From Bacteriovoracaceae bacterium (GTDB lineage: Bacteria; Bdellovibrionota; Bacteriovoracia; Bacteriovoracales; Bacteriovoracaceae): 38,881 nt of DNA. This document shows, one piece after another, positions 1 to 38,881 of this stretch. Position 1 is the first letter of the stretch. Every line of letters begins with the position of its first letter. The translations under genes were made by a program, and so were the position numbers. The DNA lies in the NCBI GenBank assembly GCA_947448205.1, contig CANFNL010000004.1, positions 1 through 38,881 on the forward strand. Reading direction: 5' to 3'. The notes beneath the pieces are model-generated. The model had not been told where the DNA came from. It ran no database searches and was given only the letters and a program-made list of their open reading frames with translations.

Positions 1-279
1 CAAACGCGAGAAAAGGGTATTGTTACAACAGAAGACTTGGTTTTTTTGTTAAGCAAGATTCAATTGAATTCTAACTCAAAACGAGAATTTGATTTTGAAG
101 AGATTAAGGCAAAAGGATTAAAGGTTTTTATCGAAGAAATTGAAGGCGAAATTTTAAAACTTGCATTAAGTAAAAATGAAGATAAAGTTCGAAAAACCCT
201 CAGTGATCTAAAAATATCGAATAATTCATATTATCGAATTCTAGAAAAAATTAAAATTCAGGAGAATCAGCATGCTTGA
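1..279 (+). CDS. C-terminal end of a probable sigma-54-dependent (NtrC-type) activator, partial
   Basis: The reading frame is open from base 1, so the gene begins outside the window; only the last 92 residues are seen. The visible part starts with a segment ending in ITTEDL-like residues (IVTTEDL), which resembles the linker after the AAA+ domain of NtrC-family activators. It ends in a helix-turn-helix that fits the Fis type (around KTLSDLKISNNSYYRILEK). No ATPase motifs are visible because that part is missing, so the family call rests on the tail alone. The last 8 bases overlap the next small gene, suggesting translational coupling. An alternative is another Fis-HTH protein without the ATPase domain. 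Confidence 0.55.
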   Translation, partial: QTREKGIVTTEDLVFLLSKIQLNSNSKREFDFEEIKAKGLKVFIEEIEGEILKLALSKNEDKVRKTLSDLKISNNSYYRILEKIKIQENQHA

Positions 280-433
280 TTCAACAAGTGAAAATAATAG
301 CAAACACCATAAAGATATTCACGATATAAATTCATCTATTTCTGCCTTACTTGGTGCAGTTGAAGTGATCAAAGATGAATGGCTTTCTAATCCAGAATTA
401 GTTGAGAAAATTCTTCCACTTACTATGGATTAA
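272..433 (+). CDS. 53-residue peptide resembling an isolated histidine-kinase H-box helix
   Basis: A short gene not obvious by length alone. It starts with ATG at 272, inside the last codons of the upstream activator, behind a good ribosome binding site (AGGAG at about 262-266), and stops at 433. The protein contains HDINSSISALLGAVEVI, which has the look of the H-box region of a sensor kinase dimerisation helix (H-D-I-N followed by a hydrophobic helix), then an acidic, tryptophan-containing segment. No ATP-binding domain follows. The 8-base overlap with a regulator gene suggests a partner or phosphorelay role, but this is inference. It could simply be a small helical protein of unknown function. 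Confidence 0.6.
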   Translation: MLDSTSENNSKHHKDIHDINSSISALLGAVEVIKDEWLSNPELVEKILPLTMD

Positions 434-559
434 CTCAACGAGTTGCAATTTCAATTACAAAAATACCGTAACATCTAAAACTTATCATTATTTGCCTTCT
501 TCTCAAAAATGACTATTACCTCTAAACTTAATTCAGTTAAAAGATTAAGGAGATGAAAA

Positions 560-1375
560 TTGAGAATAGCATTGATTTTTGCTTTGGCACTCTCTATCCA
601 TTTGTTACATGCCCAAGACGCTGAAGCAAAAAAGCCAGAATCTTTTGTCGAAAAAATGAGACCTATATTAACGAAAATTGTCGGCCAAAAGTGGACTGTA
701 AAAATACTTGGTTCATTACCTGAACAAAAAGTTGTCGAGCCTATCGTAGTATTTCCAGCATTACCTCAAATTACTCAAAATGCCCGTTCAACAGCAGTCT
801 ACAATAAGAAAGCAGATAGCGTCACACTAAAGCCTGAGTTGGAAGAAAAATATTATTATGCCTACGTAAAAGAAATTTACGAAGTAACTAGGCAAGCAAA
901 ACCAAATGATGAAGTGCTATCAACGCTTATGAATATCATTAATCAAGGTGGAAGCCGTGAAGGAATTTATCACCAACTTGTTTTAGATGCGACATATCAG
1001 GGAATGGAAAATACTGATAAGCCTTTAAAGGATAACGCTATAGATTTTGCAAATTATTTTTACGAGCACTACTTGGGTAAGAAACTGGTCAAAGAGAGTT
1101 TAAAAGGGATGAATGTCTATTCACTAAAGAGACTTATTGCAGATACGGCATTAGATGAAATCGATGCATTCGGCGATAAAAGAGATGAGTTAGAAAGATG
1201 GTATGCAGTTATGTCTGCAGATCTTGCGCAGAAATTTCCTCAACTATGGTCATCAAAATTAAGAAAGGATAGCTTGGCACTACATCATAAAAATTGGGCC
1301 AGTAAGGTTCCAATTCAACATATTAAGTCTGAAACTGTTATTAAATTACATATTGCGATTAACTCTCTCATGTAA
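560..1375 (+). CDS. Secreted or periplasmic protein of unknown function
   Basis: I do not recognise this family. The start is TTG at 560 because AAGGAG lies at 547-552, seven bases upstream, and this frame opens with a typical signal peptide: basic residue 2, a hydrophobic stretch to about residue 16, and a likely cleavage near HAQ-D (residues 17-20). The ATG at 553 is in a different frame that stops early. The mature protein of about 250 residues is mixed charge and mostly predicted helical from residue 90 on, with no cysteines and no recognisable catalytic motif. It ends one base before the stop codon of the convergent epmA-like gene. The upstream gap (434-559) shows no strong promoter or terminator. 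Confidence 0.8.
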   Translation: MRIALIFALALSIHLLHAQDAEAKKPESFVEKMRPILTKIVGQKWTVKILGSLPEQKVVEPIVVFPALPQITQNARSTAVYNKKADSVTLKPELEEKYYYAYVKEIYEVTRQAKPNDEVLSTLMNIINQGGSREGIYHQLVLDATYQGMENTDKPLKDNAIDFANYFYEHYLGKKLVKESLKGMNVYSLKRLIADTALDEIDAFGDKRDELERWYAVMSADLAQKFPQLWSSKLRKDSLALHHKNWASKVPIQHIKSETVIKLHIAINSLM

Positions 1376-1376
1376 G

Positions 1377-2366
1377 TTAATCCCAAAACGGATTTTCCAC
1401 GCCAGTTAAAACTTTTAAAAGGCGCTCTACTCCCATGGCAATTCCAGCAGAAGCGGGTAGCCCACGCTCAAGTGATTGGTATAAAACATTGGGCTTTGGA
1501 AGTTCATAGTGATAAAGCGATTTTTTTTCTAATGCTTGGTAATTAAATCGCTCTTTTTGAATTTTCAAATCAGTCAGTTCATTAAAACAATTACAAAGCT
1601 CGACTCCTTTACTGTAAATTTCAAATCGCTCACAAACCCTTGGGTCTTCTTTTTTTAAAGTTGATAGGGCACTTAAGTGATTGGGAAATTCATAAAGAAT
1701 TAAGTAAGGGTAGTGGGCCAGGTGAGGTTCAATTTTATTCAAGAAGAGCAAGAAATAATAATCATCCCAAGAAAGTTTCTCTCCCAAGGAAGGCAGTGGA
1801 ACATCCTTGAAATTCAGTTTAATAAGTTTTTTTAGATCATCAGTATTGAGAAATTCAAGAATGTCGACATTTAGCATATCTAAAAAAAGTTCTTGAACGG
1901 TTGCTCGTTCAAATTTACAATTTTTTAAGTCGGAATCAATGCTGTTATTTTTTTGCTCAAGGCAGTTAAGACAAAAGGAAAAAAGCTCTTGGCAATCCTG
2001 CATTATTTGCGTGTAGTGAGCTCCTTTTCTATACCACTCCAACATGAGAAATTGAGGTCGATGATGAGAGGCCACTGGTTCATCACGAAAGCAATAGGAA
2101 ATTGTGTAGAGATCGTTAAAGCCCAAAGAGAGTAGCTCTTTCATGTGAAATTCAGGTGAAGTTTGCAAGTAATGTGCTGTTAAGGTTGAGCTTTTGGCAT
2201 GAGCGACTTGGAAAGGGTGGATATGAGTTTCCATTCCAGGATTTTCAACCATTGGCGGAGTAAGGACATCAATAAAGGCTTGTCTCGAAAAAAAATCGCG
2301 AATGGCCCAAAGCAAATCAAATTGAGCTTTTAATTTATTTTTGCGAATATTTATATTTGTTTGCAT
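1377..2366 (-). CDS. epmA: EpmA-like lysyl-tRNA-synthetase paralog (EF-P lysine ligase)
   Basis: EpmA (GenX/PoxA) is a class II lysyl-tRNA-synthetase-like catalytic domain that lacks the tRNA anticodon-binding domain and ligates (R)-beta-lysine to elongation factor P. The length (329 residues) fits EpmA and is far below LysS. Motif 2 is visible (CFRDEPVASHHRPQF, then LEWY) and motif 3 near the C-terminus (GIAMGVERLLK). The N-terminal region carries the class II helix with a typical LTPPMVENPGMETH segment. ATG at 2366 is taken as start; an in-frame GTG at 2375 would add three residues, and neither has a strong ribosome binding site. Neither EF-P nor EpmB is in the window. It is divergent from ftsY. 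Confidence 0.88.
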   Translation of the reverse strand: MQTNINIRKNKLKAQFDLLWAIRDFFSRQAFIDVLTPPMVENPGMETHIHPFQVAHAKSSTLTAHYLQTSPEFHMKELLSLGFNDLYTISYCFRDEPVASHHRPQFLMLEWYRKGAHYTQIMQDCQELFSFCLNCLEQKNNSIDSDLKNCKFERATVQELFLDMLNVDILEFLNTDDLKKLIKLNFKDVPLPSLGEKLSWDDYYFLLFLNKIEPHLAHYPYLILYEFPNHLSALSTLKKEDPRVCERFEIYSKGVELCNCFNELTDLKIQKERFNYQALEKKSLYHYELPKPNVLYQSLERGLPASAGIAMGVERLLKVLTGVENPFWD

Positions 2367-2401
2367 AATGCGCACTCTATCTTAGCTATAATGGACTGTG
2401 C

Positions 2402-2420
2402 AAGTTGAAAAATTCAACTT
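2402..2420. promoter_or_regulatory. Perfect dyad between divergent epmA-like and ftsY genes
   Basis: The two arms AAGTTGAA and TTCAACTT are perfect inverted repeats separated by three A residues. The dyad lies in the 105-base divergent intergenic region, 36 bases upstream of the epmA-like start and 52 bases upstream of ftsY. There is no T-run on either side that would make it a terminator, so an operator is the more natural reading. No cognate regulator is identified. Confidence 0.35.
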
Positions 2421-2471
2421 TATGCCTTATCTTGACTTAAGTTTTTACTTAATTTGCTTAAAGAGGATCTT

Positions 2472-3563
2472 ATGAATTTAACTAACATAATTATTGCCAT
2501 TGCCCTCATTGCGGTTTCAATCACTCTTTTTATTCTCATCAAGAAAAAGGAAGAGAAAACAGCAAAAAAGAAGCCTGAATTGCCTAAAGCAACTATTGAA
2601 CCCGAAGCAAAAATTGAAACTAAAGCTACTGTGATTAGTTTTGGCGAGCGACTAAAATCTGGATTGGCCCGTTCTCGCGGAGAAGTTTGGGGGAAATTGA
2701 CAGGGCTTTTCTCTGGCGGCTTAGATGACGAAAAAATTGAGACCTTAGAAGAGCTTCTCTACGGAGCAGATATCGGCACAGCAACAGTTAGTGAGTTGAT
2801 GATTGAAGTTCACAAAAAAGCCAAGGAAGGAAATTTATCTGAGGAGACTTTTAAAAATTTTCTTTTTGATTTTTTAAAAAAGAAAATGGCTCCCACTCAA
2901 GAAAAATTAGATCGCTCTCTTTATCAATTTAATCCCGAACAAAAAAGCCCGACTAAAGTCATTATGGTTGTGGGAGTTAATGGGGCTGGAAAAACAACCA
3001 CCATTGGTAAACTGGCTACCAAACTTCGCGCTCAAGGAGCCAGCGTCGTGGTTGGTGCTTGCGATACTTTTAGAGCGGCAGCCGTAGATCAACTTCAAGT
3101 TTGGTGTGACCGCTCTGGGGCTACGATGATTCGCGCGAAAGAAGGAAGCAATCCCTCTGGCGTGGGTTATGATGCTCTTCAAATGGCCCAAAATTTAAAG
3201 GCGGATTATTGTATTCTAGATACTGCTGGGCGACTTCATACTAAAGAAAACTTAATGGATGAGCTCACTAAAAGTAAAAATGTTTTAAAAAAACTAGATC
3301 CTAGCGCACCTCAACAGGTATTGCTTGTTATTGATGCCATAACTGGTCAAAATGCAATCCGTCAAGCGGAAGAGTTTCACAAGGCCCTCGAACTTACAGC
3401 TTTGATTTTCACCAAGTGTGATGGATCTTCTAAGGCGGGAAGTGCCGTGTCCATAGTAGAACAATTAAAATTACCAATTGCCTATATTGGCGTTGGGGAA
3501 AGTGCAGATGACTTAGACCTCTTCAATATTGATGACTACTTAAAAGCGCTATTGGGTCTCTAG
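2472..3563 (+). CDS. ftsY: FtsY, signal recognition particle receptor GTPase
   Basis: FtsY is the membrane-associated receptor that docks SRP-ribosome complexes at the Sec translocon. The N and G domains are complete: P-loop GVNGAGKTT (168-176), DTFRAAAVDQL (198-208), DTAGR and TKCDG, with the closing GVGESADDL motif. Start ATG at 2472 is preferred over an upstream TTG at 2454 because AAGAGG lies at 2460-2466 with good spacing. With that start the first 23 residues form a real membrane-spanning helix, followed by a lysine-rich linker. This is an anchored FtsY rather than the acidic A domain of E. coli. It heads a six-gene run ending at 7286. Confidence 0.96.
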   Translation: MNLTNIIIAIALIAVSITLFILIKKKEEKTAKKKPELPKATIEPEAKIETKATVISFGERLKSGLARSRGEVWGKLTGLFSGGLDDEKIETLEELLYGADIGTATVSELMIEVHKKAKEGNLSEETFKNFLFDFLKKKMAPTQEKLDRSLYQFNPEQKSPTKVIMVVGVNGAGKTTTIGKLATKLRAQGASVVVGACDTFRAAAVDQLQVWCDRSGATMIRAKEGSNPSGVGYDALQMAQNLKADYCILDTAGRLHTKENLMDELTKSKNVLKKLDPSAPQQVLLVIDAITGQNAIRQAEEFHKALELTALIFTKCDGSSKAGSAVSIVEQLKLPIAYIGVGESADDLDLFNIDDYLKALLGL

Positions 3564-3604
3564 CAAAAGTCATGGCCATTGCCCCTTGTTGCAAGGCATT
3601 TTAA

Positions 3605-3961
3605 TTGACGAAAATTTCTCTATCGATTACTCTAATTACAATGAATAACGTAAGAGAAGACAACGCATTCGATGCAACAGTTTTTGAAGTATTAGGCCAA
3701 AAAATCAAGCTTAAAAGAAATGAGATGCTTGATGGTATTGAGCCAAGTGATATCGTCGGATTTGTACAATCCGAATCTCTCAAAATAATGAATTCTTCAC
3801 CATCTTTAAGTCAGTCTCAAGTCGCCGTTTTGGTAGCTTTGAAACTCGCTGGTGAAAAATTAGCTTTAGAAAAAGAGTATCGCGAAAATATTAATTTATT
3901 GCAGACTACTGCAGTAGATGCCCTTCAATACATCGAAGAAGTCTCTCCGACGACTCGCTAA
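3605..3961 (+). CDS. zapA: ZapA-like cell division protein
   Basis: ZapA is a small protein that binds and bundles FtsZ at the division ring. The sequence has the ZapA order: an N-terminal beta segment (ATVFEVLGQKIKLK), a central helix, and a long C-terminal coiled-coil helix (from about QVAVLVALKLAGEKL to the end). The length is usual for the family. The start is uncertain: TTG at 3605 has AAGG at 3593-3596, whereas ATG at 3641 has no ribosome binding site but gives a more normal N-terminus. The gene is followed after two bases by 5-formyl-THF cyclo-ligase, the same neighbour zapA has in many proteobacteria, which supports the call. Confidence 0.75.
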   Translation: MTKISLSITLITMNNVREDNAFDATVFEVLGQKIKLKRNEMLDGIEPSDIVGFVQSESLKIMNSSPSLSQSQVAVLVALKLAGEKLALEKEYRENINLLQTTAVDALQYIEEVSPTTR

Positions 3962-3963
3962 AA

Positions 3964-4542
3964 ATGATGAACAAGTTCGAATGTCGTCAAAAAATGAAAG
4001 CAAAACTTTCATTACTAGATGAACAAGCGATCCAAAATAAGAGTGTGTTACTTTCAAAGAACCTCTCACATCTTTTAGTAAGTGAACTTTATGTTATTCA
4101 AAAAAAATTAGTACTTGGTCTTTATGCACCACTAGATAAAGAACCGCGATGGAATTGTTTACTTCCGGAATTTAGATTTACTGCTTTTCCATCTTTTGAA
4201 AAAACTGCAACTATGATGACTTTTAAGCTTTCATCACTTGAGGGCCTAGAGTGTAAAGATGATTTTGGAGTAAAAATTTTAGGGCCCTTGCAAGAGTGCC
4301 CAGTGGTCATTCCCGATGTAATCATTTTACCAGGTTTAGCTTTTAGCAAATCAGGAGAAAGACTCGGAAGGGGAAAAGGATTCTATGATAAGTATTTAAG
4401 TAACTTTAGTGGAGTCAAAGTTGGTGTGTGTTTTTCAGATCAACTAGAAGAAGAAATTCCCACTGAAAGTCACGACATCGTTTTAGATTATATTGTTACG
4501 GAAAATGAAATAATAAATTGCAAAGTAAAAGGAGCCTCATAA
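3964..4542 (+). CDS. 5-formyltetrahydrofolate cyclo-ligase
   Basis: This enzyme (MTHFS, YgfA) converts 5-formyl-THF to 5,10-methenyl-THF using ATP and recycles a storage form of folate. The family signature is clear in the C-terminal half: DVIILPGLAFSKSGERLGRG followed by KGFYDKY, and a final segment (EEEIPTESHDIVLDYIVTE) that is typical of the fold. The N-terminal basic segment with conserved arginine and lysine (CRQKMKAKL) fits the ATP-binding start. Length is normal at 192 residues. It sits two bases after zapA, and its stop codon directly abuts the rny start. Confidence 0.92.
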   Translation: MMNKFECRQKMKAKLSLLDEQAIQNKSVLLSKNLSHLLVSELYVIQKKLVLGLYAPLDKEPRWNCLLPEFRFTAFPSFEKTATMMTFKLSSLEGLECKDDFGVKILGPLQECPVVIPDVIILPGLAFSKSGERLGRGKGFYDKYLSNFSGVKVGVCFSDQLEEEIPTESHDIVLDYIVTENEIINCKVKGAS

Positions 4543-6102
4543 ATGAATATAGCAGTGATCTTAGCCTCTGTGCTTTTTGCTATTATCGGCGCAGCAGTCG
4601 GTTTTGTATTAAAAGACAAGCAAGTAAAAAAAGATGTAGCAGATAAGGAAGCTAAAGGTAATGATATTGTTGAAAAGGCAAAAAAATATGCCGATGAAAT
4701 AAAATACAAAGCCAGACAAGAAGCTAAAGAAATTTCAAGAGAAGAAAAAGAAAGATCTGATCGCGAAATCACTAACCGCACCAATGAAATTAAAAATCAA
4801 GAACGAGAAATTGCAAAAAAAGAAGCAACTCTCGATCGTAAACTTGAAGAACATGAAAAAGAAGTTAAGGTTCTAAAAGAAAAAGAAATTGAATTTGAAG
4901 TAGCCAGAAAGCTTCACGAAGAAGAATCTCTACGAATGAAAAATAAGCAAAACGAATTTAACGATCGTTTAGCTCAAGTTTCTCAAATGACAAAAGAAGA
5001 AGCCAAGCAAGAACTTCTTCGCGCTATGGAAGAAGAAGCTCGCGTCGATTTCGGAAAGATCTTACGTCGGCTAGAAGAAGAAACAAAAGAAGAAGCTGAA
5101 GCGAAATCAAAGAGAATCGTGGGAATCGCTATTCAAAGATTTGCTGGTGAATATGTTGGTGAGAAAACTATTGGTTCAGTTGAACTTCCTAGTGACGATG
5201 TAAAAGGTCGCTTAATTGGCCGCGAAGGTAGAAACATTCGTGCCTTCGAACAAATCTGTGGTGTTGATTTAATTATCGATGACACTCCAGAGGTTGTTGT
5301 TATTTCCTCATTCAACGTTGTAAGAAAAGAAATTGCTCGTATGGTTATCCAAAAGCTTATTGCCGATGGACGAATTCACCCAGCTAAAATTGAAGAATTT
5401 CATGATAAATCAAAAGCAGAAATGGAGAGACAACTGAGAGATCTGGGTGAAAAAGCTCAAATGGAAATTGGAGTTCACGGGATTCACCCTGAAGTCCTAA
5501 AATTAATTGGGGCTCTTCAATGGAGAACTTCATACACTCAAAATCAATATCAACATGCTATTGAAGCTGCCTTTATTTGTGGGGCAATGGCCGCGGAACT
5601 TGGTCTTAATGTAAAGCAAGCAAGACGTGCTGGTTTACTTCATGACATCGGAAAAGTTATCGACGCTTCTGCTGAAGGATCACACGCGGTCATCGGTGCT
5701 GACTTTGCAAAAAAATATGGAGAATCTCCTGATATCGTGCACGCTATTCGTGCGCATCATGATGATGAGAAACCAGAATCAGTATTGGCTCATTTAGTTG
5801 CTGCAGCCGATGCACTCTCTGGTGCTCGTCCAGGAGCTCGTAAAGCTATGATGGAATCTTATGTTTCTCGTTTAACTGATATCGAAGAAATCGTAAATTC
5901 TTTCGAAGGTGTTTCTAAATCATACGCCATCTCTGGTGGACGCGAAGTCAGAGTTTTTGTTGAAAACGATAAAGTTAATGATGAAGAAACAGTTATGCTT
6001 TCTCGTGATATCGCTAAAAAAATTGAAGAAGAAATGTCTTATCCGGGAACAATTAAAATAACAGTTTTAAGAGAAACAAAAGCAGTAGGGATTGCCAAGT
6101 AA
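4543..6102 (+). CDS. rny: Ribonuclease Y, membrane-anchored endoribonuclease
   Basis: RNase Y starts mRNA decay by endonucleolytic cleavage at the membrane. The architecture is complete: an N-terminal membrane helix (residues 3-23), a long charged coiled coil to about residue 195, a KH RNA-binding domain with its GxxG loop (GREG, 226-229), and an HD phosphohydrolase domain with the metal pair H367-D368 in LLHDIGK. It ends with the usual C-terminal SYPGTIKITV segment. At 519 residues it is full length. AAAGGAG lies before the start, which directly follows the stop of the folate gene; it is likely translated from the same transcript as ftsY and zapA. Confidence 0.97.
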   Translation: MNIAVILASVLFAIIGAAVGFVLKDKQVKKDVADKEAKGNDIVEKAKKYADEIKYKARQEAKEISREEKERSDREITNRTNEIKNQEREIAKKEATLDRKLEEHEKEVKVLKEKEIEFEVARKLHEEESLRMKNKQNEFNDRLAQVSQMTKEEAKQELLRAMEEEARVDFGKILRRLEEETKEEAEAKSKRIVGIAIQRFAGEYVGEKTIGSVELPSDDVKGRLIGREGRNIRAFEQICGVDLIIDDTPEVVVISSFNVVRKEIARMVIQKLIADGRIHPAKIEEFHDKSKAEMERQLRDLGEKAQMEIGVHGIHPEVLKLIGALQWRTSYTQNQYQHAIEAAFICGAMAAELGLNVKQARRAGLLHDIGKVIDASAEGSHAVIGADFAKKYGESPDIVHAIRAHHDDEKPESVLAHLVAAADALSGARPGARKAMMESYVSRLTDIEEIVNSFEGVSKSYAISGGREVRVFVENDKVNDEETVMLSRDIAKKIEEEMSYPGTIKITVLRETKAVGIAK

Positions 6103-6789
6103 ATGGACGAAAACCAATTTGCATTAATAACCGGGACCTCATCTGGTCTCGGTTATGAAATGGCTCAATACCTTCTTGAAGAAGGTTATAATGTAATCGG
6201 TGTTTCCAGACGAGGAACATCTCTAGATCATCCCAATTTTATTGATATACTCTGTGACATTAAAGAAGAAGCTGCCGTCGAAGAAATGTATGAGCTGATT
6301 GCCGGTCACACTGACAGTCTAAGTCTTATTGTTTTAAATGCTGGAATTTTTGAGATGTCACCAATAGTGGAAACATCTACCAAAGAATTTAGTGATCATC
6401 TTGCTACCAATGTTACAGGTAGTTTTCATATCTTAAAGCATGCAAGTGATTTTCTCATTGAAGATCTAACTCACGTTGTAGTCATTTCATCTATTGCTGC
6501 CAAAAAAGGTTTAGCTAATATTTCGGCTTACAGTGCTTCTAAATTTGCTTTAAATGGCATGATTGAATCAGTTAGAGAAGAATGGGAACATTTAGGAATT
6601 CGCTTTTCAACTTTAATGCCGGGAGCTATTTATACTCCATTATGGGATGAAGAAAATGAAGATCTTCCTCGCGATGAGATGCTTTCTATGGGTGACTTCA
6701 TGCATGTCTTCCAAATGATTGTAACTAGTCCAGTCTATATGCAATTTCCCGAAATAACTTTTCTCCATAAAAAAGGACTGCTTAAGTGA
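6103..6789 (+). CDS. Short-chain dehydrogenase/reductase, substrate unknown
   Basis: A classical SDR of 228 residues. Visible parts are the nucleotide-binding glycine motif TGTSSGLG (10-17), the NAG motif (79-81), and the catalytic S130, Y143 and K147 (YSASK). R37-R38 after the second beta strand suggests a preference for NADP(H), an inference. The substrate cannot be told from sequence. The start codon abuts the rny stop codon, so it is part of that operon, and the stop overlaps the next start (GTGA). A role linked to envelope or fatty-acid metabolism is possible but unsupported. Confidence 0.9.
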   Translation: MDENQFALITGTSSGLGYEMAQYLLEEGYNVIGVSRRGTSLDHPNFIDILCDIKEEAAVEEMYELIAGHTDSLSLIVLNAGIFEMSPIVETSTKEFSDHLATNVTGSFHILKHASDFLIEDLTHVVVISSIAAKKGLANISAYSASKFALNGMIESVREEWEHLGIRFSTLMPGAIYTPLWDEENEDLPRDEMLSMGDFMHVFQMIVTSPVYMQFPEITFLHKKGLLK

Positions 6790-7286
6790 GAAAGATTTGG
6801 CAGCATCAATCTATTCTTACCCAGTATTATTTAAAGTCGATGGCCAGCTTTCTTCTCTTTTGGGGATTGTTCGCTGTTTTAAAAATGGATTTTATCGACA
6901 CTCTTTTTTTCGCGATGGCCTTTGTTTGGCACTTTGCACTTCTGACTCCTGGATTAAAGGAGCAGGTTTTAACTGGTAAACAAAAATTTTCTTTTTTGAG
7001 TATCGTGGTACGAGTAAATTATTACCTTCAATTATTTATTAAGATAAATAATTTCTCATTTGGCCCTTCAATTATTCGAGCCCTTTCACCTTTTGCTTTT
7101 ACATTTGTTTTAATGGTTGTTGGTGGAAATGGAAATATTCTTTTTACATTGTTTGGTTCTATAGCTTTTGAATTAACTTACTATTTAATGAATAAGAAAA
7201 AAGAAAAAGTAGAAGTTATTTCAACGCCCCCAAGTGATCAAAAAATTCTCCCAAAGATTCCGAACGTAGAAAATTCCCACGAATAG
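6786..7286 (+). CDS. Small multi-pass membrane protein, unknown function
   Basis: I do not recognise the family. The start is GTG at 6786 and overlaps the SDR stop codon (GTGA), typical of coupled translation. The protein has about four hydrophobic segments (roughly residues 18-34, 38-55, 94-115 and 118-137), then a lysine-rich, hydrophilic tail of about 30 residues. The last 71 bases lie inside the 3' end of the convergent dus gene, and both frames appear to be coding there. The tail may be lengthened by run-through into the neighbour, since the membrane part is complete before the overlap. Confidence 0.72.
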   Translation: MRKIWQHQSILTQYYLKSMASFLLFWGLFAVLKMDFIDTLFFAMAFVWHFALLTPGLKEQVLTGKQKFSFLSIVVRVNYYLQLFIKINNFSFGPSIIRALSPFAFTFVLMVVGGNGNILFTLFGSIAFELTYYLMNKKKEKVEVISTPPSDQKILPKIPNVENSHE

Positions 7287-8208
7287 TTTCAAAATTATCA
7301 TAGTCATCAAATAGATTTCGCGAGAATGATTTAAATCTTTTGAGAATTAGATTTTCAAACCAACCGAACTCTCGGTATTCAGACAAGAGTGCATTAAAAT
7401 ATTCATCGAGATAATTTTTTCGTTGAAAGAGCAAATAGGTTTCATCGATATGAGCACTCTTGTCGATGTATTCTTTGTAAAGCTTAGCAAGCCACGGAGT
7501 CTTAAGTGCACTTCTGCCAAACATAACAGAATGGCATTTTGTATGTTCAAATATTTTTTCAATATCTTCAACGATCCATACGTCACCATTGCCTATCAAA
7601 GGAATTGAAACACTGTTTACAGCTTTTGAGATATAATCCCAATCGGCGAATCCTTTATAGAGTTGATCTCTCGTTCTAGCGTGAAGGGTAATAGCTTCCA
7701 CTCCAGCATCTTCAATTAATTTTAAAGTCTCTAAGAAATTATTATCATCGCGATAACCCACTCGCATCTTCACTGTAAAATGCCCGGTAAAATTAGAGCG
7801 GATTGTTTTTAAAACTTGTGCTAAGCCTTTATGATCGGAAAGTAAGTATGCGCCACCGTGGTGGGAGTTAACTTTTTTAGAAGGACAACCTAAATTTAAA
7901 TCGAGGTGATCCATTTTCAGTGATTCTAATACTTCAACGACAGCTTGGGTTTGAGCTCTAGGAGTTGTGAGGATTTGAAATGAGTTCTTTTTACGCCAAT
8001 GTGGATTAGCAAATATTTTAGGACCGTAGTGATCCATAATTAATTTTTCATTCACTTTACCAACAGTGGGAACTCTTAAAAAATCTGTGAAAAATTGATC
8101 CCACTCTGGGAACGTTTTGAGCAAAGCAATTCTATAAGGTTCATCAGTGATACCTTCCATTGGCGCAAAGAGCAGGGATTTTTTGGGAAACACATCGAAA
8201 TTTTGCAT
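7216..8208 (-). CDS. tRNA-dihydrouridine synthase
   Basis: Dus enzymes reduce uridines in the tRNA D-loop using FMN and NADPH. Features seen are the N-terminal FMN-barrel motif APMEGITDEPYR, the catalytic cysteine C108 in LNLGCPSKKV, VKMRVG, LHARTRDQLYKG and the phosphate-binding IGNGDV. Length (330) fits. The subclass (A, B or C) is not certain. The start at 8208 leaves only 23 bases to the divergent Nudix start and no ribosome binding site is visible. The 3' end overlaps the convergent membrane-protein gene by 71 bases. Confidence 0.93.
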   Translation of the reverse strand: MQNFDVFPKKSLLFAPMEGITDEPYRIALLKTFPEWDQFFTDFLRVPTVGKVNEKLIMDHYGPKIFANPHWRKKNSFQILTTPRAQTQAVVEVLESLKMDHLDLNLGCPSKKVNSHHGGAYLLSDHKGLAQVLKTIRSNFTGHFTVKMRVGYRDDNNFLETLKLIEDAGVEAITLHARTRDQLYKGFADWDYISKAVNSVSIPLIGNGDVWIVEDIEKIFEHTKCHSVMFGRSALKTPWLAKLYKEYIDKSAHIDETYLLFQRKNYLDEYFNALLSEYREFGWFENLILKRFKSFSRNLFDDYDNFETIRGNFLRSESLGEFFDHLGALK

Positions 8209-8231
8209 TGCTCATGTTAGTATCAAAAAAT

Positions 8232-8705
8232 ATGACGAAAAAAAACATCATTGTCTCAATCGTATTATTTCTTAAAGAAATAAATGATCACTCTTTCAAG
8301 GTTTGGGTTCAGATTCGCCAAGAAGAAGGCCCGCTTTTTGGGATGTTAGAGTTTCCAGGTGGTAAAATTGAAGCATGTGAAACACCTGAAATGGCGGCTA
8401 GAAGGGAAGTTCACGAAGAAGTTGATCTGGTTATCCCCAAGGATTCACCTTTAGTTTTATTTAAGTATCAAGATTATAGCAGTGAAACCAAAAATATTTG
8501 TTTGTTTTGCTTTCTTTCAAACTTCGACCAATTGCCAAAAGAAAAAGGACAATGGCTTGAGATCGCTTACAACGACAAATCAGAACCTTTTAAAGGTAAA
8601 ATACCTCCTATAAATCATATTATTCTCGATGAATTAGCGGTATACATACAATCTCAATATAACGCTGGCATGATTGAAACTTTATGGTTGCTCCAAAATG
8701 GCTAA
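8232..8705 (+). CDS. MutT-like Nudix hydrolase
   Basis: Nudix enzymes hydrolyse nucleoside diphosphate derivatives; MutT-type members remove 8-oxo-dGTP. With the ATG at 8232 the Nudix box runs from G44 to L66: G-x5-E50-x7-R58-E59-V-H-E62-E63-V-D65-L. The metal-binding glutamates are intact but the usual glycine of EExG is aspartate (D65). The LEFPGGK lead-in and the late region are MutT-like, though substrate cannot be told. An in-frame ATG at 8214 is a second start option; neither has a ribosome binding site, and a -10-like TAGTAT at 8218-8223 raises the chance of a leaderless transcript. The last 8 bases overlap the next gene. Confidence 0.88.
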   Translation: MTKKNIIVSIVLFLKEINDHSFKVWVQIRQEEGPLFGMLEFPGGKIEACETPEMAARREVHEEVDLVIPKDSPLVLFKYQDYSSETKNICLFCFLSNFDQLPKEKGQWLEIAYNDKSEPFKGKIPPINHIILDELAVYIQSQYNAGMIETLWLLQNG

Positions 8706-9462
8706 TATAAAAATAATTGCTGAATTTTTTCTGCTCTCTCTGGCTTGGACGATGACACTTTTTTCTCCCATCGCCTCTTCTAAACTTACTGGAAATGGTT
8801 TTATAAAGTTGATTACGAATATTTCTATTGGCTCTTTGGTTATAGCTTTAATTATTCATTTAGTTTCGGCTTCTCAACACGGACTTACTCTCTACCTTAA
8901 ATTATTGGCGCTAGCTTCCTTAATTTTCACCACATTTCTTCATCGCGATGAAAAATCCACTCTAATGTGGCTGACGTATATTGTTGTGGTTGCTGCCTTG
9001 GGCTCTCATATCGTTCTTTTTTCTCCGCTTGCTTCAAATGCTCTATTTTTGCTTTCTTCTGCTCTTTTATTAGGAATAATTACTTATGCCATGGTTTTAG
9101 GCCACTGGTATTTGGTCGTTCCAAAGTTAAGTGAGCGACCTCTTAAAATAGCAGCTATCATTACCTGGATTATATTAGGAATAAAAATTTGCTTTAGTAT
9201 GTTTGCAGCTTATAAACATTTTGATTTTTTTGAAGAACAAACTACCTTGGGATCTGGATATGCATTTAATTGGTTACTCCTTTTAATGAGAGTGTCCTTT
9301 GGTTATGTTGTTATTTTGGGGATGAGCCTTTTTAATTGGAGGCTCGTTAATATGCGCTCCATTCAAAGCTCAACCGGTATTTTATATGCGATGACTTTTT
9401 TCATCTTCATCGGTGAATTAGTTTCAACTTTTATCTTTTTTAATTTTGGATTGCACATATGA
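8698..9462 (+). CDS. Multi-pass inner-membrane protein, unknown function
   Basis: I do not recognise a named family. The start ATG at 8698 lies inside the end of the Nudix gene (8-base overlap), which is preferred over the longer frame because it gives a clean membrane-protein start. About seven or eight hydrophobic helices fill the 254 residues. A conserved-looking motif VLGHWYLVVPKLSERPLK sits between helices near the middle, with a histidine and tryptophan that could be ligands. The gene ends in ATGA overlap with the next one. It is probably in one operon with the Nudix and zinc-ribbon genes. Confidence 0.75.
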   Translation: MANIKIIAEFFLLSLAWTMTLFSPIASSKLTGNGFIKLITNISIGSLVIALIIHLVSASQHGLTLYLKLLALASLIFTTFLHRDEKSTLMWLTYIVVVAALGSHIVLFSPLASNALFLLSSALLLGIITYAMVLGHWYLVVPKLSERPLKIAAIITWIILGIKICFSMFAAYKHFDFFEEQTTLGSGYAFNWLLLLMRVSFGYVVILGMSLFNWRLVNMRSIQSSTGILYAMTFFIFIGELVSTFIFFNFGLHI

Positions 9463-9938
9463 TGACAGCTCACTTTACTTGTAAAAATTGCGCCTCTGGA
9501 ATTCATGTTTATCCTGAAGTATCTGCTAAAATTATTAAATGCGAAGTCTGTAGTCATGAGCAAGATGTACTCTTCACCCAAGAAAATGTTGATGGGCTAT
9601 TAGTTAATTGTCCGGGCTGTTCTCGTAGAGACTTCTACTCACAAAAAGATTTTAATCGCAAAATTGGAGTTATCTTTTTTATTGTGGCCGCCCTTATTTC
9701 AACGTTGATGTTATGGGCCGGATTAAGCCCGCAATGGTACCTCAGTACTTTTATCGTGCTTTATGCTGCCGATTTTTTCCTCTTTAGAAAACTCAAACCA
9801 ATTGCCATTTGCTACAAGTGTGATGCCATTTTTCGCGATGTGAAAAATATTGAGCAAATTCCTGGCTTTGATCACGAAATGCATGACCGCATTGTCTATT
9901 CCGACCATGATTTTCAGGGAAAACCACTCGATCATTAA
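9459..9938 (+). CDS. Zinc-ribbon protein with two membrane helices
   Basis: The 159-residue protein holds four CxxC pairs: C8/C11, C28/C31, C51/C54 and C118/C121. The first two pairs make one classical zinc ribbon. The third pair precedes, and the fourth follows, two membrane helices (about 68-88 and 94-109), so a second metal site might span both sides of the hairpin. The start overlaps the stop of the upstream membrane gene (ATGA); a second ATG follows at once. The C-terminal tail is acidic and histidine-rich. Function is unknown; coupling to the upstream membrane protein suggests the two act together. Confidence 0.75.
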   Translation: MMTAHFTCKNCASGIHVYPEVSAKIIKCEVCSHEQDVLFTQENVDGLLVNCPGCSRRDFYSQKDFNRKIGVIFFIVAALISTLMLWAGLSPQWYLSTFIVLYAADFFLFRKLKPIAICYKCDAIFRDVKNIEQIPGFDHEMHDRIVYSDHDFQGKPLDH

Positions 9939-9964
9939 GCTATCCTTTTGAAATAAGTGGATAG

Positions 9965-9994
9965 TTGGACAAAAATAAGACTAGGGTGTAAAAT
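9965..9994 (+). promoter_or_regulatory. Probable sigma-70 type promoter for the CNNM gene
   Basis: TTGGAC at 9965-9970 and TAAAAT at 9989-9994 are separated by 18 bases, close to the sigma-70 pattern. A transcript starting near 10001 would have a leader of about 47 bases containing the AAGGA ribosome binding site at 10036-10040. No ATG, GTG or TTG lies in the useful frame of this leader. Confidence 0.45.
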
Positions 9995-10047
9995 AGCAGC
10001 TAATTAAACTAAGTCAGGTTAGCTATTTACTTAACAAGGATTTATCC

Positions 10048-11427
10048 ATAGAACCCCCCCTAGAGCTATCGAGTACCTCACTTCAAATTTTCTTTCTCTT
10101 TGTATGCTTCATTGCCACAGCATTTTTTTCTGCCGCGGAAGCTGCCCTTTTATCCATTGGTGCTGATCGCGCTCGCCAACTTATTGAAGAGGGTGGAGCA
10201 AAAGGCAAAGCAATGGCCTTTATGATTCTTCGCCCTTCTGAATTGTTATCAACAATACTGGTGGGAAATAGCATCGCCAATATTTTAGCAGGATCTCTAA
10301 CAACTTCATTAGCTACGGCTTATACAGGTAGCAGTATTGTAGGAATTGCTTTAGGTGTTACTACAGTTATCGTTATTATTTTCGGTGAAATTTTGCCCAA
10401 AACAGTTGGACGAAATCACGCTGAAAAACTTTCGGTTTTTGCCATTCGATCTCTGCAAATTCTTTTTTATCTGCTCTATCCAGCTATAAAATCAATTGTT
10501 TGGTTTATCAATACTATTTTAGGTGATAACGCTGAGGTCACGGGGAGAATGGTTACTAGTGATGATATCGAATTCATGATCAGCAAAGCGGAGAAAGAAA
10601 AAACGATGGACTCAAAGCAAATTGATTTGCTTTCATCGATCTTGGAATTTCCATTGATAAAAGTAAAAGACATCATGATTTCTAGGATGCACGTAAACTA
10701 TATTCAAAGTAAATGGACGGCAAAAGAAATCATGGCCTATATTAGAGAAACGGGAAACAGTCGTTATCCTGTTTGTGATGGGGAGCTAGAAAATATAGTC
10801 GGATTTTTACATGTAAAAGATTTGGCTTTTTTAAGCGATGAAGAAAAAATTAATTTTAAAATTGAGAATTTGTTAAAGCCTCCTTTTTTTGTTTACGAGC
10901 ATATGAAGATCCAAGGTGTTTTCGATCATATGAATAGAAAAAAAGTTCATTTAGCCTTAGTTAAGGATGAAAATGGAACAGTGGTTGGTATTGTTACTCT
11001 CGAAGATATTATCGAAGAAATTTTTGGCGAGATTAATGATGAACACGACGATGTAGAAGAAAAAGAAAAGCATCTTTTAGAAGCTGATTTAGAAGAAGGA
11101 ATCGTTGTCGAAGGAGATATGTCTCTAAGAGAATTTTATAGCGACTACGATATAAAAATTCCCCTCAATGATAATTACTCAACACTTTCTGGTTTTTTAT
11201 TAGATATGCTAGGAAATACTTTTCCGGAACAAGGACAAATTATTGTCTGGGAAGGATTATCTTTTGATTTGGAGTTAGTAGACAATCATGTCATCAAGCA
11301 AATTCGTATTAAAGACGTGGATGGAGAGAAACATATTTTTTCAAAACGCCAACACGCTGAGCTTGTTGAGCAGAGTGATATTGAAGCTTCAAAACAAATT
11401 CATGACAAAGATTATTCCGAAAAATAA
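10048..11427 (+). CDS. CNNM/CorC-type membrane protein with CBS pair, AUA start proposed
   Basis: Members of this family (HlyC/CorC, DUF21-CBS) are inner-membrane proteins linked to magnesium or other cation transport. Domain order is clear: DUF21 membrane domain with the FSAAEAALLS motif and a GNSIANI helix, two CBS repeats (GFLHVKDL and IVTLEDIIEEIFGEI), and a C-terminal CorC_HlyC domain. The first ordinary ATG in frame (10213) would cut off the first membrane helix and FSAAEAALLS. The frame is open back to 9997 and has no ATG, GTG, TTG or CTG before 10213. AAGGA at 10036-10040 points to ATA at 10048, giving 459 residues, a normal length. It precedes the flavoprotein gene by 25 bases. Confidence 0.85.
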   Translation: MEPPLELSSTSLQIFFLFVCFIATAFFSAAEAALLSIGADRARQLIEEGGAKGKAMAFMILRPSELLSTILVGNSIANILAGSLTTSLATAYTGSSIVGIALGVTTVIVIIFGEILPKTVGRNHAEKLSVFAIRSLQILFYLLYPAIKSIVWFINTILGDNAEVTGRMVTSDDIEFMISKAEKEKTMDSKQIDLLSSILEFPLIKVKDIMISRMHVNYIQSKWTAKEIMAYIRETGNSRYPVCDGELENIVGFLHVKDLAFLSDEEKINFKIENLLKPPFFVYEHMKIQGVFDHMNRKKVHLALVKDENGTVVGIVTLEDIIEEIFGEINDEHDDVEEKEKHLLEADLEEGIVVEGDMSLREFYSDYDIKIPLNDNYSTLSGFLLDMLGNTFPEQGQIIVWEGLSFDLELVDNHVIKQIRIKDVDGEKHIFSKRQHAELVEQSDIEASKQIHDKDYSEK

Positions 11428-11452
11428 ATTATTTAATTAAAAGGGAAATTCT

Positions 11453-12433
11453 GTGAAAATATATGAAGTTGCAGTCATTGGTGGAGGTTCTGCAGGAGTA
11501 ATGGCCGCTATTCGCACAGTTCTTAATAATGATGAATGTCTTTTTTTTCCGGGCAATTCCAATCATAAAAAGCGCTCTCGTGCTTTTTGGGTAAGTGCTG
11601 TGGAGAATATGCCAGCTCATTTAAATTATAAAAAAGGAATCGAAGAGCCCAATAAAATTTCGCTTGATTGGTTAGCAGCAGGTCCATTTGCAAGCAAATT
11701 TCATTGGCATAAAAATCGTGGAGTGACTAAGGTTTTAAAAAAAGAAGATGGCTTATTTGAAATTACCGACGATAAAGCAAATATATTTCACGCTAAATTC
11801 ATCATTCTTTGTACTGGAGTTATGGATGTGCAACCAAAAATTAATGGATCGATTGAACCAATATTTCAATACGCAAATGCTCAATTAATTGACTATTGCT
11901 TGCGTTGCGATGGGCACCATGTCCTTGGAAAAAAGACAGCTGTCATCGGTCATACTACTAGTGCAGTGTGGGTCGCTGTTATGCTTTTTGAACGCTACCA
12001 ATGTCCCGAGATGACTATTCTTACTAACGGAGAAGAATTGCAATGTGATGAAGAATCTCAAGCTTTAATGATTCGTTATGGCTTTAAGCTTGTCAGCGAA
12101 AAAATTGAATCTGTCTTAGGCGACGCTAAGAGTAAAAAATTAGATGGATTTAAAACAGCAACACAAATTATTTCGACTGATTTTGCCTTTGTTGCCTTGG
12201 GTATGATTGTTTATAATGAACTTGCTAAGATGCTTTCGGCTGAGCTTGATCAAAGAGGTTTTGTCTCTACTGACAACAAGGGTAAGTCGTCAATTGATGG
12301 GCTTTATATAGCAGGGGATTTACGGGCCAATACTAAAAAACAAATATACACTGCATGGGATACGGCAGTCGATTCTGCAGATGAAATTAATATGCTTATT
12401 CGCAGACAAAAGCGCAACGCTTCTTCAATTTAA
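11453..12433 (+). CDS. Thioredoxin-reductase-like flavoprotein
   Basis: An FAD-dependent oxidoreductase of 326 residues. The FAD motif GGGSAG (10-15) and the late IAGDLR segment are as expected. A CxxC-DG motif (C149-L-R-C152-D-G) sits where thioredoxin reductase has its redox disulfide. The second nucleotide motif is altered: VIGHTTSAV (164-172) replaces the usual GxGxxA pattern, so NADPH use is uncertain. The start is GTG at 11453 with AAGGGAAA upstream. It follows the CNNM gene closely and is probably cotranscribed. It may be a ferredoxin- or thioredoxin-reductase relative rather than TrxB itself. Confidence 0.78.
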   Translation: MKIYEVAVIGGGSAGVMAAIRTVLNNDECLFFPGNSNHKKRSRAFWVSAVENMPAHLNYKKGIEEPNKISLDWLAAGPFASKFHWHKNRGVTKVLKKEDGLFEITDDKANIFHAKFIILCTGVMDVQPKINGSIEPIFQYANAQLIDYCLRCDGHHVLGKKTAVIGHTTSAVWVAVMLFERYQCPEMTILTNGEELQCDEESQALMIRYGFKLVSEKIESVLGDAKSKKLDGFKTATQIISTDFAFVALGMIVYNELAKMLSAELDQRGFVSTDNKGKSSIDGLYIAGDLRANTKKQIYTAWDTAVDSADEINMLIRRQKRNASSI

Positions 12434-12552
12434 TCCCAGATATTTTTACTATGATAAAATAATTAGTTTAGACACTCCCTTGTCAGTGGATTTTTTGATC
12501 TCATCTTTTTAATTGCAGTAGATACAAAGATGATCACAGGGAGGAAGCAGTA

Positions 12553-12837
12553 ATGAAAACTCTTAACACTCACGAAATGGTTCATGAAGCAGTTAGCGAA
12601 ATAGAAAAATTTGCACCAAAGAGCTCACAAGTTGAAATAGATGTGAAGGAAGATCCTATTGGAAATTTTAGTACTCAAATAAAACTAAAAACAAAAGATC
12701 GTGTTTATTTTGTTAAGAAGGAAGATTTATTTCTTTATAAAAGTTTCACTAAAGCGATGAGGGCTATAAAATCTCAGGTGCAAAAGAGACGAGTTAATCG
12801 TGAATCAGTTCGTTCAAATAAGTATCGGGCAGCTTAA
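12553..12837 (+). CDS. Small HPF/RaiA-like ribosome-associated protein
   Basis: A 94-residue basic protein. The beta strand pair (VEIDVKEDPIGNFSTQIKLK), the VYFVKKED segment and the C-terminal helix ending in KSQVQKRR match the layout of hibernation-promoting factors that bind the 30S subunit and silence ribosomes. The usual acidic residues before the last helix are only partly kept, so the call is tentative. A strong ribosome binding site (GGGAGG) lies just before ATG. Upstream sequence at 12498-12536 can form a hairpin that ends just before the binding site. A terminator hairpin follows at 12886. Confidence 0.6.
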   Translation: MKTLNTHEMVHEAVSEIEKFAPKSSQVEIDVKEDPIGNFSTQIKLKTKDRVYFVKKEDLFLYKSFTKAMRAIKSQVQKRRVNRESVRSNKYRAA

Positions 12838-12885
12838 TCATCTCTTAATCCTCTTTAAAAGTTGAGCTGTGTGTTTCTTCATATC

Positions 12886-12916
12886 AAATAGCTCAGTCGT
12901 TCTGGCTGGGCTATTT
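12886..12916 (+). terminator. Intrinsic terminator after the HPF-like gene
   Basis: An 11-base stem with one G-T pair (AAATAGCTCAG with CTGGGCTATTT) and a 9-base loop is followed by TTTTAGAATTTT. It lies 49 bases after the HPF-like stop and overlaps the last codon of the convergent ferredoxin gene. There is no T-run on the other strand, so it is most useful for the plus strand. Confidence 0.6.
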
Positions 12917-13222
12917 TAGAATTTTAATGGTGACATTGCCTCTCACTTTGGCTCGGCATGAGAGTCTGATTTTTTTATTTAATCCAATATAATTTTGATT
13001 AATGCTTGCGATAGTGTCCGATTCAACAGCACCTGGAGGAGTGAGATTTTCTTCTCCCTCAATCATTTCAATGCGACAAGATCCACATGAACCGGCCAAG
13101 CAGCCATGAGGCAAAGTACATCCAAGTTGCTCTAACCCATCAAAAAGAAGCTGGCCTTCCTTTAGTTCAAAACTTTGGTCATTTTCATTGGGAATTAATC
13201 CCTTAAGTAACACGGTGGGCAT
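12911..13222 (-). CDS. Plant-type 2Fe-2S ferredoxin
   Basis: A small electron carrier. The cluster ligands are visible in HGCLAGSCGSC (first three cysteines in C-x5-C-x2-C spacing) and the fourth in LSCRA near the end. The length of about 103 residues is normal. ATG at 13222 is preferred because AGG lies at 13234-13236; a TTG six codons earlier has no binding site. It is divergent from leucine dehydrogenase and its 3' end meets the hairpin at 12886. The partner enzyme is not known, though the neighbouring thioredoxin-reductase-like flavoprotein is a possible one. Confidence 0.9.
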   Translation of the reverse strand: MPTVLLKGLIPNENDQSFELKEGQLLFDGLEQLGCTLPHGCLAGSCGSCRIEMIEGEENLTPPGAVESDTIASINQNYIGLNKKIRLSCRAKVRGNVTIKILK

Positions 13223-13306
13223 ATTTATTTTAACCTGCAAAGAATATTATCTTCCGAATTGTAAAACACGATGCAGAAATATCCAACTTTAAAGTGAGGC
13301 AATATT

Positions 13307-14413
13307 ATGTTTACCTTCGAAAAATTATACTCAATGGGGCACGAAGAAGTCGTCTTTTTCTCAGACCCAACTTGCAACTTAAAAGCCATCGTTGCCATTC
13401 ACAACACAACTTTAGGTCCAGCTTTAGGCGGAACAAGAATGTGGCCATATGCTACTATTGATGAAGCAATCGAAGATGCACTTCGACTTTCTCGCGGAAT
13501 GACTTATAAAAATGCAATCTCAGGTCTTCACTTGGGTGGTGGGAAGGCCGTTATAATCGGCGACCCAAAAAAAGATAAATCAGAAGCACTCTTTAGATCA
13601 TACGGAAGATTTGTTGAATCTTTAAATGGCCGTTACATCACAGCTGAAGATGTGAATACTACAGTTGATGATATGGAATATATCTTTGCAGAAACAAATA
13701 ATGTTACTGGTGTTGCTGAAATGAATGGTGGATCGGGTAACCCGTCTCCGTGGACAGCACGTGGAGTTTTCCGTGGGATGGAAGCAAGTTGTTTAAAAGT
13801 TTTTGGCGACAGATCTCTTAAGGGAAAAGTGGTAGCGCTTCAAGGTGCTGGTTCAGTTGGAACACATTTGGGAAAACATCTTTATGATTCTGGAGCAAAA
13901 GTTATTTTCACTGATATGAACGAAGCAAATATTACTCGTTTTAAAGAAGCAGTTCCCAATGCCGAGTTCGTTGGTTTAAATGATATTTATGATGTCAAAG
14001 CAGATATCTATGCACCCTGTGCTTTAGGAGCGACGGTGAATGATCAAACAATCGAGAGATTGAAAGTCAAAATCATTTGCGGTGCTGCTAATAACCAATT
14101 AGCTGAAAGTCGTCATGGTGATAGGCTCAAAGAGATGGGAATACTCTACGCTCCAGATTACCTAATCAATGCTGGTGGAGTTATGAACGTCTCTATTGAA
14201 TTTGAAGGCTGGTCTGCTGAAAAGGCAACTAAAATGGTTGATAAGATTTTCGATACAACTCTTCAAATTTTTAAATTGTCGGATGAGCAAAATATTCCAG
14301 TCTATAAAGCTACAGATTTAATGGCAGAGCAAAGAATTGCCTCTATTAAGAACATAAGAGGTAAATATTTAGGAAACCTAAGCCATAGATTTCCAGGAAG
14401 AAAAGGGAAGTAA
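13307..14413 (+). CDS. ldh: Leucine dehydrogenase
   Basis: Catalyses NAD-dependent oxidative deamination of leucine, valine and isoleucine to the 2-oxo acids. Two lysines used in the active site of the family are at the expected places (K68 in MTYKNA and K80 in LGGGKAVI), as is D115. The NAD motif GAGSVG is at 180-185. Length 368 is typical. The ribosome binding site GAGG lies eight bases before the ATG. A strong terminator follows, so it is its own transcript, but together with the downstream E1 gene it makes the first two steps of branched-chain amino acid breakdown. Confidence 0.92.
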   Translation: MFTFEKLYSMGHEEVVFFSDPTCNLKAIVAIHNTTLGPALGGTRMWPYATIDEAIEDALRLSRGMTYKNAISGLHLGGGKAVIIGDPKKDKSEALFRSYGRFVESLNGRYITAEDVNTTVDDMEYIFAETNNVTGVAEMNGGSGNPSPWTARGVFRGMEASCLKVFGDRSLKGKVVALQGAGSVGTHLGKHLYDSGAKVIFTDMNEANITRFKEAVPNAEFVGLNDIYDVKADIYAPCALGATVNDQTIERLKVKIICGAANNQLAESRHGDRLKEMGILYAPDYLINAGGVMNVSIEFEGWSAEKATKMVDKIFDTTLQIFKLSDEQNIPVYKATDLMAEQRIASIKNIRGKYLGNLSHRFPGRKGK

Positions 14414-14442
14414 TTTTTTCCAATCATGACAAATTTTATCCA

Positions 14443-14470
14443 AGCCCTCTCTTTGCAGAGGGCTTTTTTT
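14443..14470 (+). terminator. Strong intrinsic terminator after leucine dehydrogenase
   Basis: A perfect 8-base stem (AGCCCTCT with AGAGGGCT), a 6-base loop and a run of seven T residues lie 30 bases after the leucine dehydrogenase stop. It is the clearest terminator in the window. Confidence 0.9.
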
Positions 14471-14512
14471 ACCATTCTAGCTAATTGCAGCGAGAAACTT
14501 TAAAATTAAGAG

Positions 14513-15613
14513 ATGAAGTGTATCGCGCTACTGACACTTATTTTCATTTCCTATTCAGTCAAAGCAACTATTGGCTTTGAAGATGCCATATTTCCAGAAT
14601 TAGCAACTTCTTCACGCGCCCTGGCCATGGGGAATGCTTTCATCGCCAAAGTCGATGATGCCTCGGCAGCTTTTTATAATCCTGCCGGACTTGGAACCGT
14701 TCGCTACCCTCATTTGCATCTTTCTAATTTTCAAATTGAATTAAATAAAGGCCTCATTGGTACTGCAAGTGGCGGAAAAATTACGGATGTTTTATCTAAT
14801 ACCAGCAAAGCTTTTTCCTTGGATGGCACCCGGCAATTACTATTGAGCCGTGTTGGAACTATTACACATTCAAGTTTTCATGCGCTTCCAAATTTTACAT
14901 CACGCTATTTTAGTATGGGGTATTTGATATCCAAAAAATCACGAGCGGTAGTTACTGATGCGGCTTCAGCTACAGGATTTGAATTTGCCGATCGCTTTGA
15001 TCAAGGCCCCTACGCAGCTATAAATCTCTCAATGTTTGGAGGGGTTTTTAAAATAGGAACATCGGCAATTTTATTAATGAGAAAAGAATTAATTTCTACG
15101 GCAAATCCTACGCAAACCATTAATCTTGCCAACTCAGCTTACTATAATGGAAATTTGGTTGACGTAACGGCAGGAGCAAAATTTACTTTGCCGATTACTT
15201 TTCTTCCCACGTTTGCCATCAACTTCCACAATGCTCTTGATAAAAGTTTTTCTGGATCCAGTGGAGCGGGTGCGCCGACCAAAATTCCCCGGGGCTATGA
15301 TGTAGGTTTTTCTATAACCCCACAAATTGGAACAAATACCAAGGTTCACCTTGAAGCTAACTACAAAGATTTAAGTGGAGCTTACTCTGGCATATCAGCG
15401 ACCAGGAGATTTCTTCTTGGGGCAGAGTTTAGTTTTTCTAATGTATTCTTTTTTCGCTTAGGTTATGGCGATGGTTTTGGTTCTGCAGGACTTGGTGTTA
15501 AGTCTCGCAAGCTGGAATTTGATCTTACAACTTATGCTGTTGATACCACGGCATCGAGTTTCAGAGGGCATGAGGATCGTCGCTTTGCCCTTTCAATTTC
15601 TTCGGGCTTTTAG
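14513..15613 (+). CDS. Outer-membrane beta-barrel protein, FadL/PorV-like
   Basis: The first 18-20 residues are a signal peptide. The mature N-terminus holds SRALAMGNAFIAKVDDASAA followed by FYNPAGLG, the hallmark of the FadL/OmpP1 and PorV group of barrels. The rest alternates short aromatic and polar strands and ends with phenylalanine (SISSGF), the usual outer-membrane insertion signal. Length is 366, shorter than FadL (about 440), nearer PorV-type barrels. The role may be uptake of hydrophobic molecules or secretion, which the sequence does not decide. It sits between the two branched-chain amino acid genes but after a strong terminator. Confidence 0.82.
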   Translation: MKCIALLTLIFISYSVKATIGFEDAIFPELATSSRALAMGNAFIAKVDDASAAFYNPAGLGTVRYPHLHLSNFQIELNKGLIGTASGGKITDVLSNTSKAFSLDGTRQLLLSRVGTITHSSFHALPNFTSRYFSMGYLISKKSRAVVTDAASATGFEFADRFDQGPYAAINLSMFGGVFKIGTSAILLMRKELISTANPTQTINLANSAYYNGNLVDVTAGAKFTLPITFLPTFAINFHNALDKSFSGSSGAGAPTKIPRGYDVGFSITPQIGTNTKVHLEANYKDLSGAYSGISATRRFLLGAEFSFSNVFFFRLGYGDGFGSAGLGVKSRKLEFDLTTYAVDTTASSFRGHEDRRFALSISSGF

Positions 15614-15735
15614 CTGAACAAGGCTGCGTTGTGCTAGGAGTTAAAAACCTCATATTCATTGGAGAAATTTAGACAATTAGGCTGACCTTAGGTAGAGTCT
15701 TAGGCACTTGTTTATTATTTTTTAAGAAGGACTCT

Positions 15736-17916
15736 ATGTTGGAAAAGACATCTAAATCAAAAGCCACTCCCTCAAAAAATGCAGTCGTTGCTATAAAAAT
15801 GGAGCTGGCCAAAAAATACAATCTCGGTCGCGTTGAAATGCTTGAGATGTTGACTAATATTTATACTTCCAGAAAAGTTGATGATGCAGAAATTTCGATG
15901 AAGAAGCAATCAAAAGCTTTCTTTCAAATTTCAGGAGCTGGACACGAAGGAATTTTAACAGCTGCTGCAAAAGTCTTAATGCCAAAGCATGATTGGTTTT
16001 TAGGTTACTACCGAGACCGCGCTTTATGTTTGGGCCTTGGAGTTACTCCCTATGAAATGCTTTGCCAGGCAAACGGAAACTTAGGCGATACTGCTTCTTA
16101 CGGACGTATGATGCCAGCTCACTGGGGAAATAAGCCTTTAAATATCGTGAATAAATCGTCTTGTACCGGAACACAATTTTTACAAGCTTGTGGTCTTGCT
16201 GAAGCAGGACTTTGGTACAAGCGCCTTAATAATGAATATAAAATGGATACAAAAAATTTGTATCATGATGATGAAATTATTTATGTCTCCACCGGAGATG
16301 GTACGATTGCTCAAGGTGAATTTTGGGAAGGACTAACTACTGCTTGTGTAAATTCCCTGCCAGTTCTCTTCATGGTGGAAGATAATGGCTTTGCTATTTC
16401 TACTCCGACAGATGTTCAGTATCCGGAAGGATCGATTTCAAAAGCTCTAGCAAATTTTCCAGGTTTAAAAATATTTAATTGTGATGGCTGTTGTCCAATT
16501 GAATCCTTTGCCACGATGACAGAAGCGGCAAACTTCATGAGAAAAAATAGAAAGCCTGCTCTGGTTCATGCCACAGTTACACGTCCATACTCGCACTCAC
16601 TATCAGACGATCATGGAATGTATCGAACAAAAGCAGAATTAGCAGATGAGGGATTAAGAGATGTTTTTTATTCTTATCCTAAATTTTTAGTTGAAGCGGG
16701 AATAATTACAGAAAGTGAAAGAGAGGAGCTGCTAAAAAAAGTAACTGCTGATGTAAAAGTTGCGATGGATAAAGCTATTACTACACAATGGCCGGCACTT
16801 AATTCTGTAGAGAAACATCTTTACTCTGAAGAGATCGATATTACTGGAGCTGCTTTTGATAAACCTGCAAACTTCACCGGTAAAGATGATGTGCCAATGG
16901 CCGCTTCTATTAATAAAGTTTTGCGTACGGAATTTGCTAAAAACCCAATGCTAAGAATGTGGGGAGAAGATGTTGCAGATTTTTTTGAAAAAGAGAGACT
17001 CAATAATCCTGAGCTTAAAGGCAAGGGGGGAGTATTCAAACTAACGGCCAATGTTCAAAGAGAATCAAGAGATGGGCAAGTTTTTAATTCGCCTCTTGCT
17101 GAAGCCAATATTATAGGTCGAGCTATTGGTATGGCCATTCGAGGAATTAAACCAGTCGTTGAAATTCAATTTTTTGATTATATCTGGACTGCTTATATGC
17201 AACTTAAAAACGAAATTGCGACACTTCGTTATAGATCAGGTGGAGATTTTAAATGTCCCATGGTCGTGCGTGTACCAATAGGTGGATACCTTAAGGGCGG
17301 AGCAATTTATCACTCTCAATCAGGTGAATCACTCTTTACACATGTGCCAGGAATAAGAGTTGCATATCCTTCAAATTCAGCTGATGCAGCAGGGTTATTG
17401 CGAACTGCTATTCACGGTGATGATCCTGTTATGTTCTTAGAGCACAAACATTTATATTATCAAGGTTATAATCGCGCTCAAGATGTGGGTGAGGATTATA
17501 TGATTCCCTTTGGTAAGGCACGGATTGCTCGTGAAGGCTCTGATGCGACTATTGTTGCCTGGGGAGCACTTGTTCAAAAATCTATTGAAGCGGCCAAAAA
17601 ATGTGAAGCAGCTACTGGCAAGAGCGTCGAAGTCATCGATCTGCGTACTCTGGCGCCGTATGATTTTGAAGCCATTAAAAAATCAATCGCAAAAACTTCA
17701 AAGTTAATGATTGCTCATGAAGAACATAAGACTTCTGGCTTTGCCGGCGAGATCACTGCAAGAGTGAACGAAGAGTGTTTTGAGCTTTTAGATGCGCCGA
17801 TTTTAAGAGTAGGGGCCTTGGATGTTCACTGTGCTTATAATCCAGCGCTGGAAGATTTAATCTTGCCTCAAGTCAGTCATGTGGAAGAGGTATTGAGTAA
17901 GTTATTAGCGTACTAA
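15736..17916 (+). CDS. Branched-chain 2-oxoacid dehydrogenase E1, alpha and beta fused
   Basis: This is the thiamine-diphosphate-dependent E1 that decarboxylates 2-oxo acids in the branched-chain (or related) 2-oxoacid dehydrogenase complex. Alpha-type and beta-type parts are joined in one 726-residue chain. The ThDP motif is in the alpha part: GDG at 187-189 with the asparagine at 217 (EDNGF). The beta part begins at about residue 385 and includes the long conserved PVVEIQFFDYI region. Substrate is inferred from the nearby leucine dehydrogenase; a pyruvate-type E1 is less likely but not excluded. E2 and E3 are not in the window. AAGGA precedes the ATG well. Confidence 0.9.
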   Translation: MLEKTSKSKATPSKNAVVAIKMELAKKYNLGRVEMLEMLTNIYTSRKVDDAEISMKKQSKAFFQISGAGHEGILTAAAKVLMPKHDWFLGYYRDRALCLGLGVTPYEMLCQANGNLGDTASYGRMMPAHWGNKPLNIVNKSSCTGTQFLQACGLAEAGLWYKRLNNEYKMDTKNLYHDDEIIYVSTGDGTIAQGEFWEGLTTACVNSLPVLFMVEDNGFAISTPTDVQYPEGSISKALANFPGLKIFNCDGCCPIESFATMTEAANFMRKNRKPALVHATVTRPYSHSLSDDHGMYRTKAELADEGLRDVFYSYPKFLVEAGIITESEREELLKKVTADVKVAMDKAITTQWPALNSVEKHLYSEEIDITGAAFDKPANFTGKDDVPMAASINKVLRTEFAKNPMLRMWGEDVADFFEKERLNNPELKGKGGVFKLTANVQRESRDGQVFNSPLAEANIIGRAIGMAIRGIKPVVEIQFFDYIWTAYMQLKNEIATLRYRSGGDFKCPMVVRVPIGGYLKGGAIYHSQSGESLFTHVPGIRVAYPSNSADAAGLLRTAIHGDDPVMFLEHKHLYYQGYNRAQDVGEDYMIPFGKARIAREGSDATIVAWGALVQKSIEAAKKCEAATGKSVEVIDLRTLAPYDFEAIKKSIAKTSKLMIAHEEHKTSGFAGEITARVNEECFELLDAPILRVGALDVHCAYNPALEDLILPQVSHVEEVLSKLLAY

Positions 17917-17934
17917 AATTTCTGGAAGTAGCTT

Positions 17935-19386
17935 TTATAATTTAAAATTTTGACAAGCATTTCCCGTTGTAGGAGCTTGGCTTTTTTGAGCATTTTCATA
18001 AAGAGCTTTATAGAGTTTTCTTTCCTCAAGTGCAATCTCGCTATTGAGGTAATAGGTTGCAATAGTAGATTTTGCAATTTCTTCTTGCTTGTCTTTTAAA
18101 AAAGATAATTCGGGGTGGTCGCGTAAAAGGAGATTTCTTTTTTCTTTAGCTCTATTGTAAAAAGAAATGTTTCCTTTGATCTTCTCTCTTTCAGAATTAG
18201 TACTGGCAAGGGTTAAGCGATTTGTCGAATCCTGAATGAGTTTATCAAAATCAGTAGTCAGCAATTCTTTTAATGAGTAATTTTCATTATAATTAGTTTG
18301 AAATAAATTTTGAAGGTGATCGAATTTTAATTGATTGTCTAATTCTTGCATTTTTAATGCGGCAATCTCCATAGAGTTTTTATACTGGGTCAGCAAATCT
18401 TTTAAGTGAGTTAAGTCTAATAACTTCGTTTTAGTGGTCCAGAAAAAACTGGAAGTGACAGTGTTAATGCTTTCAGCAAAATTAATAGTCTCTATCAGAG
18501 AATTGAAGTTTTGATAGGCCATGCATATCTTTTGATTGCTTCGATTTTCTTCAAGGTATGTGACCATCTTGTCTGCATGTTCATCAAAGTGATAAAAATA
18601 GGGAGTCATCTTCTCGTATAACAAGGCAGTGACGGATTGACTGGCCGGTGTAGAAATCATTGGGAATGCAGGAGTATCGTCTTTGTCTCGAGCTTCTAAA
18701 AAAACTTCTTCTAAATTTTTACCTTTTTGTAAGGCTTTAGCGAAATTTTCAGAAAAAGGTCCATAGGCAAAGTGGTTAGGCCCAGAGCCAGAGACAACAC
18801 AAGTATTTTCATCAGCAAGAGCTTGTGAATTTCCAGAATGGCAGCTTCCATCGAAGATCGCCATTTTTACTCCCTTTTTCTTTGCTAAGTCTCTTAAGAT
18901 TTTAAGTTGATCGAGATCGACCAGTTCAGCTCCTTTGAGAGTGTTATAATCTTTGGATTCATTAGCAGAGGTGGCTATTGAGTGTGAGTCAAATTCGTTC
19001 TGCTTTAAAGCCCCATGGCCGTTGACATAAATCATGAATTGATCACCTGAGACCATTTCATTATTCTCAAGCATTGCTTTGTATTTTGCGATAAGCCTTT
19101 TGTAGTCCGCTTCTAAAAAATGAGATTTTTCTGCGTTCTCTGGAAACTGACTATTAATGATTTCTTGGGTCACAGCATGTCCACCATTTAAAGCGACATT
19201 AACTTTTATTCCGGGGCTGCGCTTGGTGTAGTCGGCAATATCTTTAATGGATTGATCAAATATAGTTGTTTGCTTATCTTTGTCTTCACCACCGGCACCA
19301 ATAACCAATAAGTAGTTTGAAGACCAAGCTGTCTGGCTCATGATGAGCCCAAAAAATAATGTTATTTTTTGGCAGTTAGATATCAT
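17935..19386 (-). CDS. Secreted caspase/legumain-fold (clan CD) cysteine protease
   Basis: The 483-residue protein begins with a signal peptide (about residues 1-22). It then shows the catalytic pair of clan CD peptidases: H124 in YVNGHGA and C182 in FDGSCHSG, each after a hydrophobic strand as in C13 and C14 families. The SCHSG form is close to metacaspase motifs. The catalytic domain covers about 25-265; the rest is a long, mostly helical, charged region of unknown role. It overlaps the upstream 121-residue secreted gene by four bases (ATGA), so the two are cotranscribed. The substrate, and whether it acts on prey or self proteins, is not known. Confidence 0.75.
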   Translation of the reverse strand: MISNCQKITLFFGLIMSQTAWSSNYLLVIGAGGEDKDKQTTIFDQSIKDIADYTKRSPGIKVNVALNGGHAVTQEIINSQFPENAEKSHFLEADYKRLIAKYKAMLENNEMVSGDQFMIYVNGHGALKQNEFDSHSIATSANESKDYNTLKGAELVDLDQLKILRDLAKKKGVKMAIFDGSCHSGNSQALADENTCVVSGSGPNHFAYGPFSENFAKALQKGKNLEEVFLEARDKDDTPAFPMISTPASQSVTALLYEKMTPYFYHFDEHADKMVTYLEENRSNQKICMAYQNFNSLIETINFAESINTVTSSFFWTTKTKLLDLTHLKDLLTQYKNSMEIAALKMQELDNQLKFDHLQNLFQTNYNENYSLKELLTTDFDKLIQDSTNRLTLASTNSEREKIKGNISFYNRAKEKRNLLLRDHPELSFLKDKQEEIAKSTIATYYLNSEIALEERKLYKALYENAQKSQAPTTGNACQNFKL

Positions 19387-19748
19387 TCACATTTATCCTT
19401 TGAGATAAGTCTCATGCCTGTATCGGCAGGATTGATGGGATTGGGGAGTCTTGATTTAATAGTTTTTATTAATCCTTGAATCTTTGATCCCTTGGGTGGG
19501 GTATTAATTAGCACCTCTGCCACAATGGCCTGGTCAATATAAGGAGCCAACCTGACTTCATTTTCAATGGGTATGGCAACTTCAAACTCAGATTGGGTCT
19601 TATCGTTAACAACAATTAAGACGCCTTTTTTACTCGATTGAGCGACCCCTTGGACTTTATAAGTGCCACAGCCTTCAAAACCGCTCCAGTGGGTTAGGGC
19701 GCTGGTGGAATTTATCAGAAAAAGACTCAAGAGACTCAAAAAGCGCAT
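19383..19748 (-). CDS. Small secreted protein, partner of the caspase-fold protease
   Basis: I do not recognise the family. The 121-residue product has a clear signal peptide (residues 1-17, cleavage near TSA-L) and a mature part of about 104 residues that looks mostly beta. It has two cysteines, C27 near the start and C120 next to the end, which could form one disulfide. It lies upstream of the protease gene in the same transcript and overlaps it by four bases. A chaperone, inhibitor or prodomain-like role is an inference from that linkage only. Confidence 0.7.
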   Translation of the reverse strand: MRFLSLLSLFLINSTSALTHWSGFEGCGTYKVQGVAQSSKKGVLIVVNDKTQSEFEVAIPIENEVRLAPYIDQAIVAEVLINTPPKGSKIQGLIKTIKSRLPNPINPADTGMRLISKDKCE

Positions 19749-19890
19749 TACTAAACCTTTAAACTTAAAACAATTAAAGCCTCTTTAATTTCCCATCAAT
19801 CAAGCTTTTAATCAAATTTTTAAATAATGAAATTGTAAAAATTACCGTCTTCTAAAGACGAGTGGCCTTCTATTATGTTACTTATGGCCA

Positions 19891-20694
19891 ATGAAAGAAT
19901 TAAATATTGAAAACCCATTGGCCGTAAAAATTCGCAAACAAATGACACGAGCTTTAAGTGATTATCACATGATTGCACCTAATGATAAAATCATGGTAGC
20001 CGTATCTGGTGGGAAAGACTCAACTATTCTAGCGATCTTGTTAAAAGAAATACAAAAAAAAGCGTCTATGGAATTTAGTTTTGAAGCAGTGATGCTCGAT
20101 CAAAAACAACCTGGCTTTGATGCCCGTGCTTTTCAAGCATTCATGGCAGATCAACAAATTAAACTTACTATTTTAGAAGAAGATACCTACTCAATTGTAA
20201 AAGAAAAGACAGCAGCAGGGGGGACTTATTGTTCACTTTGTTCGCGCCTCAGAAGAGGAATTCTTTATAGCTACGCTCACCAAAATCATTTTACTAAAAT
20301 AGCTCTAGGTCATCATCGTGATGATATGCTTGAGACTTTTTTCTTAAATTTGTTTTATTCTGGAAAATTAGGCAGCATGCCTCCAAAACTTTACTCAAAA
20401 GATCATCGCAATATTGTAATTCGCCCACTCACTTTTGTCGCCGAAAGCGATATCGTAGAGCTTGCTCAGTTGTGGCAATTCCCAATTATTCCTTGTAATC
20501 TTTGCGGCTCACAAGAAGGCTTAAAAAGAGAGCGCATGTCAAAATTATTGGATGACTTAGAAAAAGAAATTCCCGATGTCAGACGCTCCATGGCCAATGC
20601 CCTTTCTAATATCGAGCTGTCGCATCTACTTGATCGCAATCAATTTAATTTTGCTTCAGAGCTTCGTGAAACAAAATCGTCCTTAGAATTGTAA
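19891..20694 (+). CDS. ttcA: TtcA, tRNA 2-thiocytidine synthetase
   Basis: TtcA thiolates C32 of some tRNAs using ATP and an iron-sulfur cluster. The PP-loop SGGKDS is at 39-44. Cluster cysteines C115 and C118 (CSLC) and C203 (PCNLC, with C206 in addition) are as expected, and GHHRDD is the usual downstream motif. Length 267 is normal. Ribosome binding is weak at the ATG at 19891; a short inverted repeat (CGTCTT with AAGACG, 19846-19860) lies 31 bases upstream. The last 55 bases overlap the convergent ComEC-like gene. Confidence 0.93.
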   Translation: MKELNIENPLAVKIRKQMTRALSDYHMIAPNDKIMVAVSGGKDSTILAILLKEIQKKASMEFSFEAVMLDQKQPGFDARAFQAFMADQQIKLTILEEDTYSIVKEKTAAGGTYCSLCSRLRRGILYSYAHQNHFTKIALGHHRDDMLETFFLNLFYSGKLGSMPPKLYSKDHRNIVIRPLTFVAESDIVELAQLWQFPIIPCNLCGSQEGLKRERMSKLLDDLEKEIPDVRRSMANALSNIELSHLLDRNQFNFASELRETKSSLEL

Positions 20695-21620
20695 AAGACT
20701 GCAGGACATTGAAGAGTGTTGGTATGAAGAAATAAAAAGAAGGCAATCGCCATTTTATTTTGCTTAATTAGTATCATCCAGACAAAAAGAATTAAAAAAA
20801 AGCTAGAGTTAATCGAGTTTAAATGCGCAATTTTAGCCATCCAATGAATATTGATTAAAAAAAATCTCACAAATGGCTCAAGCCAATTAAAAGAAAATAT
20901 TTTAAAAGTGATTAAGTATAAATAGGACATTGGCAGTAGAGCTGAAAAATAAGTCAATAGCGGCAATTGAAGTAAAAGGGCTATTGGCGATAGTTCCTGT
21001 AGACTAAAAAAAGCCACAAGTAAGTGAGAAGCCAATAATCCTAAAAGACAATTAATTCTAGTTTCATTTCTAAGGGAGATGTAGGTTCCCATATAGAGAA
21101 AGCTTAAAATAAAACTAAGAGCAGAGTGATGATAGTGGCCAAAAATAAAAGCGAGAAAAAAAGTAAGAAGAAATAAATGCTCTACAGAAAATGGCAAGTT
21201 GAATTTATTTTTCAATAAAAAAAGCAATCTGAACATAATAAGTCTTTTTATGGCCAGATAGGGGAGCCAATAGAGAATTAGCAATAAAAATATCCGAGCT
21301 CTCTTGATTTTTTTAAATAGAAAATAAGCAAAGAATAACAATCCCGCTAGATGGATACCCGAAGGTGAAAAAAGATAGCCAATTTGTAGTTTATTAAAAT
21401 CAGCGTTAACCCTCGCAGGTAATTTTATTTTATCCCCCGTGGAATAACTCCAAACAGCTTGGGCGTAAGTGGGGGTGTGGAAACTTTCTATAAAGGCTGT
21501 CTTCTGACTGACTAAAAGTTTGGGAAGTTGAGGTTTATAGCTGGCTCCATGCAAAGAGAAGGGCCTAGTAAAAGCCAATAAAAAAGCAGCAATCAGGTTA
21601 ATCAAAAAGAAGAATTTCAT
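20640..21620 (-). CDS. ComEC/Rec2-type competence-domain membrane protein, reduced
   Basis: The 326-residue protein has a short N-terminal segment, then a region with the motif FSPSGIHLAG, which matches the ISGLH motif of the competence domain of ComEC/Rec2 DNA-uptake channels, followed by about seven to eight membrane helices. The normal ComEC (700 residues or more) also has an OB-fold and a metallo-beta-lactamase-like domain; neither is present here. It may be a stripped channel or a paralog. The 3' end overlaps ttcA by 55 bases. It is divergent from nadC-nadB. Confidence 0.65.
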   Translation of the reverse strand: MKFFFLINLIAAFLLAFTRPFSLHGASYKPQLPKLLVSQKTAFIESFHTPTYAQAVWSYSTGDKIKLPARVNADFNKLQIGYLFSPSGIHLAGLLFFAYFLFKKIKRARIFLLLILYWLPYLAIKRLIMFRLLFLLKNKFNLPFSVEHLFLLTFFLAFIFGHYHHSALSFILSFLYMGTYISLRNETRINCLLGLLASHLLVAFFSLQELSPIALLLQLPLLTYFSALLPMSYLYLITFKIFSFNWLEPFVRFFLINIHWMAKIAHLNSINSSFFLILFVWMILIKQNKMAIAFFLFLHTNTLQCPAVFYNSKDDFVSRSSEAKLN

Positions 21621-21658
21621 ACCTAAGTAATAGAAAAGTGATTACTCCTATAAAAAAC

Positions 21659-21684
21659 TTAACTCTTTGTCTCTAAAGGGTTAA
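21659..21684. promoter_or_regulatory. Dyad in the ComEC-like/nadC divergent region
   Basis: Arms TTAACTCTTT and AAAGGGTTAA are inverted repeats over 10 bases (one G-T pair) with a 6-base loop. It lies 39 bases from the ComEC-like start and 56 bases from the nadC start. No T-run follows in either direction. An operator for NAD-synthesis genes is possible but it does not match a known NAD-regulator site that I can name. Confidence 0.35.
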
Positions 21685-21739
21685 AAAGGGTCTTGCTAGA
21701 ATTTTTACGCAGGCATTAGTCAAAAAAGAGAGCAGAGAA

Positions 21740-22591
21740 ATGACACTTTTAGAAAAAGCAATAGAAGCTGATTTAGAGCGCTTCTTCGAAGAAGACGACC
21801 TTAAAGGAAATGCTTTCTATTGGCGGGAGCTACCTCAATCTCTTGTTGAATGCCAACTCAAAATTAAAAGTGATGCCTTTTTATCAGGACTTCCCTATTT
21901 TGTAGGGGCCTTTAATTATCTTGGTGCAAAGCTCTCTTATGATGATTATTTTTTTAAATATGAAGGAAAAAATTACACCAAAGGTGAAGTGATTACTTTT
22001 CAACTTCCTTTTTCAATTGCTTTAACTGGCGAGCGAGTTGCCCTTAATCTTCTGCAACGCTCAACAGCGGTGTCGACTCATACTCAACGCTTTGTTGAAA
22101 AATCATCTCATTCTAATATCCGCATTCTTGATACAAGAAAAACAACACCTGGACTTCGCTCTTTGGAGAAATATGCAGTGAGAGTTGGGGGGGGGCATAA
22201 CCATCGCTTCTCGCAAGCGGATGTTTGGATGATTAAAGATAATCATAAAACATACTTTGGTGGGTTAAGGCCAGCTTGGGATTTTTTTAAAAATATGCAA
22301 ACTCATTATCAAAACATAGTCGTAGAAATTCATTCAATTGATGAATTACAATTGGCAAAAGAATTAAAAATTAACCACCTCATGCTGGATAATTTCTCGG
22401 TAGCTGATTTAAAAAAAGCTGTTGAACTTAAATCTGCTGGTATGACCTATGAAATTTCTGGAGGAGTGACTCTTTTAAATCTTGAGCAATATTTAGTTGA
22501 AGGCATCGATGCCATCAGCATCGGGGCCCTCACTCATAGTGCTCCTCATGTAGATCTTTCAATGAAAATAAAAGCATTGGGGATAATATGA
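21740..22591 (+). CDS. nadC: NadC, nicotinate-nucleotide pyrophosphorylase
   Basis: NadC makes nicotinate mononucleotide from quinolinate and PRPP, the third step of de novo NAD synthesis. The core motifs are visible: LLQRSTAVSTHTQRF (family NxxxxxSGIAT region, here varied), LDTRKTTPGLRSLEKYAV, GGGHNHR, and a late GGV/SIGALTHS phosphate-binding end. Length of 283 is normal. It overlaps nadB by four bases (ATGA), which fits a nadC-nadB operon. The nadA gene for quinolinate synthase is not in the window. Confidence 0.95.
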   Translation: MTLLEKAIEADLERFFEEDDLKGNAFYWRELPQSLVECQLKIKSDAFLSGLPYFVGAFNYLGAKLSYDDYFFKYEGKNYTKGEVITFQLPFSIALTGERVALNLLQRSTAVSTHTQRFVEKSSHSNIRILDTRKTTPGLRSLEKYAVRVGGGHNHRFSQADVWMIKDNHKTYFGGLRPAWDFFKNMQTHYQNIVVEIHSIDELQLAKELKINHLMLDNFSVADLKKAVELKSAGMTYEISGGVTLLNLEQYLVEGIDAISIGALTHSAPHVDLSMKIKALGII

Positions 22592-24165
22592 ACTCTCAAG
22601 CGACAACTCAAAATAATGAATATGATGTTCTCATTATTGGCACGGGCATTGCGGGATTATCAGCAGCTGCTGGGCTTGCTGAGCGCGGATTAAAAGTTGC
22701 CATCGTTACTCGCGAAAAAGATCCAGCTTTAACTAATACCTCTTGGGCCCAAGGGGGAATTATTTATGCTAAAGGAACGGAAGAGTCGTTAGTTGAAGAT
22801 ATAATGAAGGCTAGTGCGGGGACATCTTCTGTTGATGCTGCTCGATTCGTTGCTTATGAATCAAGTTTTATCTTAGAAGATTTACTCATTCATAAAGCTC
22901 ATTCTAATTTTGAGCGCGATGAAAGTGGAGAGCTTTTATTTACTAAAGAAGCTGCTCATTCGACACCAAGAATTCTTTATCGTGGAGACTACACCGGTAA
23001 AGATATTCAGATTACGTTGCTTAATTACTTAAGAAATAATTTTAGTAATGTAACTTTTCTCACAAGTCATACTGCTATTGATTTACTCACAGCTTTGCAT
23101 CATGGAGTAAAAATTCAACAACGTTATGAAGAAAATAAAGTTCTAGGAGCTTATGTTTTTAATCAAGAAACAAAAGTAGTTTTAAAAATTCTCTCCAAAT
23201 TTACGATCCTCGCCACCGGTGGAATCGGAGCTTTATATCTTCATCATACTAACTCAGAAGGAGCTCGCGGTGATGGTCATGCGATGGCCAAAAGAGCAGG
23301 AGCCGTTTTAACAGATTTAGAATTTATTCAGTTTCATCCCACTAGCTTTTTTAGTGGATCTACTCACCGAAGATTTTTAATTAGCGAGGCAGTACGCGGC
23401 GAAGGTGGATTTTTACTCAACTCTGCAGGTGTTCGTTTTATGGCGAAATACCATCCAGACCTTGAGCTTGCTCCAAGGGATATTGTCGCACGAGCGATCG
23501 CAGAAGAAATTATTGAATCTCAAAGTGATTGCGTTTATTTAGATATTTCTCACAAAGATGCTGAATGGATTAAAAATCGTTTTCCAACTATCTACAAGCA
23601 CTGCCTAGAGCATGGAGTGGATATGTGCAAAGAGCCTATTCCTGTTGTTCCTGCCGCCCATTACACATGTGGGGGAGTTAAGACAGACTTGAAAGGCTTG
23701 ACAACACTTAAAAATTTATATGCTGTTGGTGAAGTCGCTTGTACTGGGCTTCACGGAGCAAATCGTTTGGCTTCCACTTCACTTTTAGAAGGAATGACTT
23801 TTGGTTATTTTGCGGCTTTAGATATTTTTAAAAATGTGGATAACGAAAAAATATATTCAAGTGATCAGATAAAAAATTGGGTTGATGGAGCAGAAGAGGG
23901 CGATACTGCCCTTATTCATCAGGACTGGTTGACTCTAAAGCAGACTATGTGGAATTACGTTGGGCTTACTCGGTCGAAAGATCGCTTATCAAGAGCAGAG
24001 GCGATGTTTAATGAATTAAGTGATGAAATTAATCGCTTTTATAAAGACGCTGCTTTAGTCGATAGTCTTATTGGTTTAAGAAATGCTGTTGAAATTTCTC
24101 ATCAAGTGCTTTTGGCTTCAAAAAGAAACACCCAGTCCATAGGATGTTTCTTTCGTAAAAGTTAA
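22588..24165 (+). CDS. nadB: NadB, L-aspartate oxidase
   Basis: NadB oxidises L-aspartate to iminoaspartate with FAD, the first step of NAD synthesis. Features: FAD motif GTGIAGLSAA near the start, TSWAQGGI, the ATGGIG motif, LTDLEFIQFHPT, RGEGGFLLN, and the C-terminal HGANRLASTSLLEG motif. Length 525 fits. Succinate dehydrogenase flavoprotein is excluded by the TSWAQGGI pattern and by the neighbouring nadC. Its stop lies one base from the end of the convergent cytochrome gene. Confidence 0.95.
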   Translation: MNSQATTQNNEYDVLIIGTGIAGLSAAAGLAERGLKVAIVTREKDPALTNTSWAQGGIIYAKGTEESLVEDIMKASAGTSSVDAARFVAYESSFILEDLLIHKAHSNFERDESGELLFTKEAAHSTPRILYRGDYTGKDIQITLLNYLRNNFSNVTFLTSHTAIDLLTALHHGVKIQQRYEENKVLGAYVFNQETKVVLKILSKFTILATGGIGALYLHHTNSEGARGDGHAMAKRAGAVLTDLEFIQFHPTSFFSGSTHRRFLISEAVRGEGGFLLNSAGVRFMAKYHPDLELAPRDIVARAIAEEIIESQSDCVYLDISHKDAEWIKNRFPTIYKHCLEHGVDMCKEPIPVVPAAHYTCGGVKTDLKGLTTLKNLYAVGEVACTGLHGANRLASTSLLEGMTFGYFAALDIFKNVDNEKIYSSDQIKNWVDGAEEGDTALIHQDWLTLKQTMWNYVGLTRSKDRLSRAEAMFNELSDEINRFYKDAALVDSLIGLRNAVEISHQVLLASKRNTQSIGCFFRKS

Positions 24166-24166
24166 A

Positions 24167-25072
24167 TTATTTTTGTGGTTTTTCCACAGTGTTATTTACA
24201 GCTTTCAAAGATTGGAGATAGACAATAATATCGGCGCGATCGGAATTTGAAAGTTTTGAAGTACCATTTTTTATTACTTGCCACATATCTCCAGAAACAA
24301 TATCACCAGTCGGTGTTTCACCCTCAGATAAAAATGTTTCCCAGTCGGTTACAGTCCAATTGCCTTTTCCAGTAACACCATCACTTGTTAAGTTTGCAGC
24401 GACTTCATCAGCACCAAAGAGTGCTCCACCCATCCATTTTTTTGTAATTAATCCACCTAAGGCATTTCTTGGTGTATGACATTCTGTACAGTGAAGTGCT
24501 GCCTCAACTAAATAAGCACCTCTATTCCAAGACTGACTCTTATCCGGATTTATTTTGAAAACCCCTTGGTATTTTGAAACTGCCTCCTGAGTGTTGCTGA
24601 CGAAATATTTTCTAAAATTAAGGCTTCGCCATGCAAACATGAGGGATCTGTGATTATAGGGAGACTTTAATTCACTTTTTTTATTTTCTACAGCTTGAGG
24701 AGGAAGCGACATAATATAGGCTTTCATCGCAAGAATATCTTCGTCTGTTAATTTACTGTAAGAAGTAAAAGGAAAAGCTGGGTAATAAAATTGTTTTTTG
24801 GGTGAGATTCCATTTCTTAAAGCTTTCAAAAAATCTTGATCACTCCAATTACCAATGCCAAATTTGGTATCGGAAGAAATATTGGGAGTATAAAAGTTAC
24901 CAAAGTTGGTGGCAATTTTAAATCCGCCAGCAAGAGGTTTGGCTTTATCGGGTGTATGACAATTCATGCAGCCAGCGGCCATGAAAATGTATTTCCCTTT
25001 CTCCAATTTTGTCTCGGAAAAACTTGTTGTCGATAAAAATAAAAATGCCAAGGTGATAATAGAAAATTTCAT
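24167..25072 (-). CDS. Secreted diheme cytochrome c
   Basis: An exported electron carrier. After a signal peptide (about 1-20) it has two heme c sites: C35-M-N-C38-H39 and C195-T-E-C198-H199, in two tandem cytochrome c domains of about 140 residues each. This layout resembles the cytochrome subunit of alcohol or aldose dehydrogenases. The partner dehydrogenase is not in the window. A good binding site (GAGG) precedes the ATG at 25072. The region upstream (25073-25342) is unusually rich in inverted repeats and may be its leader. It ends with a single base between its stop and that of nadB. Confidence 0.92.
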   Translation of the reverse strand: MKFSIITLAFLFLSTTSFSETKLEKGKYIFMAAGCMNCHTPDKAKPLAGGFKIATNFGNFYTPNISSDTKFGIGNWSDQDFLKALRNGISPKKQFYYPAFPFTSYSKLTDEDILAMKAYIMSLPPQAVENKKSELKSPYNHRSLMFAWRSLNFRKYFVSNTQEAVSKYQGVFKINPDKSQSWNRGAYLVEAALHCTECHTPRNALGGLITKKWMGGALFGADEVAANLTSDGVTGKGNWTVTDWETFLSEGETPTGDIVSGDMWQVIKNGTSKLSNSDRADIIVYLQSLKAVNNTVEKPQK

Positions 25073-25171
25073 ATTTGCCTCAAAGTAAATTTAGGCTTTC
25101 ATAGCATGAAGAAATTGTATTAGAGAGCTACATTGGCCAGACGATAAAATTTACAGAGTTTTAAAAAGAAT

Positions 25172-25205
25172 ATCCCTGCTTGCTTATTGCTAAGTAAGCA
25201 GGGAT
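25172..25205 (-). terminator. 15-base hairpin, probable terminator of the pentapeptide gene
   Basis: Arms at 25172-25186 and 25191-25205 pair over 15 bases with one G-T pair and a 4-base loop. On the minus strand the stem is followed by ATTCTTTTTAAAA, giving a modest T-run. It stands 138 bases after the minus-strand pentapeptide-gene stop and 100 bases before the cytochrome start. It may instead be part of the larger structured region described in the findings. Confidence 0.5.
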
Positions 25206-25211
25206 TAGGGT

Positions 25212-25331
25212 GGGAGAGTGGCACTTTGAATTATTCATCCTTAAAAACATTTCAAAGCCTATGACCTATCCCTCGTCATTTAAATGGCGTCAGATGCCCA
25301 TGCTCCATGAGGGAAGAGTGATACTTTGGAA
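25212..25331. other. Intergenic region with nested and competing inverted repeats
   Basis: Within 120 bases are three CTTTGAA/TTCAAAG-type elements: CTTTGAA (25224-25230), TTCAAAG (25251-25257) and CTTTGGAA (25324-25331). The middle one can pair with either outer one. AGGGATTAGG (25200-25209) can pair with CCTATCCCT (25265-25273), and TCCCTC (25269-25274) with GAGGGA (25309-25314). There is also an imperfect direct repeat, GGGAGAGTGGCACTTTGAA (25212-25230) and a near copy at 25311-25331. No gene is seen here. Strand and role are not decided. Confidence 0.4.
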
Positions 25332-25342
25332 ATGATTATTAA

Positions 25343-25771
25343 CTAAGCAGTTAGGTCTAAAAATTCATTTAGAGTAAGGGTTTGGGTATGGTGACATGGG
25401 CCACTTGATTCAAAAGAGTAGTTGTTGTGGCTGTCGGATTGGATAATTTCCGAGTCTTTTAGCGCTGTTAATCCCCATATGCAATTTTTCCATGATGTAA
25501 GTTCAAAATTGCAATCCAGAAAGTGTGAAAATTGGAACTTGCAATTAATAAAGAGACAGTTTATAAACAAGCAATTTTCTATAGTTGAGCTAAAAAAGAT
25601 GCAATTTGCAAAGATAACGTCTTCGAAAACCACCTCTTTAAATAAACTGCCTGAAAGTGTGATATTACTGTAACTATCTGAACTTATTGTTTTATTCTCT
25701 ATTGACTGATAAGAGCTTGACCCGATTTCCTCATTAAATAAATTTTCCATAAATAGAGTCAAGGTTTTCAT
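25343..25771 (-). CDS. Pentapeptide-repeat protein
   Basis: ATG at 25771 is chosen because GGGAGAA lies just before it; a longer frame starts 15 codons earlier without a clear binding site. From about residue 42 to 101 the chain runs in fives, with a central phenylalanine, leucine, isoleucine or tryptophan (for example SLFKE-VVFED-VIFAN-CIFFS), roughly a dozen repeats that would form a small right-handed beta-helix. The repeats are unusually rich in cysteine. No signal peptide or other domain is seen. Pentapeptide proteins have varied roles, some mimicking DNA, so function is unknown. It is divergent from the HTH regulator. Confidence 0.8.
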   Translation of the reverse strand: MKTLTLFMENLFNEEIGSSSYQSIENKTISSDSYSNITLSGSLFKEVVFEDVIFANCIFFSSTIENCLFINCLFINCKFQFSHFLDCNFELTSWKNCIWGLTALKDSEIIQSDSHNNYSFESSGPCHHTQTLTLNEFLDLTA

Positions 25772-25897
25772 TATGTTCTCCCTTTCGGTCTTCGTTTCCT
25801 GAGTTGATGATAACAAGATAGACTTGTTGCGTCAAGTAATAAAATTGCATTAAGAAATTTTTTTGCAATCCGATAATGCTTTTGAACACTTAGTCAT

Positions 25898-25918
25898 AAA
25901 AGTCTCCAGCAGACTTTT
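25898..25918. promoter_or_regulatory. Dyad next to the ribosome binding site of the HTH gene
   Basis: Perfect arms AAAAGTCT and AGACTTTT with a 5-base loop end directly before the GGGGAGG ribosome binding site at 25919-25925 of the HTH regulator. It could be the regulator's own operator or an RNA hairpin that affects translation. No T-run follows. Confidence 0.4.
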
Positions 25919-25929
25919 GGGGAGGCAGC

Positions 25930-26517
25930 GTGGCAGATTTTAAGCGCGATCAGGTAGAGATGTTTCTAGGGGTTACTAGAAAATATATGCAGATGAGAGG
26001 GGCGATGTCGCAAAAAGACTTGGCCGAGCAAACGGATGTGGGTGTCTCTACTATGAGTCGCTTTCTTTCTCAAAAATCTACCGAGCTTAATCCTCAATTG
26101 ATTGCAAAGATCACTGCTAAATTAAATATTCCACTCCATGAAATGATTGATTTTGTCGAAGAGGACTTTGCAGAGCGTTTTATAAGGTTGGTGAAATTTT
26201 ATAAAGATGAATTAAAAGATGGAGAGTTTGATCCTAATGATTTAAGAGAGGCAAAGCCGGCCTCAGTAAGTGAGAGTACAGAAAGAGACTCAAAGCGAGC
26301 AGGGCCAGTTGATAACCGTACGGCTAATCAACGAAAAGAAGATAAGGTGAAAACGAATGCAGAACTTAGTATTCGTGAAAAATTAGAAAGCTTAACGCCA
26401 AGGCAGCGCGCCTTTATGACTGAATTTTTAAATTTAAAATTAGAAGAGAGAGATTTGATTGTGGATTTAGGAAATAATCTATTTCAATATTTTAAAATGA
26501 AAGGGATGGATATATGA
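25930..26517 (+). CDS. Helix-turn-helix (XRE-like) transcriptional regulator
   Basis: The 195-residue protein starts with GTG at 25930 behind a strong GGGGAGG site. The N-terminal half holds a Cro/C1-type HTH (SQKDLAEQTDVGVSTMSRFLSQ, about residues 27-48). A polar, low-complexity linker (about 100-145) leads to a C-terminal helical segment (SIREKLESLTPRQRAFMTEF), which may mediate dimer or partner contact. It overlaps the next secreted-protein gene by four bases. It may regulate that gene, itself through the adjacent dyad, or the divergent pentapeptide gene. Confidence 0.78.
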   Translation: MADFKRDQVEMFLGVTRKYMQMRGAMSQKDLAEQTDVGVSTMSRFLSQKSTELNPQLIAKITAKLNIPLHEMIDFVEEDFAERFIRLVKFYKDELKDGEFDPNDLREAKPASVSESTERDSKRAGPVDNRTANQRKEDKVKTNAELSIREKLESLTPRQRAFMTEFLNLKLEERDLIVDLGNNLFQYFKMKGMDI

Positions 26518-27359
26518 AAAAAAAATTATTACTGATTTTTTTTTCATTTTCTTTGAATGCAATGGCTACGCCCCAGAAAATTGAAATGCTTTTTCTGTCT
26601 CCAAGTAAAGTTACAGAGCTGATGGAGTTGATAGAAAAAAATAGTATCAATCATTCTTCGGGCTTTGTTTCGCAAAATGATGAAAGCTATCTTGATAATT
26701 GTGTCCCGATGGGAGAAGGATGCTTTCATCCTCAGTATGGTTACTTAAATAGAAAAGCAGTCCTAAATTCTGTAACGACAAATCTCAAAGAGCCAATTAC
26801 TCAAAGTGAAGCAACATCAGCAGGACCGAGTCTCGCAAAAGATCCCGATTTGCAATTGAAAACCTTTAATGCTGTTGAAACGAGTATGATTAATTGTGAT
26901 AAAGGAAATTATTTTGATATTTTTTGTGGCAAAGAAAAAGCAGCGGGTAAGCCTACTGATATTGAAATATGGTTTGATGTGTCTTCTTCACTACGTGCTG
27001 TAGATTATAGTAAGGATCCTGATCGCTGCAATCGTCGGACTTTTATGACAAAAGTAAAAGAGGGCTGCAAGGACAAAGTGCAAGTTTCCATTTATAATAC
27101 TTCTCTAAAAGAAGTAGGTGATTCGGCCAGTGTTTGCTTATCTTATGGCACCAATGATGAGAGCAAACTCCTTCAATGGCTTAAGGCCAGCGAAGCTAAA
27201 ACACTGCTGGTTATAACAGACATTGATGAGATGTCTCAAGCTATGAGAGAGTTTTTAGAAATTCATGGTGCTAAAATGATAGGGGATGGCGTCAAGGCTT
27301 TTACATCAGCTGATCTCGTCAATTATGCAAATGATTTTGTAAAAACTTGCAAAAAGTAA
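26514..27359 (+). CDS. Secreted cysteine-rich protein with VWA-like MIDAS motif
   Basis: The signal peptide covers about residues 1-18 (cleavage near AMA-T). The mature part has eight cysteines (C63, C70, C128, C138, C172, C185, C208 and C279), fitting a disulfide-stabilised exported protein. At residues 151-159 a hydrophobic strand runs into DVSSS, a DxSxS metal-site motif typical of von Willebrand A domains. A later strand ends in TDIDE (235-239), in the place of the third MIDAS loop. The VWA call is tentative because spacing is compact. It is translationally coupled to the upstream HTH regulator and followed 12 bases later by mutY. Confidence 0.6.
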   Translation: MKKKLLLIFFSFSLNAMATPQKIEMLFLSPSKVTELMELIEKNSINHSSGFVSQNDESYLDNCVPMGEGCFHPQYGYLNRKAVLNSVTTNLKEPITQSEATSAGPSLAKDPDLQLKTFNAVETSMINCDKGNYFDIFCGKEKAAGKPTDIEIWFDVSSSLRAVDYSKDPDRCNRRTFMTKVKEGCKDKVQVSIYNTSLKEVGDSASVCLSYGTNDESKLLQWLKASEAKTLLVITDIDEMSQAMREFLEIHGAKMIGDGVKAFTSADLVNYANDFVKTCKK

Positions 27360-27371
27360 TACAACACTATT

Positions 27372-28421
27372 ATGTCAAAAAAATTATTTGCCGATTTGAT
27401 TCTTTGGTCAGAGTCACAATACTCCCACCTCCCTTGGAGAGTTGAGCGCTCTCTCTATCGAACATTAGTTTCAGAAATCATGCTTCAACAGACCACTGTT
27501 GGGACAGTCTTAAATCACTTTGAAGAATTCCTAAATATTTACCCTACAATATTCACTCTCGCCAAAAGCAGTGAAGAAGAAGTTTGCATCGCTTGGAAGG
27601 GACTTGGTTATTACAGAAGGGCCAGAAATTTGCGAAACCTCGCCATTCAAATTGTTGAACAATTTAGCGGAGAAATACCAACTGATTTGAATGCCCTTTT
27701 AAAATTAAAAGGAATTGGTCCTTACACGGCCAACGCTATTGTTGCCATAGGTGCAGATCAAACTGGATTAGCTGTCGATGCCAATTTAGAAAGAGTGTTG
27801 GCTCGATTTTATGGCGAGGAGACAACCAAAGGAGTGAAACTTCAGCAGAAATTATTAAAGGATTTTGATAATAAAAAAATTGTGGCAGAGATTGAGCTTC
27901 TGGGACCTCGCAAATTAAATGAAGCTATGATGGATTTAGGGCGAATTATTTGTCAGGCTAGGAAAGCCGCTTGCACACTTTGTCCTTTGAAAAATGAGTG
28001 CATTGCTTATAAAACAAGTAGAACTTTATTGCTTCCCATTGAGACTGAAAAAAAAGTGACAATGGATTTATTTATAAAAACTATTCGCGTGGTGGTGAGA
28101 GAGAAGAATAAATTACTCTTTTATCAGAAAAAAGAAAACGAATGGCTCGCCGGCCAATGGGAGCTGCCAACTTTTATCATTGAAACAAATGATAAAAAAT
28201 TAAAACAATATCCTCAAATAAAACCACGAAAAGCTTTTGAAACGGCTCCTCGTTTTAAAACGGGAATTACTAAATATAAAATTGAAAATTTAGTTGTCGA
28301 AATGCCTTTGGTTGACTTTGAAAAATTGGTGAAAGAAATTGATATAGATTATCAGTTTAAATTACCCACTAGTAAACTCAACGTTAGTACGGCAAGCAGC
28401 AAGGCTCTTGCATTTGTTTGA
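27372..28421 (+). CDS. mutY: MutY, adenine DNA glycosylase
   Basis: MutY removes adenine mispaired with 8-oxoguanine. The catalytic residues are E35 (SEIMLQQTT) and D136 (VDANLERVLAR), around a helix-hairpin-helix (LKLKGIGPYTA). The 4Fe-4S site is C194-x6-C201-x2-C204-x5-C210, exact for the family. The C-terminal Nudix-like domain that senses 8-oxoG is present. At 349 residues it is full length. The gene comes 12 bases after the VWA-like gene and has a weak ribosome binding site. With the MutT-like gene it covers two arms of the oxidised-guanine repair system. Confidence 0.96.
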   Translation: MSKKLFADLILWSESQYSHLPWRVERSLYRTLVSEIMLQQTTVGTVLNHFEEFLNIYPTIFTLAKSSEEEVCIAWKGLGYYRRARNLRNLAIQIVEQFSGEIPTDLNALLKLKGIGPYTANAIVAIGADQTGLAVDANLERVLARFYGEETTKGVKLQQKLLKDFDNKKIVAEIELLGPRKLNEAMMDLGRIICQARKAACTLCPLKNECIAYKTSRTLLLPIETEKKVTMDLFIKTIRVVVREKNKLLFYQKKENEWLAGQWELPTFIIETNDKKLKQYPQIKPRKAFETAPRFKTGITKYKIENLVVEMPLVDFEKLVKEIDIDYQFKLPTSKLNVSTASSKALAFV

Positions 28422-28479
28422 GTTATTTCCATTTGATTGCAGGAACATCCCTTGCTTAAAAATGGATAAAAATAAATAG

Positions 28480-28809
28480 AAAAAAACCGAGAGGAGGTGT
28501 AAGCCGGATCCTGTTTTCAACCATCATTCATCTAGGCCCACAATTACTTGTGGGCTCAAGCACTCTACCCGCAAATTTCGTTGGTGGCCCCAACTAGCCT
28601 AGATTGCTCTAAGCGGTTTGCCTATTTGAGCTTGCACCACGTAGAGTTTACCTGGTTTCACTACAGCATTACCTGTACATACTTTCTGTTGCACTTGTCC
28701 TCACCTCGCGATGGACGGGCGTTACCCGCTACGTTGCCATTTGGTGTCCGGACTTTCCTCCCGCAATTGTATTGCTACAATTGCCAGCGATGACTCCCTC
28801 TTCTCGGTA
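28480..28809 (-). ncRNA. rnpB: RNase P RNA, bacterial type A
   Basis: Read on the minus strand this is the catalytic RNA that trims tRNA 5' ends. The universal core sequences are present: GAGGAAAGTCCGGAC near the 5' end and ACAGGATCCGGCTTAC near the 3' end. The 5' end (ACCGAGAAGAGG, near 28808) pairs with the 3' end (CCTCCTCTCGGT) to make stem P1, and a run of T residues follows. Ends are good to a few bases. The size (about 330) is normal for a type A RNA. A plus-strand reading frame at 28548-28793 is only a shadow of the RNA. Confidence 0.95.
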
Positions 28810-28813
28810 TAGT

Positions 28814-28842
28814 TTTATCGGCTTTCACCTAAAATCCGTCAA
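28814..28842 (-). promoter_or_regulatory. Promoter of rnpB
   Basis: On the minus strand TTGACG (28842-28837) is followed by 17 bases and then GATAAA (28819-28814). The predicted start of transcription falls within a few bases of the 5' end of P1 near 28808, as expected for a strong sigma-70 promoter of a stable RNA. Confidence 0.75.
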
Positions 28843-28939
28843 TAGGATTTTTCTTCTATTGAAAGATTTCCCTTTTTTTCAATAATAACGCCTGGATTTC
28901 ATCGCTATCAGAATTTTTTAAGTGTAATAAAAATATCTC

Positions 28940-29656
28940 TTAATAGATTTTAGCAGTATCAGGGATAAGTAATCGGGAACAATTGGGACATGTTTCAAAA
29001 GAGCGACCTTCTTCCAGTGAAGCTTTAAAGACTGAGTCAACTTGCATGTGGCACTGGGTGCATTTTTTATCAATCAGATAAGCTACCGGTCTTTTAGGAG
29101 CAAATTTTTTCTCTAATTCGAGATAAAAAGTTTTGAGCTTTTCATCACACATCACTTCTAGCGAACTAATACGCTCTAATCGTCCCGCAATCGCTGATTG
29201 AAATTTAAGACGAATACTGTCGACGTCTTTTTTAATTTCTTCGAGCGAAATCAGTGAGCCTGTTAAAAAAGTTTGTCCGTCTTTTTTTTCAACTTCAATT
29301 GCTTCATGTCTTTCTAAATTTAAAAAATATTTCTCTTCTAGAGTATCGAGCTCTTTTTGCATGAGCAAAAGCTGTGTCTCAAGAGCGTGTTGCTCTTTTT
29401 GAGAGGTTACCATATCCAATTGCGATTTCATTCGAGTTATTTTTAATTGCTTGCTCTCAATTTCTTGCTGACTAGTGAATAATTTCAAGTTTTTGTCTTC
29501 TTCTGATAGGGCAATGGCTTCAAGCTCTCGTTTAAGCCTAATAGCCTCTAGGTCGGATATTCTCTTTTCTTCGTAAGCGATTTTGCTTAAAACGGTCTGG
29601 TTTTGAATTTTTAATGCCTCAATTTCTATTAAATGTCTAAAACTCGGGAGAAACAT
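28940..29656 (-). CDS. Coiled-coil protein with C-terminal C4 zinc ribbon
   Basis: The 238-residue protein is mostly a long charged coiled coil (about 1-185) ending in a C4 zinc ribbon (CTQC and CPNC, near 199-202 and 223-226). This is the CT398/Rv2229c-like zf-RING_7 family, often found next to rnpB, as here on the same strand. Its molecular role is not settled. The start at 29656 is supported by AGGAAGAG-type sequence just upstream on the minus strand. Between this gene and rnpB is a short spacer with its own rnpB promoter. Confidence 0.8.
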   Translation of the reverse strand: MFLPSFRHLIEIEALKIQNQTVLSKIAYEEKRISDLEAIRLKRELEAIALSEEDKNLKLFTSQQEIESKQLKITRMKSQLDMVTSQKEQHALETQLLLMQKELDTLEEKYFLNLERHEAIEVEKKDGQTFLTGSLISLEEIKKDVDSIRLKFQSAIAGRLERISSLEVMCDEKLKTFYLELEKKFAPKRPVAYLIDKKCTQCHMQVDSVFKASLEEGRSFETCPNCSRLLIPDTAKIY

Positions 29657-29708
29657 GACTTACTCTTCCTTGTAATTGCCATTTGGCTTTGAGTATAATG
29701 GGCATCAT

Positions 29709-30704
29709 ATGCGTGGAAATAGCTTTGGTAAAATGTTTTCTCTGACGAGTTTTGGTGAATCTCATGGGGTGGCCATGGGGGTTGTGCTCGACGGAGTCCC
29801 ATCAAATCTCAACTTTAATTTGCAAGACCTACAAGCATTATTAGATAAGCGCTCCCCTGGGAAAATTGCAGGAACATCAAACAGGCTAGAAGAAGATAAA
29901 GCTGAAATTCTTTCTGGAATTTATGAAGGAAAAACTCTGGGTAGTCCAATTGCTGTTATTGTTAGAAACACAAATCAAAAAAGTCACGATTATGATAAGC
30001 TAAAAAATGAAAATCGTCCGGGACACGCTGATAAAACTACGGATTTAAAATTTGGGATTCGCGATCATCGAGGTGGTGGTAGAGCCTCAGGTCGTGAAAC
30101 GATAGCTAGAGTTATTGCTGGTTATTTTGCCGAGCTCATACTACCTCAAGTAAAGATAAAAGCATTCGTGACAAAACTTGGTCCCTTTGAATATAAGAGT
30201 ATTCCAGAAAAAATGGACAGCGATTTTTCACCATACTCGTTTCCTGATACTTCAAAGAACGAAGAGATAAAAAAATACCTTGAGCAATTAAAATTAAACG
30301 GTGACTCTGTAGGTGGTCGGGTGAGAATCGTTGTGGATAATTCCCCCGTTGGATTAGGTGAGCCAGCATTTGATAAACTAAAAGCTGACTTTGCCAAAGG
30401 ATTGCTCTCCATCGGTGCTGTTGTTTCTTTTTCCTATGGACTCGGCGAAGAGATGGCTGAAAAATCTGGTTCTGAAATTTCCAAGACTCTTTCCACTTTT
30501 GGTGGACTAGAAGGAGGAATTTCAAATGGTGAACGTATTTTAATGAACATTACTTTTAAACCAACTTCAACCGTTGGAGAAAATGCAAAAGCGGGTCGAC
30601 ATGATCCATGTATTATTCCAAGAGCAATTCCGGTTGTAGAGGCCATGGTTAAAATCGTTTTAGCTGATCATTACTTAAGACAAAATGCTTATTCAGTAAA
30701 ATAA
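29709..30704 (+). CDS. aroC: AroC, chorismate synthase
   Basis: AroC makes chorismate from 5-enolpyruvylshikimate-3-phosphate with reduced FMN, the last step of the shikimate pathway. The signature is clear: GESHG near the N-terminus, RPGHADKT, and RDHRGGGRASGRETIARV. ATG at 29709 is taken because the homologous start is at MRGNSFGK; a TTG eleven codons earlier would add a non-conserved stretch. The 331-residue length is a little short of the usual 360. It leads an aroC-aroB-aroA operon. Confidence 0.95.
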   Translation: MRGNSFGKMFSLTSFGESHGVAMGVVLDGVPSNLNFNLQDLQALLDKRSPGKIAGTSNRLEEDKAEILSGIYEGKTLGSPIAVIVRNTNQKSHDYDKLKNENRPGHADKTTDLKFGIRDHRGGGRASGRETIARVIAGYFAELILPQVKIKAFVTKLGPFEYKSIPEKMDSDFSPYSFPDTSKNEEIKKYLEQLKLNGDSVGGRVRIVVDNSPVGLGEPAFDKLKADFAKGLLSIGAVVSFSYGLGEEMAEKSGSEISKTLSTFGGLEGGISNGERILMNITFKPTSTVGENAKAGRHDPCIIPRAIPVVEAMVKIVLADHYLRQNAYSVK

Positions 30705-30722
30705 GAATTGGATTGAAATTAA

Positions 30723-31748
30723 ATGAAAACATTAATTAAAAATATACTGTTAGAAAACGTTGTAGAAGAGATTAATCGTCTTGAAACGGATACCGTATTA
30801 CTTGTTGTAGATCACCAAGTTTGGAGTCATTATTCCAAAGATATAATTTTAGAAAAAATAGAAAACAAAAAAGTAATTTTTTGGAAATCTCCCGACGGAG
30901 AAAAAGTTAAGAATATTAATGATTTTCAAAATGCTATTGAATTCTTTTTAGATAAGGGAATCCATCGCAACGCTCATCTCGTTGCCATTGGAGGGGGAGC
31001 GGTCTCTGACTTTGCGGGTTTAGTGGCGGCTACCATTTTAAGAGGAATTTCCTGGAGTGTTGTGCCAACGACTTTGCTTGCAATGGTCGATGCTAGTATT
31101 GGTGGAAAAGTTGCGATTAACTCCAAATCGGGAAAAAATTTAATTGGTGCCTTTCATTTACCAACAAATGTTTGGATATGTGCTAGGTTTTTAAAAACGC
31201 TGCCAGAGCTAGAAAAAAGTAGTGGTATGGGGGAAGTCCTTAAGTGCTGCTTTCTAGACTATACTATTTATGATCTCTCTATAAAAAAAGCACCTTTAGA
31301 AATTATAATCGATGCTTGTGCTCAATTTAAGCAAAAGCTTACTGACGAGGATTTATTGGAGACAGGCGTTCGAAAAATTTTGAATCTTGGTCACTCCTTT
31401 GGTCATGCATTAGAGTATATCTACAACCTTCCTCATGGATTAGCAGTCGTTTGGGGGATGGTTCTAGTGTTTAAAGTCTTTGGCACAGAAAAAAATATTA
31501 ATGATATTATCGCGCTAAAGAATGCTTTAGATATTCCAGGAAAGAATCCGCCTTGGTTTAATAAAGAATTTCCAATCGATAAAATTATGCTCTATCTCTC
31601 AAAAGATAAAAAGATTAGCGCCCTAAATTCCATTGATCTAGTAATCGTTAATGATATTGGCAATGCCGTTGTAGAAAAAAAATCTTTTGATGAAATTCAA
31701 TTAGCACTAGAAAATAATAAAGATGAACTCCGAAAATTCACTTTATAG
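30723..31748 (+). CDS. aroB: AroB, 3-dehydroquinate synthase
   Basis: AroB converts DAHP to 3-dehydroquinate with NAD and a divalent metal. Motifs seen: GGGAVSDFAGLVAATILRG, VPTTLLAMVDASIGGK, and the metal-site segment LNLGHSFGHALE. Length is 341. It lies 18 bases after aroC and overlaps aroA by 26 bases, so the three enzymes are made from one message. Confidence 0.95.
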   Translation: MKTLIKNILLENVVEEINRLETDTVLLVVDHQVWSHYSKDIILEKIENKKVIFWKSPDGEKVKNINDFQNAIEFFLDKGIHRNAHLVAIGGGAVSDFAGLVAATILRGISWSVVPTTLLAMVDASIGGKVAINSKSGKNLIGAFHLPTNVWICARFLKTLPELEKSSGMGEVLKCCFLDYTIYDLSIKKAPLEIIIDACAQFKQKLTDEDLLETGVRKILNLGHSFGHALEYIYNLPHGLAVVWGMVLVFKVFGTEKNINDIIALKNALDIPGKNPPWFNKEFPIDKIMLYLSKDKKISALNSIDLVIVNDIGNAVVEKKSFDEIQLALENNKDELRKFTL

Positions 31749-32970
31749 AGTTCAATCTCAACCTTTTAAAAATGACTTGCGTCTTCCTAGCAGCAAGTCT
31801 CATTCGAATCGGGCATTGATCATTGGTGCCTTAAGAGGCAAAAATTTTACTGTTGAGAACCTCTCAACTTCAACTGATGTAGTTACACTTTTAGCCTGTT
31901 TGGAAAAAGTTGGGCTAAAGATTTCAAAGAAAGACTCAACTATAATATTTTTAAATTCATTTCCAGATTGTGAGAGTGACACTCTTCAAGAGATTATTGA
32001 TTTACAGACAGGAGATGGAGGGACAACTAATCGCTTTCTTTTAGCCTTGCTTTCTTTAGGAAAAAAAACTTATCGTTTTTTTCCAACAGAGAAAATAAGC
32101 GAGCGTCCCATTTTAGACTTAATCAACCCATTAAAAAAACTTGATGTAGAAATTAAAACAGAATCTGATGTACGCTTGGATAAAGCCTGGATTTCAATCA
32201 AAGGTCCTGCACAATTCTCGCTTCAACAGCCGCTTGAAATTAATTGCTCTAAAAGCACGCAGTTTGCCAGTGCACTAAAATTAGCTTTTTGCCAAAAATC
32301 TATTCAATTTGAATTTAAAAATATAAAGGCTTCTGAGACTTATCTTAAAATGACAGATTTTGTATTAGCTGAAACCAAAAATCGAAACATTTTTTATGTT
32401 CCAGTAGATTTTAGTTCTTTGAGTTATCCTTTAGCTCTTGCAATAGTTGAAGGTCAAGTACTCATCGAGAATTGTCATGAAGTTGATCCCACGCAGAGTG
32501 ACTCTAAATTTATTGCACTCATTGAGAAAATGGGTGGCGACATCTCTTTTTCAACTAATGGCCTGCGAGCAAGTTCAAAAAATAAACTTACGCCATTTGA
32601 AGTTGATATATCTGAATTTCCCGATCTTGCTCCAACTTTAGCTTTTTTGGCTTCACGTATTGAGGGAGAAAGTATTCTTCATCATCTCGAAATCCTTCGC
32701 TTTAAGGAGAGTGATCGGTTAGAGGAAATTATAAAGATTTTAAAATTATTTCAAGTTGATTTTGATTATAATTCTCAAGCTGATGAATTAAAGATAACGG
32801 GAAGTTTTAAGAAAATATTGCCAATCAATGTATCAACCGCCAGAGATCATCGTATAGTCATGACAGCTTACTTGTTCTTACATGCCAATTCTGGAGGAGG
32901 TCTCTCTCATTCTGACTGCGTTGATAAATCCTTCCCAGGTTTTTTTAAAGTAATGCAATCATCACTCTAA
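31723..32970 (+). CDS. aroA: AroA, 3-phosphoshikimate 1-carboxyvinyltransferase
   Basis: EPSP synthase links shikimate-3-phosphate and phosphoenolpyruvate. The ligand motifs LPSSKSHSNRALI near the N-terminus, LAPTLAFLA and RFKESDRLE in the second half are typical. The PEP-loop normally reads GNAGTAxRP or GNSGTTxR; here it is GDGGTTNRF, an unusual variant. The length of 415 is a little short but complete. It starts inside the end of aroB. No plasmid or selection context suggests transfer. The enzyme is the target of glyphosate, and the varied loop may alter sensitivity, which is inference. Confidence 0.92.
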   Translation: MNSENSLYRVQSQPFKNDLRLPSSKSHSNRALIIGALRGKNFTVENLSTSTDVVTLLACLEKVGLKISKKDSTIIFLNSFPDCESDTLQEIIDLQTGDGGTTNRFLLALLSLGKKTYRFFPTEKISERPILDLINPLKKLDVEIKTESDVRLDKAWISIKGPAQFSLQQPLEINCSKSTQFASALKLAFCQKSIQFEFKNIKASETYLKMTDFVLAETKNRNIFYVPVDFSSLSYPLALAIVEGQVLIENCHEVDPTQSDSKFIALIEKMGGDISFSTNGLRASSKNKLTPFEVDISEFPDLAPTLAFLASRIEGESILHHLEILRFKESDRLEEIIKILKLFQVDFDYNSQADELKITGSFKKILPINVSTARDHRIVMTAYLFLHANSGGGLSHSDCVDKSFPGFFKVMQSSL

Positions 32971-32982
32971 GAAATTTATTAG

Positions 32983-33615
32983 TTATTTTTGAATTTGGCT
33001 GGTCATTAATCTTTCAAGTACAAAAGTACTATCGCATCGAATCCAATCATTGCCAGCTCCGCGCCCTACTGGGTTGTATTTTGAAGTTACAATTTTGCCA
33101 TTTTCTAAAATTTGATCTGCCACATGGATTTTAACAACTTCCCCTGTGATTATCTGTCCAGCTCCGGGGTGATCACCATAATTTAATCTATCTCTAAAAA
33201 TACATTCAAAATGAATTAGGCTTTCTTTGATTCTTCTGGCCTTAATTTTTTCAGAATCGATTGGTGTTAGACCTGAAAATTTAAATTCATCTTCACCGTA
33301 GGGTAATTCCGTTGAAGTTAGATTAATTTTTTGTGCCAGTTCTTCATGAACAAAATTAATTACAAATTCTTTTTCTCGTAAAATATTCAGGGGAGTATCT
33401 TTTTGTGCTCCAGTGCTTGAGCGGATCATAGGACAAAAAGCCACGATCATCGGTTGTGCAGAAACAGCTGTAAAGAAAGAGAAAGGGGCAACATTATTTG
33501 TTCCATCTAAGTTTATGGTGGAAACAACTGCGATTGGACGAGGTAGTATTGAGCCTATTAGAAATTTATAATTATCAGCAAAAGCGCCATTTGTTTCAAA
33601 AGTTGTCATGCTCAC
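32983..33615 (-). CDS. Flavin-reductase-fold (FMN-binding split barrel) protein
   Basis: The 210-residue protein has the flavin-reductase-like fold: an N-terminal SILPRPIAVVSTIN strand-loop, APFSFFTAVSAQP, and later a GEVVKIHV strand. Such proteins bind FMN and serve as NAD(P)H:flavin reductases or in small oxygenases. GTG at 33615 is chosen because GAGG is five bases upstream; an ATG two codons later is the alternative. Its target enzyme cannot be told; proximity to the tyrosine-breakdown genes is loose because of the strand switch with plsC between. Confidence 0.85.
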   Translation of the reverse strand: MSMTTFETNGAFADNYKFLIGSILPRPIAVVSTINLDGTNNVAPFSFFTAVSAQPMIVAFCPMIRSSTGAQKDTPLNILREKEFVINFVHEELAQKINLTSTELPYGEDEFKFSGLTPIDSEKIKARRIKESLIHFECIFRDRLNYGDHPGAGQIITGEVVKIHVADQILENGKIVTSKYNPVGRGAGNDWIRCDSTFVLERLMTSQIQK

Positions 33616-33699
33616 TAAATCCTCACTTGCTTTACATTCAAGCCTATTTTATCTTAAAGTTTATAGAAAGACTTTAAAAGTTTTATAGTGGAAATGACA

Positions 33700-34491
33700 A
33701 TGAACGCACCAAAAATATTGAGACTTTTAATAAAATTTCCAAGTTTTGGCTTTGCCTTATTTCTATATTTTATAGCTTCCTTAACCATCTTCACTCTTTG
33801 TGGGTTTAATTTTGTTCGGGCACGAAAGTATTTAACTAAAGTCATTTCTTATACAAGTAAGGTTGGACTTAAAATTATTGGTATTAAAGTCGTTCAAAAA
33901 ATTCATCCCTTTAATCCTCAACAAAATTATCTTTTCGTTAGCAATCATCTTTCTTATATAGATGTATTGGTTATTAGTTCAATCTTTCCCAGCAGCTTTG
34001 TGACTTCAAAAGAAATGAAAGAAACTTTCTTCTTGGGACACTTGTGCATGTTAGGGGGCTGTCTTTTTGTTGATCGCAAGAGTAAAAAGAGCATTCACAA
34101 GGAAGTTAAAGAATTGACGACGGCTCTCAATTCAGGGGTGAATGTTACTATTTTTCCTGAAGCAACTACGGGGGATGGAGCTGAAATGTTGCGATTTAAA
34201 CGACCACTTTTTCAAGCTGCTATTGATGCTAATGCGACACTTTTACCGATGTGTTTAAATTATAAAAGTATAGATGGCGAAGCCGTGAGCCTGAAAAATC
34301 GTGATACCTTTTTTTGGTATGGGGATATGACTTTTTTAAATCATGCTATTGGATTGTTTTCAGCCAAGAAAATGGTAGTGGAATTAAGTGTTTTTCCAGA
34401 AATTAAAACTGAATTAGGTCATGATAAAGCCATTCTTGCAGAAAAATGTTTTGAAATAATTGCTTCAAAGTATAAAAATATTTCCACTTAA
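33700..34491 (+). CDS. 1-acyl-glycerol-3-phosphate acyltransferase-like protein (PlsC family)
   Basis: PlsC-type enzymes add the second acyl chain in phospholipid synthesis at the inner membrane. The catalytic HX4D motif is present (NHLSYID), the FPEATTGDG substrate motif follows at about 70 residues, and a hydrophobic N-terminal helix anchors the protein. Start is uncertain among GTG at 33688, ATG at 33694 and ATG at 33700; the last has GGA at good spacing. Related acyltransferases for lipid A or ornithine lipids share these motifs, so the exact substrate is unproven. Confidence 0.85.
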   Translation: MNAPKILRLLIKFPSFGFALFLYFIASLTIFTLCGFNFVRARKYLTKVISYTSKVGLKIIGIKVVQKIHPFNPQQNYLFVSNHLSYIDVLVISSIFPSSFVTSKEMKETFFLGHLCMLGGCLFVDRKSKKSIHKEVKELTTALNSGVNVTIFPEATTGDGAEMLRFKRPLFQAAIDANATLLPMCLNYKSIDGEAVSLKNRDTFFWYGDMTFLNHAIGLFSAKKMVVELSVFPEIKTELGHDKAILAEKCFEIIASKYKNIST

Positions 34492-34501
34492 ATTTGTTGT
34501 T

Positions 34502-35599
34502 CTACTTGGCCATCCAAGATTTCCAATAATCAATATTCTCATTTTTTAAAAACCAGTCTGTAGGTTTTAAAGGATTTTTAGTATCGATCATTACAGCGTA
34601 TTCATCTGTATAGGTTTTAGTATCACTATTTTTGAAAGCTTTAGGATGAGGGCCGTGATGAATCCCTTGAGGATGAAAAGTGAGCGCCCCCGCATCGATG
34701 TTATCGCGCGAGAAGAAATTTCCTTGGTGATAAAAAAGAACTTCATCAAAATCGATATTTGAGTGATAGAAAGGAATTTTTAATACGCCATGAGTGCTCG
34801 AGTCTTCCAATGGTCTTTCAACAAAAGAGCAAATAACAAAATTTTTGCACACAAATGTCGTATGAGCACTTGGTGGCATATGGTAGCGGTGACTCATTAC
34901 TGGGCAAAAATCATATATAGAGAGCTTAAAGGGGTAGACTGAGCCTTTCCATCCACTTACGCATAAAGGATTAAAAGGATAAGTTACAGTTGTTATTTTT
35001 CCAAGTCTCTTTATTTCAAGTTTATATTCTGACTTGTCTTGCTCACTTCCAATGGCGGCTTCTGGGGTTTTTAATGCAGTTTGATCATAAAGGGCATTGG
35101 GACCCATCATTCCACGATCGGGTTGCTCAAACTCTGAGGTCGATTCAACCTTAAAGATTTTAGTGTCAGTTATTAAATAGAGCTTATAAGTCGTCCCGCG
35201 AGGAATGATTATATAGTCACCCTTAGCGTAATCGAGGTGGCCGTAGCTAGTTTCGATTTTTCCAAAGCCATCATGAATGAAGAACATTTCATCATAATCA
35301 GCATTGCGGTAGAAATTTTTATAAGATTGTGTGTAATAGCCTAAACTAATAACCAAATCATTATTCTCCAATATGGGTACAAAAATATTTTTTGATAATT
35401 TTTCATTAAACATTGGGGGCTGACTTTTAGGTTTTAAATCACCTTCAATATGAGTCCATCCCACTGGAGCCTGGGTATGATAAAGATGAGAGACTCTACC
35501 GAAAAATCCTTTTCTCCCATGCTCTTCTTCGAAATGCCCTTCGGGTATTTTTACATGAGCTTGCTTAGTATGAATGCCTGAAGCCTTAAAGTTTTCCAT
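34502..35599 (-). CDS. hmgA: Homogentisate 1,2-dioxygenase
   Basis: This iron enzyme opens the ring of homogentisate in tyrosine and phenylalanine breakdown. The metal region fits: H279 with D285-E286 in YHSNIDFDEV, and the H309 and H314-H315 cluster in FHPQGIHHGPHP. The metal pair is H-x6-E with E286 rather than the human H-x5-E, a small shift of the loop. Length is 365, shorter than the animal enzyme (about 445). It is the last gene of a three-gene minus-strand operon, 11 bases after the fumarylacetoacetate hydrolase gene, which strongly supports the role. Confidence 0.85.
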   Translation of the reverse strand: MENFKASGIHTKQAHVKIPEGHFEEEHGRKGFFGRVSHLYHTQAPVGWTHIEGDLKPKSQPPMFNEKLSKNIFVPILENNDLVISLGYYTQSYKNFYRNADYDEMFFIHDGFGKIETSYGHLDYAKGDYIIIPRGTTYKLYLITDTKIFKVESTSEFEQPDRGMMGPNALYDQTALKTPEAAIGSEQDKSEYKLEIKRLGKITTVTYPFNPLCVSGWKGSVYPFKLSIYDFCPVMSHRYHMPPSAHTTFVCKNFVICSFVERPLEDSSTHGVLKIPFYHSNIDFDEVLFYHQGNFFSRDNIDAGALTFHPQGIHHGPHPKAFKNSDTKTYTDEYAVMIDTKNPLKPTDWFLKNENIDYWKSWMAK

Positions 35600-35610
35600 A
35601 AATTACCTGA

Positions 35611-36618
35611 TTATGTTTTTTGTTTTCTACCAACTATATTTCTAAGTTTTCCAATTTTTTCAATTTCTAATTCTAAGACATCACCGCTTTTAATCCATTT
35701 ATCTAATTCAAGTCCACAACCGGTACCAACTGTTCCTGAACCAAAAAGATCTCCAGCGCGCACCCATTCGTCCTGGGCTACATGAGAAATCATTTGTGCC
35801 CAGGAAAAATGAGTTTCCCCTGAATAACCTCTTGACCATTCCACACCATTAACTTTAGCTGTCATAAGAAGATTGGGCTCACTTGTTTCGAACTCATCAA
35901 TAGTGGTGATTACCGGGCCTATGATAGAACAAAAATCTTTTCCCTTAGCTGGTCCTAAGCGTATTTGCATTTCTTTTCTTTGGATATCTCTAGCGGAGAT
36001 ATCATTTAAGATAGTAAAACCAAAAATATGTTTGTGAGCATCTCGCTCGTTAATATTGTAGCCATCAAGCCCAACCACCATTGCCAATTCTAATTCATAA
36101 TCGAGAACATCAGTGTAGGATGGCCAGAGGATTTCACTTTCATGACCGATAAATCCAGTAGTGGCTCCCTTGTAATAAGCAGGGATCTGATACCATGTTT
36201 CAGGAATTTTTTCTCCACGTTTTTTAAAACCAACTTCAACATGTTTTTCATGGGCATAAAAATCACGATAGGTCTCAATCTTATCAATTGGAGGAGCAAA
36301 GCTTATTTCATTTGTGGATAAGTCGATTAAATATTTTGTACCATCTTTTAGAGTTGGTGTTCCACATTTTTCTAAAAAAATATTGAGACCCAGTGCCATT
36401 TGTAAAATTTCTAATGGTTTTTCTTTCAAAGTTAAAAGTGCATTAAGTGAAGAAGGACAATGATGATCAGCACGTTCTCTAAAATTAAAATATCCTTCTC
36501 TTTCAAAGTCGCAGGCGAACACGAGGTTGGGATCGAGAATTGTTTTTTCATCAATGAGAATTCCCAATCTTTTTACAACACCTAGGTTATGGCGATGAAG
36601 GTAAGTGACAACTTTCAT
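35611..36618 (-). CDS. Fumarylacetoacetate hydrolase family protein
   Basis: FAH-family enzymes split fumarylacetoacetate to fumarate and acetoacetate. The FAH core is visible: DYELELAMVVG with the conserved metal-binding acids, FGFTILNDISARDIQ, KGKDF and the late GSGTVGTG-CGLEL segment. Length 335. It overlaps the aminotransferase gene by four bases (ATGA) and precedes hmgA, so this is most likely the last enzyme of tyrosine breakdown. Maleylacetoacetate isomerase is not in the window; some pathways use none. Confidence 0.88.
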   Translation of the reverse strand: MKVVTYLHRHNLGVVKRLGILIDEKTILDPNLVFACDFEREGYFNFRERADHHCPSSLNALLTLKEKPLEILQMALGLNIFLEKCGTPTLKDGTKYLIDLSTNEISFAPPIDKIETYRDFYAHEKHVEVGFKKRGEKIPETWYQIPAYYKGATTGFIGHESEILWPSYTDVLDYELELAMVVGLDGYNINERDAHKHIFGFTILNDISARDIQRKEMQIRLGPAKGKDFCSIIGPVITTIDEFETSEPNLLMTAKVNGVEWSRGYSGETHFSWAQMISHVAQDEWVRAGDLFGSGTVGTGCGLELDKWIKSGDVLELEIEKIGKLRNIVGRKQKT

Positions 36619-37763
36619 GACTTCGGTCTCCCATAACGTTTGTTATATTCAGGTAAAATCTCTTCCATGGCTTGAAAATAATGGCGCATTTCACTTTTTG
36701 TCCCTAGAGAGACGCGGACAAATTCAGGCATTTCATTGGCTTTAAGTTGTCTGATAATGACTCCATGATCAAGGAGTTTATCAAACATATATCGGCTTGC
36801 TTCTTCTGATCCAGTCTTGAAAGCGATAAAATTTGCAACTGATTTTATGGGATTAAAGTCATGCTTAGCTAAAAAATCAAAAGTCTCTTGATAGCGTCTT
36901 TGATTATTTCCAATAGTTCTTCTTAGATGTGGTTTATCAAAAAGAGCTCCAAGAGCACCCAATTGAGCAATGGTTCCCGGTTCAAAAGGAAGCTTTACTT
37001 TTGTCAGATTTCCAATGAGATCTTCATGCCCGAAGCCATAGCCAATACGTATTCCCGAAAGACCATATGCTTTAGAAAAAGTTCTCAAAGTAATTACGTT
37101 GTCGTAGCGATAATCCATAGAATTGGGATAATTTTCAGTCGCAGCTGCAAACTCAAAATAGGCTTCGTCTACTATAACTAAAACGTGAGAGGGAACATGA
37201 TCCATTAAGTAATCAAACTCTTTTTTAGTTATATAACTTCCAGTAGGGTTATTTGGATTACAAATATAAATGATTTTAGTTTTTGAGGTTATGTTCTTAG
37301 CAAGGGCTTCAACATCAAATCTATAATCAGATGTTAATGGAACTGTTTTTAATTGAGCCCCAACAGAGCGAGCAATTATATAAAAACCGATAAAGGTATT
37401 TTGACTGGTTAAAATTTCATGCCCAGGTTGCACGAAGGCCCTGGCAATATAGCCCATAATTCCTTCAGAGCCATTTCCTAAAATAATATTTTCTTTTTTC
37501 AATTTATAAAGTTTAGCGATGGCAGATTTTAAAGCATAAGCATTCATATCGGGATAACGATGAACATCCCATAGAGCATTAGTCATCTTTTGGATGGCAA
37601 AAGGAGAAGGTCCGAGTGGATTTTCATTACTAGCAAGCTTAGAAATTTTAGTCAAGCCACGCTCGCGAGTGAGCTCTTCTATGGGCTTACCCGCCTGGTA
37701 AACTTGTAGGCTACGAACATACTCAGGTACTAAAGAATGAAAGTGATCAGAAATTTCCGACAT
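36615..37763 (-). CDS. HisC-like aminotransferase, probably aromatic amino acid aminotransferase
   Basis: A fold type I PLP aminotransferase of 382 residues. Catalytic K231 lies in TFSKAYGLSG, with the NPNNPTG motif at 169-175, D199 and Y202 in the DEAYFEF strand, and a C-terminal VRVSLGT motif, all in the histidinol-phosphate aminotransferase class. Because it leads the operon with fumarylacetoacetate hydrolase and homogentisate dioxygenase, use on tyrosine or phenylalanine is more likely than histidine synthesis, but HisC activity cannot be excluded. No 4-hydroxyphenylpyruvate dioxygenase is seen in the window. Confidence 0.82.
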   Translation of the reverse strand: MSEISDHFHSLVPEYVRSLQVYQAGKPIEELTRERGLTKISKLASNENPLGPSPFAIQKMTNALWDVHRYPDMNAYALKSAIAKLYKLKKENIILGNGSEGIMGYIARAFVQPGHEILTSQNTFIGFYIIARSVGAQLKTVPLTSDYRFDVEALAKNITSKTKIIYICNPNNPTGSYITKKEFDYLMDHVPSHVLVIVDEAYFEFAAATENYPNSMDYRYDNVITLRTFSKAYGLSGIRIGYGFGHEDLIGNLTKVKLPFEPGTIAQLGALGALFDKPHLRRTIGNNQRRYQETFDFLAKHDFNPIKSVANFIAFKTGSEEASRYMFDKLLDHGVIIRQLKANEMPEFVRVSLGTKSEMRHYFQAMEEILPEYNKRYGRPKS

Positions 37764-37851
37764 AACTATAATCCAATTTTAAAGCTAGAATAGGGAAAGA
37801 AAAAAGATACATTAAAAGCTTACTCTTTTAGAAACAAACAGGCAAAAGTCC

Positions 37852-38247
37852 ATGGGTGAATTTGATCAAAACCATATGCACGCTATCGCGGAGGGTGTTA
37901 AGCTTTTTAACGCTCAGAAATATTGGGAGTGTCATGAGGATTTGGAGCACCACTGGCTTGAAGAACCAGGTCCAATTCGCAATGTCTATTGGGCCGTGAT
38001 TCAAGTGGCTGCGGCCATGATTCATTACCGCGATGGAAATCTGATAGGCGCCAGAGGCTTAATTTTTAAAGCTAAGCAGAAATTTGAGCGTTGTGAAAGC
38101 TTTAAAATTGAAAGTGATCTGCTAGAAAAAAATCTTTCATGGAGCGAATTGAAAAAAATGGTAAGAGCGCTTCCCGATGACCCGGAATTACCTGATTTTA
38201 AAAAATTATTTGAATTTCGTTTTAAGGACCCTTCAACATGGAAATAA
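37852..38247 (+). CDS. DUF309 family protein
   Basis: A 131-residue protein with the DUF309 pattern: FNAQKYWECHEDLEHHW near the start, then IQVAAAMIHYRDGNLIGARGL, both on amphipathic helices. The histidines and acidic residues of the YWECHEDLEHHW segment may bind metal. The function of the family is not known. The ATG at 37852 has only a weak AGG upstream. The last 10 bases overlap the heptosyltransferase-like gene. Confidence 0.85.
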   Translation: MGEFDQNHMHAIAEGVKLFNAQKYWECHEDLEHHWLEEPGPIRNVYWAVIQVAAAMIHYRDGNLIGARGLIFKAKQKFERCESFKIESDLLEKNLSWSELKKMVRALPDDPELPDFKKLFEFRFKDPSTWK

Positions 38248-38881
38248 ATAAAATCTTAATTAAGTGCCCTCCAAAACTAGACGATGCTTTTTTGGCATTC
38301 CCTTTTTTAATCGCTTTGAGTGAAGAGTTTCCTAAAGCCGAAATTAGTCTATTATGTGAGGAAAAATGTTCGCTAGCATTTAACTTTTTACCCTTCAAGG
38401 TAAAAATTTATGAGCGTCCTCAAAAAAAAATAAGCCTTATCGAGACACATCATTATTGTGCCAATCTCGATGATGTTTTTAATATTGATCTTTTTTTTGA
38501 TTTAGAAAATTCTTTAAATTCAGCTTTTATGGGCTTTAATTTTCGGGCCAGGCAAAGAGTTGGTTTTGAAGTTGGTTGGAGTAAATATTTTCTAACAAAG
38601 AAAATTAGCACCACAGAAGAGTTTATCCCGACAGAGCAAAAAGGCATACGCTTATTAGAGGCTTACACCGGAAAAAATTTTCAAAATTTAAAAATTTCTA
38701 GAGTTCAATCCCATGGGAACCAAGTTGAAAAAATTGAACAACTCTTTAAAGAGCCAGAGCCTCCAAAGTTTATTATGGTCATGCTTGATAGTTTTCAAAA
38801 CGTTTTAATTCAAATTGATCAGTGGAAAAGTTTTTTTGATAGTTTTCAAAATCAAAAATTTATTATTTGGTCTCATCAAGA
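38238..38881 (+). CDS. Glycosyltransferase family 9 (heptosyltransferase-like), partial
   Basis: The frame is open to the window end, so 214 codons of a longer gene are seen. It starts with ATG at 38238, 10 bases inside the end of the DUF309 gene. The N-terminal strand-helix (KILIKCP, then LAFPFLIALSEEFPKAEISLL) and the segment IDLFFDLENSLNSAFMGF followed by RVGF match ADP-heptose:LPS heptosyltransferases. The usual glycine-rich nucleotide loop near the N-terminus is altered (PPKLDDAF). The C-terminal donor-binding half is outside the window. Role in lipopolysaccharide core synthesis is likely but not certain. Confidence 0.75.
   Translation, partial: MEINKILIKCPPKLDDAFLAFPFLIALSEEFPKAEISLLCEEKCSLAFNFLPFKVKIYERPQKKISLIETHHYCANLDDVFNIDLFFDLENSLNSAFMGFNFRARQRVGFEVGWSKYFLTKKISTTEEFIPTEQKGIRLLEAYTGKNFQNLKISRVQSHGNQVEKIEQLFKEPEPPKFIMVMLDSFQNVLIQIDQWKSFFDSFQNQKFIIWSHQ

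Follow-up and report, generated by a model that had tools for sequence, protein, structure and literature searches.

AUA/AUC starts followed by Pro-Pro in a leader coupled or fused to a CNNM transporter gene of the Bacteriovoracaceae: a candidate weak-start control element

Where does translation begin in a gene whose reading frame offers no ordinary start codon? The question is raised by a transporter gene of the Bacteriovoracaceae, a family of predatory bacteria, found in a stretch of 38,881 nucleotides which is referred to as a whole as the window. The original prediction, made from this single genome, held that no ATG, GTG, TTG or CTG lies between the in-frame stop and the first in-frame ATG, that the FSAAEAALLS helix of the protein is encoded 5' of this ATG, and that AUA is the best start candidate. 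The first two observations were borne out by a scan of the frame and by the position at which the domain begins, and the third is strongly supported by the orthologues described below, which show ATA or ATC at the same codon. The coordinates of all features are collected in Table 1.

Table 1. Features of the transporter locus, in window coordinates.
Feature	Position	Strand	Remarks
Promoter-like, sigma-70-like pair TGGACA (9966) / TAAAAT (9989-9994)	9966..9994	+	17-nt spacer, 10/12
In-frame stop TAG, upstream frame boundary	9994..9996	+	
Shine-Dalgarno AAGGA, context AACAAGGA	10036..10040	+	7 nt before ATA
ATA start codon	10048..10050	+	ATA/ATC in 13 fused genus members and 71 family loci
Leader start ATA GAA CCC CCC (fMet-Glu-Pro-Pro), left over from the family-wide leader ORF after its fusion	10048..10059	+	
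CNNM/CBS/CorC_HlyC transporter ORF	10048..11427	+	459 codons from ATA, stop TAA 11425-11427; Pfam and solved CorB/CNNM relatives
First in-frame ATG, within the transmembrane domain	10213..10215	+	implausible as start

Concerning the protein itself, counting residues from ATA 10048, Pfam places the CNNM transmembrane domain (PF01595, E 8.7e-42) at residues 16-189, followed by the CBS pair (PF00571, E 9.6e-17) and CorC_HlyC (PF03471, E 6.6e-14), which is the domain order of CNNM/CorB proteins. The alignment with CorB chains of known structure begins at residue 15 (7m1t CorB, E 3.7e-45). On the same count the ATG at 10213 is residue 56, hence a start there would cost the first transmembrane helix (TM1), because the CNNM domain and the CorB alignment begin at residues 15-16. 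The domains are those of the CNNM/CorB/CorC family and the protein is in itself unremarkable; what sets it apart is the way its translation starts, together with the leader. The CNNM protein of the family is probably a Mg2+ exporter or a high-Mg2+ tolerance factor, with a presumed direction of transport.

Before the FSAAEAALLS helix the frame contains only four near-cognate codons, ATT at 10003, ATA at 10048 and ATT at 10087 and 10111, among which a Shine-Dalgarno (SD) sequence is present at the ATA only, and the spacing of this SD is as good as had been claimed. The predicted -10/-35 pair is likewise there, and it recurs in several relatives of the genus as TTGGACA...GTAAAATA. The SD context, ACAAGGAT / ACAGGAG in the window (10034-10041) and in relatives, resembles what we take to be a CsrA-type binding core. 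Most of a C7 run (10054-10060) falls inside the ATA GAA CCC CCC block.

The CNNM gene is present in all 14 genomes analysed from the window's genus. Thirteen, among them that of the window, have the frame fused; the codon is ATA in 11 of these and ATC in two. An ATG at the site of ATA 10048, which the original prediction itself had named as evidence that would count against it, was looked for in the relatives and not found, nor does any ATG, GTG or TTG precede TM1 in the 13 fused members. The block reads AAGGA or CAGGA as SD, ATA/ATC, GAA (AAT in two members), CCC, and CCC or CCG. In many loci an in-frame stop sits 15-18 nt 5' of the ATA/ATC, beside the SD, which makes an earlier start impossible there. 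The fourteenth member, G010 (L014/L082), is unfused: its ATA GAG CCT CCC opens a leader of 19 codons, which stops 4 nt short of the transporter's own ATG. A sequencing error, a strain-specific mutation or a pseudogene, which the draft state of the window's genome (203 contigs, 89% complete) might have suggested, is ruled out for practical purposes, since the 13 fused orthologues share ATA/ATC, the same codon occurs in independent assemblies across the family, and the ORF is intact with all its domains.

A start elsewhere, at ATG 10213 or at one of the three ATT codons, is in turn very improbable. ATG is the best codon type and infC of the genus appears to use ATT; however, the ATG removes TM1, ATT 10003 sits upstream of the in-frame stop seen in many relatives, and the ATT codons at +39 and +63 have no SD, nor are they kept in all fused members. 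The only SD-bearing start is ATA/ATC, and the comparison makes it nearly certain that initiation at AUA/AUC is real.

The start is not confined to the fused genus. The family set comprises 80 loci, mostly from Bacteriovoracaceae and Halobacteriovoraceae, 78 of them with usable upstream sequence. In a scan which limited codon 1 to ATA, ATC or ATT, a leader ORF was found in 71 of these 78 (ATA 56, ATC 15, ATT 0). Its layout is an SD, a spacer mostly of 7-10 nt, chiefly 7, 8 or 10, ATA/ATC and then, in nearly all, GAR CCY CCN; the leader is 14-37 codons long, with an unconserved tail. What the original prediction could not reveal from one genome is that the start belongs to a family-wide leader, normally a separate ORF and fused only in the window's genus. 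In the open-access papers searched, no description of an AUA/AUC-Glu-Pro-Pro leader before CNNM was found.

Three less restricted searches were also made, one allowing any codon before the Glu/Asn-Pro-Pro block, one with an ATN pattern across 369 genomes of the phylum, and one with ATN as well as TTG, GTG and CTG in 40 further regions, some of them repeats. None of the three yielded an ATG at leader codon 1. The ATN search gave 58 family matches at most 200 nt upstream of CNNM (ATA 47, ATC 11), and among its remaining matches within the family ATG occurs three times and ATT once; elsewhere in the phylum the matches, which are pattern matches alone, are sparse and mix ATA, ATC, ATT and ATG. The only canonical-type start seen for the leader is the TTG of G021 and G136 (L197 and L198, one genus), which read TTG GAA CCC CTG with a longer SD spacer. 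Apart from these two exceptions the start is conserved among orthologues with no canonical start available, as in other genes with AUH starts. At least 7 family loci have no recognisable leader. In L111, L112, L115, L105, L107, L120, L206 and L207, family members of this kind, CNNM begins at an ordinary ATG.

The position of the leader relative to the transporter gene is equally regular. All 60 unfused leaders stop close to the CNNM start, at -4 to +13 nt from its first base, overlapping or adjoining it as coupled leaders do, and in 35 of them the overlap is exactly 4 nt (NTGA). The CNNM starts in these loci are ATG (49), GTG (8) and TTG (3), so that start-codon use is otherwise ordinary, which serves as an internal control. 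Leader SDs have a mean of -6.2 kcal/mol against the anti-SD, compared with -2.5 at random sites, and 62/71 reach -5 kcal/mol or better, i.e. the good SD expected of AUH genes. The CNNM SDs are weaker (-4.6 kcal/mol), some being nearly absent, and this combination fits the delivery of ribosomes to CNNM by the leader. The comparison thus gives strong support to translational coupling of leader and CNNM, which we regard as very likely, with a strength that we infer. A frameshift fusion of the two in the unfused loci was considered and rejected, as the CNNM frame extends upstream for only 20-100 nt before it closes, short of the leader start.

Codon 1 of the leader is ATA in 79% against a background of 7.5% of Ile codons, and ATT, which makes up 62% of Ile codons, is absent from it. 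At codon 2 the wobble position is neutral (GAA 48 : GAG 18, vs 69:31 in CNNM bodies), as expected for a translated Glu. At codon 3, CCC or CCT accounts for 67/71 and CCA, which makes up 33% of Pro codons, for 0/71; at codon 4, CCG stands in 48/71, vs 15% in the background. This bias at codons 3 and 4 could stem from other causes, e.g. avoided pairing with the SD. Several lineages have Lys, Arg or Asn in place of Glu at position 2, hence Pro-Pro and the start codon weigh more than acidity, and a purely acid-driven destabilisation is weakened as an explanation. Nucleotide conservation in the leader stops after position 14. The nucleotide constraint at codons 1, 3 and 4, which goes beyond amino-acid need, might also be read as the mark of an RNA-level site AUMGARCCYCCN, a small-RNA target or protein site in which AUM is not an initiator. 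We consider this improbable. It is at odds with the neutral wobble at codon 2, with the AUM frame reaching its stop at the CNNM start in 60/60 unfused loci, and with AUM being the sole SD-bearing start before TM1 in the fused genus. Furthermore, no conserved RNA structure was found around the start (empty alifold, MFE z +0.39), where the SD is slightly more open than in shuffles, and no Rfam family matches the window at 9900-10300 at E<1.

On a tree of 71 CNNM proteins, 11 of them fused, codon 1 has switched between ATA and ATC at least 10 times and no case of ATT or ATG appears. An A or C at the third base of codon 1 is therefore probably selected, given that transitions to ATT and ATG, presumed to be the easier mutations, are never seen. 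The 11 fused sequences group in a single clade (97/84) whose sister is the unfused L082, which argues for a single event of leader-transporter fusion. Since the leader has been fused into the transporter in the window's genus, the whole protein depends there on AUA/AUC.

This pattern suggests that a deliberately weak start and two early prolines control the amount of transporter. Our overall reading, which we hold to be likely, is that of a leader with a weak start and a proline checkpoint, which would couple CNNM synthesis to initiation and early elongation, and plausibly to cytosolic Mg2+. In the window, translation would begin at AUA 10048 and read fMet-Glu-Pro-Pro-Leu into the CNNM transporter. 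Initiation on AUA/AUC would be inefficient and checked by IF3: infC, ccpN and citZ of S. aureus have AUA starts, with reporters at ~10% of AUG (PMC13009471), and in vitro the rejection of weak third-base pairs is aided by IF3, EF-G and RRF (PMC10158994). The ribosome would next have to get past the early Pro-Pro step (CCY-C), at which short peptidyl-tRNAs are prone to stalling, slippage or drop-off. Those ribosomes that finish the leader would go on to translate CNNM through termination-reinitiation where the two frames overlap, and in the fused genus both checkpoints, start and Pro-Pro, would act directly on the transporter. Against this reading stand the absence of AUU, for which mere weakness of the start would not account, the TTG of one genus, the replacement of Glu in several lineages and the family loci with no recognisable leader.

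As for the signal, Mg2+ is a tentative candidate, put forward by analogy. The EPDP sequence of MgtL destabilises ribosomes at low Mg2+ (PMC11282234), the decoding of CCC/CCU depends on TrmD, a Mg2+-requiring enzyme (PMC6335274), and Salmonella responds to high Mg2+ with induction of CorC and MgpA, of which CorC carries a ribosome-destabilising sequence at its N-terminus (PMC12421838). It is on account of the weak AUA-type starts, the MgtL-like codons and enterobacterial CorC/MgpA that the leader is proposed as a Mg2+-dependent gate. The likely output would be CNNM rising with Mg2+, because passage of MgtL through M-E-P and CCC/CCU is reportedly Mg2+-dependent; plentiful Mg2+ would then give more CNNM and scarce Mg2+ less. 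The most specific form of this proposal, in which the selection of AUA/AUC (no AUG, no AUU) together with the Pro-Pro checkpoint is the sensor of a Mg2+-responsive translational valve, is speculative and rather doubtful.

The alternative that survives best accepts the AUA/AUC starts and the coupling as real and lets them only fix a low transporter level, with no Mg2+ or other signal. Weak starts can indeed simply limit expression, as illustrated by the AUA/AUU reporters of S. aureus at ~10% of AUG (PMC13009471), and the unconserved leader tail agrees with such a cap. However, a fixed cap needs no Pro-Pro, no CCY at codon 3 (67/71) and no CCG at codon 4 (48/71), nor need it shut out ATT, GTG and almost all TTG. 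We judge a fixed cap possible but unlikely, and lean, with some reserve, towards regulation through codons 1-4.

The start codon is kept non-AUG in about 70 species-level genomes, with no escape to AUG through all the A/C interchanges. To our knowledge, conservation of an AUA/AUC start is a great rarity, documented for only a few bacterial genes (infC, pcnB, ccpN, citZ). Here a non-AUG leader start adjoins an MgtL-like proline block in front of a transporter of a Mg2+ family. The separate, overlapping and fused leaders form a natural series that bears on the part played by weak initiation and an early Pro-Pro in setting expression, and on whether the first four codons read Mg2+. If the valve reading is true, the choice of a non-AUG start would itself be a regulatory element, conserved in a leader peptide. 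It should also be noted that ORF callers limited to ATG, GTG and TTG would miss the leaders and shorten the fused transporters by one transmembrane helix.

Among known systems the closest in design is MgtL of mgtA (E. coli, Salmonella), likewise a short ORF before a Mg2+ transporter gene, with Met-Glu-Pro and CCU/CCC prolines, whose early elongation has been reported as a Mg2+ sensor (PMC11282234, PMC6335274). The E. coli mgtL sequence, which we checked, begins ATG GAA CCT GAT CCC and has CCY at all its Pro codons. The Bacteriovoracaceae leader shares Met-Glu-Pro and CCY before a probable Mg2+ transporter, with Met only if AUA/AUC initiates with fMet. MgtL differs in having an AUG start 140 nt before mgtA, Rho-dependent attenuation and an importer as its target, whereas the present leader has AUA/AUC (TTG in one genus), an unconserved tail and a CNNM/CorC transporter. 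In place of a long structured leader with attenuation there is an ORF that abuts, overlaps or is fused to the transporter gene, with neither an Rfam match nor a conserved fold. The leader is not classed as MgtL, because its start is AUA/AUC and not AUG.

YoaL offers a second likeness, as an overlapping leader before a CorC-domain transporter gene: it overlaps yoaE/mgpA, and its translation supports that gene (PMC12421838). CorC (YbeX) resembles the fused form in carrying destabilising codons at the transporter N-terminus. YoaL has an ATG start and no EPP start, and compared with both, the Bacteriovoracaceae element occurs in either arrangement, coupled or fused, and has a non-AUG start.

The third comparison is with the conserved non-canonical starts preceded by a good SD, i.e. 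infC-type AUU/AUC/AUA, pcnB, and S. aureus ccpN, cvfC1 and citZ; those of infC type and of ccpN, cvfC1 and citZ are weak and thought to be IF3-sensitive (PMC13009471). The likeness to infC drawn by the original prediction has turned out to be apt. By eye, infC of the window's genus (L185-L195) appears to start at ATT or ATC, some 75-100 nt upstream of the IF3_N match, as GAGGTAAATT ATT AAA GAC AAT... or ATC AAA GAA AAC...; the leader never uses ATT, though infC of the same genus appears to do so. In infC, pcnB, ccpN, cvfC1 and citZ the unusual codon starts a structural gene, whereas in the Bacteriovoracaceae it mostly opens a leader ORF, is followed by Pro-Pro and is never AUU.
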